DNA from: Thermaerobacter marianensis DSM 12885
GTDB lineage: Bacteria; Bacillota; Sulfobacillia; Thermaerobacterales; Thermaerobacteraceae
Assembly (NCBI RefSeq): GCF_000184705.1
Contig: NC_014831.1
Location: forward strand, 1,674,001-1,738,000
DNA length: 64,000 nucleotides
Reading direction: 5' to 3'
In this document: in pieces, positions 1 through 64,000 of the stretch
Layout: each line of letters opens with the position of its first letter
Numbering within the stretch: the stretch's first letter is position 1
Program-made: the position numbers and the translations under genes
Notes under the pieces: generated by a model
The model's database searches: none
What the model saw: only the letters and a program-made list of their open reading frames with translations
Told to the model about the DNA's origin: nothing

Positions 1-1208
1 TCGACCAGCTCCAGGTTGGGGATGGCGCCCAGCAGGCGCCGCGGTGCCTCCCGGATCCCCTGGCCGTGGGCCAGGTGGCAGGCGTCGTGGTAGGCGACGC
101 GGCGGCGTGCCGGCAGCGGCCCCGGCTCCAGCGGGCCCAGTTCGTCCAAGAACTCCGCCACGTCCCGCACGCGGGCCGCCAAGGCCCGGGCCCGGTCCTC
201 CTCCGGGAAGCCGGCGAAGAGGTGGCCGTACTCCTTCATGGCCGAGCCGCAGCCGGCCGCGTTGACCACCACGGCGTCCACGTCCCCGGGGAAGGCGGCC
301 AGGTTGCGGGCGGCCAGCCGGCGGGCGCGGTCCAGGTCGCCGGCGTGCATGGGCAGGGCGCCGCAGCAGCCCTGCTCCGGCGGGACCACCACCTCGACCC
401 CGTTGGCCGCCAGGACCTCTGCCGTCGCCCGGTTGATCCCCGGGGCCAGCACCTGCTGCACGCAGCCGGCCAGCAGGGCGACCCGGGCCCGGCGGCGCCC
501 CCGGGCCGGGATCACCCGGGGCAGGGGGTCGGGCGGAGGAACGCGGCCGGGCGCCAGGTCCAGCATGGCGGCCAGCCGGCGGAACAGGTCCCGCACGGTC
601 GAGGGCTCCCCGTCCCCGCCGGCGACGGCCGCGGCGCGAGGAACCCCGCTCTGCACCGGCTGCACCGGTACGGCACCGGGATCCGCGCCGGCCGGCGCTG
701 CCACCGGGCCGTCCGGCCCGCCGGGAAGGAACTCGGCGGAGGGGGACCCGGTTCCGGCCAGCCGCCGGACCAGCCTCCGCGCGGTGGGGCCAAGGGCCGC
801 CGCCAGCCGGGCGGCGCGGCGGAAGCGGGCGGGATCGGTCAGGGTCGCCAGGAGCAGGGACCGCAGCCACCGCTGGGTCCGGGGCCGCGGCGCCCGTTCT
901 TCCCGCAAGGCGCGGAACGGGGTGAGGAGCTCGCCGTACCGGACGCCCGAAGGGCAGGCCGAGACGCAGGCCAGGCAGCCCAGGCACCGGTCGACGTGCT
1001 CCGCCACGCTGCCCGCCAGGGGGATGCCCCCCTCCAGGGCCTCCTTCAGCAGGTAGATCCGGCCGCGGGGCGAGTCCATCTCCTCCCCCAGCACGAGATA
1101 GGTGGGGCAGGCACTGAGACAGAAGCCGCAATGGACGCAGCCGTCCACGGCAGCGGCCATGGCCGGGCCGGCCGGCCCCAGCTGGTCGACGGGAATCCGG
1201 TGCTGCAA
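1..1208 (-). CDS. glcF: Glycolate oxidase iron-sulfur subunit GlcF (3' end cut off by window edge)
   Basis: The electron-transfer subunit of glycolate oxidase, which passes electrons from the flavin subunits GlcD/GlcE towards the respiratory chain. Two 4Fe-4S motifs lie at the N-terminus (Cys24-27-30-34 and Cys75-78-81-85). They are followed by the first Cys-rich CCG domain ([11 protein letters not shown]) and the start of the second ([15 protein letters not shown]). The frame is still open at base 1, so roughly the last 50-90 residues are missing. I chose the TTG at 1208 because GAGGGGG sits 7 bases before it; the frame stays open a little further upstream, so the start is uncertain. It lies 275 bases downstream of glcE in the same direction, and I see nothing recognisable in that gap. 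Confidence 0.88.
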
Positions 1209-1482
1209 CGGTTCGCCCCCCTCGCAAGCGGCAGTTCCCTGTGACGCTTCCCCCGGAGCGAGCCCGACGCCATGGCGGGCCCGGCCCCGCCCTCCGTTCT
1301 TCCGGACGTGGCCCTCCTCCGGACCCGGCCCGTCCCCGATCACGAACCGGGATCCGCATCGTGAAGCGCCCTCCCGCCACCAGGCGCCACGCCGTGAACC
1401 GGGCGCATGAAGGGTCACCACCGCCGAACCGGCCAACGGCAGGCTGAAGCGTGGCCGAGTCCCCGCCGGGGCGGCACCCCGT

Positions 1483-3090
1483 CTACGCACCGTCCGCCCA
1501 GGGAAGCGGCAGGAACCGCCCCCGGGGATCGAAGACCTGCTTCAGCGCCCGGGCGACGGCGGTGCCGGCGGGCGGGACCACGAACCCCCCGGGCAGGGGG
1601 CCGGGTCCTTGCCACTGCAGGGCCGGCACGCCCAGAGCCTGAAGGGCCGGCAGCAGCCGGTCCCAGGCCGGTTCGTCGGGGAAGAACGCCCAGGCCGCCG
1701 TGGCCGCCTGGCTGTGCAGCCGCAGGGCACCGTGGCCGTCGAGCAGGGCATCCAGCTCGGCCAGCAAGCTCGGCCGGCTGTAGAGCCGGAGCAGGACGCC
1801 GCCCGAAAGCGGCGCCGGTGCCCTGGGCGCCCGGACGGAGTCCCCACCGGTCCAGGCGCCCGCCGCCCCGCCCGGCCGGTCGGGCCCGCCCGGCACCCAC
1901 GCCAGCTCGCTGAGGGCCCGCCAGAGCGCCCCCTCGGCCTCGCCGCCCAGCACCTCGGCGGGAACGGCCATCCCCAGCGCCTCGCGAACACGGCGGATCA
2001 CGCGGTCCGCCCAGGCCGGCAGGATGGCGGCGGGCCCGCCCACCCGGACCAGCAAAAGGTAGCCCTGCCGTGCCGTCTCCTGGGGCATGGGCCCCTGCGG
2101 CGCCGGCATGCACGACACCTGCCCCCGCCCAACCGGATCGGGCCCTAGGTGCCCCTGCCCCGCCAGGTCCCGCGCCAGCAGCCCCTGTCGCGCCAGCCCC
2201 TCGCCCACCCCGGGACCGGCCAGTTCCAGGGCGTGGGGCTCCAGCGGCGAGCGGTAGACGGCCTCTAAAGCGGCGGCGGCCCGGTCCAGGCTCGGAAAGG
2301 GGAAGACCACCGTGGCAAAGGCCTCGGGCCGGGGGAACACCTTGAACGTCAGCTCGGCCAGGATGCCGAACCGGCCCATGCTGCCGCAAAGGAACTTGGG
2401 CAGGTCATAGCCGGCGGCGTTCTTCACCACCCGGCCGCCGCCGCGGATCACCCGCCCTTCGCCGTCGACGAAGGTCACACCCAGCACGAAGTCGCGGACG
2501 CCGCCGAACCGCAGCCGGCATGCCCCCGACACGCCCATGGCCACCGTGCCGCCCAGGGTGGCGCCGGCGCCGGTCCGCAGCGGGTCGAAGGGCAGGTACT
2601 GGCCGTGCCGGGCCAGCAGGGCCTCAAGGTCCGCCACCCGTGTCCCGGCCCGGGCGGTGACGGTGAACTCGGCGGGGTCGTACTCCACGATCCCTTCAAG
2701 GCCCGTGGTGTCCAGCATCAGGACGTCGTCGCCGGCGGACGTGGCCGCGGCCCGGGGATCCCCGCTGCCGGGACCCTCCGGCCCGTCCCGGTCGGAGGGT
2801 GGTGCACCCGGCGGCACCGGCCAGGACCCCGCCTTGGTCCCTCCGCCACGGGGGACGACCCGGCGGGCTTCGCGGACCAGCGCGGCCACCTCATCCACCG
2901 TGCGAGGCCGGACCGCGGCAGCCGGCCCCGCCACGGCGCCGGGCCGCACCCCCGAGCCCGGTCCCGCCTCCGGCGCCACCCCCGGCCCCGCCGCACGCTC
3001 CGGGGTGCCCTGGCCGGCACCCGGTCGGAACCCCGGAAAGGGATTCGGGCCGCCGCTCCCTCTCGCACCCGGACCGGCCGGCCGCGTCAC
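1483..3090 (-). CDS. glcE: Glycolate oxidase FAD-binding subunit GlcE, with long N-terminal linker
   Basis: The second flavin-type subunit of the GlcDEF glycolate oxidase complex. The FAD-binding PCMH fold is clear from the run [16 protein letters not shown] and from [17 protein letters not shown], which matches the conserved KN.AGYDLPKL..GS.G of the family. The GTG start overlaps the glcD stop as GTGA, implying translational coupling. The product is 535 residues against about 350-400 for typical GlcE. The excess is a Gly/Pro/Ala-rich N-terminal stretch of about 50 residues, another loop near residues 75-105, and a Gln/Gly/Pro-rich insert near the middle. The ends are not in doubt; the exact function rests on the operon context. 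Confidence 0.88.
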
Positions 3091-4613
3091 GGCGCGCCAC
3101 CTCCCGGGCCGGCCAGGACCCCCGGACGTGCGGGATCGGGCAGGGGGTGCCCGGCGGCGGCAGGCCGTGCGGCCGGCGTCGTGCCGGTGGCCGCCGCCGG
3201 CGCCGTGGCCACCGCCGGGCCGGGTTCGTCCGGAAAGACCTTGCCGGGGTTGGCCAGCTGGTCCGGGTCGAAGGTGCGGCGGATGCGACGCATCAGGTCC
3301 AGGGTCGCGGGATCGAACATGCGGGGGAGGAACCGGCGCTTCTCCAGCCCCACCCCGTGCTCGCCGGTGATGGAGCCGCCCAGCTCGATGCAGGCCTCGA
3401 TGATGGCGGCGGCCAGCTCCTCGGCCCGCTCCACCGTCTCGGGGGAGCGGTCGTCGAAGAGGATCAGCGGGTGCAGGTTGCCGTCGCCGGCGTGGAAGAC
3501 GTTGGCCACCCGCAGGCCGTGGCGGGCGGCCAGGGCCTCGATGCGGGCCAGGGCCTCGCCCAGGCGCGTGCGGGGCACGACGCCGTCCTGCACCAGGTAG
3601 CCCAGGCTGATGTGGCCGACGGCGGAGAAGGCGCTCTTGCGGCCCTTCCACAGGCGCAGCCGCTCGGCCTCGTCCCGGGCCAGGCGGATCGCCGTGGGGC
3701 CCGAGGCTTCGATGACCTCCATCAGCCGGCGGAAGTCGGCTTCCACCTCGTCCGTGGGTCCGTCCAGTTCCACGATCAGGACCGCTCCGGCGTCCCGGGG
3801 GTAGCCGGCCCCCACCGCCGCCTCGGCGGCCTCGATGGCCAGCCGGTCCATGATCTCCATGGCCGCGGGCAAGAGTCCCGCCGCCACCACGGCGCTGACG
3901 GCGTCCCCCGCCTGGTCGAGGCGCGGGTAGGCCGCCAGCACCGTCCGCACCGCCTCGGGCCGGGGCAGGAGGCGCACGGTCACCTCCACCACCACGCCGA
4001 ACTGGCCCTCGGCGCCGGTGAACAGGCCGGGCAGGTCGGGGCCGGCCACGTCGAGGCTGGTTCCTCCCACCTCCACCGTCTCGCCCGTGGCCAGCACCAC
4101 CTTCATGCCCAGGACGTGGTTGGCCGTCATGCCGTACTTCAGGCAGTGGGCGCCGCCGGAGTTGAAGGACACGTTGCCGCCGATGGTGCAGATCACCTGG
4201 CTGGACGGGTCCGGAGCGTAGTAGAGCCCGTAGGGCGCCGCCGCCCGGCTGATCTGGAGGTTCACCACGCCGGGCTCCACCACCGCCAGCCGGTCGCCGG
4301 GGTCCAGGCGCAGGATGCGGTTCATGCGGTTGAGGGCGATGACGATGCCGCCCGGTACGGGCACCGACCCTCCGGACAGGCTGGTCCCGCTGCCCCGGGC
4401 GACGAAGGGCACGCCGAACTGCCGGCACAGCCGCACCGTCGCCTCGACCTGCTCCCTGGCGGTGGGCAGCACCACCGCCAGGGGCCGGGCGCGGAACACC
4501 GTCAGACCGTCGCACTCGTAGGCCGCCAGCTGGGCGGGGTCGGTGTGCATCGACCCCGGTGGGTACAACCGGCCCAGGGCGGCGAGGAACGCTTCCGTCT
4601 GGCCTTGGGTCAT
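3087..4613 (-). CDS. glcD: Glycolate oxidase catalytic FAD subunit GlcD
   Basis: The FAD-dependent 2-hydroxyacid dehydrogenase subunit that oxidises glycolate (or D-lactate) to the 2-oxoacid. It has an N-terminal FAD_binding_4 domain, including [12 protein letters not shown] and [20 protein letters not shown], and a C-terminal FAD-oxidase_C domain with [13 protein letters not shown] and the [10 protein letters not shown] motif. From ATG 4613 it is 508 residues; GGGGG lies 8 bases upstream. ATG 4619 and TTG 4673 are in-frame alternatives, and the latter has no ribosome-binding site. The last 45 residues are a Pro/Ala tail not expected in the family. It is the first gene of glcD-glcE-glcF and diverges from the PAP2-GDPD gene. 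D-lactate dehydrogenase is the main alternative function. Confidence 0.92.
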
Positions 4614-4689
4614 GGCCATCGCCCCCGGTGGTGGCCCCTGGGTGGCAGGGCCGGTGTTCCCGAGCGCCGCCAAGGGTGATGAGATGTGG

Positions 4690-4856
4690 ACGTCGCGACG
4701 GATTCCGCAGCCTTATGCGTTTTCGGTATGGGATTTCTATTCATTGCCCGCGGCCGAGTTCCTGGTTCCCGCCCGGGTAGGAACGGGGTCCCGAGGGGGC
4801 GAAATGGGCGACGTCGGCCTTCCATCGCACGGGTTGAGCAGAACGGAGGCGGTTCG
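4690..4856. promoter_or_regulatory. Divergent promoter region between glcD and the PAP2-GDPD gene
   Basis: This spacer separates two divergent genes and contains the only AT-rich patch nearby, about 4714-4750, within otherwise very GC-rich DNA. Promoters for both directions are expected here. I could not assign convincing -35/-10 pairs or an operator. Confidence 0.35.
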
Positions 4857-6737
4857 GTGTTCCACGGCAGCGGGGTCCTGTTCTTCCAGCAGGTGGCGAA
4901 CCCCCTGCTGGACGCGGTGGCCCGGGTCTTCACGTATCTGGGCAGCCAGTACTTCTACATGCTGATCCTGCCGTTTTTCTACTGGTGCGTCGACCGGCGG
5001 CGCGGTCACCAGCTGGCCTTCCTGTTCCTGGTGTCCATGTGGCTCAATGGCCTTTTGAAGGACCTGGCCAACATGCCGCGGCCGTCCGCCCTGTTCGACG
5101 GGGTTCAGGTCCTGGTGCGCGAGACCAGCCCGGGGTTCCCGTCCGGTCACGCCCAGGGCGCCATGACGCTGTTCGGCTACCTGTTCCTCGAGTACCCGGC
5201 CCGGTGGTGGCGGGTCCTGGCCGTCACCCTGATCGCCTTGATCGCCTTCTCCCGGCCGTACCTGGGGGTGCACTACCTGGGGGACACCCTGGGCGGGCTG
5301 GCCATCGGGCTGTTGGCCGTCGTCGCCTTCCGGTGGGGGTTCCGGCGGGGCATCGGCGGCCGCTGGCCGCGGCGCCGCAAGTTGATCTTGAGTCTGGTGG
5401 TGCCGGTGATCCTTCTGCCGCTCTACACCGAAGGGGTGGCCTACCAGACCCTGGGCTTCCTCATGGGTTTCCTGGCCGGTGACCTGTACGCCTTCGAGGC
5501 GGTGCCCTACCGGACGCCGGCGCGGCTGCGGGCGGGGGCGGCGCGGCTGCTGCTGGGCTTGGCGGGGTTCGCGGTGTTGTACGGGCTTCACGGCACCCTG
5601 ATCCCCAACGGCTTGCCGGAACTGCCCGGGTATGCCCTGCTGGGCCTCTGGGTCACGGCCGGCGCCCCGTGGCTCTTCCGGCGGCTCGGCCTGGCGGAGG
5701 AACCGGCGACCGCCGCCCCGGGAGCGGCGGCACGCCCCGTGCCGGCCGCGGGATCCGAAGCGCCGGGAGCGGAGGCTCGGGCCGGTGCCCGCCTCCGGGG
5801 CGGCGTCCCCGCCCACACCGGGCCGGTTCGCCCGCTGGCAGGGCTGGCGGCCGGTCTGCTGGCGGCGGTGGTAGCCGGTACCGTACTGGCCCAGCCCCCC
5901 GTGCCGCGGGCCGCGTACGGGCCCATGGCCGGTTCCTCCGCCGACCGGCCGCAGCCGCTGGTCATCGCCCACCGAGGTGGCGACCTGCGACCGGAGAACA
6001 CGCTGGAGAGCTTCCGCCATGCCGCGTCCCTGGGCGCCGACTGGGTGGAAATGGACGTGCACCGCATCGCCGACGGGTCCCTGGTGATCCTCCACGACGA
6101 GACGGTGGACCGGACGACCAACGGCACCGGCGACGTCCATTCCATGACCTTGGCCGAGGTCAAGGCGCTCGACGCGGGCTACTGGTGGACGCCCGACCAG
6201 GGCCGGACCTACCCCTACCGCGGCCGCGGGATCACCATCCCGACCCTGCAGGAAGTGCTGGAAGCGTTGCCGGAACAGCCCTTGCTGATCGAACTCAAGG
6301 ACGACGACCTCCAGCTGGCCGCAGACGTGGCCCGGGTGCTGCGGGAGTACGGCGCCACCGGCAGGGTGATGGTCGCCTCCTTCCACGACCGCACCCTTCA
6401 GTACTTCCGCACCCTGGCCCCGGAGGTGCCCACCAGCCTGGCCTCCGGCGAGGCCTTGCGGTTCGTGGTCCTCCAGCGGCTGGGCCTGACCCCTTACCAC
6501 CGGCCGCCGGGCATCGCCCTGCAGGTGCCCGAGTACCACGGGACGCTCAAGGTCTTCTCCAGCGGCCTGGTGCGCCTGGCCCACGACCGCGGCGTCGAGG
6601 TCCACGCCTGGACCGTCAACGACCCGCGGAAGATGGAACAGATATTTCTGGCCGGGGTCGACGGCATCGTGACGGACCGGCCCGATTGGGCCCTGCAAGT
6701 GCGGGCGCGCCTGTTCGGCCAGGGGCCGGGGCGGTAG
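4857..6737 (+). CDS. PAP2-family phosphatase fused to glycerophosphodiester phosphodiesterase
   Basis: A 626-residue two-enzyme membrane protein. The N-terminal half is a PAP2 phosphatase with all three signatures: K68..RP75-76 in KDLANMPRP, PSGH at 95-98, and SR132-133..H139..D143 in SRPYLGVHYLGD, embedded in hydrophobic helices. The middle (about 230-360) is more membrane helix and an Ala/Gly/Arg linker. From about residue 367 it is a GDPD domain: HRG at 372-374, then EMDVH, LHDETVDRTTNGTG and a C-terminal HAWTVNDP. The GTG at 4857 has GGAGG seven bases upstream. Likely work is breaking lipid phosphates and glycerophosphodiesters at the membrane; the active sites probably face outward. Substrates are inferred only from the families. 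Confidence 0.85.
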   Translation: MFHGSGVLFFQQVANPLLDAVARVFTYLGSQYFYMLILPFFYWCVDRRRGHQLAFLFLVSMWLNGLLKDLANMPRPSALFDGVQVLVRETSPGFPSGHAQGAMTLFGYLFLEYPARWWRVLAVTLIALIAFSRPYLGVHYLGDTLGGLAIGLLAVVAFRWGFRRGIGGRWPRRRKLILSLVVPVILLPLYTEGVAYQTLGFLMGFLAGDLYAFEAVPYRTPARLRAGAARLLLGLAGFAVLYGLHGTLIPNGLPELPGYALLGLWVTAGAPWLFRRLGLAEEPATAAPGAAARPVPAAGSEAPGAEARAGARLRGGVPAHTGPVRPLAGLAAGLLAAVVAGTVLAQPPVPRAAYGPMAGSSADRPQPLVIAHRGGDLRPENTLESFRHAASLGADWVEMDVHRIADGSLVILHDETVDRTTNGTGDVHSMTLAEVKALDAGYWWTPDQGRTYPYRGRGITIPTLQEVLEALPEQPLLIELKDDDLQLAADVARVLREYGATGRVMVASFHDRTLQYFRTLAPEVPTSLASGEALRFVVLQRLGLTPYHRPPGIALQVPEYHGTLKVFSSGLVRLAHDRGVEVHAWTVNDPRKMEQIFLAGVDGIVTDRPDWALQVRARLFGQGPGR

Positions 6738-6936
6738 GGCCCCGCGGCCGGTTACGCCGGCTCCCCGGTGACGCCGAGCCCCCGGCTGCCGGGCGCAAGC
6801 CTGCCCCGACCGGCCCGGACTCCCGCCTTGGGAAGGATCCGCCGGATCAACGGGCGCGGCCCGCCAGGCGCCGGGCCGGCCGGCCCGGCCGGCCCGGCAT
6901 CCCCGTCCTGCCTGGCCGAACCGCCCCGCTTCCTTC

Positions 6937-8211
6937 CTAAGCCCCTGTTGCCGCGGAAGCCACGGTCGCCAGATCCACCAGCGTATCGGCCACCAGCGAC
7001 CGCACCAGCTCGACCTTGAACCCGCTGCCCGGGAGGGGCCGCGCCCCTTCCACCGCCAGGGTCCCGGCTTCCCAAGCCGTGGCGGCATCGAGCTGCCGCC
7101 CGGCCAGCCACGCTTCCACACGCTCGAGGCGCCAGGGTTTGAGGGCCACGCCCCCGAGCACCAGGCGCGCCTCCCGCACGACCGGTGCCGTCCCGCCGCC
7201 CGCCGCCCCGCGGTGACCGGCGGCCGGCGCCCCGGTCCGGCCTGGTGCCGCTGACGGGCCCGGCGCCGCCACCTCTTCCCGGTCCCAGCGGATCCAGGCC
7301 GCCAGGCTGACCAGGGCGAACTGCCAGGCCCGCCGGTCGGTGACCTTGCGGTACGTGCTGGCGCACGGCCCGTCCAGCGGCGGCAGGTACACCGCCACCA
7401 CCAGCTCGCCCGGCTCCCGCGCCGTCAACCCGGGACGGCCCGGCTCCGCGCGACCGGTGAAGTAGGCGCCGGCCGGCACCCGCCGCCGGGCGATGCCGCC
7501 GGCCTCCCACCGGGCCAGTTCCACCCACGCGTCCAGCGCCACCAGGGCCACGGCAGGGTCGGAGGGATGGACCGCCCCGCACCCCTCCCCGGGCTCGCCC
7601 GGCCCGTGACCGAAGAGGGCCTGGAAGGGCCCCGCCGCCTCGGGCGCGGCGCAACTGCAGTGAGCGTCGCCGGCGAAGCGGCACGGCAGCCCGCTGCGGA
7701 AGTACCAGCAGCGGACCTGCTGCTCCAGGTTTCCGCCCAGGGTCGCCCGGTTCCGCAGGGCCGGCGTGGCCGATGCGGCCGCCGCCTCGGCCAGGGCACG
7801 GTAGGGGCCGGGCAGGGCTCCCGGCCGGGCCAGCTCGGCCAGGGTGACCAGCGCCCCGATGCGCCACTGGCCCTCCGCCCCGCGCTCCATGCCCCGCAGG
7901 TCGCCCAGCCGGCCGATGTCCAGCAGCCGCCGGGGCCGGGCCAGCCCCTGGTGGATCAAGGTCATCAGGTCGGTGCCGCCGGCCAGGGTCACCACCGGAT
8001 CCCGCGCCTCCGCAGGGTCCAAGGCGGCCAGCGCTTGCTCCAGCGATGTGGCCCGGGCGTAGGCCGGCCCCTCTGCTCCCGCTGCCGTTTCGCCCGCCGA
8101 AGGGGCCCGGTCCCGGGGTTCCCCGAACGCCACCCCCGTGCCCGGGGCCTGGCTCGGGCCCGCGCCCCGGCTCGGCGACGGGTTTCGCTCCGGCTCCCAC
8201 CGGTCTACCAC
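6937..8211 (-). CDS. Molybdenum hydroxylase FAD subunit with 4Fe-4S loop (PaoB-like)
   Basis: The middle subunit of a xanthine-oxidase-family molybdoenzyme; it holds FAD and relays electrons from the 2Fe-2S subunit. The FAD PCMH domain is seen in LAGGTDLM and ATLGGNLEQQVRC. A Cys loop follows (Cys168, 177, 185/187 and 211, the last before HPSDPAVAL). This matches the extra 4Fe-4S loop of E. coli PaoB (YagS) rather than plain xanthine dehydrogenase or CO dehydrogenase M subunits. The GTG start overlaps the large-subunit stop by 7 bases and has GGGAGGTGA upstream. Residues 1-48 and about 320-345 are low complexity. The substrate could be an aldehyde, purine or other heterocycle; I cannot tell which. 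Confidence 0.85.
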   Translation of the reverse strand: MVDRWEPERNPSPSRGAGPSQAPGTGVAFGEPRDRAPSAGETAAGAEGPAYARATSLEQALAALDPAEARDPVVTLAGGTDLMTLIHQGLARPRRLLDIGRLGDLRGMERGAEGQWRIGALVTLAELARPGALPGPYRALAEAAAASATPALRNRATLGGNLEQQVRCWYFRSGLPCRFAGDAHCSCAAPEAAGPFQALFGHGPGEPGEGCGAVHPSDPAVALVALDAWVELARWEAGGIARRRVPAGAYFTGRAEPGRPGLTAREPGELVVAVYLPPLDGPCASTYRKVTDRRAWQFALVSLAAWIRWDREEVAAPGPSAAPGRTGAPAAGHRGAAGGGTAPVVREARLVLGGVALKPWRLERVEAWLAGRQLDAATAWEAGTLAVEGARPLPGSGFKVELVRSLVADTLVDLATVASAATGA

Positions 8212-10745
8212 CGGCCCTCACCTCCCGCCACCGCCGTGCTGCCGCCCCGCCGCCGGCCGTCGGGGCCGATGCCGTGCTGCCGCAACAGGGCGAGCACCCG
8301 CGCTCGGGTCAGGGGCAGCTCCCGTACGGGGATCCCCGTGGCATGGTAGAAGGCGTTGGCGATGGCCGCCGCCGTGGGGATGATGGGCGGCTCACCCGCG
8401 CCTTTGACCCCCAGGTTGTTGCCGTGGGGGTCGGGATCGCCGGTGAAGGCCACGTGCAGCCGCGGAACGTCGGCCACGGTGGGCACCCGGTAATTCTCCA
8501 AGTTGGCGTTGAGCACCCGGCCGCTGACGGGGTCCACCACCCGCTCCTCCAGCAGGGCGAAGCCCAGCCCCTGGATCATGCCGCCCTCCATCTGGGCCGC
8601 GGCGGTCAGCGGGTTCACCACGCGTCCGATATCGTGAACCGCCCAGAGGTCCAGGACCCGCACCTCGCCGGTGGCGGGATCCACCTCGATCTCGGCGAAC
8701 TGGGCGCCGAAGGTGTGGATGGCGTAATCCTCCGGATTGGGGCCCCGGCTCCCCCGCCCGGTGATCACGTACTGGCCCAGGGTCTTGCCCAGCTCGGCCA
8801 GGGTCACGCCCCGGTCGGGGGCACCCTTGACCTGCACCCGCCCCGGAGGAACCAGCTCCAGGTCGCGGGGATCGGCCTCAAGAAAGCCCGCCGCCAGCTC
8901 CACCACCTGACGGGCGGCGTCGGCCGCGGCGGAGCGGACCGCGGGGCCCATGGACGGCACCGTCATGCTGCCCGCGCTGATGGGCGCGTAGGGCCCGCCG
9001 TCGGTGTCGCCCACCAGCACCCGCACGCGGTCGATGGGCAGGGCCAGCTCCTCGGCGGCGATCTGGGCCAGCACCGTGCGGGTGCCGGTGCCGATGTCCT
9101 GGCTGGCCGTCACCACCGTCGCCGTCCCGTCGGGATGAACCCGCACCTCGGCCTGGGCGGGCGGCCCTCCGGCGCCGCCCCAGATCTGACTCGCCATGCC
9201 GATGCCCCGTAGCTTGCGCCGGGGTGATCCCGGGCCAACCGCGGATGCCGGCGCTACGGCACCGGCATCCGCCGGCCCCCCGGCGGCGGCCCCGCCGTCC
9301 GGCGGGGTGACGTCCCCTCTCTCCGGCGCCGTGCCACGGGCCGCGCCGGTGGCCGCCGCCGGGGCCGGTTCGTCCGAGTGGGGCACCTCCGCCCCGGCCG
9401 CATCCAGGGGCGGCCGCCGCCGCTTGGCCTCCCAGCCTGCCATGGCCGCGCCCATGGCGTACGCCTTGCGCAGCCCCTTGGACGAGTAGGGCCGGCCGCT
9501 GGTGGGATCGACCTCCGTGTAGTTCCGCAGGCGCAGCTCGATGGGATCCAGGTTGAGGCGCCGGGCCAGCTCGTCCATCAGCACCTCCAGGGCCACGGTC
9601 CCCTCCACGTAACCGGGGGCGCGGAAGGCCGACGCCGGCCCGGTGTTGGTGTGCACCGGTACCTCCACCGTGCGCACGTTGGGACATGCGTAGAGCTGGC
9701 GGGCCGGGCCGCCGATGGCGCCGGGGCTGCCCATGACCCCCACCGCCGCATAGGCCTCCAGGTCGATGGCCACCAGGCGGCCGTCGGCCAGGGCGCCCAG
9801 CTTGAGGTGCTGCAAGGTGCTGTGGCGGTTGCCCGCGGCCAGGTTCTCCTCCTCCCGGTCCAGGATGCACCGGACCGGCCGGCCCAGCTGCCGGCTGAGG
9901 ATCCCGGCCAGCACCGTGTACTTGTGCAGCCCGTTCTTGCTGCCGAACCCCCCGCCCATGTGCTCCTTGACCACCCGTACCCGGTGCACGGGCAGGCCGA
10001 AGAGCTGGGCGAACCGGTCGCGCACGCCGAAGATGTGCTGGGTCGAGTCGTAGATGGTGACCTTGTCGTGCTGCCAGTCCACCACGCTGCCGTGGGTCTC
10101 CAGGCAGTTGTGGAGCTGGACGGGGGTGCGGAAGGTCCCCTCCACCACCACGGCCGCCTGCCGCAGCCCCGCCTCCACGTCGCCGCGGCTGTAGCGGGTG
10201 GCCCGGTCCCAGCGCACGTTGCCCTGGGGCCGCACCTGGGGCGCGTCGGGCTTCATCGCCTCCTCCAGGTCGACCACGAAGGGCAGGGGCTCATAGTCCA
10301 CCTCCAGGGCCGCCGCCGCGGCCCGGGCCGTGGCGAGGTCCCGGGCGGCCACCACCGCCACCTCGTCGCCGTGGTACCGCACCACCGGGTTGAGGACGTG
10401 ATCGCCCTCCCGGCCCCAGGGGATGGGCGGGCAGTTCTCGTGGGTCAGGACCGCCAGCACCCCGGGGATGGCCAGGGCCCGCTCGGTGCGGATCGCCCGG
10501 ATGCGGGCGTGGGGGTACGGGCTGCGCACCACCACCGCCTCGACCAAGCCCGGCAGCCGCACGTCGTGGGTATAGCGGGCGCGGCCCGTCACCTTCTCCC
10601 AGGCGTCGATCCGGGTCTGGGGCCGGCCCACGTAGCGCAGCGAGGCGTCGCCGGGCAGCGGGCCGGCCGGGTCGTCTTCCACCACCACGAACCGTTCCTG
10701 GACCCGGCCCTCGAATTCGAACCGGGTTTTAACCAGCCGTGGCAC
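8205..10745 (-). CDS. Molybdenum hydroxylase large subunit, molybdopterin-binding
   Basis: The catalytic subunit that carries the molybdenum cofactor and hydroxylates an aldehyde or heterocyclic substrate. N-terminal Ald_Xan_dh a/b hammerhead domain (GRPQTRIDAWEKVTGRARYT), then MoCo-binding domains with HMGGGFGSKNG, AFRAPGY and, near the C-terminus, the active-site glutamate in GVKGAGEPP. At 846 residues it is longer than usual; a Pro/Ala/Gly insert at about 435-505 accounts for the excess and includes one copy of GGTTCGTCC on the opposite strand. The GTG start at 10745 has GGGGGG upstream and overlaps the small-subunit stop by 17 bases. The four-gene order is crotonase, small, large, FAD subunit. 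moaA, a cofactor gene, lies 6 kb away. Confidence 0.9.
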   Translation of the reverse strand: MPRLVKTRFEFEGRVQERFVVVEDDPAGPLPGDASLRYVGRPQTRIDAWEKVTGRARYTHDVRLPGLVEAVVVRSPYPHARIRAIRTERALAIPGVLAVLTHENCPPIPWGREGDHVLNPVVRYHGDEVAVVAARDLATARAAAAALEVDYEPLPFVVDLEEAMKPDAPQVRPQGNVRWDRATRYSRGDVEAGLRQAAVVVEGTFRTPVQLHNCLETHGSVVDWQHDKVTIYDSTQHIFGVRDRFAQLFGLPVHRVRVVKEHMGGGFGSKNGLHKYTVLAGILSRQLGRPVRCILDREEENLAAGNRHSTLQHLKLGALADGRLVAIDLEAYAAVGVMGSPGAIGGPARQLYACPNVRTVEVPVHTNTGPASAFRAPGYVEGTVALEVLMDELARRLNLDPIELRLRNYTEVDPTSGRPYSSKGLRKAYAMGAAMAGWEAKRRRPPLDAAGAEVPHSDEPAPAAATGAARGTAPERGDVTPPDGGAAAGGPADAGAVAPASAVGPGSPRRKLRGIGMASQIWGGAGGPPAQAEVRVHPDGTATVVTASQDIGTGTRTVLAQIAAEELALPIDRVRVLVGDTDGGPYAPISAGSMTVPSMGPAVRSAAADAARQVVELAAGFLEADPRDLELVPPGRVQVKGAPDRGVTLAELGKTLGQYVITGRGSRGPNPEDYAIHTFGAQFAEIEVDPATGEVRVLDLWAVHDIGRVVNPLTAAAQMEGGMIQGLGFALLEERVVDPVSGRVLNANLENYRVPTVADVPRLHVAFTGDPDPHGNNLGVKGAGEPPIIPTAAAIANAFYHATGIPVRELPLTRARVLALLRQHGIGPDGRRRGGSTAVAGGEGRW

Positions 10746-11400
10746 CGGACGCCCCCCCTTCCCCGTGGCCGGCCGGCGTACCGGCCGGGGCAGCGGGGCC
10801 GTCGGCCCCGGATGCGGCAGCGCCTGCGTCCCCGGCTCCCGCCATCATCGCCGCCGCCCGCAACGCCGCGTCGACGATGCGGGTGTAGGCGCCGCACCGG
10901 CAGAGGTTGCCGGACAGGGCGGCCAGCACCTGCTCCCGGGTGGGCCGGGGCTCCCGGTCCAGCAGCGCCTTGACCGCCATGATCTGGCCCGGCGTACAGA
11001 ACCCGCACTGGAGGGCGTCGGCCGCGATGAAGGCTTCCTGGATGGGGTGGAGCCGATCGCCCTGGGCCAGCCCCTCCACCGTCTCCACCCGGCTGCCGTC
11101 GCACGCGGCCACGGGAACCAGGCAGGCGTAGACCAGCTCCCCGTCGACCATCACGCTGCAGGCGCCGCAGTTTCCTTCTTCGCAACCGATCTTGGTGCCC
11201 GTCAGGCCCAACCCGTCCCGGAGGAACGCGGCCAGGGTCAGGCCGGCCGGTACCTCGCCGGCCCACGCCTGACCGTTGACCTCCAGCCGCACCGGGACCC
11301 GCAGCCGGAAGCCGGGCAGCGCCGGTACGGCCGGCGCCGCGGCCGCGGGGCCGGGTTCGTCCCCCGGGGTGGCGTGGGCACGATTCCACCCGTCGGACAA
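10729..11400 (-). CDS. Molybdenum hydroxylase 2Fe-2S small subunit
   Basis: The two-cluster ferredoxin-like subunit of the same molybdoenzyme. The plant-type 2Fe-2S cluster is held by Cys73, 78, 81 and 93 (GCEEGNCGACSV). The second, helical-domain cluster is held by Cys132, 135, 167 and 169 (QCGFCTPGQ and LCRCGAY). I place the start at TTG 11400 because AAGGAGG precedes it, although the 12-base spacing is long. The open frame continues upstream to 11616, but that part has only low-complexity residues. From TTG the protein is 223 residues, with a 30-residue Ala/Pro N-terminal extension and a similar C-terminal tail, against about 160 for the family. There is no Tat signal, so it probably acts in the cytoplasm. 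Confidence 0.88.
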   Translation of the reverse strand: MSDGWNRAHATPGDEPGPAAAAPAVPALPGFRLRVPVRLEVNGQAWAGEVPAGLTLAAFLRDGLGLTGTKIGCEEGNCGACSVMVDGELVYACLVPVAACDGSRVETVEGLAQGDRLHPIQEAFIAADALQCGFCTPGQIMAVKALLDREPRPTREQVLAALSGNLCRCGAYTRIVDAALRAAAMMAGAGDAGAAASGADGPAAPAGTPAGHGEGGASGATAG

Positions 11401-11641
11401 CGTAGGCTGTCGCCTCCTTCCTGGCACCTGGCCGAAGCGGGACCTTCCGGCGGCGCCGGTTCGTCCTGCCGCGGTCCCGTCCGTGCCCGGGTGCCGCCGT
11501 CCTTCTTGGCCGGTGGGAGCGGGGCTCGCCGGTGCCGCCGGCGTCCGCTGGGCCGGCCGGCCGCCTCCTGCGGCAGGGGCCCCTCCCTGCCGGCGCCCTC
11601 CCGCGGCGGGGATCACCCCCCGGCTGGTACCGTCCCCGCCC

Positions 11642-12442
11642 TTACCGGCCCTTCCACTGCGGGGACCGCTTCTCCAGGAAGGCCTGCATGCCTTCCTTCT
11701 GGTCTTCCGTGGCGAAGAGGCTGTAGAACAGCCGTCGTTCGAACTCCAGCCCCGCGCCCAGGGGCGTCTCGTAGGCCTGGAGCACCGCGGCCTTGGCCAT
11801 CTGCACCGCCAGCGGCGGCATCCCCGCGATGGTGCGGGCCAGCCGCAGGGCCTCGGGCAGGCATTGTTCGTCCGGCACCACCTTGGTCACCAGGCCCCAG
11901 GCCTCCGCCTCGCGGGCGGGGATCATCCGGCCCGTCAGGACGGCCTCCATGGCCTTGTACTTCCCCGCCACCCGGGTCAGGCGCTGGGTGCCGCCGGCTC
12001 CGGGGATCACCCCGATCTTGATCTCCGGCTGGCCGAACTGGGCCGACTCCCCGGCCACGATGAGATCACAGCCCATGGCCAGCTCGAACCCGCCGCCCAG
12101 GCAGTAGCCCTGTACGGCGGCGACCACGGGCTTGCGGATCCGCCAGAGGCGCTGCCAGGCGCCGAGCAGGTCGTCGCCCGTCACCTCGGCCAGGCCCTTG
12201 CCCGCCATCTCCGCGATGTCCGCCCCGGCGGCGAAGGCCCGCTCGTTGCCCGTCAGCACCATGCAGCGGATGGCGGGGTCCCGGTCGAAGGCGCCCAGGG
12301 CGTCCGCCAGCTCTTCGATCAGCGCCCGGCAGAGGGCGTTGAGCACCTTGGGCCGGTTCAGCCGGACGATCCCCACCGGCCCGTCGGCCTCGACCAGCAG
12401 GTACTGGTAGCTGCGGCCCTGTCCGTCCCCCGTCGCGGTCAA
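11642..12442 (-). CDS. Enoyl-CoA hydratase / crotonase family protein
   Basis: Hydrates 2-enoyl-CoA thioesters or carries out a related crotonase-fold reaction. It has the oxyanion-hole segments FAAGADIAEMAG and GYCLGGGFELAMGCDLIVA. Both catalytic glutamates of true hydratases are present, in GGGFELAM and in PEIKIGVIPGAGGTQ. The length of 266 residues is normal. The TTG start at 12442 has GGAGGTG with 9-base spacing. It lies 241 bases upstream of the molybdenum hydroxylase genes in the same direction, so co-transcription is possible but not certain. It may take part in fatty-acid or aromatic-acid breakdown. Confidence 0.88.
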   Translation of the reverse strand: MTATGDGQGRSYQYLLVEADGPVGIVRLNRPKVLNALCRALIEELADALGAFDRDPAIRCMVLTGNERAFAAGADIAEMAGKGLAEVTGDDLLGAWQRLWRIRKPVVAAVQGYCLGGGFELAMGCDLIVAGESAQFGQPEIKIGVIPGAGGTQRLTRVAGKYKAMEAVLTGRMIPAREAEAWGLVTKVVPDEQCLPEALRLARTIAGMPPLAVQMAKAAVLQAYETPLGAGLEFERRLFYSLFATEDQKEGMQAFLEKRSPQWKGR

Positions 12443-12570
12443 GCCGGTTCACCTCCGCCCCTTCTTTCGCCTGGGAAGAACCGGTTCCCTGCGAGGGGCC
12501 GGACCGGCTGCCGCGGTGCCCCCGCTGGCCTGCCACCTGGGACGGAAGACGGCCAGCATGGGCCCCGCTT

Positions 12571-12579
12571 TGCTATGAT
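12571..12579 (+). promoter_or_regulatory. Extended -10 promoter for the membrane protein at 12694
   Basis: TGCTATGAT is a good extended -10 element (TGnTATAAT type) in GC-rich surroundings and points to the gene starting at 12694. No convincing -35 lies 17 bases upstream. A short hairpin (GGGCGCCC-TGC-GGGCGCCC, 12590-12608) follows in the predicted leader. Confidence 0.45.
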
Positions 12580-12625
12580 GAGCAGAGCAGGGCGCCCTGC
12601 GGGCGCCCACCGGCCGAGCCGGCCT

Positions 12626-12676
12626 GACAAGCCAACCTTTCGGACAAGCTGAACTTGTACGGACAAGCGAACCTTA
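12626..12676 (+). repeat. Three spaced copies of GACAAGC-n-AAC(C/T)TT before the gene at 12694
   Basis: Copies start at 12626 (GACAAGCCAACCTT), 12643 (GACAAGCTGAACTT) and 12662 (GACAAGCGAACCTT), spaced 17 and 19 bases apart. They lie between the predicted promoter and the ribosome-binding site. Iterated direct repeats in this position suggest a binding array for a regulator, or an RNA-level element. No family is recognised. Confidence 0.5.
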
Positions 12677-12693
12677 CGTGGAGGAACGAGCCC

Positions 12694-14694
12694 GTGACCA
12701 CCGAGGCCAACCCCCAACCCGCCCCGGCCCCCGCGACGGCAGCGGAAGGCCCGGTTCCCGCTTCCGGCGCGGGAACCGCCGCCACCGGCACCGGCACGCA
12801 GGTCCCCACCGGCGGCGTCGGGCTGCCGCCGGCCGCCGCCGGCCCGCGGGGCCCGGGCTCCACCGGCGTGGGACCGCTGGCGCCCTGGTCCCTGGTCCCC
12901 CGCGCCTGGCTGGAGCCGGCGGGCCGGCACCCCGGCCCCTGGCGGCCGGAAGAGGGCCTGTCCCCCCAGCCGCTGACGCCCTATTCCGCGGCCCTCTGGC
13001 TGGAGGTCCTGCCGGAGCTCACGGCCCGGATCAGCCGCGACCTCTCCCTGCCCAGCGCCGGGGTCGACCTCACCCTGGACGAACACGGCCGGCTGCTCAG
13101 CCGGCCCCGCCCCGCGGGCCGCTGGCCCGGCGCCCTGGCCTGGCGGGCCGCCCGGCACGGCTGGAACGCGGCCCGGCAGGCCAGGGATCTGGTGCGCTGG
13201 TGGGACGAACAGGGCGCCCGCGCCCTCCTGGCCGATGCCGGCGAGCTGCGCCTGCGGGTCATCCCCCTCGAGCGCTCGGGCCACCCCGGCGGCGATCTCA
13301 AGGAGTGGCGCCGGGTGCTGGAGCGCTGCCGGGAGATCTGGATCGCCCACCTGGATCGGCTGCTGCGGCTGGAGGCCCTGGCCACCCTGAGCCTGTGGCA
13401 GCTGGACGCCTTGCTCGAGGCCTTCCGGCTGCCGGGCAACCCACGGGCGGCCGACCTGGTCCCCGTCCCGGCGGTGGTGGCGGAGATCCCCCAGCGCCTG
13501 TGGCACATGGCCGCCCGCGGCCGGGAGTCGGCCGCCGTGGCCGCCGTCTTCGCCGCGCCTCCGTACCACCCACGGCTCTCGCGCCTGGCGGCGGGGCAAA
13601 CGGTGACCCAGCCAGGTTCCGGGGCCGGCGCTGCAGGGGGCCCGCAGACCGGGGCGGGGGATGCCACGACCCCCGAGGCCGGGGCCGTGGCCACCTTCTT
13701 CGAACTGTGGCACCAGTTCCTGGAGCGGTACGGCTATGTGGCCTGGCCGGCGGCGGAGCTGGCCGCACCCACCTGGGCGGAAGATCCCGAGCCCGCCCTG
13801 GCCTGGCTGGCCGTGTTCTTCCACGACCGGCGCCTGAGCCCCGTCGCCGCGGAGATCAACGCCCACCGGCGCCAGCAGGAGCTGAGCGCCGCCATCGCCC
13901 GGCGCCTGGCGCGGCGCCCCCTGGATCGCGGCCGCATCGAGGAGACGCAGCGGCTGGCGGAGGCCACCACCCGGGTGGCGGCGGAGATGGGGTATCACGT
14001 GCTGGTGCTGCGCTCCTGGTGGCGCCGGGCGGTGCTCGGGGCGGGCCGTGCCCTGGCCGCCCGCGGCCTGTTGGACGAACCGGCCGCCGCCTGGCGGCGG
14101 ACCCCGGCGGAGCTGGAAGCCCTCCTGGCCGCCGCCGGCGGCACGGCCTCCGGTGACGGCGCCACCGCTGCGGGCCCGGCAGCCGGCGACCGGGCTCCTG
14201 CTGCGACGGGAACCGCCGGCGGACCCGCACCGACCCCCGGGTCCCGGGGCTCGTCCCCGCCCGCAGGACGGCAAGGCCAGCCTGACGGCGCCAGCGGCGG
14301 GAGTTCGGTGCAAGCGGCGGCCCCCGGCGAGCGCGCCGGCACCTTCGGAAGCCCTTCCGCGGCCGCGGCCGGGGAAGCGGCCGCGGGGCAGGAAGCGGCG
14401 GACCCGGATGCCGACCGCCTCGAGCAGGCCCGGCAACGGGCTCACCGGTTCTTCCGGTACGCGGGGATGGGGTATTTCGTGCTGCTGGCGGTGATCCCTG
14501 TGATCCTGGCGCGGCAGGGCGTGCTGTGGATCGGCCTGCGGGAGATGGCACGGCTGCTGCTGGAGACGGTGCTGGTGCTGGCGCCCCTGGCCGCCGTGGC
14601 GGGCGCCGTCTACCTGCTGGCCCGAGGGCGACGCACCCCCCGGCGCGGAGCACCGGAGCGCCGCCACGGCCCCCGTGCCGCGGGGGGTTCGTAA
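12694..14694 (+). CDS. Membrane-anchored protein resembling the central region of PEP-utilising enzymes
   Basis: A 666-residue protein of unknown function. GTG 12694 has GGAGG nine bases upstream. After a 45-residue Ala/Pro/Gly stretch, the segments TPYSAALWLEV, FLERYGYVAWPAAELAAPTWAEDPEP and [13 protein letters not shown] recall the helical middle region of rifampin phosphotransferases and PEP-synthase-like proteins. There the analogous text is of the kind YGHRGP..D...PRW.EDP and L...G.LDDPDDVF. I see neither an ATP-grasp domain before it nor the swivelling phospho-histidine domain after it, so catalysis as in that family is unlikely. A Gly/Ala/Pro linker (about 485-570) leads to two C-terminal membrane helices (about 590-613 and 621-644) and a short basic tail. 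The similarity is from memory and needs a profile search. Confidence 0.6.
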   Translation: MTTEANPQPAPAPATAAEGPVPASGAGTAATGTGTQVPTGGVGLPPAAAGPRGPGSTGVGPLAPWSLVPRAWLEPAGRHPGPWRPEEGLSPQPLTPYSAALWLEVLPELTARISRDLSLPSAGVDLTLDEHGRLLSRPRPAGRWPGALAWRAARHGWNAARQARDLVRWWDEQGARALLADAGELRLRVIPLERSGHPGGDLKEWRRVLERCREIWIAHLDRLLRLEALATLSLWQLDALLEAFRLPGNPRAADLVPVPAVVAEIPQRLWHMAARGRESAAVAAVFAAPPYHPRLSRLAAGQTVTQPGSGAGAAGGPQTGAGDATTPEAGAVATFFELWHQFLERYGYVAWPAAELAAPTWAEDPEPALAWLAVFFHDRRLSPVAAEINAHRRQQELSAAIARRLARRPLDRGRIEETQRLAEATTRVAAEMGYHVLVLRSWWRRAVLGAGRALAARGLLDEPAAAWRRTPAELEALLAAAGGTASGDGATAAGPAAGDRAPAATGTAGGPAPTPGSRGSSPPAGRQGQPDGASGGSSVQAAAPGERAGTFGSPSAAAAGEAAAGQEAADPDADRLEQARQRAHRFFRYAGMGYFVLLAVIPVILARQGVLWIGLREMARLLLETVLVLAPLAAVAGAVYLLARGRRTPRRGAPERRHGPRAAGGS

Positions 14695-14742
14695 CCCCGT
14701 TCTCCCACGGGGGGACCGCGGGTGGGAGCCGGTTGCCTTCCC

Positions 14743-15087
14743 CTACCGCGGCCCCAGGTGCCCGCTGCGCTCCAGCCCCGCCCGTACCAGGTGGGCCAGG
14801 CTGTCTTCCTCCAGGCGGCCGATCATCTGCTCCAAGGTGGAACCGGCACAGGCCCAGTTGTCCTTGACGGAGTCGTAGCAGTACAGCAGCCAGCCGTCGG
14901 GACAGTGGTAGATCTCCACCCGCCCCGGCCGGGTGAAGGGCTCGATGCGCGCCACCAGGTCGCCGGTGAAGCGCAGGCGGTCGCCCTGCTCGCGCACGTC
15001 GGGCGCCACCCGCCGCACCTCTTCCACCACCGTGGCCGACGCCGGGTCAGCTGCGGGACGGGAGAGCTTCACTTCCTGCCGGTCCAT
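14743..15087 (-). CDS. Small protein of unknown function, 114 residues
   Basis: I do not recognise this family. ATG 15087 has AAGGAG nine bases upstream, and the protein reads as a compact soluble domain without signal or membrane helix. It has a Cys-containing, aromatic-rich centre (YHCPDGWLLYCYDSVKDNW) and an acidic helical C-terminal half (LEQMIGRLEEDSLAHLV). Its start overlaps the end of the BtuF-like gene by 41 bases, so the two are very likely co-translated. Confidence 0.7.
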   Translation of the reverse strand: MDRQEVKLSRPAADPASATVVEEVRRVAPDVREQGDRLRFTGDLVARIEPFTRPGRVEIYHCPDGWLLYCYDSVKDNWACAGSTLEQMIGRLEEDSLAHLVRAGLERSGHLGPR

Positions 15088-15901
15088 GGTCTGGCGCTCC
15101 TTCCCCCGCCTCCGGCCGGAAGAACCCGGCCAGCAGGCCGGCCAGGCGCTCCAGCCCCTCCACCAGCCGGGGGCCGGGCCGGCCGAACAGCGCTTCGGGC
15201 AGGGGCACGATGCGGCCCCGGCGCACGGCTTCCAGCCGGTCCCACCCCGGCCGGGCCGCCACCCGCCGCGGGTCCATGTGCCCCTGCAGGGTCCCGCACC
15301 AGCAGAGCAGGATCACATCGGGTTCCCGCTCCACCACCAGGGCGGGATCGATCACGCCGCTCGGGCGCTCCAAGTCGGCGAAGATATTCTGCCCGCCCAC
15401 CTGCTCCGCCATGTCGGTGAACCAGCTGTCCCGCCCGGGCGTGATCAGCGGCCGCGGCCACCACTCCAGGAACAGGCGCCACGGGCGCCCGCGGCGGGCG
15501 GCCAGCGCGGCCGCCTGGCGGCGCACCGCCGCCGCCCGTTCTTCCAGCTGGCGGACCAGCGCCCGGCCCCGGTCGCCGCAGCCCGTGGCCTCGGCCACCT
15601 CCTGGATGGAGGCCAGCACCTCCGGCCAGCGGCGCGGGTTGAGCACCAGGTGGGGCAAGCCCCGCTCCCGCAGGGCCTCCACGTTGCGCTCCATCCCGGG
15701 GACGCTGAGGGAGGCCAAGACCAGGTCGGGCTTCAAGGCCGCCACCCGGTCCATGTCGACGGTCAGGTCGGGCCCGACCCGGGGCAGGCGCGCCACCTCG
15801 GGCGGGTAGTCCGAGTGGTCGTCGACCCCCACCACGCAGGGCCCCAGGCCCAGGGCGAAGGCGATCTCGGTGTTGCTGGGCGCCAGCGAGACGATGCGCA
15901 C
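15047..15901 (-). CDS. BtuF-like (TroA-fold) metal/cobalamin-binding protein without signal peptide
   Basis: Class III periplasmic-binding-protein fold as in cobalamin carrier BtuF and siderophore carriers. It starts with RIVSLAPSNTEIAFALGLG and continues with VGVDDHSDYPPEV, DLVLASL, GQNIFADLERPSGVIDPALVVEREPDVILL, all typical. Unlike BtuF it begins directly at the fold and has no signal peptide or lipobox, and no permease or ATPase gene is adjacent. GTG 15901 is my start (284 residues); another in-frame GTG at 15979 adds only low-complexity sequence. Such leaderless versions are common in Firmicutes and are often named cobalamin-binding protein; their job is unclear. The HD gene lies upstream and the 114-residue gene overlaps downstream. 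Confidence 0.8.
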   Translation of the reverse strand: MRIVSLAPSNTEIAFALGLGPCVVGVDDHSDYPPEVARLPRVGPDLTVDMDRVAALKPDLVLASLSVPGMERNVEALRERGLPHLVLNPRRWPEVLASIQEVAEATGCGDRGRALVRQLEERAAAVRRQAAALAARRGRPWRLFLEWWPRPLITPGRDSWFTDMAEQVGGQNIFADLERPSGVIDPALVVEREPDVILLCWCGTLQGHMDPRRVAARPGWDRLEAVRRGRIVPLPEALFGRPGPRLVEGLERLAGLLAGFFRPEAGEGAPDHGPAGSEALPSRS

Positions 15902-16011
15902 GGCCGGGTCCCCCCGCCCTCTGCAACCAAAGGCCGGCCGGGCCGCCAGCCAAGGTCCGCGGCCCGCCGGCCCTTCCACCCGCGGCGGCCGGGCATGCCG
16001 GCCACCGCCGC

Positions 16012-16581
16012 TCAGCCCGCCAGTTCCAGCTGCGGGGCGATGCCGCGCAGGGCCTCGATGACGTGGGCGATGTGCTGGTCCAGCGGCACGCCCAGGTCCT
16101 CGGCGCCGCGGATCACGTCCTCGCGTTTCACCCCGCGGGCGAAGGCCTTGTCCTTGAACTTCTTCTTGACCGACTGGACCGTCAGGTCCGCCAGGCCGTT
16201 GGGGCGGACCAGGGCGCAGGCGATGACGAAGCCCACCAGTTCATCCACGGCGTACAGCGCCTTCTCCATGGGCGTCTGGCGCGGCACGCCGGTGTGGTCG
16301 CCGTGGGACAGGATGGCGCGGATGATCTCCTCCGGCCAGCCCCGCTCGCGCAGGATCTCGGCGCCGCGGAAGGGGTGGTCGTCCAGGGAGGGGTACCGGT
16401 CGTAGTCGAAGTCGTGCAGCAGGCCGGTGATCCCCCACTTCTCCTCGTCCTCGCCGAAGAGGCGGGCGTAGTAGCGCATGGCCGCCTCGACCCCGAGGGC
16501 GTGCTTGATCAGGTGGGGCGATTGGGTGAACTCCGTCAGCAACTCCCAGGCGGCCTGGCGGTCGAAGGATTGCTCGGCCAT
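16012..16581 (-). CDS. HD-domain phosphohydrolase-like protein
   Basis: A 189-residue protein of the HDIG/HD superfamily, whose members are usually metal-dependent phosphohydrolases. The metal-binding HD pair is at 56-57 in GLLHDFDYDRYP. An upstream His (HLIKHALGVE) and the later HGDH add likely ligands. GGAGGG precedes ATG 16581. It lies 110 bases upstream of the BtuF-like gene and 121 bases downstream of moaA on the same strand, so it could be in one transcript with either. Its substrate is unknown; a nucleotide is a guess. Confidence 0.82.
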   Translation of the reverse strand: MAEQSFDRQAAWELLTEFTQSPHLIKHALGVEAAMRYYARLFGEDEEKWGITGLLHDFDYDRYPSLDDHPFRGAEILRERGWPEEIIRAILSHGDHTGVPRQTPMEKALYAVDELVGFVIACALVRPNGLADLTVQSVKKKFKDKAFARGVKREDVIRGAEDLGVPLDQHIAHVIEALRGIAPQLELAG

Positions 16582-16702
16582 TGCCATCCCTCCAGTTGCC
16601 ACCAGGATACCGCGGCGACGGGATGGGGGCCAGTCCCCGGGCCCGCGGAGGGGTGCGCCCGCCGGCAGGACCGCCTGGACCCCGCATCCCGCCGCCAGCC
16701 CG

Positions 16703-17785
16703 CTACCCTCCGATGGCGTACATGGCACGCTGGGGCTTGACGAAGCCCTTCTGGTTGATCAGGTGGCCCCGCCACTTGACCCAGACGGCCCGGCGGATGG
16801 CGGCGGCCACCGTCTCGTCGCCGGCCCCGCCCCGCAAGAGCTCCCGCAGGTCGAACTCCTCCACGGCGAACAGGCAGTTGCGGATCTTGCCGTCGGCCGT
16901 CAGCCGGATGCGGTCGCAGCTGGCGCAGAAGGGCTGGGACACCGACGCGATGATGCCGAAGGTGCCGCGGCCGTCGGCGAACCGGTACAGGCGGGCGGGG
17001 TCCGCCGGGTCGTTGTGCACGGGCTCCACCGGGCCGATCCGCCGGGCCTGCTCCAGAATCTCGGCGGCGGTGTAGACCAGGTCCCGCGTCCACACGTTGG
17101 ACCCGTCCAGGGGCATGAACTCGATGAACCGCACCGTCAGGTCCACCGGCTGCTCCCGGGCCCAGCGCAGGAAGGTCTCCACCTCGCCGTCGTTGATGCC
17201 CCGCATCACCACGGCGTTGATCTTGATGGGCTGCAGGCCCGCGGCGGCGGCCGCGGCGATGCCTTCCAGCACCCGGTCCAGCTGGTCGCGCCGCGTGAGC
17301 TGGCGGAACCGGTCCCGGTCCAGGGAGTCCAGGCTGATGTTGATCCCGCTCAGGCCCGCCGCCTTCAGGGCCGCGGCCTTTTCGGGCAACAGGAACCCGT
17401 TGGTCGTCATGCTGACGGACCGGATGCCGGGCACCCGGACCAGGCGGGCCGTGAGCTCCTCCACACCGGGCCGCAGCAGCGGCTCGCCGCCCGTCAGGCG
17501 CAGCTTCTCGACCCCCATGGCGGCGCAGATCCGCACGACCCGCTCGATCTCGTCGAAGGTCAGGATCTCCTCGCTGGGGATCCAGGGGATGTCCCCTTCG
17601 GGCATGCAGTACACGCAGCGGAAGTTGCACCGGTCCGTCAGGGAGATGCGCAGCTTGCGCACCACCCGGCCGAACCGGTCGACCAGCGGCCCCGCGACGG
17701 GCATGTCCGGCGGCGCCGGGTCCGTGGCCCGGCTCACCACCGTCCGCACCGCCGCCGCGGCCGGTTCCGGCCCCCCAAGCGTCAT
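16703..17785 (-). CDS. moaA: GTP 3',8-cyclase MoaA (molybdenum cofactor synthesis)
   Basis: The radical-SAM enzyme that, with MoaC, turns GTP into cyclic pyranopterin monophosphate, the first step of molybdopterin synthesis. The SAM-cluster motif C53-C57-C60 is seen in DRCNFRCVYC. The GTP-side 4Fe-4S cluster is held by CASC..C near the C-terminus (FCASCDRIRLTADGKIRNC). The sequence ends in the functional Gly-Gly. Length 360 including a 30-residue Ala/Pro N-terminal extension. ATG 17785 has GGGGGTGA upstream. No other cofactor gene is next to it. It probably serves the molybdenum hydroxylase encoded 6 kb away and other Mo enzymes. Confidence 0.95.
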   Translation of the reverse strand: MTLGGPEPAAAAVRTVVSRATDPAPPDMPVAGPLVDRFGRVVRKLRISLTDRCNFRCVYCMPEGDIPWIPSEEILTFDEIERVVRICAAMGVEKLRLTGGEPLLRPGVEELTARLVRVPGIRSVSMTTNGFLLPEKAAALKAAGLSGINISLDSLDRDRFRQLTRRDQLDRVLEGIAAAAAAGLQPIKINAVVMRGINDGEVETFLRWAREQPVDLTVRFIEFMPLDGSNVWTRDLVYTAAEILEQARRIGPVEPVHNDPADPARLYRFADGRGTFGIIASVSQPFCASCDRIRLTADGKIRNCLFAVEEFDLRELLRGGAGDETVAAAIRRAVWVKWRGHLINQKGFVKPQRAMYAIGG

Positions 17786-18016
17786 GGGCTCACCCCCAGG
17801 CGGGCGCGGCCGTCACGCCGGGTTCGTCCGGCCGGGTTCGTCCGGCGACGGACCCGGCCCCAGGCGTCGCCCCTTCCTGGTACCATTCGGGTGCGGGGAC
17901 GGCGATTCCTGTCATCCCGTCGCCAAGCACCCTGCCGGGAGGCGATGGGCGCGGGCACCAGGACCGGGTGGCCGCGGGCCGGACGGGCCGCGAACCGGCG
18001 GGCGGGAACCCAGGGC

Positions 18017-18874
18017 TCACGAAGGGCCGGGTTGCTCGGGGGACGGGGCAAGGCGGGGCGGGCCGGTGGGGATCTGCCGGCCGGTGTGGTCGATGTAATA
18101 GGGGCCCTTGTGCAGCAGCTGGGAGACGGGCACGATCTCGTACCCCTCGCCCTGGAGCCGGCGCAGGATCTCCGGCAGGGCCGCCGGGGTCGACTCGGCA
18201 TTGTTGTGGAAGAGGACGATGGACCCGGGCCGCACCAGGCGCGTCACCCGGTCCACGATCTGCTGGGGCGTGACGTTCATCCAGTCCAGCGAGTCCACGT
18301 CCCACTGGATGGGGATGATGCCCATGCGCTCCACCACGGTGATGACCCGATCGTCGTAGGCGCCGAAGGGCGGCCGGAAGAGCCGGGCTTCGAAGCCCGT
18401 GGTCTCCCGCACGGCCTGCAGGTTGTCCTCCAGCTCCCGGCGGATCTCGGCGTCGGAGAGGCTGCGGAAGTCGGGGTGGGTGGCCGAGTGCAGGCCGATC
18501 TCGTGCCCCTCCCGGGCGATCATGCGTGTCTGTTCGGGGTACTTGCGGATCCACATGCTGACCAGGAAGAAGGTCGTCTTCACGTTGTGCCGGCGGAGGA
18601 TCTCCAGTAGCCTGGGTGTCTTGTCGGCGCCCCAGGTGGCGTCGAAGGAGATGGCGATGCGCTTCTTTTCGGTCTGCACGCTGTAGATGGGCAGTTTCTT
18701 CTTGGCCGGGGCGGGCGGCTGGCCGGCGCCGAAGCGCAGCACCAGCGGCCCGGGCCCCATGGGCGCCACCATGTCGTCGGCGGGGGTGGGCGCCGCCACC
18801 CGCAGCGCAAGGATCAGGACGAACAGGCCGGCCAGCAGGCCAACCCCAAACCAGCGGCGTTCATCCCGCCACAC
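18017..18874 (-). CDS. Polysaccharide deacetylase, PdaB-like, membrane anchored
   Basis: A carbohydrate esterase family 4 (NodB) protein removing N-acetyl groups from peptidoglycan or chitin-like polymers outside the membrane. A single N-terminal helix (WFGVGLLAGLFVLILALRVA) anchors it. NodB motifs are AISFDATWG (first Asp kept, the usual FDDG altered as in PdaB), EIGLHSATHPDF (the H..H metal motif), RLFRPPFGAYD and IVLFHNN. GTG 18874 has GGAGG seven bases upstream; 285 residues. The PdaB-like form and FDATWG motif point to the sporulation-linked branch, but no sporulation gene is nearby. It diverges from the TetR gene. Confidence 0.88.
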   Translation of the reverse strand: MWRDERRWFGVGLLAGLFVLILALRVAAPTPADDMVAPMGPGPLVLRFGAGQPPAPAKKKLPIYSVQTEKKRIAISFDATWGADKTPRLLEILRRHNVKTTFFLVSMWIRKYPEQTRMIAREGHEIGLHSATHPDFRSLSDAEIRRELEDNLQAVRETTGFEARLFRPPFGAYDDRVITVVERMGIIPIQWDVDSLDWMNVTPQQIVDRVTRLVRPGSIVLFHNNAESTPAALPEILRRLQGEGYEIVPVSQLLHKGPYYIDHTGRQIPTGPPRLAPSPEQPGPS

Positions 18875-18983
18875 GGTGGCCCCTCCGTCCCTGCGGATCC
18901 ATGGCCGCCCCCACGGCCGCCCCGGTGCGGGGCCCCGCCCGGGGGGCACCCGTTCATCCCTATGTGCCGGTGCCGGGCGCCAT

Positions 18984-18991
18984 GCTAGAAT
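18984..18991 (+). promoter_or_regulatory. Extended -10 promoter of the TetR gene
   Basis: TGCTAGAAT (18983-18991) matches an extended -10 element and lies about 80 bases before the TetR start. The spacer between the divergent deacetylase and TetR genes is otherwise GC-rich. I see no clear palindromic operator. Confidence 0.4.
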
Positions 18992-19071
18992 GAAGCAGTT
19001 CGGGCGCCCCGCGGCCAGCGCCGCCGCAGGGTCACCGGCGGGGAGCACACCGGGGCCGGGGAGTCGAGGCC

Positions 19072-19698
19072 ATGGGCAAGCAACCGCCGCTGGCGGGGCG
19101 GAACGACCCCCGCCTGCAGGAACGCTACGAGCAGCTGCTTCAGGCTGCCGCGGAGGAGTTCGCCACCCGCGGCTACCACCAGACCACCGTCAAGGACATC
19201 GTCGAGCGGGCCGGCGTGGCCACGGGCACCTTCTACCTCTACTTCGCCAACAAGGAACAGTCGTGCGTCGCCTTGATCGAGCGGCTGTACAGCCGGGTGC
19301 TGGCGGAGGTGGTGGCGGCCCGGGCGGGCAAGGCGACCAAGCTGGAGAAGCTGGCGGCCTCCATCCGGGCGGCCCTGGAGGTCTTCGGCGCCCACCGCAA
19401 CCTGGCCCACATCGCCCTGGTGCGGGCACCGGGCGCCCACCCGCTCTTTGACGAGCTGTTGGCCCGCATCCACCGCGAGCTCTGGGACCTGGTGGCCGAA
19501 GACATCACCGAGGCCATCGACGAGGGACTCCTGCCCCCGCAGCGGGCCGACCTCAGCGCCCGGGCGCTGATCGGCGCCCTGTACGAGGTGGTCATCAGCT
19601 GGCTGCAGGCCGAGGTCCCGGTCCACCTCGAGGACGCCGTAGAGCCCCTCGTCGCGTTCTGCCTGCGCGGCCTCGGTGCCGCCTGGCCCCCGGGCTAG
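19072..19698 (+). CDS. TetR-family transcriptional regulator
   Basis: A one-component repressor, 208 residues. The N-terminal helix-turn-helix is typical (LLQAAAEEFATRGYHQTTVKDIVERAGVATGTFYLYFANKEQ, about 22-64). The C-terminal ligand and dimer domain is all-helical (about 75-200) and does not reveal its ligand. GGGGAG precedes ATG 19072. It faces away from the deacetylase gene and converges on the riboflavin gene, so it has no obvious operon partner. It may act on itself or on the divergent deacetylase gene. Confidence 0.92.
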   Translation: MGKQPPLAGRNDPRLQERYEQLLQAAAEEFATRGYHQTTVKDIVERAGVATGTFYLYFANKEQSCVALIERLYSRVLAEVVAARAGKATKLEKLAASIRAALEVFGAHRNLAHIALVRAPGAHPLFDELLARIHRELWDLVAEDITEAIDEGLLPPQRADLSARALIGALYEVVISWLQAEVPVHLEDAVEPLVAFCLRGLGAAWPPG

Positions 19699-20087
19699 CC
19701 GCCTCCCGGCCGGCGCGCGAACCGGAGGCGGTCCCGGGGCACCGCACGGCGTGCCTCGTCAAAAGGCGACTGGCGGCCTCGTTACGCCCGGGCTGGGCCT
19801 GCCTCGTCGCGAACGCGCCACCCGGCCCGATCGGCCGCCGCCTTGGGCGGCCCCGGCGCCCTCCGGGGCGGCGCAAGGCATCCTGCGCCCCTCCGCAACG
19901 CCTCCGGGACGGGGCGGTCGGACCGCACCACGACGCGCCGGCCGGATGCCGGCCGGGTTCAGGGTTCCCTCGTGGACCCAAGGCCCCTCCCCTCCGTTGC
20001 AGGCGGCGTCTACCGCGGCCCGGGCAGTCCTGCGGGCTGCGTGCGATGCGGACGGCGCCCGTGCCCGGTTGGGCGGAACACGCCGCC
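19699..20087. other. 389-base gap between convergent tetR and rib genes
   Basis: No gene or RNA is recognised. The open frames here have the skewed, low-complexity composition of shadow frames. I found no hairpin followed by a T tract, so the ends of the two convergent transcripts are unassigned. Confidence 0.5.
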
Positions 20088-22202
20088 TCACCGCGGGGCC
20101 CCGCCGGTGCCGCCGGCGGGCCGTGGCGCCGCGGGCTCCCCGGCCTCCATGTCCGGCAGATCGATCCAGTGGCCGAGGCGATCCCGCTTGGCCAGCAGGT
20201 ACCGGTGGTTGTCCCGGTGCCACGCCGGCGGCAGCGGGACCCGTTCCGCCACCCGGATGCCGTAGCGCCCGAGTTGTTCGACCTTGTCGGGGTTGTTGGT
20301 CAGCAGCCGGACCGCGCCGATGCCGAGGAACCGGAGGATCTGGGCGGCCGCCGCGTAGTCCCGCGCGTCCACGGGCAGGCCCAGCGCCAGGTTGGCCTCC
20401 ACCGTGTCCAGGCCCTGGTCCTGGCGCTCGTACGCCTGGAGCTTGGGGACCAGGCCGATGCTCCGTCCTTCCTGGTGCAGGTACACCAGCACGCCGCGGC
20501 CCTCCCGGGCGATGGCCGCCATGGCGGCCCGCAGCTGGTCGCCGCAATCGCACCGCAGCGACTGAAAGACGTCCCCGGTCAGGCACTGGCTGTGCACTCG
20601 CACCAGGACGGGCTGCCCGGCGACCTTGCCCTCACCGGAAGCGGGCGGGCTGTCCACCGGTATTTCCGTCGCCCCGCGACCTCCGCCGCCCGAACGGACG
20701 GCCCCGCGGGCCGGTTCCTCCGAAGGCGCCGGGCCTTCCCAGCGGTCGCTCGGACCCGGCGTCGCATCGACGCCGTACGTCAGGGCGAGGTGGACCTCCC
20801 CCGTGGGCAAGTACTCGAAGGCGATGAGCCGGAACGACCCGTAAGGGGTGGGCAACCGGGTCGCGGCCACCTGTCGCACCAGCGGCTCCCGCTGCACGCG
20901 GTAGGCCACGATGTCCGACACCCGCACCCACGGCAGGCCGTGATAGGCGGCCCAGGCGGTCAGCGTGTCCGGCTTCGCCGCCTCGCCGTCCGGCCCCAGG
21001 ATCTCGCAGATCGCCGCCACCGGCTGCAGTCCCGCCATGCGCACCAGGTCGACCGCGGCCTCGGTGTGGCCGCGCCGCTGCAAGACGCCCCAGGGCCTGG
21101 CCCGCAAGGGGAACACGTGGCCCGGACGAACCAGGTCGGCCGGCCGGCTCGCCGGGTCGGCCAGAACCCGCAGCGTTCGCGCCCGGTCGGCGGCGGAGAT
21201 GCCGGTGGTGACACCCTGGCGGGCATCCACCGAGACGGTGAAGGGCGTTCCCATCGGGTCGCCGGGCGGATCGACCATCAGCGGAAGGTGGAGCGCCTGG
21301 CAGCGGGATTCCGCCATGGCGGCGCAGATCAAGCCCCGGCCCCACTGCAGCATGAAGTTGACGTGGGCAGGGGTGGCATGCTGGGCAGCCACCACCAGGT
21401 CGCCCTCGCCTTCGCGGTCGGCGTCGTCGATCACGACCACCATGCGGCCTGCCTGCAGCGCAGCCAGGGCCGCCTGGACCCGTTCCACCGGATCCGCGGC
21501 GCCGTCGGCGCCGGAGGCCGCGCCCACGCTCGGGCGTGGCCCGGCCGGACCCGGGCGGTGTACGGCGGCGCCGGCCCACCCGTCACCTGCCCCGGGCCCG
21601 CCATGGCCGGCACCGGCGGCCGCCGCGTACCACCGGATGGCGTAGCGGGCCAGGCCGTCGACTTCGAGGTTGACCCGGTCCCCCGCCCGCCGCCGCCCCA
21701 GGGTGGTGTGCTGGAGGGTGTGGGGGATGAGGGCGACGGTGAACCGGTTGCCGTCGACGGAGACGACGGTCAGGCTGACCCCGTCCACCGCCACGGAACC
21801 CTTGGGGACGAGAAACGGGACCAGCGCCGCGGGTGCCTCCACCTCCATCCGCACCTCGCTGCCGTGCCGGGTGACGGCCCGCACCGTTCCCGTCCCGTCG
21901 ACGTGGCCTTGGACCAGATGGCCGCCCACGGGCTGGCCCCACCGCAGGGCCGGCTCCAGGTTGACGGCGTCACCAGGCCGCAGGTCACCCAGGGTCGTCA
22001 CCCGCAGGGTCTCGGGAACGGCCGTGAAGGTCAGGCGCCCGTCGGCGGCGGCCGTCACCGTGAGACACACCCCGTTGACCGCCACGCTGTCCCCCGGGTG
22101 AACGTCCCCCAGAAAGGACGCTTCGACCTCGAGCTCGACACCGCTCGGCACCCTGCGCACGGAAAGGCACCGGCCCGTCCCGGCGACGATGCCCGTGAAC
22201 AT
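20088..22202 (-). CDS. ribE-ribBA: Trifunctional riboflavin protein: RibE (synthase) - RibB (DHBP synthase) - RibA (GTP cyclohydrolase II)
   Basis: One 704-residue frame encodes three enzymes of riboflavin synthesis. Residues 1-192 are riboflavin synthase alpha with its two lumazine-binding repeats (MFTGIVAGTG; GHVDGTGTV at 99). A Gly/Ala/Pro linker runs 193-237. Residues 238-437 are 3,4-dihydroxy-2-butanone-4-phosphate synthase (DDADREGEGDLV 259-270, GHTEAAVDL 378-386). From 438 it is GTP cyclohydrolase II with the zinc cysteines 540, 551 and 553 (HSQC, RCDCG) and HQEGRSIGL. RibA itself is interrupted by a linker at 481-530. ATG 22202 has AGGAGGTG upstream, and no stop or frameshift separates the parts. 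RibB-RibA fusions are common, but RibE in front is not something I know as usual. ribD and ribH are absent nearby. An FMN riboswitch precedes it. Confidence 0.9.
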   Translation of the reverse strand: MFTGIVAGTGRCLSVRRVPSGVELEVEASFLGDVHPGDSVAVNGVCLTVTAAADGRLTFTAVPETLRVTTLGDLRPGDAVNLEPALRWGQPVGGHLVQGHVDGTGTVRAVTRHGSEVRMEVEAPAALVPFLVPKGSVAVDGVSLTVVSVDGNRFTVALIPHTLQHTTLGRRRAGDRVNLEVDGLARYAIRWYAAAAGAGHGGPGAGDGWAGAAVHRPGPAGPRPSVGAASGADGAADPVERVQAALAALQAGRMVVVIDDADREGEGDLVVAAQHATPAHVNFMLQWGRGLICAAMAESRCQALHLPLMVDPPGDPMGTPFTVSVDARQGVTTGISAADRARTLRVLADPASRPADLVRPGHVFPLRARPWGVLQRRGHTEAAVDLVRMAGLQPVAAICEILGPDGEAAKPDTLTAWAAYHGLPWVRVSDIVAYRVQREPLVRQVAATRLPTPYGSFRLIAFEYLPTGEVHLALTYGVDATPGPSDRWEGPAPSEEPARGAVRSGGGGRGATEIPVDSPPASGEGKVAGQPVLVRVHSQCLTGDVFQSLRCDCGDQLRAAMAAIAREGRGVLVYLHQEGRSIGLVPKLQAYERQDQGLDTVEANLALGLPVDARDYAAAAQILRFLGIGAVRLLTNNPDKVEQLGRYGIRVAERVPLPPAWHRDNHRYLLAKRDRLGHWIDLPDMEAGEPAAPRPAGGTGGAPR

Positions 22203-22353
22203 CCGACCCACCTCCTGGCTGGGGAAAGGGACTCGACGCCGCGGGACAGGGAAGGGAGCGGAAAGGCAGAGGGGCGCAGGGAAGGACAAGTCCGCGCGTA
22301 AGGCCCCATGACCGGTCGAAGGCCCCCCGACACCGGACGGCCCCACGGGTCAC

Positions 22354-22387
22354 CAAGACGAAACCGCCCCGGGCACCACCGGGGCGG
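22354..22387 (-). terminator. Leader terminator of the FMN riboswitch
   Basis: On the minus strand a 9-bp GC stem (arms at 22379-22387 and 22364-22372, six-base loop) is followed by TTTCGTCTT. It lies between the riboswitch aptamer and the rib start, where a regulated intrinsic terminator is expected. The T tract is imperfect. The alternative antiterminator pairing was not worked out. Confidence 0.65.
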
Positions 22388-22429
22388 GACGCAGGGGGAC
22401 CCGTCGACTGGCCGGGACACACGGACAGC

Positions 22430-22600
22430 CTGGGACCCTGCCTCCTTCTCCCATCCGGACTATACCGTCGGCGCCGGGATCGCACCGGCTCCTGCCTCCG
22501 GACGGCGCCGGGAGCGCCGCCGCGGCGGCTCGCGGGCTCGTCGTGACGCCAGGGGCGTCACGCATCACCGCCGGTCGGGAATTGGTCCACCGGGGCCCAG
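22430..22600 (-). promoter_or_regulatory. FMN riboswitch (RFN element)
   Basis: Read on the minus strand, the leader has the conserved RFN blocks in order: ATTCCCGACCGGCGGTGATG, then GACGAGCCCGCGA, then GGTGCGATCCCGGCGCCGAC and GGTATAGTCCGGATGGGAGA followed by AGGAGG. The outer stem P1 closes exactly: CTGGGCCCC at 22600-22592 pairs with GGGTCCCAG at 22438-22430. The aptamer binds FMN. Given the hairpin downstream it probably turns off rib transcription by termination. Confidence 0.95.
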
Positions 22601-22706
22601 CCTGGACCGCCGCCCCCGGCCGACCTCACCCTGCCCCGAAGGAGACACGGACTCCTCGTTGGACTTTGTTGGATGGACGGACGCCTTGTTGGAGCGCCGT
22701 CGCGCC

Positions 22707-22732
22707 CAGCTTGTGACGTGGTTCACAAGCTG
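22707..22732. promoter_or_regulatory. Perfect 26-base palindrome, Rex- or CRP/FNR-type operator
   Basis: CAGCTTGTGA-CGTGGT-TCACAAGCTG has perfect 10-base arms. The core TTGTGA-n6-TCACAA differs from the Rex consensus TTGTGAA-n4-TTCACAA at one base, and it also contains TGTGA-n6-TCACA, as CRP sites do. No T tract follows on either side, so it is not a normal terminator. It lies 107 bases upstream of the riboswitch and 156 bases beyond purD, so the rib transcript is its likeliest target. I could not place the rib promoter. Confidence 0.55.
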
Positions 22733-22887
22733 CTCGCCATGGTTATTCGCGCAGCCCGGAGGGATTCCTGCCAACCCGGAACCGGCTCCTCATCCCCTCT
22801 GCCCTCCGGAACCCGGTGAAAGGACCCTCGAGCCCGGCGCCGGCGCCGCGCCGGGTCGTACCGGGCATCCTGCCCGTGCCGGGCGGT

Positions 22888-24165
22888 TCATCCCGCGATC
22901 GCGTCGCGGGCGATGTCGCGGCGGAACCGGCGGCCCGGGAAGTCGATGCGTTCTGCGGCCTCGTAGGCCCGCCGCCGGGCTTCCGCCAGCGTGGCACCGC
23001 GGGCCGTGACGCCGACCACACGGCCGCCGGCCGTCACCCAGCGGCCCCGCTCCCGCCGCGTGCCCGCGTGGTCGACGTGCACCCCCGGCACCGCGGCCAC
23101 CTCGTCCAGGCCGGTGATGGGCAGGCCGCGGGCCGGTTCGTCCGGATACCCCGGAGCCGCCAGGACCACGCAGACCGCCGCCTCGGCCCGCCAGGCGGGG
23201 GGTTCGGCGGGCAGCCGGCCCGTGGCGGCGTCCCAGCACAGGGCGGCCAGGTCCGTCGCCATGCGGGGGATCAGCACCTGGGTCTCGGGATCGCCCCAGC
23301 GGCAGTTGAACTCCAGCACCCGGGGCCCGTCGGGGGTGAGCATCAGCCCGGCGTAGAGCACCCCGCGGAACGGACAGCCCTCCGCCGCCAGCCCGGCCAG
23401 GGTGGGCTCGAGGATGCGCCGGCGAATCTCGTCGAGCAGTTGCGGCGTCACGTCCGGCACAGGCGAGAAGGCCCCCATGCCGCCCGTGTTGGGACCGCGG
23501 TCCCCGTCCTCCAGCCGCTTGTAGTCCCGGGCGGGTGGCAGCAGGTGGACCCGCTCGCCGTCGGTCACCGCCAGCACCGAGAGCTCCCGGCCCTCCAGGC
23601 GCTCTTCCACCACCACCCGCCGCCCGGCCGCACCCAGGGCGCCCTGGCGCATCAGCCGGTGGACCGCCGCCAGGGCGGCGGACGCGTCCGAGCACACGAA
23701 CACGCCCTTCCCCGCCGCCAGCCCATCGGCCTTCACCACCCACGGGCGGGGGTTGCGCCGGAGAAAGTCCTCCGCGGCCGCAGGATCGTCGAAGACCCGC
23801 CCGGGGGCCGTGGGGATCCCGTACCGGGCCATGAAGGCCTTGGCAAAGGCCTTGCTCCCCTCGATCCGGGCCGCCGCCTGCCGCGGCCCGAAGACGGCGA
23901 TGCCGGCGGCATCCAGGCGGTCGGCAAGGCCGGCCACCAGCGGCCCTTCGGGGCCCACCACCACCAGGTCCGTGCCGCAGCCGGCCAGCCGGCGCACCGT
24001 GGTCTCCAGGTCCAGGGGGTTGCCGCCCAGGCACTCGACGCCCAATGCGGCCATGCCGTCGCTCCCGGGCAGGGCCAGGACCCGCTCCACCCGGGGGCTG
24101 GCGAGGAGCGCCCGGGCCAGGGCGTGCTCCCGCCCGCCGCTGCCGATGACGGCCACGCGCACCAC
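22888..24165 (-). CDS. purD: Phosphoribosylamine-glycine ligase PurD
   Basis: GAR synthetase: joins glycine to 5-phosphoribosylamine using ATP. It starts with the [10 protein letters not shown] motif and has the full ATP-grasp series: [33 protein letters not shown] and [13 protein letters not shown]. Length 425, normal. GTG 24165 (or 24162) follows AAGGAGG. It is the last gene of the purine run, separated from purH by 190 bases, the largest gap in the run. The carboxy-terminal segment YPDEPARG holds one copy of the GGTTCGTCC motif on the opposite strand. Confidence 0.96.
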
Positions 24166-24355
24166 GGTCTCCTCCTTCCACTGGCCTTCCGGCCGGCAAG
24201 CCGTCCGAACCCTGCGGCCCGGGCGTCGGCCCGGGCACGCCCGGCGCCGTCCCCCGGGCCTTTGTCCCGAGGGTGCCGGCGCCGGGCCGGTCGTGCCGGC
24301 GCCGGGCGCGCCGCCGTCCCCGCCCCTGGAGTCGCCCGGCAGGCGGCTCGCGACC

Positions 24356-26035
24356 TCAGTGCCGGAAGTGGCGCCGGCCGGTGAACACCATGGCGATGCC
24401 CGCCGCGTCCGCGGCGGCAATGACCTCCGCGTCCCGCACCGAGCCGCCCGGCTGGACGATGGCGGCGATCCCTCCCGCGGCGGCCCGTTCCACCGAATCG
24501 GGGAAGGGGAAGAAGCCGTCGGAGGCCAGCACCGCGCCCCTGGCGGCCGGTCCCGCCAGCGCCAGGGCCTGTTCCACCGCCCGGACGCGGCTGGTCTGGC
24601 CCGCCCCGATGCCGAGGGTGCGGTAGCCTCCGGCCGGGTGGGCGGCCGCCACCACGATGGCGTTGGAGCGGCACGCCTTGACGGCGCGCCAGGCGAAGTC
24701 CAGGGCGTCCCACTGCTCCGGGGTGGGGACGACCCGGGTCACCGGCCGCCAGCCGGCGCGGGCCCCGGCCGGATCGGGGGCATCGGCCTCCTGGATGAGC
24801 CAGAGGCCGCCGGCGCCGCGCACCTCCCAGCGCCCGGCCCCATGGCCCGCCGGGCCCGGATCTGCCTCGAGCACCCGCAGGTTCTTCCGCCGCGCCAGGA
24901 TCTCCAGCGCCTCCGGGGCGACGGCCGGCGCCACCACGACCTCAAGGAAGATCTCGGCCAGCATCTCGGCCGCCGCGGCGTCCAGCGGGCGGTTGAAGGC
25001 GACGATCCCGCCGAAGATGGACTCCGGATCGGCATCCCGGGCCAGGCGGAAGGCGGCGGCGGGCGTCGCGGCGACGCCGATGCCGCAGGGGGTGGCGTGC
25101 TTGATCGCCACCGCCGCGGGCAGGGCAAAGTCCTGGACCGCCCGCCAGGCCGCCAGGGCATCGAGCCAGTTGTTGTACGACATGGGCTTGCCCCAGCGCT
25201 GGACGAACCCGGCAGGTCCGGGCCGATCCGATCCGGGCGCCCCCGATGCAGGCGCGGCCGGTGCGGGCCGGTGGGGGATCGCCAGGCGGTAGAGCGCGGC
25301 GGCCTGATGGGGGTTCTCGCCGTACCGCAGGACGGCCTCACGGGACAGGGGCAGCGCCAGATGCTCCGGCCACGGCTCGCCGCCGGCCAGGGGCGCTTCC
25401 CCGGCGAGGACGGCTGCGATCACGGCGTCGTAAAAGGCGGTATGGCGGAAGGCCTTGACCGCCAGTTCCCGCCGCACGGCAGGCGGCACCCCGCCCTCCC
25501 GCGCGAGGGCCTCAGCCACCCGCGGGTAGTCGGCGGGATCGACCAGCACGATGACGTCGGGCCAGTTCTTGGCCGCCGCCCGGATCAGGGCCGGCCCCCC
25601 GATGTCGATCTCCTCCCGCAGCGCCTCCCCCGTGGCGCCGGCCGCAGCGGCTTCGGCAAAGGGGTAGAGGTTCACCGCCACCAGGTCGACGGGCACGACG
25701 CCGTGGTCTTGGAGGGCCGCCATGTCGTCCGGGCGGTGGCGGCGGGCCAGGATGCCTGCGTGGATCGCCGGATGCAAGGTCTTGACCCGCCCCCCGAGCA
25801 GCTCGGGGAAGCCTGTCACCTGCGCGACCGGGGTCACCGGCAGGCCCGCCGCCGCCAGCGCCTGCGCCGTGCCCCCCGTCGAGACCAGCTCCCAGCCCCG
25901 TTCATGCAGGGCCCGGGCCAGGTCGACGATGCCCGTCTTGTCGGCCACGCTGAGCAGGGCCCGCCGGCGGCGCGCCCCGCCGGCCGCGGCCTGCTGCTCC
26001 CATCGTCCTGCCTCTCTCCCCACGCCCTCGGTCAA
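24356..26035 (-). CDS. purH: Bifunctional AICAR formyltransferase / IMP cyclohydrolase PurH
   Basis: Carries out the last two steps to IMP. The N-terminal cyclohydrolase (MGS-like) domain is clear from [28 protein letters not shown] and [16 protein letters not shown]. The transformylase domain follows with [50 protein letters not shown], and near the end [17 protein letters not shown] 26035 is chosen because GGAGGTG lies nine bases upstream; 559 residues, with a 25-residue extension and a short Ala/Pro loop before KPMSYNN. It lies 98 bases after purN. Confidence 0.95.
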
Positions 26036-26133
26036 CCCATCTGCACCTCCATTCGGACCGCCATTCGGATCACGTCCGTCCCGTGGCGACGCCCCGGACG
26101 CGGTGCCCGCCGGCTGTCCACCCGCCTCCCGCC

Positions 26134-26946
26134 TCACCCGCGGGCCGGTCCCGCCCGCCCCGGGCGCCGGGAAGCCGTCCGGGGATGGGGTCCGAGGATC
26201 TTCACCCGCCGCCCCTCGACCCGCACCCGCCCCGTGGCCACGAGCCGCACCGCCGCCGGGTAGAGGCGGTGTTCCACCGCCTGGATACGACGGTGCAGGG
26301 TCTCGGCATCGTCGCCCGCCAGGACGGGCACGGGCGCCTGCAGCAGGATGGGTCCCGTGTCCACGCCCTCGTCGACGAAGTGGACGGTGCAGCCCGTGAT
26401 CCGGACCCCGTGCTCCAGGGCCTGCCGCGGGGCATCCTTGCCGGGGAAGGCCGGCAGCAGCGACGGGTGGACGTTCAGGATGCGGTTCCGGTACGCGGCG
26501 ACCACGGCCGGCCCCAGGATGCGCATGAACCCCGCCAGGACCACCAGGTCCGGGCGCCATCGCCCCAGTTCTGCCAGGATGGCCCGGTCCCACGCCTCCC
26601 GGCCGGGGGTGGGGGCCGGCGGGGTCCCGCCGGTCCCGCACCCCGCGGCGGACCCGCTGCCCGCACCGGTCACGGCTTCACCTTCCCGGTCGGTTCCCCA
26701 TCGGCCCCCTGCCCCGGACGAACCGGCTCGGCCCGGGCCGGGCCCGCCGGGATCCGGCCGCAGCAGCACCGCCGGCTTGCCCGCTGCCCGTGCCCGGTCC
26801 AGCGCCCCCGCCCCGGGCCGGTCGGACAGCACCGCCACGATGCGGCCCCCCAGCCGCCCCCGCCGCTCGGCGTCCAGCAGCGCCTGCAGGTTCGTCCCGG
26901 CTCCCGAGGCCAGGACGACGATCCGGCACCCGCAAGGAGGCATCAC
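26134..26946 (-). CDS. purN: Phosphoribosylglycinamide formyltransferase PurN with inserted linker
   Basis: 10-formyl-tetrahydrofolate-dependent GAR transformylase. Motifs are IVVLASGAGTNLQALLDA at the start, then LVVLAGFMRILGP, NRILNVHPSLLPAFPG with the catalytic Asn and His, and GCTVHFVDEGVDTGPIL with the catalytic Asp. The protein is 270 residues against about 200. The excess is a Gly/Ala/Ser/Pro insert at about 66-118 plus a basic tail. The insert includes the GGTTCGTCC motif, read as Gly-Ser-Ser. GTG 26946 and ATG 26943 are adjacent possible starts, five bases after purM. Confidence 0.95.
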   Translation of the reverse strand: MMPPCGCRIVVLASGAGTNLQALLDAERRGRLGGRIVAVLSDRPGAGALDRARAAGKPAVLLRPDPGGPGPGRAGSSGAGGRWGTDREGEAVTGAGSGSAAGCGTGGTPPAPTPGREAWDRAILAELGRWRPDLVVLAGFMRILGPAVVAAYRNRILNVHPSLLPAFPGKDAPRQALEHGVRITGCTVHFVDEGVDTGPILLQAPVPVLAGDDAETLHRRIQAVEHRLYPAAVRLVATGRVRVEGRRVKILGPHPRTASRRPGRAGPARG

Positions 26947-26951
26947 ACCCC

Positions 26952-28136
26952 TCAGCCCCCCGGAAGCGGGCCGGCACCCCGCAGCGCGTCGAAGCCCAGC
27001 GGCGGATCGAATTCGACGCCCCGCGGGCCCGCCGTGACCCGCCCGATGACCGGCACCTCTTCGCCCAGCACCTCAGACGCCGCGCGCGCCGCCGCCCGGG
27101 CCTGGCCGGCCGGAACCACCACGGCGAACCCGATGCCCAGGTTGAACACCCGCGCCATCTCGTCCCAGGCCACGGGCCCGCGGCGCTGGATCCAGCGAAA
27201 CAGGGGCGGCACCGGCCACCGGCCCCACTGCAGGACCGCCCGGCACCCCGGCGGCAGGGTGCGCGGCAGGTTGCCCGGCAGCCCGCCTCCCGTGATGTGG
27301 GCCATGGCCCGCACGTCGAACTCCGCCCGCAGCCGCCGGACCACGGCGGTGTAGAGCCGGGTCGGCACCAGCGCCGCCTCCGCCAGGGTGCGGCTCGTTC
27401 CGGGCAACGGGTCGTGCCAGCGGGCGCCGGCGGCCGCCACCACCCGCCGGATCAGCGAGAAGCCGTTGCTGTGGGGACCTGAGGACGGCAGCCCCAGGAC
27501 CGCGTCGCCGGGCTCCACCCGCCGCCCGTCGACGAGGCGGTCGGCGGCCACCGACCCCACGGCGAAGCCCGCCAGCTCCATGCCACCCGGGGGCAGCAGC
27601 CCCGGCACCTCCGCCGTCTCGCCGCCCAGCAAGGCGCAGCCGGCTTCCCGGCAGGCGTCGGCCATCCCCCGGACCACCCGCGCCACCCGCTCCGGATCGA
27701 GCCGCTCCACGGCCACGTAATCGAGGAAGAAGAGCGGCTCCGCCCCGTGCACGAGAAGGTCGTTGACGTTCATCGCCACCAGGTCGCGGCCGATGGCCTC
27801 CAGGGCATCGAACTGGAGGGCCACCGCCAGCTTGGAGCCCACGCCGTCGCAAGTCGCGGCCAGCAGGAGCCCCTGGCCCCACCGGAAGAACCCGGCGAAG
27901 GCGCCCAGGCCGCCCACCACCTCGGGCCGGCGGGCCCGCGCCGCCTCCCCGGCGATGCGGTCGACCACCGCTTCGGCCGCGTCCAGGTCGACGCCGGCCT
28001 CCCGGTACGTCAGGCCGCGGGCGCCGGCGGGGCCTGCGGAAGACTCCGGACCGCCAGAGGACGCCGGGTCGGCCAAGGGGGTCCGGCCGGAGGCAGGCGC
28101 CCGGCAGGGGCCGGCCGGCCGGTTCGTCCCGGCCAT
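26952..28136 (-). CDS. purM: Phosphoribosylformylglycinamidine cyclo-ligase PurM
   Basis: AIR synthetase: closes the imidazole ring from FGAM with ATP. Family text includes TYREAGVDLDAAEAVV, TCDGVGSKL, AMNVNDLLVHGAEPLFFLDY, LLGGETAEVPG, SSGPHSNGFSLIR, AHITGGGLPGNLPR and NLGIGF. ATG 28136 gives 394 residues, about 45 more than usual; the extra is a Ser/Gly/Pro N-terminal segment. The frame stays open far upstream through purF, but that part is a shadow of purF. It lies 107 bases after purF. Confidence 0.94.
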   Translation of the reverse strand: MAGTNRPAGPCRAPASGRTPLADPASSGGPESSAGPAGARGLTYREAGVDLDAAEAVVDRIAGEAARARRPEVVGGLGAFAGFFRWGQGLLLAATCDGVGSKLAVALQFDALEAIGRDLVAMNVNDLLVHGAEPLFFLDYVAVERLDPERVARVVRGMADACREAGCALLGGETAEVPGLLPPGGMELAGFAVGSVAADRLVDGRRVEPGDAVLGLPSSGPHSNGFSLIRRVVAAAGARWHDPLPGTSRTLAEAALVPTRLYTAVVRRLRAEFDVRAMAHITGGGLPGNLPRTLPPGCRAVLQWGRWPVPPLFRWIQRRGPVAWDEMARVFNLGIGFAVVVPAGQARAAARAASEVLGEEVPVIGRVTAGPRGVEFDPPLGFDALRGAGPLPGG

Positions 28137-28243
28137 CGGGTCCGCACCCCTCTCCCCCGGCGGGGGCGGGTCCGGGCGTCGCGCCGCCCGCCCTTCCCCG
28201 CCTGCTCCTCCGCGGCCCGGCCCCTCGCCGCGGTCGCGGCCCT

Positions 28244-30085
28244 TCACGGTGCATCCCTCCCGGATCCCAGGGCCACCGCCCGGCCGCGCTCCTTGCCCCC
28301 CGGGTCCAGGGGGTAGGCGCCGGTGAAGCAGCCGAGGCAGAGGGTCGAGGCCGGCCGTCCTGTGGCCGCCACCACCTGGTCGAGGGACAGGAACGCCAGG
28401 GAGTCGGCGCCGATGGCCCGGCACACCGCCTCCAGCGACCGCCCGGCGGCCAGGAGTTCCCCGGTGGTGCCGGTGTCGACCCCGAAGTGACACGGGAACC
28501 TGTAGGGCGGGGCGGTGATACGCAGGTGGACCTCCCGGGCCCCCGCCTCCCGCAAGGCGGTGACCAGCCAGCGGGCGGTGGTGCCGCGGACCAGCGAGTC
28601 GTCGACCAAAACGACCCGGCGGCCCGCCAGGACCCCGGGCACGGGGTGCAGCTTGAGCCGCACCGCCTCTTCGCGGGAGCGCCGGTCGGGGCGGATGAAG
28701 GTGCGCCCGGCGTACCGGTTCTTCACCAGCCCCAGCTCGTGGGGCAGGCCTGCGGCCTCGGCGTAGCCGGCCGCGGCGGGCAGGCTCGAGTCGGGCACCC
28801 CGACCACCACGTCGGCGGGGGCGGGGTGCTGGAGGGCCAGGCGCCGCCCCAGCTCCTTGCGCACGGCGTAGACGCTGCGCCCGCCGAAGCAGCTGTCCGG
28901 CCGGGCGAAGTAGATGTACTCGAACACGCAGAAGGCCTCGCGCACCGAGGCGGAGGCAGCCCGGCCGGGCAAGGGGCCCTGGCGGATCCACACCCCCGGG
29001 CCCGGCTGGGGTGCCGGAAGGGGATGCGTTACCGGATGCGCGACCCGGCCCGCCCAAGCGCCCTTCCCGGGAGGGGCAGGCGAAGGGCCCGCCGGGCTCA
29101 CCCCATCCCGGCCCCTGCCCCCGGCTTCCGGCGCGGCCGTGTCCCCGCCCGCCACCACCGGGGCGCCCATCTCCCCGCCCCCCACCACCGGGGCGCCCGG
29201 GTCGCCGCTGATCCAGACCCAGTGCCCCGGCGGCACCTCGGCCTCGACGCGGCCGCCCGCCGTCTCGAGGGCGCAGCTCTCCGACGCCACGGCCCACGCC
29301 TCGCCGATCCGCCCCAGCACCAGGGGCCGGATGCCCCAGGGGTCGCGCGCTGCCAAGAGCCCGCGGGGCGTCAGGATGACCACGGCGTAGGCGCCCCGCA
29401 CCGCCGCCAGCGCCCGCAGCAGCGCGAGGGGCGGACCGTCGCCGGAAACGGCCGCGCCGTCTCCCGGCGTCCCGAGCCGGGCTGCGCCCGCCGTCCACGG
29501 CCCTCCGGCCAGCCGCTCGGCCACCCGGCCGATGATCTCGCTGTCCGCGCTGGTGGCGAAGGTGACCCCGCAGCGGGACAGAAGCTGGCGCCAGCGGACG
29601 CCGCCGGCCAGCTGGCCGTTGTGGGCCAGGGCGAAGGCGTCGAGAGCCCCTGCCGCCGCCCCGCGAAAGACCAGGGGCTGGGCGTTCCGCGGCCCGGGGT
29701 CGCCGGTGGTGGCGTAGCGGACGTGCCCGATGGCGGCCGTCGCGCCGGGCGGGCACCAGGGGTGATGGCCGGGGTCGGGGAAGACCGTTCCCACGAGCCC
29801 CGCTCCCTTCCGAACCACGATCCGCCCGTCCGGGGCGAGGGCGCCGACGCCGGCGCTCTCCTGCCCGCGGTGCTGCAGGGCGTAGAGTCCCCGCACGGTG
29901 CAGGCCACGGCCTCGGGATGCCCCCAGATCCCGAAGATGCCGCAAGCCTCCCGGGGACCGGGCCCGCCGGGGCGGCCGGCGCCGGCCGTGGCTCGGGGAC
30001 CGGCCGGGCACGGGCGGTTGCCCGGAGCCTGCTCGAGGCGACCGGCGGGCTGGGGACGCTCGCCGGCGGCGGCCGGGCGGCGCAT
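28244..30085 (-). CDS. purF: Amidophosphoribosyltransferase PurF with propeptide and large insert
   Basis: First committed enzyme of purine synthesis: makes phosphoribosylamine from PRPP and glutamine. The glutaminase N-terminal nucleophile is Cys48 in ACGIFGIWG, so the preceding 47 residues must be cut off as a propeptide, longer than the usual 11 or so. LQHRGQESAGV, HVRYATTG, HNGQLAGG and SDSEIIG follow. The PRPP-binding loop VVLVDDSLVRGTT and the iron-sulfur-type cysteines (FPCHFG, CLGCF) are present. A Gly/Pro insert of about 70 residues lies between the two domains. ATG 30085 has GGAGG, though 12 bases away. 613 residues against about 470. Confidence 0.93.
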   Translation of the reverse strand: MRRPAAAGERPQPAGRLEQAPGNRPCPAGPRATAGAGRPGGPGPREACGIFGIWGHPEAVACTVRGLYALQHRGQESAGVGALAPDGRIVVRKGAGLVGTVFPDPGHHPWCPPGATAAIGHVRYATTGDPGPRNAQPLVFRGAAAGALDAFALAHNGQLAGGVRWRQLLSRCGVTFATSADSEIIGRVAERLAGGPWTAGAARLGTPGDGAAVSGDGPPLALLRALAAVRGAYAVVILTPRGLLAARDPWGIRPLVLGRIGEAWAVASESCALETAGGRVEAEVPPGHWVWISGDPGAPVVGGGEMGAPVVAGGDTAAPEAGGRGRDGVSPAGPSPAPPGKGAWAGRVAHPVTHPLPAPQPGPGVWIRQGPLPGRAASASVREAFCVFEYIYFARPDSCFGGRSVYAVRKELGRRLALQHPAPADVVVGVPDSSLPAAAGYAEAAGLPHELGLVKNRYAGRTFIRPDRRSREEAVRLKLHPVPGVLAGRRVVLVDDSLVRGTTARWLVTALREAGAREVHLRITAPPYRFPCHFGVDTGTTGELLAAGRSLEAVCRAIGADSLAFLSLDQVVAATGRPASTLCLGCFTGAYPLDPGGKERGRAVALGSGRDAP

Positions 30086-30201
30086 GGCCCCCGGGTTCCT
30101 CCCGAGCCCTTCCCCAGCGGCGGCGGAGCCCCGGGTGGCGGCGGGGAGACCCGGCCGGGTGCGGTCGTGGTGCACCGCGTCCGCCGCCTGGCAACGACCC
30201 G

Positions 30202-32979
30202 CTAGCCCGCCACAGGCTGCCGGGCCGGTTCGTCCAGAAGCCATGGCAGCGCCCCCTCCCACGCCATCCAGAGCTGCGCGACGGGCTCGTCGAGCCAGAC
30301 CCGGCCGCCCGCCCGCACCGTCAGCCGCCCGCCCGGGCCCGTCACCTGCCCCAGCGGCCGGCACGGGATGCCGAGCGCCGCAGCCCGCCCCACCAGGTCC
30401 TGCTCGGCCCCCGGGACCACCGCCACCAGCACCCGGGCCGGCCCCTCGCCGAAGAACACGGCGTCCCACCGGCAGAACCCGGCTTCCCCGCCGGAGTCGG
30501 GCAGGGTGACGTCGACGCCCAGGGTCACGGCCGCTCCGTCGGCGGCCGGGGGGACCGGGCCGCCCGGGAAGGCCATCTTCGCCAGGGCGACCAGCAGCCC
30601 GCCCCGGCCCACGGGCCGGGCGGCCAGCACCCAGCCCCGCGCCACCGCCTCCGCGAGCAGCTGCTGCAGGCGGCGCTGGAGCGCCCACGGCACCTCCGGC
30701 AGCGGTCCCGCGACCCGCCCGTGACACCGCTTGAGGTACTCGCTGGCGCCCAGGTGGCCGGCCAGGGGACCGAGCAGGGCCACCGTGAGGCCGGGTTCCG
30801 GGAAGAACCCGGCCGCCCACCGCCCCGGCGGCGGGATCACCCCCACCACGCCGACCGCCACCGTCGGGTCGATGTCCCGCCCCGCCGTCTCGTTGTAGAG
30901 GCTGACGTTGCCGCCGGTCACCGGCAGGTCGAGGGCACGGCAGGCGGCGGCCAGGCCGTCAATCAGGCCGGCCAGCTGCCCGTAGACGGCCGGACGGCGC
31001 GGGTCGCCCAGGTTGAGGCCGTTGGTCAGCCCCAGGGGCCGGCCGCCGACGCAGCTCACCCGCAGGGCCGCCTCGGCCACCGCCAGGGCGGCGCCACGGC
31101 AGGGATCGACGGCAGCCTGCCGCCCCGTCCCTGCCATGGCCACCGCCAGCAGCCGGTGGCAGCCCGGGACCTCGAGCACCGCGGCGGGACCGGCGCCCGG
31201 GCGGAGCCGGGTGCGCCCGCCCACCAGGTGGTCGAACTGGCCGTAGACCCAGGTCTTGGCGGCCACGGCCGGGGAGGCCAGCAAGCGGCGCAGGGTGGCG
31301 GCGACCTGGGCGGGGTCCTCAAGGTCGGACACGCTCTCCCCGGGGTGCCCGTCGGGATGCCCCTCGGGATGCCCCGCGGGCGGTCCCGCCGCAACGTCCC
31401 GCGGCGGGACCTGCACGCCCGTAGCAGGGAGCACCGGGCGGCACGGGTCCGGATCCCCGGTCGGCGGCGCGGTCACGTCGAGCTCGGCTGCAGCGACCTC
31501 TACCTGCTGGCCGGAGACTTCCGGCCGGACCCGGGGGTCCTCCTGGGGGTGCCCGGTGGTGCCGGCCGAGACACCCGCTGCCGGCGTTCCGGGGTCCGGC
31601 AGCGCGGGGCGGGTCCGCCCGCTCCCGCCGGCGCCCGGGATCGGCCCGAGGCCCTCGCCCGCCGCCGCCACCGGATCCGCGGGCCCGTAGACCGGTGCCT
31701 GGCGGGTCAAGAGATCGACGGGGACGTCGGCCACCGGGCGGCCCCGGTGCCGGACCCGAAAGCGCCCGTGCGCCTCCAGCCGGCCGACGACCACCGCCGG
31801 CAGGCCCCAGCGGCGGGCGATGCGGCGAACCCGCCCGAGGCGGTCCGGTTCGACCACCGCCAGCATGCGCTCCTGGGACTCGGCCAGCAGGATCACGTCG
31901 GCGGGCAGGTCCGGCTCCCGGAGGGGCACCCGGTCCAGGGTCAGGGTGGCGCCGCACCGGGCCCGCGAGGCCAGCTCGGCCGCCGCCGCCCCGAGGCCGC
32001 CGGCGCCCAGATCCTGCAGGGCCGCCACCAGGCCGGCTTCGACCAGCTCGAGGCAGGCCTCGATCAGCACCTTGCCGGCCAGGGGATCGCCCACCTGCAC
32101 CGCCGGCCGGCGGTCCGCTGCGTCGCCGCCCAGGCCCGCCGAGGCGAAGGTGGCGCCGTGGACGCCGTCCCGGCCGGTCGGGGGGCCGATCAGCACGAGC
32201 CGGGCCCCGGGGCCTGCCGCCACGCCCTTCAGCAGGCGGCCGGCGGGCGCGACGCCCACGCAGAGGACGTTCACCAGCGGGTTCGTCCGGTAACCGGGCT
32301 CGAAGAGGATCCGGCCGCCGACCACCGGCACGCCGGTGCAGTTGCCGTAGGCCGCGATGCCCGCCACGACGCCGCGGACCAGCCGCCGCTCCAGGTCGCC
32401 GGCGGGGTCGGCGAAGGCCAGGAAGTCCATCAGCGCCACGGGCCGGGCGCCGGCGGCCAGCACGTCGCGCAGGATGCCGCCCACGCCCGTGGCGGCGCCC
32501 TGGAAGGGCTCGACGAAGGACGGGTGGTTGTGGGACTCGATGCGGAAGACCACGGCGGTGCCGTCACCGAGGTCGACGGCGCCGGCATTCTCGCCGGGTC
32601 CCAGCAGCACCTGCGGCCCCCGGGTGGGCAGGCGGCGGAGCAGCGGCTTCGAGTGCTTGTACGCGCAGTGTTCCGACCAGAGGACGCCGATCAGCCCGAG
32701 CTCCACCGGATTGGGCGCCCTCCCCAGCAGGGCGCACGCGCGGCGGTACTCGCCGGCGGTGAGCCCGGCCGCCTCCCAAGGGCGGGAGGTAGGGGCGAAC
32801 CCCGGCGTGGGAGCTGCCGCGGGGGCCGGGGAACGCCGGGCTGCGGCACCCACGGCGACTCTCGCCCTCCCGGCCGCCGCCGTACCGGGCCCGGAGCCCG
32901 GGGACCGGTCCGCGAGCGGCCGCGGCTTTCGGGTTCCTCCCCCCTCGTCCGCCCGCCCCGTCACCGGGGACGCGGACAT
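30202..32979 (-). CDS. purL: Phosphoribosylformylglycinamidine synthase subunit PurL
   Basis: ATP-dependent synthetase half of the PurSQL complex (FGAR to FGAM). Key text: VLWSEHCAYKHSKPLL (catalytic His), HNHPSFVEPFQGAATGVGGILRDV, GDPLAGKVLIEACLE, LQDLGAGGL, LLAESQERML, and in the second half VTGGNVSLYNET. ATG 32979 gives 925 residues; an in-frame GTG at 33081 with GGGGG upstream overlaps purQ by 17 bases and is a real alternative. About 65 residues at the N-terminus and about 110 residues between the halves are low complexity, the latter with a small GHP(x)G repeat. The C-terminus LLDEPARQPVAG carries the GGTTCGTCC motif on the other strand. Confidence 0.95.
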   Translation of the reverse strand: MSASPVTGRADEGGGTRKPRPLADRSPGSGPGTAAAGRARVAVGAAARRSPAPAAAPTPGFAPTSRPWEAAGLTAGEYRRACALLGRAPNPVELGLIGVLWSEHCAYKHSKPLLRRLPTRGPQVLLGPGENAGAVDLGDGTAVVFRIESHNHPSFVEPFQGAATGVGGILRDVLAAGARPVALMDFLAFADPAGDLERRLVRGVVAGIAAYGNCTGVPVVGGRILFEPGYRTNPLVNVLCVGVAPAGRLLKGVAAGPGARLVLIGPPTGRDGVHGATFASAGLGGDAADRRPAVQVGDPLAGKVLIEACLELVEAGLVAALQDLGAGGLGAAAAELASRARCGATLTLDRVPLREPDLPADVILLAESQERMLAVVEPDRLGRVRRIARRWGLPAVVVGRLEAHGRFRVRHRGRPVADVPVDLLTRQAPVYGPADPVAAAGEGLGPIPGAGGSGRTRPALPDPGTPAAGVSAGTTGHPQEDPRVRPEVSGQQVEVAAAELDVTAPPTGDPDPCRPVLPATGVQVPPRDVAAGPPAGHPEGHPDGHPGESVSDLEDPAQVAATLRRLLASPAVAAKTWVYGQFDHLVGGRTRLRPGAGPAAVLEVPGCHRLLAVAMAGTGRQAAVDPCRGAALAVAEAALRVSCVGGRPLGLTNGLNLGDPRRPAVYGQLAGLIDGLAAACRALDLPVTGGNVSLYNETAGRDIDPTVAVGVVGVIPPPGRWAAGFFPEPGLTVALLGPLAGHLGASEYLKRCHGRVAGPLPEVPWALQRRLQQLLAEAVARGWVLAARPVGRGGLLVALAKMAFPGGPVPPAADGAAVTLGVDVTLPDSGGEAGFCRWDAVFFGEGPARVLVAVVPGAEQDLVGRAAALGIPCRPLGQVTGPGGRLTVRAGGRVWLDEPVAQLWMAWEGALPWLLDEPARQPVAG

Positions 32980-33064
32980 CGCCCCATCCTGGGCGGTGGC
33001 GCGGCCGGCGCCGCCACGGTCGCCGCGGCCGCCGCCGGGGGCGAAGCCCCGACCGGCGGGTCCC

Positions 33065-34048
33065 TCACCCGAGCCGGACACGGGCCGCGCCCCCTTCCGA
33101 ACGGGCCGGCAGCGCCCTATCCTCCAGGTGGGCGGACACGGCAAAAGGCGTGCCGGACCGGTCCGCCGCCACACCCGGCGAGGCCGCCCGGCGCCGCACC
33201 GCCGGGCGGCGCCCCGTGCCGGAACCCGCCCGGCGGAGGGTCCACCACGCCTCGGCCCCCTCGGCCCAGCGGGCCAGGAGATCGAGCCCGTCCCAGGTCA
33301 CGGCAGCCCGGCTGCGGCCGGGCATCGCGGCCCGTACCGGAGCGGCCGCGCCGGGGGCATCGCCGGAGCCGGCGGCGTCCCCCGCGCCGGCGGGCAGCAG
33401 GGCACCGCGGCCCGGTCCCTCCGCCGGCCGCCGCTCGGGGTGGGGCATGAGGCCGACCACGTTGCCCGCCGCGTTGCAGATGCCCGCCACGTTGTCGGCG
33501 GAACCGTTGGGGTTGGCAGCGGGGACCGCCCGCCCCGCGGCGTCGACGTAGCGCAGGATCACCCGGGCGCCGCGGCCCGGCACCAGGGTGCCGCGGGGGC
33601 CGTCGCCCACGTAGGCCCCTTCCCCGTGGGCGATCTCCATCCGGAGGATCCGGCCCGGCGGCAGGCCCGCCGTCAGCGCCGACGGGCCCTCGACCCGCAG
33701 CCACACGGGCCGGCACTGGAACCGCAGCTGCCGGTTGGGCCGCAGGGCGCCCGGCAACAGGCCCGCCTCGCAGAGGATCTGAAAGCCGTTGCAGATGCCC
33801 AGCACCGGCCCGCCGGCGGCGGCGAAGTCCCGCACCGCCTCCATCACCGGCGTCCGGGCCGCCAGGGCGCCCGCCCGCAGGTAGTCGCCGAAGGCAAACC
33901 CGCCGGGCAGCACCACGCCGGCGAAGGGCCGCAGGTCCCGCCGGCGGTGGTCCACGACCTCCACCCGGCGGCCCAGGTCCCGCGCCAGCACCGTCGCCAC
34001 GTCTTCCTCGCAGTTGGAGCCGGGAAAGCGCACCACCGCCAGGCGCAC
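33065..34048 (-). CDS. purQ: FGAM synthase glutaminase subunit PurQ with C-terminal extension
   Basis: Supplies ammonia from glutamine to PurL. Class I glutamine amidotransferase motifs: LAVVRFPGSNCEED, VLPGGFAFGDYLRAGALA, GICNGFQIL with the nucleophile Cys, and GLMPHPERRP with the catalytic His. GTG 34048 follows GGGGGGAG and lies 13 bases after purS. The enzyme should end near residue 230-240; here another 85 or so Ala/Gly/Arg-rich residues follow the active-site His. This tail resembles nothing I know. Confidence 0.95.
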   Translation of the reverse strand: MRLAVVRFPGSNCEEDVATVLARDLGRRVEVVDHRRRDLRPFAGVVLPGGFAFGDYLRAGALAARTPVMEAVRDFAAAGGPVLGICNGFQILCEAGLLPGALRPNRQLRFQCRPVWLRVEGPSALTAGLPPGRILRMEIAHGEGAYVGDGPRGTLVPGRGARVILRYVDAAGRAVPAANPNGSADNVAGICNAAGNVVGLMPHPERRPAEGPGRGALLPAGAGDAAGSGDAPGAAAPVRAAMPGRSRAAVTWDGLDLLARWAEGAEAWWTLRRAGSGTGRRPAVRRRAASPGVAADRSGTPFAVSAHLEDRALPARSEGGAARVRLG

Positions 34049-34061
34049 GGGTGCTCCCCCC

Positions 34062-34493
34062 TCAGTGGCGGGCTGCCGCGGCGGGCCGGCCCCGGGAATC
34101 CCGGCGCCGGCCCGCGGCCGGTTCGACCCGCACGCGGAAGACCTCGAGCACCGGGTTCGCCAGCAGCCGCTCCGCCATCTCCCGGGCCCGGTCCGCCGCC
34201 GCTTCCGCCGTCGCCGCCTGCAGGTCGAGCTCGATCCGCTTCCCCACCCGCACCGCCGCCACGTCGCCGTAGCCCATGGCCCGCAACGCCGACCGCACCG
34301 CCTCGCCCTGGGCATCCAGGGAGCCGGGCCGCAGGTCGACCTCCACCACCACGCGGAAGAACCCGCCGGCCGCGGCCGCGGCGCCGGTGGCGCCGCCCAC
34401 CCCGGCCCCACCGGCCGGGGAACGGTGGCCGGCCGCGTCACCCCGGCCGTCGTCCCGCACCGGCGCCGCCGTCACGGCGTCGTACCCGCTCAT
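34062..34493 (-). CDS. purS: FGAM synthase subunit PurS with N-terminal extension
   Basis: The small dimeric subunit that links PurQ and PurL. The PurS fold is visible in [41 protein letters not shown] and a C-terminal [17 protein letters not shown]. 143 residues against about 80-85; the first 46 are a Gly/Ala segment and the last 15 a basic tail. ATG 34493 overlaps the purC stop as ATGA, with GGAGG upstream. Confidence 0.94.
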
Positions 34494-35224
34494 GCCGTCG
34501 CCTCCAGCCGCCGCCACACCTCGGCGTAGGCGTCTTCCACGCCGCCCAGGTCGCGGCGGAAGCGGTCCTTGTCCAGGGGCTCGCCCGTCTCCCGGTCCCA
34601 GAAGCGGCAGGTGTCCGGGGAGATCTCGTCGGCCAGGAGGAGCCCGTCGCCCGTGCGGCCGAACTCCAGCTTGAAGTCGACCAGGATCAGGTCGCGCTGG
34701 GCAAGGTAGACGCGCAGGGCCCGGTTGACGGCCAGGGCCATGGCCTCGATCCGGTCCAGCTCCTCCGGGGTGGCCAGGCCGAGCAGCCGCACGTGGGCCC
34801 GGTTGATCAGGGGATCGCCCAGGTCGTCGCGCTTGTAGTAGAGCTCGACCACCGGCTCCTCCAGGACCCGGCCGGGCTCGAGTCCCAGGCGACGGGCCAG
34901 GCTGCCCGCCACCACGTTGCGCACCACCACTTCGAGGGGGATGATCTCCACGCGCCGGGCCAGCAGCTCCTGCTCGCCGGCCACGGCCACCAGGTGGGTG
35001 GGGACGCCGGCCGCCTCCACCACCCGGAACAGGTGGGCGGAGATGCGGGCGTTGAGGCGCCCCTTGTTGCCGATGGTGCCGCGCTTGCGGCCGTCGAAGG
35101 CGGTGGCGTCGTCCTTGAAGTAGATCCGCACCAGCCCCGGGTCCGAGGTGGCGTAGACCACCTTCGCCTTTCCCTCGTAGAGCCGCTCGCCCCGCGGGGG
35201 GATCTCCGCCTGCCGCCGCTCCAT
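34490..35224 (-). CDS. purC: SAICAR synthase PurC
   Basis: Joins aspartate to CAIR with ATP. Starts with [17 protein letters not shown], then [14 protein letters not shown] (catalytic region), [12 protein letters not shown], and [12 protein letters not shown] and [14 protein letters not shown]. 244 residues, a normal length, and unlike its neighbours it has no linker. ATG 35224 has GGGAGGGG upstream. It lies 94 bases after purB and overlaps purS. Confidence 0.97.
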
Positions 35225-35318
35225 GCTGCTCCCCTCCCTGTGGGCGGCGGGCCGCCGAGGCGGCCGCCCGCCGCATGCGATGTTCCGCCGGGTTACCTCC
35301 CGGGGTTCCACGCCGGGA

Positions 35319-36767
35319 CTACGCCCCGCCACCCGCCCCGCCCCCGGCATCGTCGTGAGAAGCGGGACCGCCCGCACCGCCACCGGCGACCCGTCCGTAA
35401 CCGGCGTCGGCCGCGGCCTGGCCGGCTGCCGGGCCGTGGCCGGGTTCCGGTGCGGCGGCGCCGTCCCCATCCGGCAACAGCCCCGCCCGCCGGAAGATGA
35501 AGTCGATGTGGCGCAGGTAGGCCTTGGGATCGAACAGGGCCTCGATCTCCTCCGGGGCGAGCACCTCCCGCACCCGCGGGTCTTCCGCCACCAGCCGGCG
35601 GAAGGGCTTGTCCCCCTGCCAGCCCCGCATGGCCAGCTCCTGGACGATGGCGTAGGCGTCTTCGCGGCGGAGGCCGCGTTCCACCAGCGCCAGGAGCACC
35701 CGCTGGGAGTAGATCAGCCCGCCCGTCCGCTCCAGGTTGGCGGCCATGGCCTCGGGGTAGACGTGCAGGTCGCGAACGATCTCGGCCAGCAGCGCGGTCA
35801 TGTAGTCGGCCAGGATCAGGGCATCGGGCAGGACGATGCGTTCCACCGACGAGTGGGAGATGTCCCGCTCGTGCCAGAGGGCCTGGTTCTCCAGGGCGCT
35901 CAGCAGGTAGCCACGGATCACCCGCGCCAGGCCCGAGATCCGCTCGCACTTCTCGGGATTGCGCTTGTGGGGCATGGCCGAGGAGCCCTTCTGGCCCGCA
36001 CGGAAGGGCTCTTCCACCTCACGGACCTCGGTGCGCTGCAGGTGGCGGATCTCCACGGCCATCTTGTCGTAGGTGCCGGCCAGGATGGCCAGGGCGGCCA
36101 GGAGCTCGGCGTGCCGGTCGCGGGCCACGATCTGGCTGGAGACGGTCTCCGGCTCCAGCCCCAGCCGCCGGCACACGTAGGCCTCGACCCGCGGGTCCAC
36201 GTGGGCGAAGGTGCCGACGGCGCCGGAGATCTTGCCCACGGCCACCGCCCGCCGCGCCCGCTCCAGGCGCTCCAGGTTGCGGCCGAGCTCGGCGTACCAG
36301 AGGGCCAGCTTGAGGCCGAAGGTGATGGGCTCGGCGTGGACCCCGTGGGTGCGGCCCATCATCACCGTGTCCTTGTGGCGCCGGGCCTGCTCCCCCACGG
36401 CCTCCCGCAGGGCGCGCACCTCGCGCACCAGGAGGTCCACCGCCTGGGTGAGGTTGACGGCAAGGGCCGTGTCGACCACGTCGGACGAGGTCAGGCCGTA
36501 GTGGACCCAGCGGGCGTCGTCGCCCACCTGCTCGGCGATGGCGGTGGTGAAGGCGATGACGTCGTGGTGGACTTGCCGCTCGATGGCGAGGATCCGGTCC
36601 ACATCGATGCGGGCCCGCCGGCGGATGCGGGCCGCCGTGCCCTTGGGCACGGTGCCCAGTTCCTCCCACGCCTCGACGACCAGGAGCTCGACCTCGAGCC
36701 AGGTGGCGTACTTGTGCTCCAGGGTCCAGAGGCGGCCCATGGCAGGCCGGGTGTAGCGCTCGATCAT
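35319..36767 (-). CDS. purB: Adenylosuccinate lyase PurB
   Basis: Splits SAICAR to AICAR and adenylosuccinate to AMP, so it serves both IMP and AMP synthesis. Fumarase/aspartase superfamily: begins [14 protein letters not shown], has [26 protein letters not shown] with the catalytic His, and the signature [11 protein letters not shown]. The enzyme ends near residue 435; the remaining 45 residues are a Gly/Ala tail. ATG 36767 overlaps the purE stop as ATGA. Confidence 0.97.
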
Positions 36768-37534
36768 GAGGCCATCTCCTGCCTGGTTCCTGGGTGCTCC
36801 TTGGTTGCGGGGCGCTCCTCCCCGGTCTCAGGATGGTCGCCGCGCCGGCCCGGCTGCGCGGACGAACCGGCCGCAGCGGGCGCGGCCGCGGCCGCAGGTG
36901 CCCCCGCCGCGGCAGCGGTCGCCGTCAGGGTGCCGGCAGCCGGGGTCGCGGTATTCGTAGCCGGCGCCACGGCCGCCGCCACGGTGGCCAGCTCCTCCTG
37001 CAGCCGCCGGTCGGCTTCCTCGACCCGGGCCTGCATCCGCTGCCGGTAGGCCTCGAGCCGCTCCCGCAGGACGGGATCCTTCAGCGCCAGGATGCGGGCG
37101 GCCAGCAAAGCGGCGTTGGCGGCGCCGTCCAAGGCGACGGTGGCCACGGGCACGCCGCGCGGCATTTGGGCCGTGGCCAGCAGGGCGTCCAGGCCCCCGG
37201 CGGCCCCGCCCTTGAGCGGGACGCCGATGACGGGCAGCAGGGTGTGGGCGGCCACGACCCCCGCCAGGTGGGCGGCGCTGCCCGCGGCGGCGATCAGGAC
37301 CTCCAGGCCGCGATCCGCCGCCGAGCCGGCGTAGCGGGCCACCCGCTCGGGCGTGCGGTGAGCCGAGGCCACGGTGGCTTCGAAGGGGATGCCCAGCTCC
37401 TTGAGGACCTCGAAAGCCTGGCGCAGGACGGGCAGGTCGGAGTCGCTGCCCATGAGGATGCCGACGCGGGGCGCCGCGCCGTCCCCTGCGACGGCGTGCC
37501 CCTGGCGCCGGTCCGGAGCCGCTTCCGGTGACAC
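36764..37534 (-). CDS. purE: N5-CAIR mutase PurE with C-terminal extension
   Basis: Moves the carboxyl group from N5-CAIR to CAIR. The catalytic core is [49 protein letters not shown] and [11 protein letters not shown], which reads as class I PurE (the kind that needs PurK) rather than the class II AIR carboxylase. GTG 37534 has GGGAGGG upstream; 256 residues against about 165. The last 75 residues are an Ala/Thr/Gly-rich tail that includes a GGACGAACC motif. It is the first gene of the eleven-gene run. purK is not in the window. Confidence 0.95.
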
Positions 37535-37691
37535 GGCAGTCCCTCCCCGGTGGTTTTGGCCGCTGCCCGGCGGTCGCCGGACGGGATGTGCGGACCGGTA
37601 CGCGCCGGCCCTGGCACGACCGGCGCCCGGCCCCCGACGGCAAGGAGCCAATCGTTCGGAATATTGGGACTACGTTACCCGTCCAATAGGC

Positions 37692-37720
37692 ATTGCAACG
37701 GTTTGTTTAACGAATGTCAA
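37692..37720 (-). promoter_or_regulatory. Promoter of the purE-purD run
   Basis: On the minus strand a perfect -35 TTGACA (37720-37715) is followed after 17 bases by TGCAAT (37697-37692). Transcription would start about 150 bases before purE. The surrounding 37650-37750 is the most AT-rich stretch near here and holds GTTCG/CGAA cores at 37654, 37711 and 37742, loosely like PurR boxes. The match of ATTCCGAACGAT (minus strand, around 37656) to the PurBox consensus is 10 of 12. Confidence 0.6.
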
Positions 37721-37919
37721 GCCCGGTGATCCGGGAATAACGTTCGCGTTTTGGGGCGCACCGGCGGGCACGCCCACGCCCATTGTGGTCGCCGGCACCG
37801 CGGGCGAAACCGCGTAGCAACCGCCGGGCAGGAGCGGGCCCGTGCATCGGGAACCCTGTGACGTGGGCGCGCGGGCGGTGGAGGCCCGCGGCCCGGTACC
37901 TGGGAAGGAGGCGCACGCT

Positions 37920-38273
37920 GTGTTCGTCGTGATCAACCGCATCCGGCCCGAACCCGGCACCGAGCGGCAACTGGAGGAAGCCTTTTCCCGCACGCCGGGT
38001 ATGAAGGACGTGCCCGGTTGCCTGGGGTTCGAATTCTGGCGGCGGGAGCTGGCGGCACCGGCCGGCCACCCCGGAACGGTGGAACCGGCCCCGGCCGGCG
38101 CGGCCGGCCAGGCGGAGCGGGCCGAGTACCTGGTGGTGACCCGCTGGGAATCCCGGGAAGCCTTTGAGGCCTGGCGGCGCAGCCCCCATTTCCAGCACGC
38201 CCACCGGAACACGTCGGCGTCCGCCGGTGCCCGCAGCGAGCTGCTGGTCTACGAGGTGCTCCGCCACGGGTAA
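37920..38273 (+). CDS. HmoA/IsdG-like heme-degrading or ABM-fold monooxygenase
   Basis: A 117-residue dimeric alpha/beta-barrel protein. The text FVVINRIRPEPGTERQLEEAFSRTPGM, PGCLGFEFWRRE, and YLVVTRWESREAFEAWRRSPHFQHAH follows B. subtilis HmoA closely, so heme degradation is the likely role. Family relatives with other substrates exist. A Gly/Ala loop of about 20 residues sits between the two strands. GTG 37920 has AAGGAGG eight bases upstream. It diverges from purE. Confidence 0.85.
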   Translation: MFVVINRIRPEPGTERQLEEAFSRTPGMKDVPGCLGFEFWRRELAAPAGHPGTVEPAPAGAAGQAERAEYLVVTRWESREAFEAWRRSPHFQHAHRNTSASAGARSELLVYEVLRHG

Positions 38274-38330
38274 GAATCTAAGATGCGGAATCCAAGCCGG
38301 CGCCGCCGCCGGTTGCAGGCGACCCGGTCA

Positions 38331-38359
38331 TTGACGGAGGGACGGCGGGTTCCCATAAT
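38331..38359 (+). promoter_or_regulatory. Promoter of the DUF4395 gene
   Basis: TTGACG (38331-38336), 17 bases, CATAAT (38354-38359): a near-consensus vegetative-type promoter. The predicted start is about 80 bases before the ATG at 38449. Confidence 0.7.
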
Positions 38360-38375
38360 CGGGGTAAGGCGAATA

Positions 38376-38402
38376 TCGAGTAATCCGATAGGGATTTCTC
38401 GA
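38376..38402 (+). repeat. Inverted repeat in the leader of the DUF4395 gene
   Basis: TCGAGTAATCC-GATAG-GGATTTCTCGA: 11-base arms with one mismatch, lying just after the predicted transcription start. It could be a repressor site or a leader hairpin. No T tract follows. Confidence 0.5.
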
Positions 38403-38448
38403 CACGCCGGTGGCGATCGCCACACGCCACCCCGAGGAGGGACCCGCC

Positions 38449-38907
38449 ATGCGCGACGGCATCCCCGTGCCGCTGGTCCGCGCCAATCAGGCCTTCATCA
38501 TTCTGGCCGCGGTGGCGAGCTTCGTCTTCCAGTTCCGAGCCGGAGCCCTGATCGGCTTGGCCGTTCTCGTGCTGCCGCTGCTCTTCGGCCCCCGGGCCCA
38601 CCTGGTCTTCCACCTGGCCCGGCCCCTGGTGGCCCGGCGGCTGCCGGGCGCCGAGCGGGAGGACGCCCACGTGCAGCGGTTCAACCAGACCCTGGCGGCG
38701 CTGTTCTTCGCCATCGGTGCCGCCGGCCTCTACCTGCTGGAGCCCGTGGCGCCGCTGTGGGGGGCCGTGGTGGGCTGGGGCGCCCTGCTGGCGGTGGCCA
38801 CGGTGGCCTTCATCGCCACCCGCGGCTTCTGCCTGGGGTGCACGGTCTACTACCAGCTGGTGCGGCGCGGCTGGATCCGCCGGCCCGGGCCGACGACCGC
38901 AGCGTAG
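38449..38907 (+). CDS. DUF4395 family membrane protein
   Basis: A 152-residue integral membrane protein of unknown function. It has four hydrophobic helices (about 8-25, 28-47, 80-98, 100-120), the family pattern VRANQAFIILAAV at the start and VQRFNQTLAALFFAIGAAGL in the middle, and ends with RGFCLGCTVYYQL. The paired cysteines and the company such proteins keep elsewhere suggest a thiol or sulfur role, but that is inference. ATG 38449 has GAGGAGGG seven bases upstream. Confidence 0.85.
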   Translation: MRDGIPVPLVRANQAFIILAAVASFVFQFRAGALIGLAVLVLPLLFGPRAHLVFHLARPLVARRLPGAEREDAHVQRFNQTLAALFFAIGAAGLYLLEPVAPLWGAVVGWGALLAVATVAFIATRGFCLGCTVYYQLVRRGWIRRPGPTTAA

Positions 38908-39104
38908 CCGCCGGGTGACGGCCGCTGCGTCCACCGCCGGGGGAACGGCTGCGATGGCAACGGTGGGAGGAGGAGCCGGCACCCCGCCGCCCATGGCGGC
39001 GGTTCCCTGAAGCGGGCACCGGTCCCGGTCCCGGGTTCGGGGTCGCTGGTACCGGGTGGTCGTCCCGGGCGCCGGATCGCGGGCACCGGCTCGAGCAGCA
39101 GGTC

Positions 39105-39133
39105 TTGACAAGTCCGGCATCACCGTCCATAGT
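39105..39133 (+). promoter_or_regulatory. Promoter of the cimA leader
   Basis: TTGACA (39105-39110), 17 bases, CATAGT (39128-39133). This places the transcription start near 39140, about 90 bases before T-box stem I and 650 bases before the cimA start. Confidence 0.65.
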
Positions 39134-39224
39134 AGTCGCCAAACCACAACGACCCACCTGACAACGGCCGTCATGGCCCCCATGACGCCCAACGGCGAGG
39201 GGGAGGACGAGTACCCGGCCGCCG

Positions 39225-39760
39225 GCCGGCCAGAGAGCGGGACCACGGGCTGGAAGTCCCGTCCGGAGGCGCCGCGGGAACATCCCCTCCCCGGTCGGAT
39301 CCTGGTCCGGCGCCTGCACGGCGCCGGCAGGTTCCGGCCCGCTGCCGCCCGAACGGGTGGAACCGGCCCACCGGTGCCGCCCCGGCCCCCGGCCCTGTGG
39401 GGAGCCGGTGGCAAGGCGCCGGCGATTCCCCTGCCCCGGTTCCACCCCAGTAGACGCGGCCGGGTTCTCCCGTTACCGGGACAGGGCATCGCTCCGCCCC
39501 TGCCTCCGTGCCCGCCGGGGCCGGACCACCGGAGGTCCCGACCTGCGCATCCTGCCGTCGAACCCCCGCCCGACCGGCCACGGCAACCCCGGCACGGAGT
39601 CTGCAAGGGGCGCCGGGCCGTGCCCGGCGAGTGGGCCGCGTCCCGGCCCGACCTGCACCTCCGCCAGCCCGAGGCAGCAGGCCGGCCGGGGCCCGCGGCC
39701 AATGAGGGTGGTACCGCGGATGGCAACCACGCCCCCGTCCCTCGGGACGGGGGCTTTTTC
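39225..39760 (+). promoter_or_regulatory. T-box riboswitch of cimA, probably isoleucine-responsive
   Basis: The leader contains stem I with AGAGAG (39232-39237) and its partner GGGCTGGAAGTCCCG. The candidate specifier is ATC at 39282-39284 in GGGAACATCCCC. The T-box proper is GAGGGTGGTACCGCGG (39704-39719), followed by a strong terminator. Uncharged tRNA-Ile would pair with ATC and with the T-box and prevent termination. An isoleucine specifier fits citramalate synthase. The distance between stem I and the T-box (about 460 bases) is unusually long and GC-rich; the intermediate stems were not drawn. Confidence 0.85.
39731..39760 (+). terminator. T-box terminator before cimA
   Basis: GCCCCCGTCCC-TC-GGGACGGGGGC followed by TTTTTCATTT: a perfect 11-bp intrinsic terminator, 29 bases before the cimA start. 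In a T-box leader it competes with the antiterminator formed around the T-box sequence. Confidence 0.92.
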
Positions 39761-39788
39761 ATTTCGGACCCCCCAGGAGGTGATCCCC

Positions 39789-41678
39789 ATGGGCGACGGA
39801 ACCGCTGTCCGTCCCCCGCACCGCCCCGATGGTGGACCCGCTGGCGACGCCCAACGGCTCGATGGCCAAGCCCGCCGCGCCGCCGCCGGCGCCCCTGGCG
39901 GGCCGACCGGCCCCGCCGGCCGACCCGCCGGCGAGGCCGGAGCAGGCTCGACCCCGCTGGACGTGGTGCTCTACGACACCACCCTGCGCGACGGCACCCA
40001 GCGCGCCGGGATCCACCTGACCCTGGCCGACAAGGTGCGCCTGGCGCGCCGGCTCGACGCCTTCGGCATCCCCTACGTGGAGGGCGGCTGGCCCGGGTCG
40101 AACCCGAAGGATGCCGCGTTCTTCCGGGTCCTGCAGGACCAGCCCCTGGAGCGGGCCCGGCTCGTCGCCTTCACCAGCACCCGCCGCCCCGGCCACGCGG
40201 CCCACCACGACCCGGTCCTGGCCGCGGCGCTGGCCGCCGCCACCCCCGCCGTGTGCGTGGTCGGCAAGGCGTGGGACCGGCACGTCACCGTCGCCCTGGG
40301 CACCACCCTGGCGGAAAACCTGGCCATGGTGCGGGAGACGGTGGCCTTTCTCAAGGAGCACGGCCGGGAGGTGATCTTCGACGCCGAGCACTTCTTCGAC
40401 GGGTTCGCCGCCAACCCGGACTACGCCCTGGCCGTGCTGGCGGCGGCGGAGGAGGCCGGCGCCGACTGGCTCGTCCTCTGCGACACCAACGGGGGGACCC
40501 TGCCGGGCGCCATTGCCCAGGCGGTGCGGGCCGCAGCCGCGTGCACCCGGGTCCCCCTGGGCATCCACTGCCACGACGACGCGGGCCTCGGCGTCGCCAA
40601 CTCCCTGGCTGCCGTGGAAGCCGGCTGCCGGATGGTCCAGGGCACGGTGAACGGCTACGGCGAGCGGTGCGGCAACGCCAACCTGCTGACCATCGCCGCC
40701 AACCTGGAGCTCAAGATGGGCCGCCGCTGCCTGCCGCCCGGCGCCCTGGCCGGCCTCACCGCCCTGAGCCGCTTCACCAGCGAGGTGGCCAACCTGCCCC
40801 ACCGGGAGGAAGCCCCTTACGTGGGCGCCAACGCCTTCGCCCACAAGGCCGGCATCCACGTCTCCGCCCTGCTCAAGGAACCCGCCCTCTACGAGCACGT
40901 GGACCCCGCACGGGTGGGCAACGGGCGCCGGGTGCTGGTCTCCGAGCTCAGCGGCCGTGCCAACCTCCGCTACGTGCTGGGTTCCGATCTGGACGAACCG
41001 GCCCTGGCCCGGCTCCTGGCGCGGGTCAAGGAGCTGGAGCACCAGGGGTACCAGTTCGAAGGGGCCGAGGGCACCCTGGCCCTGCTGGCCTGGGAAGCGA
41101 GGCGGGCCGCGGACTCTTCCGGCCCCGCCGCTTCCGGCTCCACCCTTCCCCGCTCGGCGGGGGATCCGCCGGAGGCCCCCTTCGTCCTGGAATCCTACCG
41201 GGTCACCGCCGCCCACGAGCCCGGCGCCGGTTCCCGGGTCGAGGCCACCATCAAGGTGCGGGTCGGCGGCCGGGTCGTCCACACCGCGGCCGAGGGCAAC
41301 GGGCCCGTCAACGCCCTGGACGCCGCCCTGCGGAAGGCGCTGTCGGAGGTCTACCCGGACGTCCAGCAGGTCCGGCTGGTGGACTACAAGGTGCGGGTCC
41401 TGGAGGGCGACGCCGGCACCGGCGCCCGCGTGCGGGTGCTGGTGGAGTGCACCGACGGCCGGCGGCGGTGGGGCACCGTGGGCGTGTCCACCAACATCTT
41501 GGAGGCGTCGTGGCACGCCCTGGCCGACGGCCTCCGCTATTATCTCTTGGGGTTGCATGCGTCGGGGTTGAACGCGGCCGCCGCAGCGGCCGGCGCCTCC
41601 GGCGAAGCTCGGCCCGATGCGGACGCCGCCGGCGGGCCCGGCCCGGCCCGCACTGCCGCGTCCCGGGTGGTCGGGTAG
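39789..41678 (+). CDS. cimA: (R)-citramalate synthase CimA
   Basis: Condenses pyruvate and acetyl-CoA to citramalate, opening the threonine-independent route to isoleucine. HMGL-like TIM barrel with LYDTTLRDGTQRAG at about residue 60, YVEGGWPGSNPKD, GIHCHDDAGLGVANSLAA (metal-binding HxH), and QGTVNGYGERCGNANL. The C-terminal LeuA dimer domain starts near 470 (VLESYRVTAAHEPG...ATIKV). This is the TIGR00977-type CimA rather than isopropylmalate synthase. 629 residues against about 530, with a 57-residue Pro/Ala/Gly N-terminal extension and a C-terminal tail. ATG 39789 follows AGGAGGTG. Confidence 0.92.
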   Translation: MGDGTAVRPPHRPDGGPAGDAQRLDGQARRAAAGAPGGPTGPAGRPAGEAGAGSTPLDVVLYDTTLRDGTQRAGIHLTLADKVRLARRLDAFGIPYVEGGWPGSNPKDAAFFRVLQDQPLERARLVAFTSTRRPGHAAHHDPVLAAALAAATPAVCVVGKAWDRHVTVALGTTLAENLAMVRETVAFLKEHGREVIFDAEHFFDGFAANPDYALAVLAAAEEAGADWLVLCDTNGGTLPGAIAQAVRAAAACTRVPLGIHCHDDAGLGVANSLAAVEAGCRMVQGTVNGYGERCGNANLLTIAANLELKMGRRCLPPGALAGLTALSRFTSEVANLPHREEAPYVGANAFAHKAGIHVSALLKEPALYEHVDPARVGNGRRVLVSELSGRANLRYVLGSDLDEPALARLLARVKELEHQGYQFEGAEGTLALLAWEARRAADSSGPAASGSTLPRSAGDPPEAPFVLESYRVTAAHEPGAGSRVEATIKVRVGGRVVHTAAEGNGPVNALDAALRKALSEVYPDVQQVRLVDYKVRVLEGDAGTGARVRVLVECTDGRRRWGTVGVSTNILEASWHALADGLRYYLLGLHASGLNAAAAAAGASGEARPDADAAGGPGPARTAASRVVG

Positions 41679-41868
41679 GCGCCGGTCCCGCACCGGAGGC
41701 GGGCCGATCCTGTGGGTGCATTCGTCCCGCCGCCGGCGCCACCGGCTCGCCCGCCCCGAAAGGGGCGACGCGCGTTCGCTGCGGGTCGACCGGTTGCCGG
41801 CTTGACCGTGGACGCGGCGCGGGCGCCGCCGGAAGGACGGCCCCGGACCGACCAGGGCGGGCGATGGC

Positions 41869-41900
41869 GACGGGCGCCGCGTCAAACCGCGGCGCCCGTC
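41869..41900. terminator. Hairpin between convergent cimA and the A-type carrier gene
   Basis: GACGGGCGCCGCG-TCAAAC-CGCGGCGCCCGTC: a perfect 13-bp stem whose loop holds the stop codon of the minus-strand gene. It lies at the junction of two converging genes, where a bidirectional terminator is expected. Neither side has a T tract, so termination is only a suggestion. Confidence 0.45.
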
Positions 41901-42256
41901 TCGTCGCAAGAACGGGGCTGGCCGGCCTCGTCCCGGGTACGGAAGGACTGGCCGCAGCCGCAAGTGTGGATGGCGTTGGGGTTGTGGATGGCAAAGCCCG
42001 ATCCCGCCAGGGACTCCACGTAATCGATCTGGGCGCCCTTGAGGAAGCGGGCGCTCATGGCGTCGACCACGACGCGGATGCCGTCCTGCTCGATCACCTG
42101 GTCGTCGTCACTGCGGTTGGAGTCGAAGGCCAGGCCGTAACTGAAGCCGCTGCAGCCCCCGGGCTGGACGAACACCCGCAGGGCCAGGTCGTCCCGCCGG
42201 CGCTCGGCCAGCAACTCCCGGACCTTGCGGGCGGCTTCCGGCGTCAGGGTAATCAC
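41882..42256 (-). CDS. A-type iron-sulfur carrier (HesB/IscA/ErpA family)
   Basis: Carries and inserts Fe-S clusters. The three conserved cysteines are Cys35 (GGCSGFSY) and Cys99 and Cys101 (TCGCGQSF). GTG 42256 follows GGAGGTGA; 124 residues with a short tail that has one further Cys. No isc or suf genes are adjacent, but the Fe-S-rich KorAB genes lie just upstream on the same strand. Confidence 0.93.
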   Translation of the reverse strand: MITLTPEAARKVRELLAERRRDDLALRVFVQPGGCSGFSYGLAFDSNRSDDDQVIEQDGIRVVVDAMSARFLKGAQIDYVESLAGSGFAIHNPNAIHTCGCGQSFRTRDEAGQPRSCDETGAAV

Positions 42257-42342
42257 GGCGTCACCTCCCCTGAGCCCGGGCGGGGCCGGCGTCCGGCCCC
42301 GTCCTCTCTTCCAGGATAGCACAGCCGGCGATGGCACAGCGC

Positions 42343-42381
42343 GCGACGGGGGAACCCGGCCGGGCCGGGTTCCCCCGTCGC
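42343..42381. repeat. Perfect 18-bp hairpin downstream of korB
   Basis: GCGACGGGGGAACCCGGC - CGG - its exact complement: an 18-bp stem with a 3-base loop, 78 bases beyond korB and 87 bases before the A-type carrier gene. No T tract follows in either direction. It may end or stabilise the korAB transcript, or be a dispersed palindromic element. Confidence 0.75.
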
Positions 42382-42458
42382 CGAGCGGCAAGCCCCCGCC
42401 CGGCCGCGTTCCTCCCGGCGGACCCGGGCGCTGGGGCCTCCGGCCGGGCGCCGCGGCC

Positions 42459-43319
42459 TCAGGCGAACTGGGCCTCCAGCACCTCGTACTCCGCCGGATC
42501 CAGGTCGAGGGGCCGCTTGGCCAGACCCTCCTCGGGGAAGCCCGGCAGCTGCTCTTCGAAGGTGGGCTTGTCGGTCTCGTACACCACGCCGATCACCAGG
42601 CCGCCCGTCTCCATGACCTTGCGCAGGGCCGCCTCCCGGTCGTGGCGGTCGTAGGCCGGATCCTCGTCCAGGTTGACCAGCCGCTCCTTGAAGTAGTCGT
42701 ACGTGTTGAGCTTGTTGAAGGTCACGCAGGGGCTGAACACGTTGACCAGGGAGAAGCCCTTGTGCTGGATCGCCTTCTTGAAGACCTCGGCCATGTGGTT
42801 GATCTCGCCCGAGAAGGCCTGGGCCACGAAGCCGCAGCCCTGGGCCAGGGCCAGCTCCAGCGGCCGGATGGGCTCCTCCACCGAGCCGTAGGGCGAGGTC
42901 TTGGTCTTCATGCCCTTGTCGCTGGTGGGCGCCAGCTGGCCCGTGGTGAGGCCGTAGATGTGGTTGTCCATGACGATGTACGTCAGGTCCACGTTCCGCC
43001 GGATGGCGTGGATCACGTGGCTCAGGCCGATGCCGTACCCGTCGCCGTCGCCGCCGGCGGCGATCACCGTCAGGTCCCGGTTGGCCAGCTTGACGCCCTG
43101 GGCGATGGGCAGGGCCCGGCCGTGGATGCCGTGGAAGCCGTAGCCGCCGAAATACTGGGAGATCTTGCCCGAGCAGCCGATGCCCGAGACCACCACCACG
43201 TCCTCAGGCTCCAGCCCCAGGTCGGCCACTGCCCGGGTCAGGGCGTTGAGCACGCCGAAGTCGCCGCAGCCCGGGCACCACGTGGGCCGGGCCGCCCGAA
43301 AGTCCGCCACCTTAGCCAT
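42459..43319 (-). CDS. korB: 2-oxoacid:ferredoxin oxidoreductase beta subunit KorB
   Basis: TPP-binding subunit that decarboxylates a 2-oxoacid (2-oxoglutarate by family) with ferredoxin as electron acceptor. The cluster Cys and TPP motifs are PTWCPGCGDFGVL, SGIGCSG and the GDGD(x)N-type motif GGDGDGYGIG, then MDNHIYGLTTGQ. 286 residues, normal. ATG 43319 overlaps the korA stop by 8 bases. The enzyme would feed reduced ferredoxin and succinyl-CoA (or acetyl-CoA) into metabolism. The substrate is not proven by sequence. Confidence 0.92.
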   Translation of the reverse strand: MAKVADFRAARPTWCPGCGDFGVLNALTRAVADLGLEPEDVVVVSGIGCSGKISQYFGGYGFHGIHGRALPIAQGVKLANRDLTVIAAGGDGDGYGIGLSHVIHAIRRNVDLTYIVMDNHIYGLTTGQLAPTSDKGMKTKTSPYGSVEEPIRPLELALAQGCGFVAQAFSGEINHMAEVFKKAIQHKGFSLVNVFSPCVTFNKLNTYDYFKERLVNLDEDPAYDRHDREAALRKVMETGGLVIGVVYETDKPTFEEQLPGFPEEGLAKRPLDLDPAEYEVLEAQFA

Positions 43320-45105
43320 GGATCAACACCTCGCGCGCCCGGGAATAGATCTCGCTGGCCAGGAACGGGTCGCCGTCGTACTTGTTGCAGCCGTGGAGCT
43401 TCTCGTGGAAGCCCACTTCCCGCTGCAGGTAACCCGCCAGCTGGCCGGTGTAGTTGTTCTCCACCACCAGCACCTTGGGTGCCGCCTGCAGGTAGCCGCG
43501 GACCTTGTCCTTGGGGAAGGGATGCAGCGCCCGCAGGTGCAGGTGACCGACCTTGTAGCCGTCGGCCGCGAGGCGCTCCACCGCCTCCTGGATGCGGCCG
43601 ATGGTGGAGCCCCAGCCCACCAGCAGCAGGTCGACCCGGTCGGCCGGCTCGTCCCCGTAGTAGTCGACGTACTGGCCAAGATCCAGGCCGTCCAGCTTGC
43701 GCATGCGCTTCTTCATCTGGATCTCGCGGGTGGAGGTGTCTTCGATCTCCTCAGTCCCCGCCTCGTCGTGCTCGTTGCCCAGCGCCACGTAGCGGCCGTT
43801 GCGCATGCCCGGCAGGCTCCGCGGCGAGATGCCCGACTCCGTCACCAGGTAGCGCTTGTAGGCGCCGCGCTCCATGGCGTCGAGCTCCTCCTGGCTGATG
43901 AGGCTCCCGCGGTCGATCCGGATGCGGCCGTAGTCCAGGCCGTCGATGGACTGGCGGGACATGCCCAGGGACAGGTCGCTGACCAGGTAGACGGGGCACT
44001 GGTACCGCTCCGCCAGGTTGAACGCCTCGGCCGCCATGTAGAAGCAATCCTCCACGGTGGCCGGCGTCAGGACGATGCGCGGGATCTCGCCGTGGGTGCC
44101 GAAGATCAGCTGGTTGAGGTCGCTCTGCTCGGTCTTGGTGGGCAGGCCGGTGGACGGGCCGCCGCGCATGACGTCGACGATCACCAGCGGCGTCTCGGAC
44201 ATGCCGGCCAGGCCCACGGCCTCCTGCATCAGCGAGATGCCCGGCCCGGAGGTGGAGGTCATGGCCCGGACGCCGGCGTAGTTGGCGCCGATGGCCATGT
44301 TGACCGCCGCGATCTCGTCCTCGGCCTGGACCACCACACCGCCGTACTTGGGGAAGTTCTTGAGGAACCAGTACATGATCTCCGTGGCCGGCGTGATGGG
44401 ATAGGCCGCCAGGAACCGGCAGCCCGCCGCCAGGGCGCCGAAGGCAACGGCCTCGTTACCCGAGATGAACAGGCGCCGCCGCACCTCGGGCCGCTGGGGC
44501 AGGGTGGCCACCTGGCCGATCTCCCGGACGCCGTACTCGAAGCCACGGCGCAGCGCCTCCATGTTGAGCTCGACCACCTGGCCGCCCTTGGCACCGAAGC
44601 GGGCCTCGATGGTGGGCCGGAACTCCTCCACGGGCAGGCCCACCAGGGCGGCCGTGACGCCCACGGCCACCATGTTCTTCATGATCGGGTTGCCCAGCTC
44701 GCGGGCGATCTTGGTCAGCGGCACGCCGTAGACCCGCACCTGCCGGCCTTCGGGGATGCGCGCCTTGAAGATGTCGTCGTAGACGATGACGCCGTCCCGC
44801 ACCAGCTCGTGCAGGTTGTGGTCGATGGTCTTCTGGTCGAAGGCGATCAGCACGTGCAGCTCGTCGCCGTGATGCCGGATCAGGTGGTCGGCGGCCCGCA
44901 CCTTGTAGTTGGTGTGACCGCCCTTGATCAGGGACATGAAGTGCCGGTACTGGTAGACGTAGTACCCCAGCCGGTTCAGGGTCTGGGACACGATCTCGCC
45001 CGTGCTGTCGATACCCTCGCCCTGCTGGCCGCCCACCTTCCAGTTGAACTCGCCCGTCAAGGTCGTGGGAGCACCCGTTGCAGGATGGTGCAGCTCCTTG
45101 GCCAC
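43312..45105 (-). CDS. korA: 2-oxoacid:ferredoxin oxidoreductase alpha subunit KorA (gamma-alpha fusion)
   Basis: A 597-residue fused gamma-alpha subunit. The gamma domain is N-terminal (NWKVGGQQGEGIDSTGEI, SLIKGGHTNYKVRAAD). The alpha pyrimidine-binding domain starts at about 215 with FISGNEAVAFGALAAGCRFLAAYPITPATEI, and STSGPGISLMQEA follows. The C-terminal domain carries LLLVGWGSTIGRIQEAVERL and LHLRALHPFPKD. GTG 45105 has GGGGTGA upstream. A possible -10 TATACT lies about 25-30 bases before the start on the minus strand, without a clear -35. Confidence 0.92.
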   Translation of the reverse strand: MAKELHHPATGAPTTLTGEFNWKVGGQQGEGIDSTGEIVSQTLNRLGYYVYQYRHFMSLIKGGHTNYKVRAADHLIRHHGDELHVLIAFDQKTIDHNLHELVRDGVIVYDDIFKARIPEGRQVRVYGVPLTKIARELGNPIMKNMVAVGVTAALVGLPVEEFRPTIEARFGAKGGQVVELNMEALRRGFEYGVREIGQVATLPQRPEVRRRLFISGNEAVAFGALAAGCRFLAAYPITPATEIMYWFLKNFPKYGGVVVQAEDEIAAVNMAIGANYAGVRAMTSTSGPGISLMQEAVGLAGMSETPLVIVDVMRGGPSTGLPTKTEQSDLNQLIFGTHGEIPRIVLTPATVEDCFYMAAEAFNLAERYQCPVYLVSDLSLGMSRQSIDGLDYGRIRIDRGSLISQEELDAMERGAYKRYLVTESGISPRSLPGMRNGRYVALGNEHDEAGTEEIEDTSTREIQMKKRMRKLDGLDLGQYVDYYGDEPADRVDLLLVGWGSTIGRIQEAVERLAADGYKVGHLHLRALHPFPKDKVRGYLQAAPKVLVVENNYTGQLAGYLQREVGFHEKLHGCNKYDGDPFLASEIYSRAREVLIHG

Positions 45106-45718
45106 GGCCCTCACCCCTTTTCCTACCGTCAGTATACAGCAGTTGGCGATGATGCTGCCGGCTCCTGCCGCCGGCATGCATTTCACCGGCTGCCTCGTGC
45201 CGCTCGCCGCCGGAAACCTCCCGCTCGCCCCGTCCGGATCCGTCCGGAAGCCCCAGTTGTTTCCTGTCTGGCGCCGGACGGCCGCACCGGGCGGCCCCGG
45301 CTTCCGCAACCTGCCAGGCGCGCATCTTGCACGGACAAGGGTCCCGTGCAAGCCGGATATGCACGACTTGCACGGCGTGCGCCTGCCGAGGCCGGGCCAA
45401 CCGGGCTCGGGCTCGGGCTCGGACTACGGCTTTGGCTGCGGCCGGTTTGACTGGGGCCGGCGGATCGGGGGTGCCGCGATGGAGGGAACCGCGCCAGGCG
45501 GCGGGCGGCGGCGAGGGGGCTCGTTGCGGTGCCATCACGACCGCGGGTCAGGCCGAGCGCAGCCCCGGCCACGGGCCGGACCGCCGGGCGGCCACGGGCC
45601 GGACGGCCGGGCGGCGGGGAAGCGCCGCCCACAAGGCGGCGCCCCGGCCCGCCGGGGGCCGGGGCGCCGCGCCGCCACGACCCAAGGCCGCGGCAGGGGC
45701 CGGGTTCGTCCCGATCAC
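45106..45718. other. 613-base non-coding stretch upstream of korA
   Basis: No recognisable gene; open frames here are low complexity. It holds a run of GGGCTC-type repeats near 45405-45420, an inverted pair CTTGCACGG (45326-45334) / CCGTGCAAG (45344-45352) with a third direct copy at 45367-45375, and one GGTTCGTCC motif at 45703. The korA promoter is expected at the left end. Confidence 0.55.
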
Positions 45719-46933
45719 TCACGTCAGGGAGAGGATCAGCCGGTTCGGGTCGTCCACCCTCTCCCGCTGGGTGATCATGTCCACGATCTTCTTGCGGGCG
45801 CGCAGGTCGCCGATGAGCACGGCGCCCACCAGCCGGCCCTCCAGGAAGAACAGCCGCTGGTACTGGCGGTTGTCCCAGTCCACGTGGGAGACGGCCTCCA
45901 CTTCGGGGTGGTTCTCGGGGGTTGCGCCAATGGCCGTGATCTTCGAGTCGAACAGGCCGCTGGAGTAGACGGGCACCTCGCGGTAGGGCCGCCGGGCTCC
46001 GGCCATGTTGGCCGCCGCCACCCGGCCGTGCATCATGGCGTTGTTCCACGTGCCCATCTGGTTGTGCCGGCCGATGAACACGTCGAAGAACCGGGCCACG
46101 TCGCCGGCGGCGTAGATGCCGGGGACGTTGGTCGCAAGGTACTCGTCGGTGACCACGCCGCCGCGGACGTCGACCCCCGTGCCGTCCAGCAGCTCCGTGT
46201 AAAAGTCCAGGCCCAGGCCGCAGCCCACCATGTCGGCCTCGATCACCCGGCCGCCGGTGGTGGTCACCGCCTTGACGGTGCCCTGGGCGGCGTGGACCTC
46301 GGCCACTTCCTCGCCGTAGAGGATCTCCACGCCGTGGTCCCGGGCCAGGAGGTCCACCAGCCGGCCGCCGTCCTCATCCAGAATGCGCCGCAGCCAGCGG
46401 GGTCCGCGGATCAGCCAGACCACCTCGAGACCCCGCCGCCGGAAACCTTCCGCCAGCTCGTAGGCGATGAAGCTGCCGCCGACCACCACCGCCCGCCGGG
46501 CCGTGGCGAAGCGCTCCACCATCGCCCGCGTATCGTCCAGGGTCTGGAAGTAGTAGACGCCGGGGGTGTCGGCGCCGGGCGCGGGCAGGGGCCGGGGGTG
46601 GCCCCCCGTCGCCACCAGCAGCTTGTCGTATGGAAAGGTCTCCCCCGCCTCGGTCACCACCACGCCCTCGTCGGGGTGGACCTTGGCCACCCGGGTCTCC
46701 AGGCGCAGGTCGATGCCGCGCTGGGCATGCTGCTCCACCGACCGCATGAAGACCTTGTCTTCCGACACGGTGCCCTTGAGGTAGTGGGGCAGGGAGACCC
46801 GGTTGTAGAGCGGGTACGGTTCCGCCGCCAGGAGGGTGACCTGGCTCTGCGGGTCCAGCTTCTTCAGCGTCTCGGCGGCCGTGGTGCCGGCCACGCCGTT
46901 GCCCACGATGACGTATCGCTTTGAGTCGGCCAT
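45719..46933 (-). CDS. FAD-dependent pyridine-nucleotide oxidoreductase (NirB/rubredoxin-reductase-like)
   Basis: A 404-residue flavoprotein with two Rossmann folds: FAD-binding YVIVGNGVAGTTAAETL at the start, NAD(P)-binding AVVVGGSFIAYELAEGF at mid-length, and GIYAAGDVARFFD as the FAD-contacting ATG/GD motif. It resembles the reductase part of nitrite reductase NirB and rubredoxin or assimilatory reductases. No CXXXXC redox disulfide is visible near the flavin. ATG 46933 follows GAGGAGGAG. It precedes korA at 613 bases on the same strand. The electron acceptor is unknown; ferredoxin or rubredoxin is possible. Confidence 0.87.
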   Translation of the reverse strand: MADSKRYVIVGNGVAGTTAAETLKKLDPQSQVTLLAAEPYPLYNRVSLPHYLKGTVSEDKVFMRSVEQHAQRGIDLRLETRVAKVHPDEGVVVTEAGETFPYDKLLVATGGHPRPLPAPGADTPGVYYFQTLDDTRAMVERFATARRAVVVGGSFIAYELAEGFRRRGLEVVWLIRGPRWLRRILDEDGGRLVDLLARDHGVEILYGEEVAEVHAAQGTVKAVTTTGGRVIEADMVGCGLGLDFYTELLDGTGVDVRGGVVTDEYLATNVPGIYAAGDVARFFDVFIGRHNQMGTWNNAMMHGRVAAANMAGARRPYREVPVYSSGLFDSKITAIGATPENHPEVEAVSHVDWDNRQYQRLFFLEGRLVGAVLIGDLRARKKIVDMITQRERVDDPNRLILSLT

Positions 46934-47189
46934 CGACGCTCCTCCTCGCCGCCCCCGGCGCCGGGGGTGGCGACCCGTCGGCCACCGCCCCGGTGCTCTC
47001 ACGGGCCGGGCCCGGCGGGGTCCGCCGGCTCGTCCCAGCCCCTGCCACCCGGCGCGCCGGAATGCAGACCACATCCATTATGTTGGTCCGCCGTGGGCGG
47101 CGCAACCAGTCGCCCGTCCGCCGCCGCGGGTTGCGCCCCGCCCGCGCCCGGCCGCGTTCGTCCGCCGGAACGTCCGATCAAGGGGCTGC

Positions 47190-48215
47190 TCAGGGGTGCA
47201 GGATCTGGGAAAGGAACCGGCGGGCCCGCTCGTGGGCGGGCTCGCGGAAGAACCGGTCGGGCGGCGCCTCCTCCAGCAGCATGCCCTGGTCGATGAACAC
47301 GATGCGGTCGGCGACCTCCCGGGCGAAGCCCACCTCGTGGGTCACCACCAGCATCGTCATGCCCGACGCCGCCAGCTCCCGCATGACGTCCAGGACTTCC
47401 TTGATCATCTCCGGGTCCAGGGCCGAGGTGGGCTCGTCGAAGAGCATCACCTTCGGCTGCATGGCCAGGGCCCGGGCGATGGCCACCCGCTGCTGCTGGC
47501 CGCCCGAAAGCTGCGCGGGGTACTTGTGGGCGTGCTCTTCCAGCCCCACCCGGGCCAGCAGCTCCAGGGCCAGTTCCTCCGCCCGGCGGCGGGGCCACTT
47601 GCGTACCCAGACGGGCCCCAGGGTGACGTTCTGCAGCGCCGTCAGGTGGGGGAACAGGTTGAACTGCTGGAAGACCATCCCCACCTCCCGGCGCACGGCC
47701 TCGATCCGGTGCAGGTCCGGCCCGAGTTCGATGCCGTCGACCACGATGCGGCCCCGCTGGATGGGCTCCAGGGCGTTGATGGTGCGGATGAAGGTGGACT
47801 TGCCCGAGCCCGAGGGGCCCATGATCACCACCACCTCGCCCTGCCGCACCTCCAGGCTGATGCCCTTGAGCACGTGGGCGTGGCCGAACCACTTGTGCAC
47901 GTCCTCGCACAGCACCATGGGCGGGGCTGCCGCCGCGGCCGTCCCGGTCGCCCCCCGACCCGGACCAACCGGCTCTCCCCCGCCCGGGCGGCCCGGTGCT
48001 GCCGGTCCCGGGCGCGCCGGAACGCCCTCGCCCGGACGAGCCGGCGCCCCTTGGGACGGCGCCCCGCTGCCGGGGGACCCGGCGCCTGCCGCTGGGTTGG
48101 ATGCCAACGCGCTCGCCTCCATTCCTTTCGTTGAGTCGCTCTCCGGCTTGTTGTATCGCTCTCCGGATTGCTCCGGATGCTTCCTCCGGCTTGCTCCCGA
48201 TGCTTCCCGCACCAT
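47190..48215 (-). CDS. aapP: Polar amino-acid ABC transporter ATPase (AapP/GlnQ type)
   Basis: Energises amino-acid uptake. Walker [11 protein letters not shown]-loop FQQFNLFPH, signature [16 protein letters not shown], Walker [15 protein letters not shown] and the switch His in VVTHEV are all present. The enzyme proper begins near residue 100 ([12 protein letters not shown]). Before it is a Pro/Gly linker of unusual length. ATG 48215 and ATG 48122 are both in frame and both have weak ribosome-binding sites. The first 30 codons contain a repeated CCGGAGAGCGA element. Last gene of the aapJ-Q-M-P run. Confidence 0.9.
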
Positions 48216-48261
48216 CGCTCCCCGGCCTCTTCCGGCGACGTGCGGTTCGACCCCTCGCCTG

Positions 48262-49437
48262 CTACCGCTCGCCCACGCCCAGCCGCCGCTCCAGCCGCCG
48301 GCTGGCCAGGGACATGCCGTAGCAGAAGACCCAGTACACCGCCGCCACGAAGGCGTAGACCTCCACGTGGCGGCCCAGGTAGGCGGGGTTCGAGAGCACG
48401 CTCTGGGCGACGCCGACGAACTCCAGAAGGCCCCACACCGCCACCAGGGAGGTGTCCTTGAACAGGCTGATGAACTGGCCCACCAGGGCCGGGATCACCG
48501 CCCGCAGCGCCTGGGGGAGGACGACGAGGAACACCGCCTGGGTGCCGGTGAGGCCCAGGGCCTGGGCGGCTTCGATCTGCCCGCGGGGCACGCCCTGCAG
48601 GCCGCCGCGGACGGCCTCGGCCACGTAGGCGGCGGTGAAGAGCACCAGGCCCGCCGCCGCCCGGGTCACCAGGTCGGGCCGCACCGCCGGCGGCAGGAAC
48701 AGGGGCAGGGCCGTCATGGAGAAGAACAGCACCACCATCAACGGCGTGCCCCGGACCAGCTCGATGTAGGCGATGGACAGGGCCCGCACCACGGGCAGGG
48801 AGCTCACCCGGCCCAGGGCGAGGGCCACGCCCAGGGGAAAGGACAGGGTGATGCCGGCCACGGCCAGCACCAGGGTGAGGACCAGACCGTAGCCCGTCCC
48901 CGCGCCCCCGACCCGGGGCACCGACAGCACCAGGGCCATGGCCGCGGGCACCAGCACGACCCAGGCCGCCACCACCGGCAGCTGGAAGCGGCGCCAGCGG
49001 GCGGAACCCGCCCATGCCAGGCCGCCGGCCAGCACCAGCAGGACCAGGACGCCCAGGGCCGCACCCACCCGCCAGAGCTGGTCGCGGGGGTAGGCCCCGA
49101 CCAGCAGGAGCAGCAGGTTGTCCCGGACCACGGCCCACTGGGCGCGGGTAAAGGCCCACTCCACCACCGCCCGGCCGGCCCGGACCAGGACGGTCAGGCA
49201 CACCAGGGTCAGCAGGCCGTGATACCAGGTCCCCAGCAGGTTGGCCCGGATCCACGCCGCCGCCCGCTGGGGCCAGGGGACCTGGGGCGGGGGCGTCGCC
49301 AGCGGGGGCCCGCCGGGACCGGCCGGGACGCCCTCCGCCGCCGGCACGGCCGGGGCCCGGACCGGCGCGGGCACCGCCGGGCCTGCTGCGGGCCCCGCCA
49401 CGGGACCTGCCGCGGATCCCCTCGCCGGTTCGTCCAT
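48262..49437 (-). CDS. aapM: Polar amino-acid ABC transporter permease (AapM type)
   Basis: Membrane channel half of the transporter. The long form (391 residues, about eight hydrophobic helices) fits AapM/BztC. The C-terminal MetI-like domain carries [43 protein letters not shown] with the EAA loop, and [27 protein letters not shown]. The first 50 residues are Ala/Pro/Gly and begin MDEPARG, encoded by a GGACGAACC motif. It overlaps or abuts aapQ (1 base apart). Confidence 0.92.
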
Positions 49438-50616
49438 TCACGCCACCCCCCGCCGCAGCGACCGGTTGTAGAGGTTCATCAAGAGCGACGTCAGCAGGCT
49501 GAAGGCCAGGTACGTGCCGCCGACCATCAGCAGCACCTCCAGGGTGCGGCCCGTCTGGTTGACGATGGTGCTGCTGACGTTGAGCAGGTCGGGGAAGGCC
49601 ACGGCCATGGCCAGGCTGGAATTCTTGATCAGGTTGAGGTACTGGCTGGTCAGCGGCGGGATGATGATGCGCAGCGCCTGGGGAAAGACCACCAGCCGCT
49701 GCACCAGCAAAGGCGGCAGGCCCAGCGACGCGGCCGCCTCCCACTGCCCCCGCGGTACGGCCAGCACGCCGCCCCGCACCACCTCGGCGATGAAGGCGCC
49801 GGTGTAGATCACCAGGGCCAGAAGCAGGGCGGTGAATTCCGCGGACAGCATCAGGCCCCCCTGGAAGTTGAACCGCGCCAGCACGGGCCGGTCCAGGACC
49901 AGGGGCGGGCCCGGCGGGAGGAACCCGGCCGCCAGGACGCCCGCCGCCAGCAGCACCGCGGCCACCAGCCCCGGCCGGGTCTCCCGCCCCTCCTCCACCC
50001 GCCGGCGCAGCAGCCGCCGGTAGGCGACCATGGCCGCCACCGCAGCCGTCAACACGATGGCCAGGGCCGGGCCGAAGCCCGGCCCCGGCTTGGGCGCCGG
50101 CATCACCAGCCCCCGGTTCATGAGGAAGACCGAACCGGGCAGGGTGATGGCCTGGGCCGCCGGCGGCAGGGTGTAGACGATGGCCCCGTACCAGAAGAAC
50201 AGCTGCAGCAGCAGGGGCGTGTTCCGCGTCACCTCGACATACAGGGACGCCAGCAGGCGGACCAGCCCGTTGCCGGAGAGCCGCGCCAGGCCGGCCGTCA
50301 CCCCCACCACCGTGGCCAGGACCACGCCCAGCACCGACACCCGCAGGGTGTTGACCAGGCCGGCGAGGAAGGCGCGCCCGTAGGGGTCGGATGCCCGGTA
50401 GGCGATGGACGTCTCGCCGATGGCAAAGGAGGCAGGGTGCCGCAGGAAGTCGAATCCCGGCGTGATGCCAAGTTGTTGCAGATTGCGCTGGACGTTGCCG
50501 ATCAGATAGACAGCCGCCGCGGCGACGGCGACCAGCACCACCCCTTGGATCAGGAGCCGCCGCAGGCGGACGTCGGCCACCCGGGCCTGCACCGGTCGGG
50601 TGGGCCGTGCGGTCAT
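49438..50616 (-). CDS. aapQ: Polar amino-acid ABC transporter permease (AapQ type)
   Basis: The other membrane half. Typical AapQ features: N-terminal helix with VYLIGNVQRNLQQLGITPGFDFL, then FLAGLVNTLRVSVLGVV, VEVTRNTPLLLQLFFWY and the EAA loop VRGGVLAVPRGQWEAAASLGLPP. NLIKNSSLAMAVAFPDLL follows. 392 residues, normal for AapQ. ATG 50616 follows GGAGGGGAG on the minus strand. It lies 247 bases after aapJ, a gap in which I see no gene. Confidence 0.93.
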   Translation of the reverse strand: MTARPTRPVQARVADVRLRRLLIQGVVLVAVAAAAVYLIGNVQRNLQQLGITPGFDFLRHPASFAIGETSIAYRASDPYGRAFLAGLVNTLRVSVLGVVLATVVGVTAGLARLSGNGLVRLLASLYVEVTRNTPLLLQLFFWYGAIVYTLPPAAQAITLPGSVFLMNRGLVMPAPKPGPGFGPALAIVLTAAVAAMVAYRRLLRRRVEEGRETRPGLVAAVLLAAGVLAAGFLPPGPPLVLDRPVLARFNFQGGLMLSAEFTALLLALVIYTGAFIAEVVRGGVLAVPRGQWEAAASLGLPPLLVQRLVVFPQALRIIIPPLTSQYLNLIKNSSLAMAVAFPDLLNVSSTIVNQTGRTLEVLLMVGGTYLAFSLLTSLLMNLYNRSLRRGVA

Positions 50617-50863
50617 AGACTCCCCTCCTTCGGATGCGGCGGGGGAACCGACCGGTTCCCCCGCCGCCCGCCTTCGCTTGCCGCCGGTTCGCCCGCCAGG
50701 ACCGGGCCGTGCCCGCCCGGGGCGGACCCGTGCCGCCGCCGGCCAGGCCCGTGCCCTCGCCGGGCCAGCCGGGGTCCGCGTCCGGGCGAGCCCAAGATCG
50801 CGGTCCCGTCCCTGCGGACCTTACCCGGAACCCGTCGCGTCGGCCGCAGCCGGTGCCGCAGGA

Positions 50864-51964
50864 TCAGCGGAAGGGCGGCGCGTACAGCAAGCCGCCGTTG
50901 GTCCACAGCTCGTTGAGCCCGCGCTCCAGCTTGAAGGGCGTGTTCGGCCCCAGGTTGCGGTCGTAGATCTCGCCGTAGTTGCCCACGTGCTTGATCACGC
51001 GGTAGGCGAAGTCGTTGCTGATCCCCAGCCCCTGGCCCAGCTCGCCCTCGACGCCCAGGAAGCGGCGGATGTCGGGGTTGTCGCTGTTCTTGAACTGGTC
51101 CACGTTCTGGGAGGTGATGCCGAACTCCTCCGCCTGGATGGTGGCGTAGACCACCCACTTCACCACGTCGAACCACGCCGAGTCGTTGTTCTTGACGGCG
51201 GGACCCAGCGGCTCCTTGGACAGCATCTCGTCCAGGATCACGTGGTTGTCGGGATCCGACAGCACGGCCCGCCGGCCGGCCAGCTGCGACTTGTCGCTGG
51301 TGACGGCGTCGCAGCCGCCCGACTCGTAGGTGGCGTAGAGCTGGTCGGCGTCTTCGAAGGTCTTGGGCGTGAAGCTGGCGCCCAGGGCCCGCATCCGGTC
51401 CGTCAGCACCATCTCGTTGGTCGTGCCGCTGAGGACGCAGATGGTGGCGCCGTCCAGGTCGGCCAGCGTCTTGACGTTGCGGTCCTTGCGGACCATGATG
51501 CCGCCGCCGTCGTAGAAGGTGGTCGGGGCGAACTCCATGCCGTTGACGGTGTCGCGCCCCAGGGTCCAGGTGGTGTTGCGGATCAGCACGTCGACCTCGC
51601 CGGACTGGACGGCGGTGAACCGCTCCTGGGCGCTGAGGGGCCGGAACTCGACGGCGTTGGGATCGTCGAACAGGGCCGCGGCGATGGCGCGGCAGAAGTC
51701 GGCGTCAAAGCCCGTCATCTGGCCGTTGGGGTCCAGGTAGCTGAAGCCCGGCAGCTGGCCGTTGACGCCGCAGATCAGCTTGCCGCGCTGCAGCACCACC
51801 TGCAGCCGGCTCTGGCCGCCCTCCGCGCCGGCGGTACCGCCGCCGGTGCCTCCCCCGCCGGAAGAACCCGCCGGCTGCGAGCCGCCGCTCGAGCAGGCCG
51901 ACACCACCAGGGCCACCATGGCCACCACGGCCGCTGCGACCAGCCGAATACGGCGTAACGACAA
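50864..51964 (-). CDS. aapJ: General amino-acid-binding lipoprotein (AapJ type)
   Basis: Extracellular solute-binding protein of family 3, anchored by lipid. TTG 51964 has GGGGGTG upstream. A signal peptide (LVAAAVVAMVALVVSAC) ends in a lipobox with Cys at about residue 22, followed by a Gly/Ser linker. The mature protein shows GKLICGVNGQLPGFSYLDPNGQMTGFDADFCRAIAAA, VDVLIRNTTWTLGRDT and a C-terminal NYGEIYDRNLG, all as in AapJ. 366 residues. It diverges from the proC leader. Confidence 0.93.
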   Translation of the reverse strand: MSLRRIRLVAAAVVAMVALVVSACSSGGSQPAGSSGGGGTGGGTAGAEGGQSRLQVVLQRGKLICGVNGQLPGFSYLDPNGQMTGFDADFCRAIAAALFDDPNAVEFRPLSAQERFTAVQSGEVDVLIRNTTWTLGRDTVNGMEFAPTTFYDGGGIMVRKDRNVKTLADLDGATICVLSGTTNEMVLTDRMRALGASFTPKTFEDADQLYATYESGGCDAVTSDKSQLAGRRAVLSDPDNHVILDEMLSKEPLGPAVKNNDSAWFDVVKWVVYATIQAEEFGITSQNVDQFKNSDNPDIRRFLGVEGELGQGLGISNDFAYRVIKHVGNYGEIYDRNLGPNTPFKLERGLNELWTNGGLLYAPPFR

Positions 51965-52104
51965 AGAGACCACCCCCAGGGAAGATGGAACGTGGAGGAA
52001 TCGGGCGGGCCGGAGGTCACGCAGCGGCCCCCCATCGCCAGGATTCGGCGACAACGGCTCTAATTCGCCAGGAAACCGGCGCCTCCTGCCAGCCGTTTCC
52101 GGTC

Positions 52105-52133
52105 TTGTGCGCCCGGCGCCGCGCGTGTATAAA
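52105..52133 (+). promoter_or_regulatory. Promoter of the proC leader
   Basis: TTGTGC (52105-52110), 17 bases, TATAAA (52128-52133), in an AT-rich patch between divergent aapJ and proC. Transcription would begin near 52141, about 60 bases before T-box stem I. Confidence 0.7.
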
Positions 52134-52194
52134 TAAACGCAAGCATTCCATCCCGCGACCGGCCATGACGGGACCCAAGGGGCGCCCTCCGACC

Positions 52195-52522
52195 GGTGCA
52201 GAGAGCCGGCTTCAGCGGCTGGAAGAGCCGGCCCGGCCCGCGCCCCGACCCCTCCCCGAGCCGTACGGCAACGGCCGGCGACGGGCGCCGCACCTTGCCC
52301 GACGGGGCGTCACGGCCCCGGGAGGGGTGCGGTCTCCGCCGGCCCGAACCGTACCGGTGCCCGCCCGTTACGCGGGCAAGGGGGCGTGCCCGCACGGCAC
52401 GTCCCTGGAGACCGGCGCGCGCCACCGCGCCGGGCGGGCTGCGATCCGGCCCGCCCGGCCCCGCGATCCGGTGAAGCAAGGTGGTACCGCGGTACCCCCG
52501 CCCTTGCCCGGCGGGGGTTTTT
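52195..52522 (+). promoter_or_regulatory. T-box riboswitch of proC
   Basis: Stem I begins with AGAGAG (52200-52205) and its partner GGCTGGAAGAGCCGGC, the same arrangement as in the cimA leader. The T-box proper AAGGTGGTACCGCGG is at 52478-52492 and leads straight into a terminator. A proline specifier (CCN) is expected; CCC/CCT triplets occur around 52250 (GACCCCTCCCC) but I cannot fix which is used. proC is a known T-box target in Firmicutes. Confidence 0.85.
52495..52522 (+). terminator. T-box terminator before proC
   Basis: CCCCCGCC-CTTGCCC-GGCGGGGG followed by TTTTTCATTT; it ends 25 bases before the proC start. The tail matches that of the cimA terminator exactly. Confidence 0.92.
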
Positions 52523-52547
52523 CATTTCCCGAAGGAGGTGGCGGTCC

Positions 52548-53456
52548 ATGACCGGTCCGGACACGACCCTGGCCCTGATCGGCGCCGGCAAGATGGCCGA
52601 ATGCCTGATCGCCGGCTGGGTGGAGGCCGGGTTCGACCCGCGGGCCATCGCCGTGACCAACCGCCGCAACGACGGGCGCCTGGCCGAACTGGCCGGCCGC
52701 TACGGCGTGCGGGCGGCCCGGGACAAGGCGACGGTCCTCAAGGGCGCCCGGGTGGTGCTGATGGCCGTCAAGCCCGCGGATATGGCCACCGCCCTGGAGC
52801 AGGTGGCACCCCACCTGGAACCGGGGGCCGTGGTGGTGTCGGTGGCCGCCGGCATCCGGCTGGCCGATATGGCGCGGCGCCTGCCGGGTCACCCCCACCT
52901 GGTGCGGGCCATGCCCAACACCGCCAGCCGGCTGCGCCAGGCCGTCACCGCCCTGTGCGCCGCCCCGACCTGCAGCCCGGAGGCCTCCGCCCGGGCCCGC
53001 TGGCTCTTCGACCAGGTGGGCGCCACCGTGGAGGTCGGCGAGGAAGCCTTCGACGCCGTCACCGCCCTAAGCGGCAGCGGCCCGGCCTACGTGTACCTGC
53101 TGGTGGAGGCGATGCTGGAGGCCGCCCGGGACCTGGGCCTCCCCGACGGGGTCGCCCGGGACCTGGCCGTCTGGACCGTGGTGGGTGCGGGCAGCATGCT
53201 GCGGGAGACGGGCCTGCCGCCCGCCGAGCTGCGCCGCCAGGTCACCTCGCCCAACGGCACCACCGCTGCCGCCATCGCCGTGCTGGAAGAGATGGCCGTG
53301 CCCGTGGCGGTGCGCCGGGCGGTGAAACGGGCGGCAGCCCGGGCGGCGGAGCTGGCCGCGCTGATCGCAGGAAGTGGTACGGCCTCCCCCGCAGCCCCCC
53401 AGGTGCCGGGGACGCCTGCGGCGACGGCACGGGCGGCCGCGCCCGGCGGTGCGTGA
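52548..53456 (+). CDS. proC: Pyrroline-5-carboxylate reductase ProC
   Basis: Last step of proline synthesis, using NAD(P)H. The Rossmann motif LALIGAGKMAECLIAGW is N-terminal, with VLMAVKPADM and VSVAAGI after it. The C-terminal signature is ALSGSGPAYVYLLVEAMLEAARDLGLP, and QVTSPNGTTAAAIAVLE completes it. 302 residues, the last 30 an Ala/Pro tail. ATG 52548 follows GGAGGTG. Confidence 0.96.
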   Translation: MTGPDTTLALIGAGKMAECLIAGWVEAGFDPRAIAVTNRRNDGRLAELAGRYGVRAARDKATVLKGARVVLMAVKPADMATALEQVAPHLEPGAVVVSVAAGIRLADMARRLPGHPHLVRAMPNTASRLRQAVTALCAAPTCSPEASARARWLFDQVGATVEVGEEAFDAVTALSGSGPAYVYLLVEAMLEAARDLGLPDGVARDLAVWTVVGAGSMLRETGLPPAELRRQVTSPNGTTAAAIAVLEEMAVPVAVRRAVKRAAARAAELAALIAGSGTASPAAPQVPGTPAATARAAAPGGA

Positions 53457-53618
53457 GACGGGCGGAAGCGCACGACCCGGTTGATGTACCATGGAAGGGA
53501 ATCGGCAAGGGGACGGATCGCCGGGCGGGGACCGTCACCGGCAGGCCGGGCCGCGGGATCCTCAACGGCACCGGTCTCCGCACGGGACCGGCGGGCCATC
53601 ACCGGGGGAGGCACGACC

Positions 53619-53948
53619 ATGGCGCAGCGCCTCGACGAACCGGCCATCCGCCAGCGGCTGGCGGTGCTCCCGGGATGGGAGCGGGCGGGCGACGCCATCC
53701 GGCGGACGTACCGCCTGGCCGGCTTCCGCGATGCCGTGTTCTTCATGAACGCCGTGGCCGCCCTGGCCGAGGGGATGAACCACCACCCCGACGTGGACAT
53801 CCGCTACCGCCAGGTCACCCTGACCCTGACCACCCACAGCGCCGGCGGGCTGACGGACCGGGACTTCGAGCTGGCGGAAGCCATCGAACGGTACACCGCC
53901 CGCTGGCGGGGCGACCAGGGCGGTCAGGAGGCGGGTCCGGCCTCATGA
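53619..53948 (+). CDS. phhB: Pterin-4a-carbinolamine dehydratase
   Basis: Dehydrates 4a-hydroxy-tetrahydropterin, and in bacteria may also act in folate or molybdopterin side paths. The family signature is clear in EGMNHHPDVDIRYRQVTLTLTTHSAGGLTDRDFELAEAIE, with the catalytic HH pair. 109 residues. ATG 53619 has GGGGGAGG upstream. No aromatic hydroxylase gene is nearby. Its stop overlaps the start of the thioesterase gene. Confidence 0.93.
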   Translation: MAQRLDEPAIRQRLAVLPGWERAGDAIRRTYRLAGFRDAVFFMNAVAALAEGMNHHPDVDIRYRQVTLTLTTHSAGGLTDRDFELAEAIERYTARWRGDQGGQEAGPAS

Positions 53949-54556
53949 CGGCGTCCGGCGTTCCCCAAGGGGACGGCCCGCGGCCCGGCGGGGCGCCGGG
54001 CACGGCCAAGCCGGCGGTCGACCGGCACCACGCGGCGCCGCCGGCCGGGCAGGTGGCGCCCGGCCAGACCGCAGGCGGTGAGACGTCACCCGGCCCGGCG
54101 GCACCCGACCCCGGCGGCCACCCCGACGACGCCATCCCCTTCCGCCGGCACGTGGGCATCCGGGTGGTGGAAGCCGGCGGCGGCCGGGCGGTGCTGGTCC
54201 TCCCCGCCCGCCCCGAGGTGGGCAACCGCTTCGGGAATGTCCACGGCGGGGCCCTGGCCACCCTGGTGGATGGTGCCATGAGCAACGCCATCCTCTCGCG
54301 GCTGCCGGCTCACGACCGCATCGGCGGGACGGTGGAGCTGTCCATCCGCTTTCTGGAGCCCGCCACCGGGGACGTCCGCGCCGAGGGGCGGGTCCTGCGG
54401 GTGGGCGGCCGCATCGCCTTCGCCCAGGCGGACGTCTGGGACGAGCGGGGGCGGATGGTGGCCACGGCCCAGGGCAGCTACGTGCTGCACCGGCAGCGGC
54501 CCCCGGAGGAACCGGCCCCGCCGGATTCGTCCGGCAGGGGATCGCAACCGGGGTAG
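53945..54556 (+). CDS. Hotdog-fold PaaI-type thioesterase
   Basis: Hydrolyses acyl-CoA thioesters. The PaaI/4HBT pattern is FRRHVGIRVVEAGGGRAVLVLPARPEVGNRFGNVHGGALATLVDGAMSNA with the catalytic segment NVHGGALATLVD. GGTVELSIRFLEPATGDVRAEGRVLRVGGRIAFAQADVWDERGRMVATAQGSY follows. 203 residues, the first 60 being Pro/Gly-rich. ATG 53945 overlaps the pterin dehydratase stop as ATGA. Its substrate is unknown. Confidence 0.9.
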   Translation: MTASGVPQGDGPRPGGAPGTAKPAVDRHHAAPPAGQVAPGQTAGGETSPGPAAPDPGGHPDDAIPFRRHVGIRVVEAGGGRAVLVLPARPEVGNRFGNVHGGALATLVDGAMSNAILSRLPAHDRIGGTVELSIRFLEPATGDVRAEGRVLRVGGRIAFAQADVWDERGRMVATAQGSYVLHRQRPPEEPAPPDSSGRGSQPG

Positions 54557-54703
54557 CCGCGGGCCCGGGGTCGCGGCCACCCGTGCAAGAATTGGCAGGG
54601 CAACCCCGGCGGTCCGCACGTTCCAGGCCGGACCGGGGAGTTCGCTGCCGTCGAAGACGATCCGGCCCGCCGCGTCGCGGGCGGACGGACGGAGGTCCTG
54701 TCC

Positions 54704-56032
54704 TTGCAGCCCACGAGCCATTCCACCACCGAACCCGGCACGGCCCGCCTGCCCCAGGAGCGGCCGACCCAGGTGCGCCTCAAGCCCGGGCGCGACGCCG
54801 TCCTGCGGCAGGGGCGGCTATGGGTCTACCGCACCGACGTCTACACCGTCAGCGACGACGCCTACGACCCCGGCGACATCGTCCAGGTGGTCGACAGCCG
54901 GGGCCGGTTCGTCGGGAAGGGGTACGTCAACCCGCGGTCCATGATCTTCGTCCGGCTGTTGACCACGGACCCCGACGAGCCCATCGACCGCGCCTTCTTC
55001 CGGCGGCGGCTGGAGCGGGCGCTGGCCCTGCGCCGGCGACTGCAGGCCGCGCACCCTGACACCGACAGCTTCCGGCTGGTCTTCGCCGAGGCCGATCTCT
55101 TGCCGGCCCTGATCGTGGACCGGTTCGCCGACGTGCTGGTGGTGCAGACCCTGGCCCTGGGCATCGACCGCTGGCAGCCGGTGATCGTGGAGCTGCTGGA
55201 AGAACTGGCCTCCCCCCGCGGCATCTACGAGCGCAACGACGTGCCGGTGCGGGAGCTGGAGGGACTGCCCCAGCGGGCCGGGTTCCTCCGCGGCCGGTTC
55301 GACCCGCGGGTGGAGATCCGGGAGAACGGCCTGCCCCTGGTGGTGGACGTGGCCCAGGGGCACAAGACGGGCTACTTCCTGGACCAGCGGGACAACCGGG
55401 CCGCCCTGCGGCGGTACGTGGCGGGAGCCCGGGTGCTGGATGCCTTCTGCCATACCGGCGCCTTCACGTGTCACGCCCTGGCCTACGGCGCCCGCGAGGT
55501 GGTGGCGGTGGACATCCACGACCAGGCCCTGCAGCTGGCCCGGGAGAACGTGGAGCGGGTGCGCCGGGCGCTGGCGGCGACCGGAGCACCTGCGGGTGCC
55601 GGCGTGCCGGGCCGGCCGGGTGGGAACGCACCGGGCCACGGGGCGGGCACCGCGGCCGTCACCTTCCACCAGGCGAACGCCTTCGACTTCCTCCGGGCCC
55701 GGGCGGCCGAGGCCGACCGTTACGACGTGATCATCCTCGATCCCCCGGCCTTTGCCAAGAACCGCCAGGCCCTGCCCGGCGCCTACCGCGGGTACAAGGA
55801 GATCAACCTGCGGGCCATGAAGATGCTGCCGCCGGGCGGCATCCTCATCACCTGCTCCTGCTCCTATCACATGACCCGCGACCTGTTCGAGGCGATGCTG
55901 CTGGACGCGGCCCGGGACACCGGCCGGCGGCTGCGGATCCTCGAGCGGCGGGGCGCGGCGCCGGACCACCCGGTGCTTCTGGGGGCGGGCGAGAGCGATT
56001 ACCTCAAATGTTACGTGGTCGAGGTCTGGTAG
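54704..56032 (+). CDS. rlmI: Class I rRNA methyltransferase, RlmI-like
   Basis: S-adenosylmethionine-dependent 23S rRNA cytosine-C5 methyltransferase by family. An N-terminal PUA domain (LKPGRDAVLRQGRLWVYRTDV) is followed by the RlmI central part (AEADLLPALIVDRFADVLVVQ, QGHKTGYFLDQRDNR). The Rossmann methyltransferase domain has VLDAFCHTGAFTCHAL, VVAVDIHDQAL and ILDPPAFAKN, and CSCSYHM near the end. 442 residues, with a 25-residue Gly/Pro loop at about 300. TTG 54704 has GGAGG eight bases upstream. Confidence 0.92.
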   Translation: MQPTSHSTTEPGTARLPQERPTQVRLKPGRDAVLRQGRLWVYRTDVYTVSDDAYDPGDIVQVVDSRGRFVGKGYVNPRSMIFVRLLTTDPDEPIDRAFFRRRLERALALRRRLQAAHPDTDSFRLVFAEADLLPALIVDRFADVLVVQTLALGIDRWQPVIVELLEELASPRGIYERNDVPVRELEGLPQRAGFLRGRFDPRVEIRENGLPLVVDVAQGHKTGYFLDQRDNRAALRRYVAGARVLDAFCHTGAFTCHALAYGAREVVAVDIHDQALQLARENVERVRRALAATGAPAGAGVPGRPGGNAPGHGAGTAAVTFHQANAFDFLRARAAEADRYDVIILDPPAFAKNRQALPGAYRGYKEINLRAMKMLPPGGILITCSCSYHMTRDLFEAMLLDAARDTGRRLRILERRGAAPDHPVLLGAGESDYLKCYVVEVW

Positions 56033-56183
56033 CCCGCCGTGCCGATGGCCCAACGCCCGTTGCCCGGCGGAACGCCCCCCGTGACGAGGCCCCGGCCTGC
56101 GGGGCGGCTGGGTTCACGCCCCCTCCCGGCCCCTCCCGACGCCTTCGCCGCCGGTCAGGGCATGGCCCGACGGCGACGGCCCG

Positions 56184-57143
56184 TCACCGCCCCAGCACGT
56201 CCCGCAGGGCCGGTTCCACCTCGGGGAAGCGGAAGACGAAGCCCTCCGCCAGGGCCCGCCGCGGCACGGCCCGCTGGCCGCTGAGCAGCAGGGCGTCGGC
56301 CATCTCCCCCAGCGCCAGGCGCAGGGCGAAGGCCGGGGCCGGGAGCCACGCGGGCCGCCCGAGGACCTTCCCCAGCACCCGGGCGAAGTCCCGGTTGGTG
56401 ACGGGATGGGGCGCGGTGCCGTTGAAGGGGCCCTCCTGCCCCTCGGCCGCGAGCAGAAAGCGGATGAGCCCCACCAGGTCGTCCACGTGGATCCAGGGCA
56501 CCCACTGGCGGCCCGACCCCAGGGGTCCGCCGGCGCCCAGCCGGAAGGGAAGAACCAGCCGCGGCAGGGCGCCGCCCTCCCGGGCCAGAACCAGCCCCGT
56601 GCGCACCAGGGCGACGCGGACGCCCGCCTCCTCGGCCTTTCGGGCCTCGGCCTCCCAGGCCACGCAGACCCGGCTGAGGAAGTCCGTTCCCGGGGGCGCC
56701 GTTTCGTCGATGGCCTCGTCGCCCCGCGGCCCGTAGTAGCCCACGGCCGATCCGCTGACCAGCACGGCGGGTTTGCGCCGGGCCGCGGCGATGGCCTGGA
56801 CCAGCGCCCGGGTGGCCTGGAGCCGGCTCTGCAGGATCCGCTCCTTCTGCCGGGGCGTCCAGCGACCGGCGGCGATGGACTCGCCGGCCAGGTTCACCAC
56901 GGCGCCGGCGCCTTCAACGGCTTCCCACCAGGCGGGTTCGGGTTCGCCGGGGCCGGCGGGAGCCGCCGTCCAGGTGACCCGGCGCAGATGCCCGGGCCCG
57001 GCCGCTTCCGGGCCGCCTCCGCCGGCGGCCGTCCCCGGTGACCGGGTCAGGACCACGACTTCATGGCCGTCTTCCAGCAGGCGGTGGGCCAGGGCCGATC
57101 CGATCAGGCCGGTTCCTCCACCGATCACGACCCGCACGGCCAT
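56184..57143 (-). CDS. TIGR01777-type NAD-dependent epimerase/dehydratase-like protein
   Basis: An atypical short-chain dehydrogenase of the YfcH/Slr1223 group, whose reaction is not known. N-terminal nucleotide-binding GGGTGLIGSALAHRL, then VVNLAGESIAAGRWTPRQKERILQSR, SGSAVGYYGPRGDE (catalytic Y..K replaced by the family form), VPWIHVDDLVGLIRFLL and a C-terminal DUF1731 segment (LRLALGEMADALLLSGQRAVP). 319 residues. It converges on the RlmI-like gene. Confidence 0.9.
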   Translation of the reverse strand: MAVRVVIGGGTGLIGSALAHRLLEDGHEVVVLTRSPGTAAGGGGPEAAGPGHLRRVTWTAAPAGPGEPEPAWWEAVEGAGAVVNLAGESIAAGRWTPRQKERILQSRLQATRALVQAIAAARRKPAVLVSGSAVGYYGPRGDEAIDETAPPGTDFLSRVCVAWEAEARKAEEAGVRVALVRTGLVLAREGGALPRLVLPFRLGAGGPLGSGRQWVPWIHVDDLVGLIRFLLAAEGQEGPFNGTAPHPVTNRDFARVLGKVLGRPAWLPAPAFALRLALGEMADALLLSGQRAVPRRALAEGFVFRFPEVEPALRDVLGR

Positions 57144-57309
57144 CCCCCCTTATGGACGCGGTCGAGCCGCCGCTCCCGCGCGGGTGCCCGATGAGAATGG
57201 CACATCCTGACAATTCGTCGGCACCGGGGCAAGGCCCTGCCGCGGCCACCGCAGGGCCCTACCGGCCCCGGCGATCCGCACGGGTTAATCAAACTTTTTA
57301 ATTTTCAAC

Positions 57310-57338
57310 TTGACATTGTTCATCAAGCCGTGCCATGA
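57310..57338 (+). promoter_or_regulatory. Promoter of the MFS-DUF2089-DUF4097 operon
   Basis: TTGACA (57310-57315), 17-18 bases, CATGAT around 57333-57339. It lies in an AT-rich island from about 57284 that contrasts strongly with its surroundings. The island is flanked by GCACGG (57278-57283) and CCGTGC, and TTGA...TCAA overlaps the -35, hinting at a repressor site. Confidence 0.6.
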
Positions 57339-57375
57339 TCGTCGCGTAACCCGTTGGTTCCGAGGAGGAGCTCCC

Positions 57376-59010
57376 GTGACCGACACCGCCATGGGCAGCC
57401 CGGCATCCCGTGAGGTCGCCGCCCCCGTCCCGCCCGCCGCACCCGGGTCCGGCCCCGCCGCGTCGACGGCGGCCGGCAGTGCCGGGAGTGCGGACGCGGT
57501 CGCCAACGGCTTCGCCCCGGGTCCGGGCGGCCGTGCTGCGGGGGACCCGATCCCCGGCGCCGCAGGCATGCCTGCTCCCGTCCCCTCCCTCTGGCGGCAT
57601 CGCCCCTTCGCCGTCCTGTGGCTCGCCCGCGTGGTCTCCGTGGCCGGCGGAATGGCCAGCATGATCGCCATCCAGTGGTGGGTCCTTGACACCACCGGCT
57701 CCGCCCAGTGGATGGCCACCGTCAACGCCGTGGCCACCCTGGTGATGGCCCTGGTCGGGATTCCGGCCGGCGTGCTCGTCGACCGGTGGCACCGGGGCCG
57801 ATTCTTCCTGGTGCTGGAGGCCGGTCGCGGGGCGGTGATGGCGGCGCTGGCGGCGCTGCTCTTCAGCGGCCACGCCACGTTCCCCGTGGTGCTGGTGCTC
57901 CTGGCGGTGGACGCCGCGGGCCTGGCCCTCTTCATGCCCCTGAGCAGCGCCATCTGGCCCGAGCTGGTTCCTCCGCAGCAACTGGCGGCGGCCAACGGCC
58001 TGGTGGCCACCGGCGAGAGTACGGGGCGGATCCTGGGGCCGGCCATCGGGGGCCTGCTGGCCAGCCGGCATCCGGGCTGGGCGATTCTGGCCAACGCGGT
58101 GTCCTACGCCTGTTCCGCCGCCGCCGTCGTGGCCGCCGGTGCCCTGGGCTGGAAGGCACCCCGGGGCCGCGTCCCGGACCCGGGCGACCGCACCGCCACG
58201 GAGGGGGCCGCCGGCGTCGGGGACCCGGCCGGGCGTCGCTCCCCGAGCCGAGAACAGGACGGCACCGCGGTGCCCGGCGGGCCGGGCGACAGCGCCGGGG
58301 ACGGATCCACCGCCGGCGAGCGGATCCCGGCCACGGCCCGGGGTGGGTCCTTCGTCGCCCAGTTCCGCGAGGGGTGGGCGGCCGTCTTCGGCCGGCCCGA
58401 CCTCGGCCCGTTCTTCCTTCTGGTCTCGGTGCTCAACCTGGTGTTCAGCGCCTCCTTCGTGCTGATCCCCGTGGTGGTGCGGGAGGTGCTGCGCGGCGGC
58501 CCCGAGGCCCTGGGATGGCTCCAGGCGGCCTTTGCCGTGGGGGCGGTGACCGGCGGGCTTCTGGCGGGTTCCGGGCGGGTGCCCCGGCGATCCCGGAGCT
58601 GGGTGCTGCTGGTCCTGTTCCAGGCGGGGCTGGCCGTCATCGTCGGCGCCAGCCGGTGGCTGGCCACCAGCATCCTCGCCGGATGGGCCTTTGGGCTGAT
58701 CAACACGCTGGTCAACGTGGCGGTGACCACCATGCTGCAGGAGGCGGTGGCCCCCGCCCTGCGGGGGCGGGTGTTCGGGCTGCTCTTCACCGTGGCCATG
58801 ATCCTGCAACCCCTGGGTCAAATGACCGGCGGCATGCTGGCCGACCGCGTCCCGGTCCCCAGCATCTTCACGGCGACCGCCCTGTCGACGGTGATGGTGA
58901 TGGCCGTGGCGTGGTGGCGGGCTCCCGCCATGCGGGCCTTGCTGGACCGGCCGCACCGGGATGCAGGGCGGCGGCCGCCGGCACCGGCCGGGGAGGTGAG
59001 CACGGGATGA
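57376..59010 (+). CDS. Major facilitator superfamily exporter (MFS_3/EntS-like)
   Basis: A 544-residue transporter with about twelve hydrophobic helices, starting with FAVLWLARVVSVAGGMASMIAIQWWVLD and the first-loop GIPAGVLVDRWHRGR motif of macrolide/siderophore-type MFS_3 exporters. A 70-residue Ala/Gly/Pro N-terminal segment precedes the first helix. Between helices 6 and 7 is a hydrophilic Gly/Asp/Arg-rich loop (about 255-315), longer than usual. GTG 57376 follows GGAGGAG. Its stop overlaps the DUF2089 start as ATGA. Confidence 0.9.
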   Translation: MTDTAMGSPASREVAAPVPPAAPGSGPAASTAAGSAGSADAVANGFAPGPGGRAAGDPIPGAAGMPAPVPSLWRHRPFAVLWLARVVSVAGGMASMIAIQWWVLDTTGSAQWMATVNAVATLVMALVGIPAGVLVDRWHRGRFFLVLEAGRGAVMAALAALLFSGHATFPVVLVLLAVDAAGLALFMPLSSAIWPELVPPQQLAAANGLVATGESTGRILGPAIGGLLASRHPGWAILANAVSYACSAAAVVAAGALGWKAPRGRVPDPGDRTATEGAAGVGDPAGRRSPSREQDGTAVPGGPGDSAGDGSTAGERIPATARGGSFVAQFREGWAAVFGRPDLGPFFLLVSVLNLVFSASFVLIPVVVREVLRGGPEALGWLQAAFAVGAVTGGLLAGSGRVPRRSRSWVLLVLFQAGLAVIVGASRWLATSILAGWAFGLINTLVNVAVTTMLQEAVAPALRGRVFGLLFTVAMILQPLGQMTGGMLADRVPVPSIFTATALSTVMVMAVAWWRAPAMRALLDRPHRDAGRRPPAPAGEVSTG

Positions 59011-59489
59011 CGGCCCCTTTCGAAGTTCCGGCCCGCTGCCCGAACTGCGGCAGCGTCCTGGAGGTCCGCGAGGTCGTGTGCGGGGCCTGCGACACCCAGA
59101 TCCGCGCCCACTACCACCTGAGCCCCTTCGACCTGCTGGATCCCGAGCAGCGGCGGTTCGCCCTGCTGTTCCTGCGGGCGGCGGGCAACCTGCGGGAGAT
59201 GGAGCGCCTGCTGGGCGTCTCCTATCCGACGGTACGCAAGAAGCTGGACGAGATCATCGAGGCGCTGGGTGGACCGGCGGCGACATCGGAACCAGACGCC
59301 GGCTCATCCGGCAGCGGGACACCCGCCGGCCCCCGACAGGCCATCCTCGAACGGGTGCGCCGGGGCGAGCTGTCGGTGGATGAGGCGCTGGCCCTTCTGG
59401 GCCGGTTGGAGTCGGGGGATGAGGAGCCCCGGCCCGACGGGGCCCGCCGGTCCCCGGGCCACCGTGAGCGGGAGGAGGCGAGGGGATGA
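59007..59489 (+). CDS. DUF2089 family protein: zinc ribbon, helix-turn-helix and SHOCT-like tail
   Basis: A 160-residue probable regulator. The N-terminal zinc ribbon is held by Cys11, 14, 25 and 28 (RCPNCGSVLEVREVVCGAC). The family text LSPFDLLDPEQRRFALLFLRAAGNLREMERLLGVSYPTVRKKLDEI contains a helix-turn-helix. The C-terminal module RQAILERVRRGELSVDEALALLGRLE repeats a pattern found at the end of the next gene's product. ATG 59007 overlaps the exporter stop, and its own stop overlaps the next start, so all three are co-translated. It may regulate its own operon. Confidence 0.9.
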   Translation: MTAPFEVPARCPNCGSVLEVREVVCGACDTQIRAHYHLSPFDLLDPEQRRFALLFLRAAGNLREMERLLGVSYPTVRKKLDEIIEALGGPAATSEPDAGSSGSGTPAGPRQAILERVRRGELSVDEALALLGRLESGDEEPRPDGARRSPGHREREEARG

Positions 59490-60733
59490 GGGCGGCGGAA
59501 GCGAACCGGACGTGGCCCGCGGCGGGGATCCGGCGGGTGGAGATTCGTGGCGGGCGGCTGGCGGTACGGGTTCGTCCGGGAGACCGGCTGACCTGGGACG
59601 GGCCGCCGTCGGTGGAGGCGGAGCAGGAGGGGTCCAGTCTGGTCCTCCGCACGCCCCATCACCGCCGGTGGGGCGGCTGGATCGGCCCCGAGGATACGCT
59701 GGTCCTCACCCTGCCTCCCACGGTCACGTCCCTGTCCGTGCGGTCCACGGGCGACATGGACATCCGGGACCTCGATCTCGAGGCCGACCTCCACCTGCGG
59801 GCGGGCGACCTGCGGGCCTCGGGCTGCCGCGGGCGGTGGCGGATCCGCAGCGGGGCGGGCGACGTGACCCTGGTCGACCAGCAAGGTGACCTGGACGTGC
59901 AGACGGGCGCCGGCAAGGTCACGGTGCGGGGCGGGCACCTGCGGCGGGCCCGGATCCGCACCGGCGCGGGGGACGTCCAGTTCGCGACGTGGGTGGACGT
60001 CGAAGCCGAGGTGACCACCGGCGCCGGGTCCGTCGACCTGCGCCCCCGCCACCCCGGTGGCGCCCGTATCCAGGCGCGGTCGGGGTTCGGCAGCGTGGTC
60101 CTCGACCTGAGCGGTGTGCGGGGAGGGCGCATGGAGCTGCAGACGGGTGCCGGCCACATCCACCTTCCGGGCGGCATCCACGTGGGGCGGCGGGGCGGCC
60201 TGGGTCAGCGCGTCGTCGACGTCCTGGGCCCGGGCGAGGGGGTGATCGAGATCACCACGGGGGCAGGCAGCGTCCGCGTCGTGGGCTACGGTACCCAGCC
60301 CTGGGGCGCCCATCGAGCCGCCTACGGTGCCGTCGCCGGTGCCGGTGACGGCCGGGGTGCCCGTGCCGGTTCCGATTCGGGTGGCAGCACCGGCGCCGGG
60401 ACCGAGGCCGGCGCCGGCCTCGGTCCCGGCGCCAGTCCCGCGGCAGCACAGGAGATTTCCCGCGGGCACTGGGTGGCCGAATCGCCGGGCGCCGTCTACG
60501 GCGCGTCGGGGGGAGCGGCACAGGCTCCACCCCAGGCGGCACCGCAAGCCGGCGTCTCCGGGCCTTACCGCGATGCCCGGCAGGTGCTCGAGGCCCTGGC
60601 CCGGGGTGAGCTGACCGTGGAAGAAGCCGACCGCTGGCTGAGGGCCCTTGAAACCGCCGCGCCGCCACCTCTGCCCAAGGTGGAAGGCGAAACGGAGCCC
60701 GATCCCGGGAAGGACGCACCCCCGGGCCGGTGA
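59486..60733 (+). CDS. DUF4097 beta-helix-like protein with SHOCT-like C-terminal module
   Basis: A 415-residue protein. Residues 10-270 form repeated short beta strands with Gly-Ala/Gly-Ser turns (SGAGDVTL, TGAGKVTV, TGAGDVQF, TGAGSVDL, TGAGHIHL, TGAGSVRV at about 20-residue spacing), typical of the DUF4097 parallel beta-helix fold. A Gly/Ala/Pro linker follows. At about 360-390 DARQVLEALARGELTVEEADRWLRALE closely mirrors the C-terminal module of the DUF2089 protein. There is no signal peptide or membrane helix. DUF2089 and DUF4097 often travel together (as in B. subtilis YvlB-type loci) and are linked to envelope stress by association only. Confidence 0.88.
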   Translation: MRAAEANRTWPAAGIRRVEIRGGRLAVRVRPGDRLTWDGPPSVEAEQEGSSLVLRTPHHRRWGGWIGPEDTLVLTLPPTVTSLSVRSTGDMDIRDLDLEADLHLRAGDLRASGCRGRWRIRSGAGDVTLVDQQGDLDVQTGAGKVTVRGGHLRRARIRTGAGDVQFATWVDVEAEVTTGAGSVDLRPRHPGGARIQARSGFGSVVLDLSGVRGGRMELQTGAGHIHLPGGIHVGRRGGLGQRVVDVLGPGEGVIEITTGAGSVRVVGYGTQPWGAHRAAYGAVAGAGDGRGARAGSDSGGSTGAGTEAGAGLGPGASPAAAQEISRGHWVAESPGAVYGASGGAAQAPPQAAPQAGVSGPYRDARQVLEALARGELTVEEADRWLRALETAAPPPLPKVEGETEPDPGKDAPPGR

Positions 60734-60930
60734 CCCTTCCGGGCCGCGCCGGGACCACCGGGCGCCGGGCCGGCCCACCGGCAAGGCACGGCCTGACGAG
60801 GGACCCGGCAGGTACCGTGCATACGCCTGGAAGACCGTGGGCACCTTGGAACCGGCGCCCCGCCCCGGCGCAGCCGGCGGCCGGGTCCCTCCGGACCGGC
60901 CGGCGGCGGGGCGCGGGGAGGGTGCGTCCC

Positions 60931-61296
60931 GTGCACGTGTTCATCTTCGACCCGGCGACCACCACCTGGCACTACGGCTACCTTCCCGGTGCCTCCCAAG
61001 CCCCCACTCAAGGGACCTTGCGCCCGGTCAGTGCGGCCTTGTGGTTCGGCATCGTGCTGTCGCTGCTGCGAGGAACCGGTCATGCCCTTCCGTCCGTCCC
61101 GTCGGGTGACACGGCGTCGGTGCTGGTGAGCTGGGACCGGGAAGGCAACGCCTCCGTCTTTCCCCTGGGGAAGAACGCGGCCGACCGCTGGACGGAACTG
61201 GGCCATGTCCTGCACCGGGTGGCCCAGTCGCTCATCGAGGATCCCGAAGCCTGGGAGACGGTGGTCATCGAGCCGGAAGGCAACGGGAAGGGTTAG
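60931..61296 (+). CDS. Hypothetical protein, 121 residues
   Basis: I do not recognise it. GTG 60931 has GGAGGG eight bases upstream. It starts VHVFIFDPATTTWHYGYLPG, has a short hydrophobic stretch (ALWFGIVLSLL, about 42-52) and an acidic end. Codon use is like its neighbours. It lies about 200 bases after the DUF4097 gene in the same direction and could share its transcript. Confidence 0.65.
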   Translation: MHVFIFDPATTTWHYGYLPGASQAPTQGTLRPVSAALWFGIVLSLLRGTGHALPSVPSGDTASVLVSWDREGNASVFPLGKNAADRWTELGHVLHRVAQSLIEDPEAWETVVIEPEGNGKG

Positions 61297-61371
61297 CCTC
61301 GCGGCCGGTACCGGGCCCGTGCGACCCCGACGTTCGGTCTCGGCAACATGCCCGGCGCGTGCCCGGTGCGT

Positions 61372-61857
61372 TCATTCCTGGCAGCAAGCCCCGCCACCGG
61401 TGGCCGGCGACAGCCCCAGCTGCGCCCGGGCCTCCGCCAGCAGCGCGGGCACCTGCGGGATGCAGGGGCATTCCCTCAGGATTTCCGTCAACCAGAACGC
61501 TGCCTCGGCCCACTGCTCGCGGCGCATGGCCATCTCCGCCCGGTCGAAGTAGGCGTACACGGGGTGGACGGTCACCCGTAGCTGGGACCGTCCACCCCGG
61601 CCAGGCTGGGGCTTCCACGCCACCAGGCCCCAGCTCGCGAGACGACGCAGCACCTGCTGGGCCGCCCGGCGGGAACATCCCCACATCCCGGCCAGTTCGT
61701 CCACCGTCACCAGTACGCCGCCGTACGGCTCCCCGCCGGTGCCACCGTTGCCGGAGGCATCCCCCTCCGCACTGCGCTGGCGCACCCAGTGCGCCAGTTC
61801 GATGAACCGCTTGAGCAGCAGCCCGGCTTCACGGGTTTTGAGCGCGGGGGTCTTCAT
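61372..61857 (-). CDS. Winged-helix protein with SgrR N-terminal-like domain
   Basis: A 161-residue probable DNA-binding regulator. Residues 47-97 match the winged-helix of SgrR-type regulators: LVTVDELAGMWGCSRRAAQQVLRRL followed by WGLVAWKPQPGRGGRSQL. The last third is helical with YFDRAEMAMRREQWAEAAFWL and holds cysteines in RECPCIPQ and a terminal GGGACCQE. It has none of the solute-binding domain that makes up the rest of SgrR. ATG 61857 is 3 bases after the arsI stop, so it is co-transcribed. The cysteines would suit a metalloid sensor; that is inference. It is not an ArsR protein by sequence. Confidence 0.75.
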   Translation of the reverse strand: MKTPALKTREAGLLLKRFIELAHWVRQRSAEGDASGNGGTGGEPYGGVLVTVDELAGMWGCSRRAAQQVLRRLASWGLVAWKPQPGRGGRSQLRVTVHPVYAYFDRAEMAMRREQWAEAAFWLTEILRECPCIPQVPALLAEARAQLGLSPATGGGACCQE

Positions 61858-61860
61858 GGC

Positions 61861-62412
61861 TTATCCCGCGCAGCACTCCGCGCAACACGCTGGCGCCCCT
61901 GCCGGCTCACAGCAGCCAGGTTCGTTCGCTTCCTCCCCCGGCGCCGGACCCTGGTTTGGCCCGTGAATAGGCCCCCCACCGCCGTTCCTATGTGTGGCTT
62001 CGTGGCCGGTCTTGCCGGGACTGCCGTGGCGACGGGAGACGAAGAAGACCTCCCAACGGTGGCCATCGGGATCGACCACCCAGAACTTGTCCTGCCTGGA
62101 GTAGCAGCAGAGGGTGTCCTCCTCGACAGTCGCCGCAAGACCACCGTCCCGCACCCGTTCCAGGGCAGACCGAACCTCCGTGACCGATTCCACCTCAATC
62201 CCAAAGTGGTGCGTTGAGGTCGCCGACCCTGCCGCGGACCCGGGTTCCTTCGCCGGACCAGCCTGGGTCAAGGCAAGGTTCAGGCCCGGATTATCGAGGA
62301 GGAACTGGGCGTAGCCCGGTAGCATCCGGGCAGGGGGCTTGCCAAAGAAGCGTTCGTAGAACCGGACCGACGCCGGAAGATCGGAGACGGGCAGGGCGAT
62401 GTGTACGCGCAT
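61861..62412 (-). CDS. arsI: ArsI/CadI family C-As lyase with Cys-rich tail
   Basis: A VOC-fold dioxygenase that cleaves the carbon-arsenic bond of trivalent organoarsenicals. The iron ligands expected of ArsI are at His4 (RVHIALPV), His69 (THHFGIEV) and Glu121 (RWEVFF). The arsenic-binding cysteine pair Cys102-103 sits in EDTLCCYSRQDKFWVVDPDG. The C-terminal tail has six more cysteines in three pairs (CCEP..ACCAECCAG), as in many ArsI/CadI members. ATG 62412 follows GGAGGTGATC; 183 residues. arsM, arsP and arsR are not adjacent. Confidence 0.92.
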   Translation of the reverse strand: MRVHIALPVSDLPASVRFYERFFGKPPARMLPGYAQFLLDNPGLNLALTQAGPAKEPGSAAGSATSTHHFGIEVESVTEVRSALERVRDGGLAATVEEDTLCCYSRQDKFWVVDPDGHRWEVFFVSRRHGSPGKTGHEATHRNGGGGPIHGPNQGPAPGEEANEPGCCEPAGAPACCAECCAG

Positions 62413-62568
62413 GCTGATCACCTCCGGGGGATTTCTACCGCCATCGTGCACGGCCATGGCCCCGGGAAAAAGTGAGAGGTTCACCGCAAATCCCGCAAGG
62501 TTTCCTCCGCACCCTGCAGGGTCGCCTCACACTTTCCGGGGACAACCCCGCCCGCCCCGTCCCCCGGC

Positions 62569-63627
62569 TCAGGATGGGGCCTCCGCGACGGCCTGCCGGA
62601 GCGCCGCGACGAACGAGGTCGCCGCGTCCACCACGGCACGGATACGGTACTCTTCTTCCTTCCCGACCGGGTCGGCGGCTCCTCCCGCCGCCGCCTCGAT
62701 GCGGTCGACCAGCGCCGACCCCACGATGACCGCGTCGGCGTGGGCGGCCAGGGCCCGCGCCTGCTCGGGGCCGGCGACGCCGAACCCGATGGCCACGGGC
62801 CGCGGCCCCGCCGCGCGGACCCGGTCGAGCCACGCCGGCAGCTCCTCGGGCAGGTCCTTCCGCGCCCCCGTCACCCCCGTCACCGAGACGCAGTAGACGA
62901 ACCCGCCCCGGCCGGCGGTGGCCTGGCGCACGTGTTCGGGCGAGCTGGTGGGGGCCACCATGGGGATCAGGTGCAAGCCGGCCGCCCGGAACGCCGCGTC
63001 CGCCGCCCCCCGTTCCACCAGCGGCAGGTCGGGGATGATCACCCCGTCAAAGCCTGCGGCGGCCAGGGGGGCCGGTTCGTCCAGCAGGCCGCGGGCCAGC
63101 AGGGGGTTGGCGTAGGTCAGCAGCACCAGCGCCCCGTCCACGCCGCCGGCACGCAGGTCCCGCACCAGGTCCAGCACGTCCCCAAGCCGCACCCCCCGCG
63201 CCAGGGCGTGCTGGGTCGACCGCTGGATGGTCGGCCCGTCGGCCAACGGATCGGAGAAGGGCATCCCCAGCTCGACCACGTCGGCGCCGGCCGCAAAGAG
63301 GGCGGGGACCAGCTGGCGGGTGGCCTCCAGGCCGGGATGCCCCGCGGTGACGTACACGATCAGTGCCGCCCGCCCTTCGGCCCGGGCCCGGGCCAGAGCG
63401 TCATCCAGGCGGTTGACCGGCTCCGGCACCGTGCCGCCGGGCGCCACCGCCCCGGCCGGCGCGGCCTCGGCGCCGTTGGCAAATGCCGGGACCGCGGTGG
63501 GAGACGCCGGGACGCCGGCCCCCAGCGCCATCGCCCCCGGGCGCGACGCCGCTGCCCCGGGTCGGGGCTGGGATCCGCCGGCTTCGCCCTCCGCCGCTCC
63601 GGCCGTGGACCGGTTCACGCGGTTCAT
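62569..63627 (-). CDS. trpA: Tryptophan synthase alpha subunit TrpA with long N-terminal extension
   Basis: Releases indole from indole-3-glycerol phosphate. The TIM barrel begins near residue 70 ([27 protein letters not shown]). The catalytic Glu lies in [22 protein letters not shown] and the catalytic Asp in [27 protein letters not shown] and [11 protein letters not shown] complete it. ATG 63627 has AAAGGAGGG upstream and overlaps the trpB stop as ATGA. 352 residues against about 265; the first 70 are Ala/Gly/Pro. Confidence 0.95.
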
Positions 63628-64000
63628 CGCCCTTCCTCCTTTCCCGCGGCGCCGCCGCGGAGCCGCGCCACCTCGGCCACGTCCTTGTCGCCCCGGCCCG
63701 AGAGGCACACCACCACCACGCTGCCCGCCGGCAGCTCGGGCAGCAACCGCCGCAGGTAGGCGATGGCGTGGGCGCTCTCCAGGGCCGGGACGATCCCCTC
63801 CGTCCGGCAGAGGAGCTCGAAAGCCTCCAGCGCCTCCTGGTCGGTCACCGCCTCGTACCGCGCCCGGCCCGTGGCCTTGAGGTAGGCGTGCTCGGGCCCC
63901 ACACCCGGATAGTCGAGGCCCGCGGAGACCGAGTGGGCCGGCCGCACCTGGCCGTCCTCGTCCTGGAGGAGGTAGCTCAGGGCGCCGTGCAGGATCCCCG
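63624..64000 (-). CDS. trpB: Tryptophan synthase beta subunit TrpB, C-terminal part (5' end outside window)
   Basis: The last 125 residues of TrpB, which joins indole and serine with PLP. The visible text includes [16 protein letters not shown], the switch in the COMM/C-terminal region, [19 protein letters not shown] with the conserved Glu, and the PLP-phosphate-side LSGRGDKD. The frame is open at base 64000. It is followed by trpA with a four-base overlap, as usual. Confidence 0.95.

Follow-up and report, generated by a model that had tools for sequence, protein, structure and literature searches.

Operons that combine a DUF2089 protein with a Toastrack (DUF4097) protein were described by Ravi et al. 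(2024; PMC11237479). In these operons the DUF2089 protein consists of a zinc ribbon, a helix-turn-helix (HTH) domain and a SHOCT-like domain. SHOCT-like domains were found at both ends of Toastrack proteins, and the occurrence of Toastrack in transport operons was noted generally. The Toastrack-DUF2089 operons are regarded as predicted analogues of the PSP and lia systems, membrane-stress signalling being a prediction of that study. A helical module combined with DUF4097 is also known from LiaX/YvlB of the lia response in enterococci and bacilli, where it stands in the context of envelope and antimicrobial stress (PMC10269926; PMC11237479). LiaX acts with LiaFSR and LiaYZ, and the lia response uses a two-component system. 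The classical SHOCT domain is likewise a short two-helix module, usually C-terminal, which occurs on a wide range of unrelated proteins, some of them with zinc ribbons (PMC3581485). The papers found report no tested function for SHOCT-like domains or for DUF2089.

We analyzed a locus of Thermaerobacter marianensis DSM 12885 within a window of 64,000 nucleotides, i.e., the whole stretch of DNA under study (NC_014831.1, positions 1,674,001 to 1,738,000). The positions of its features in the window are listed in Table 1. The DUF2089 and Toastrack genes lie in one operon and both products carry SHOCT-like domains, as described by Ravi et al. (2024). The DUF2089 architecture, the Toastrack partner and the proposed path from membrane signal to transcription are shared as well. 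The locus differs from those operons in that the Toastrack module is C-terminal and the gene of a predicted drug-type MFS exporter leads the operon; it also lacks the frequent extra SHOCT-like protein of some 125 aa. Compared to LiaX/YvlB, the order of the module and DUF4097 is reversed, the regulator is a DUF2089 protein instead of a two-component system, and neither LiaFSR nor LiaYZ adjoins the operon; LiaF, LiaS and LiaR were sought among the flanking genes of Toastrack and none was found. The linkage of DUF2089, Toastrack and SHOCT-like domains was already published in 2024, and the T. marianensis operon is an exporter-containing variant of it. Added here are the quantification, a specificity control, genomes with an unlinked pair, and the MFS variant.

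Table 1. Features of the DUF2089-Toastrack operon of T. marianensis (window coordinates)
Feature	Position	Strand	Basis
MFS exporter gene, 544 aa, Mef/EntS/TIGR00900-like	57376-59010	+	Pfam MFS_1, NCBIfam TIGR00900
DUF2089 gene, 160 aa: zinc ribbon aa 11-42, HTH aa 44-88, SHOCT-like aa 109-136	59007-59489	+	Pfam, AlphaFold2
DUF4097/Toastrack beta-helix gene, 415 aa	59486-60733	+	Pfam DUF4097, AlphaFold2
SHOCT-like module of DUF2089, aa 109-136	59331-59414	+	Pfam PF22746
SHOCT-like module of Toastrack, aa 363-391	60572-60658	+	DUF2089 C-terminus HMM, AlphaFold2
Likely promoter, TTGACA, 18-nt spacer, CATGAT, with A+T-rich patch, 5' of MFS	57310-57339	+	Motif scan, genus alignment

The initial annotation had described three genes joined by ATGA overlaps, and the gene calls as well as both junctions proved correct. 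The stop codon of the MFS gene (TGA, 59008-59010) overlaps the DUF2089 ATG at 59007, and the DUF2089 stop codon (59487-59489) overlaps the Toastrack ATG at 59486. All three other genomes of the genus have both overlaps, with GTGA in place of ATGA between MFS and DUF2089 in L032. A second genus of the family shares the overlap of DUF2089 with Toastrack. The MFS gene starts with GTG, preceded by GAGGAGGAG. The likely promoter is the sole sigma-70-like site in the 4.2 kb from 57150 to 61400 (mean of shuffled sequences 0.0), and its TTGAC(A/T) element lines up in all four genomes of the genus, as does the A+T-rich patch.

Divergent from the operon, a TIGR01777 family oxidoreductase, which is YfcH/ThyD-like, is encoded at 56184-57143 (minus strand). 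At the other end, an open reading frame starting at 60730 was considered as a fourth overlapping gene and rejected. This start is not conserved, and since conservation is limited to the last ~124 aa, the true start is placed near 60920, without overlap with the Toastrack gene. The resulting gene (60920-61296, plus strand) has no Pfam or NCBIfam match; the last 124 aa of its product are 87-89% identical within the genus, and the identity to a second genus of the family is 71%, which exceeds the conservation of the operon proteins. A small HTH protein with a SgrR N-terminal domain (Pfam 8e-13) and weak C-terminal TPR matches is encoded at 61372-61857 on the minus strand and is transcribed toward the operon end. 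Next to it, on the same strand (61861-62484), lies the gene of an ArsI/CadI-family heavy-metal metalloenzyme (NF041414, 128 bits, cut-off 116) with the cysteine-rich tail GCCEPAGAPACCAECCAG.

For the DUF2089 protein, the Pfam models of the zinc ribbon (E 3e-11), the HTH (E 2e-21) and the SHOCT-like domain (PF22746, SHOCT-like_DUF2089-C; E 1e-6, 28.5 bits, cut-off 27, aa 110-138) are all above cut-off, and its SHOCT-like module is the single match found across the whole genome. The two CxxC pairs of the zinc ribbon (C11, C14, C25 and C28) are invariant in 64 sequences. In the AlphaFold2 model (pLDDT 85.6) the HTH matches sigma region 4 as well as the DNA-binding domains of LiaR/VraR at Z 6-7, with many tied rows, and was therefore assigned to the HTH class and nothing finer. 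The zinc ribbon and the sigma-region-4/LuxR-like HTH seen with Pfam and AlphaFold2 agree with the earlier suggestion that DUF2089 is the DNA-binding end, for which DNA binding is predicted. The Toastrack protein belongs to DUF4097 (PF13349; E 1.7e-6, 28.1 bits, cut-off 22.9). Its AlphaFold2 model shows a beta-helix fold, with 4qrk as the best PDB match and 4opw as a further one, and has a linker of low confidence around aa 280-360. Searched by sequence, neither DUF2089 nor the module had a convincing match among solved structures.

The C-terminus of Toastrack scores under the cut-off of PF22746 (16.8 bits against 27, E 0.005, aa 365-390) and was found at E 5.7e-7 by a HMM built from DUF2089 C-termini alone. 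The two modules are about 41% identical over 29 residues (z = 5.4), a score reached by none of 20,000 shuffles. Both are modelled by AlphaFold2 as a two-helix hairpin with pLDDT of about 95, comprising residues 109-118 and 124-136 in DUF2089 and 364-372 and 378-391 in Toastrack. As judged from the profile search, the shuffles and the common two-helix form, the modules are homologous and not chance helices, as had been proposed from the sequence. The same annotation had both proteins end in one motif. A related two-helix module is indeed present in both, but the leading R is one residue off register in Toastrack, and ~24 further residues follow each module, which is located near the C-terminus and not at the end. 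PF22746 is a Pfam family related to, but distinct from, the classical SHOCT family. The Pfam search reported no match to the classical SHOCT domain (PF09851). The modules are amphipathic; those of Toastracks are acidic (mean net charge -3.2 for the N-type and -3.1 for the C-type, -2 in T. marianensis) and those of DUF2089 are approximately neutral.

Modules from the same operon resemble each other no more than those from different operons do (N-type z 0.9, C-type z -2.6). A recent origin of the two modules by duplication inside the operon was therefore rejected as a general rule. In the T. marianensis family, the HMM of the DUF2089 type gives the Toastrack module a better score than the one of the N-terminal Toastrack type does, and an old transfer may have taken place.

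Among the class relatives, 48 Toastracks lie in DUF2089 neighbourhoods and 46 of them carry the module; of the 13 located elsewhere in these genomes, 2 do (Fisher p 1e-8). One of the two module-free Toastracks beside DUF2089 is cut by a contig end, and G032 was omitted from this count because its Toastrack contig resembles a continuation of its DUF2089 contig. Over 61 genomes, DUF2089 and DUF4097 occur together in 35, are both missing in 18 and occur singly in 6 and 2 (p 1e-8, the species not being independent). In the genomes G042 and G022, the DUF2089 protein (63-67% identical to that of T. marianensis) is encoded at a separate locus from Toastrack, which keeps the C-terminal module and adjoins a MFS gene. 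The MFS protein of G042 is 43-48% identical to the T. marianensis exporter and an apparent orthologue. Both DUF2089 and Toastrack are absent from G057, the third member of the same genus. The regions 5' of DUF2089 and of MFS-Toastrack in G042 and G022 showed no evident common motif when compared, no operator motif common to these promoters and those of the T. marianensis genus was seen, and no operator was recognised for the operon. Taken together, the specificity counts, the unlinked pair and the co-occurrence argue that the module marks a working DUF2089-Toastrack partnership and not merely adjacent duplicates.

The linkage extends over many phyla. The collection comprises 124 DUF2089 loci. 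Class relatives, together with the T. marianensis genome itself, supplied 44 of them, and the other 80 were taken from named GTDB records that cover Bacillota, Chloroflexota, Armatimonadota, Latescibacterota, Poribacteria, Bipolaricaulota and further groups; a few loci are present in both sources. All 124 DUF2089 proteins carry the SHOCT-like module, and in 112 of the 118 loci with room it also occurs in a gene on the same strand that lies no more than 2.5 kb downstream. Since the HMM behind the counts had been refined iteratively with these very loci, the strand and shuffle controls and not the E-values serve as the test: 318 matches lie on the coding strand and 0 on the opposite strand, and shuffled proteins give one. 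The commonest order is DUF2089 with a C-terminal module, Toastrack with an N-terminal module and the ~125-aa protein with an N-terminal module. A C-terminal module is the minority form among first-downstream Toastracks (14 vs. 63) and is also found in Sulfobacillus and Chloroflexota. The ~125-aa family (e.g., L045, L080, L085, L091, L124) is widespread and belongs to DUF2089 operons of many phyla. In it, the N-terminal SHOCT-like module is followed by a conserved domain ending like GAxGKIVDVxDE..VEIxVE, and in some Clostridia this protein is the sole SHOCT-like partner of DUF2089 seen. Second DUF2089 paralogues were observed at L069:5519-6310 and L073:737-1570 (oriented coordinates); their downstream partner has a C-terminal SHOCT-like module and no Toastrack domain recognised by HMM.

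The first gene of the T. marianensis operon encodes a MFS protein (MFS_1, E 8.9e-32) of the same sequence family as the Mef/EntS/TIGR00900-type exporters. In contrast to these, it lies under the curated cut-off of every named exporter (190 bits against 319.6 for TIGR00900; the others score lower). A MFS gene as the first overlapping gene was seen in this genus alone. In Sphaerobacter MAGs the order is DUF2089-MFS-Toastrack, with a C-terminal module on Toastrack; the MFS gene lies upstream of the operon in Sulfobacillus and downstream in others. The MFS genes near these operons are nearly all on the same strand. The MFS gene is thus seen repeatedly with these operons, but most of them lack it, with a gene nearby in about one of five to six loci, and it is an optional companion that does not belong to the core. 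A C-terminal module goes along with MFS in 7 of 14 loci against 6 of 65 (p 0.001), an association that is weak because four of the seven cases come from one genus. Natural DUF2089-Toastrack or MFS-Toastrack fusions were sought in the collected loci and none was found; a long ORF in L076 and L077 that appeared as a fusion is an overlapping frame, the MFS gene being a separate ORF.

We give roughly even chances to a cytoplasmic one-component stress operon, in which DUF2089, docked via the SHOCT-like modules to Toastrack, would control its own exporter operon. DUF2089 would be the DNA-binding part through its zinc ribbon and HTH, and its SHOCT-like hairpin would dock to that of Toastrack, directly or via a common partner. 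Toastrack may act near the membrane as a cytoplasmic beta-helix scaffold and as the sensor, DUF2089 being held by it or released from it through the modules. A change at the membrane or on Toastrack, presumably of the envelope- or drug-stress type, would be relayed to DUF2089, which may alter transcription of its own operon and thereby the amount of the MFS exporter as the output. More tentatively, the SHOCT-like hairpins could form a heterotypic docking code that connects a soluble HTH regulator to the Toastrack scaffold, whether the two are encoded together or at unlinked loci, and that is here wired to MFS as a kinase-free one-component switch for drug or envelope stress. For the classical SHOCT domain, self-association was unsupported in one published assay (PMC3581485), which counts against docking of the modules. 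The absence of fusions, of a recognised operator and, in most such operons, of MFS likewise speaks against the model. The missing similarity of cognate modules speaks neither for nor against docking, since an amphipathic hairpin of 30 residues may dock via conserved residues.

That missing similarity would also fit a common third surface. It is somewhat unlikely that each module anchors its own protein to the inner membrane face, so that HTH and Toastrack meet by location only. Membrane anchoring was proposed for SHOCT-like domains, which flank many unrelated domains on one side or the other (PMC11237479), and is consistent with the amphipathic modules, but the acidic Toastrack modules and the near-neutral DUF2089 ones mildly disfavour binding to anionic lipids, and a membrane anchor would be awkward on a DNA-binding protein unless regulated. 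Binding of the modules to a common third protein, e.g., a cytoplasmic loop of the MFS exporter or another host protein, would account for one module type on several proteins per operon, including the ~125-aa protein in relatives, and for the recurrence of MFS. We consider it unlikely, as most module-bearing loci lack MFS and no common third gene was found. Rather improbable is a MFS gene that is a functionally unrelated upstream neighbour, with DUF2089-Toastrack alone as the functional unit. The low frequency of MFS near these loci points in this direction, and the operon MFS proteins of other phyla need not be orthologous; against it stand the gene overlap kept in four species, the MFS gene adjoining Toastrack without DUF2089 in G042, its position between DUF2089 and Toastrack in Sphaerobacter, and the shared strand of nearby MFS genes.

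The DUF2089 protein of T. marianensis is small and soluble; it and Toastrack carry one module each and are probably stable. The pair would offer a clean system for distinguishing a protein-protein dock from anchoring in the membrane. Because the module goes specifically with DUF2089-linked Toastracks, unlinked genes included, docking can be tested directly.
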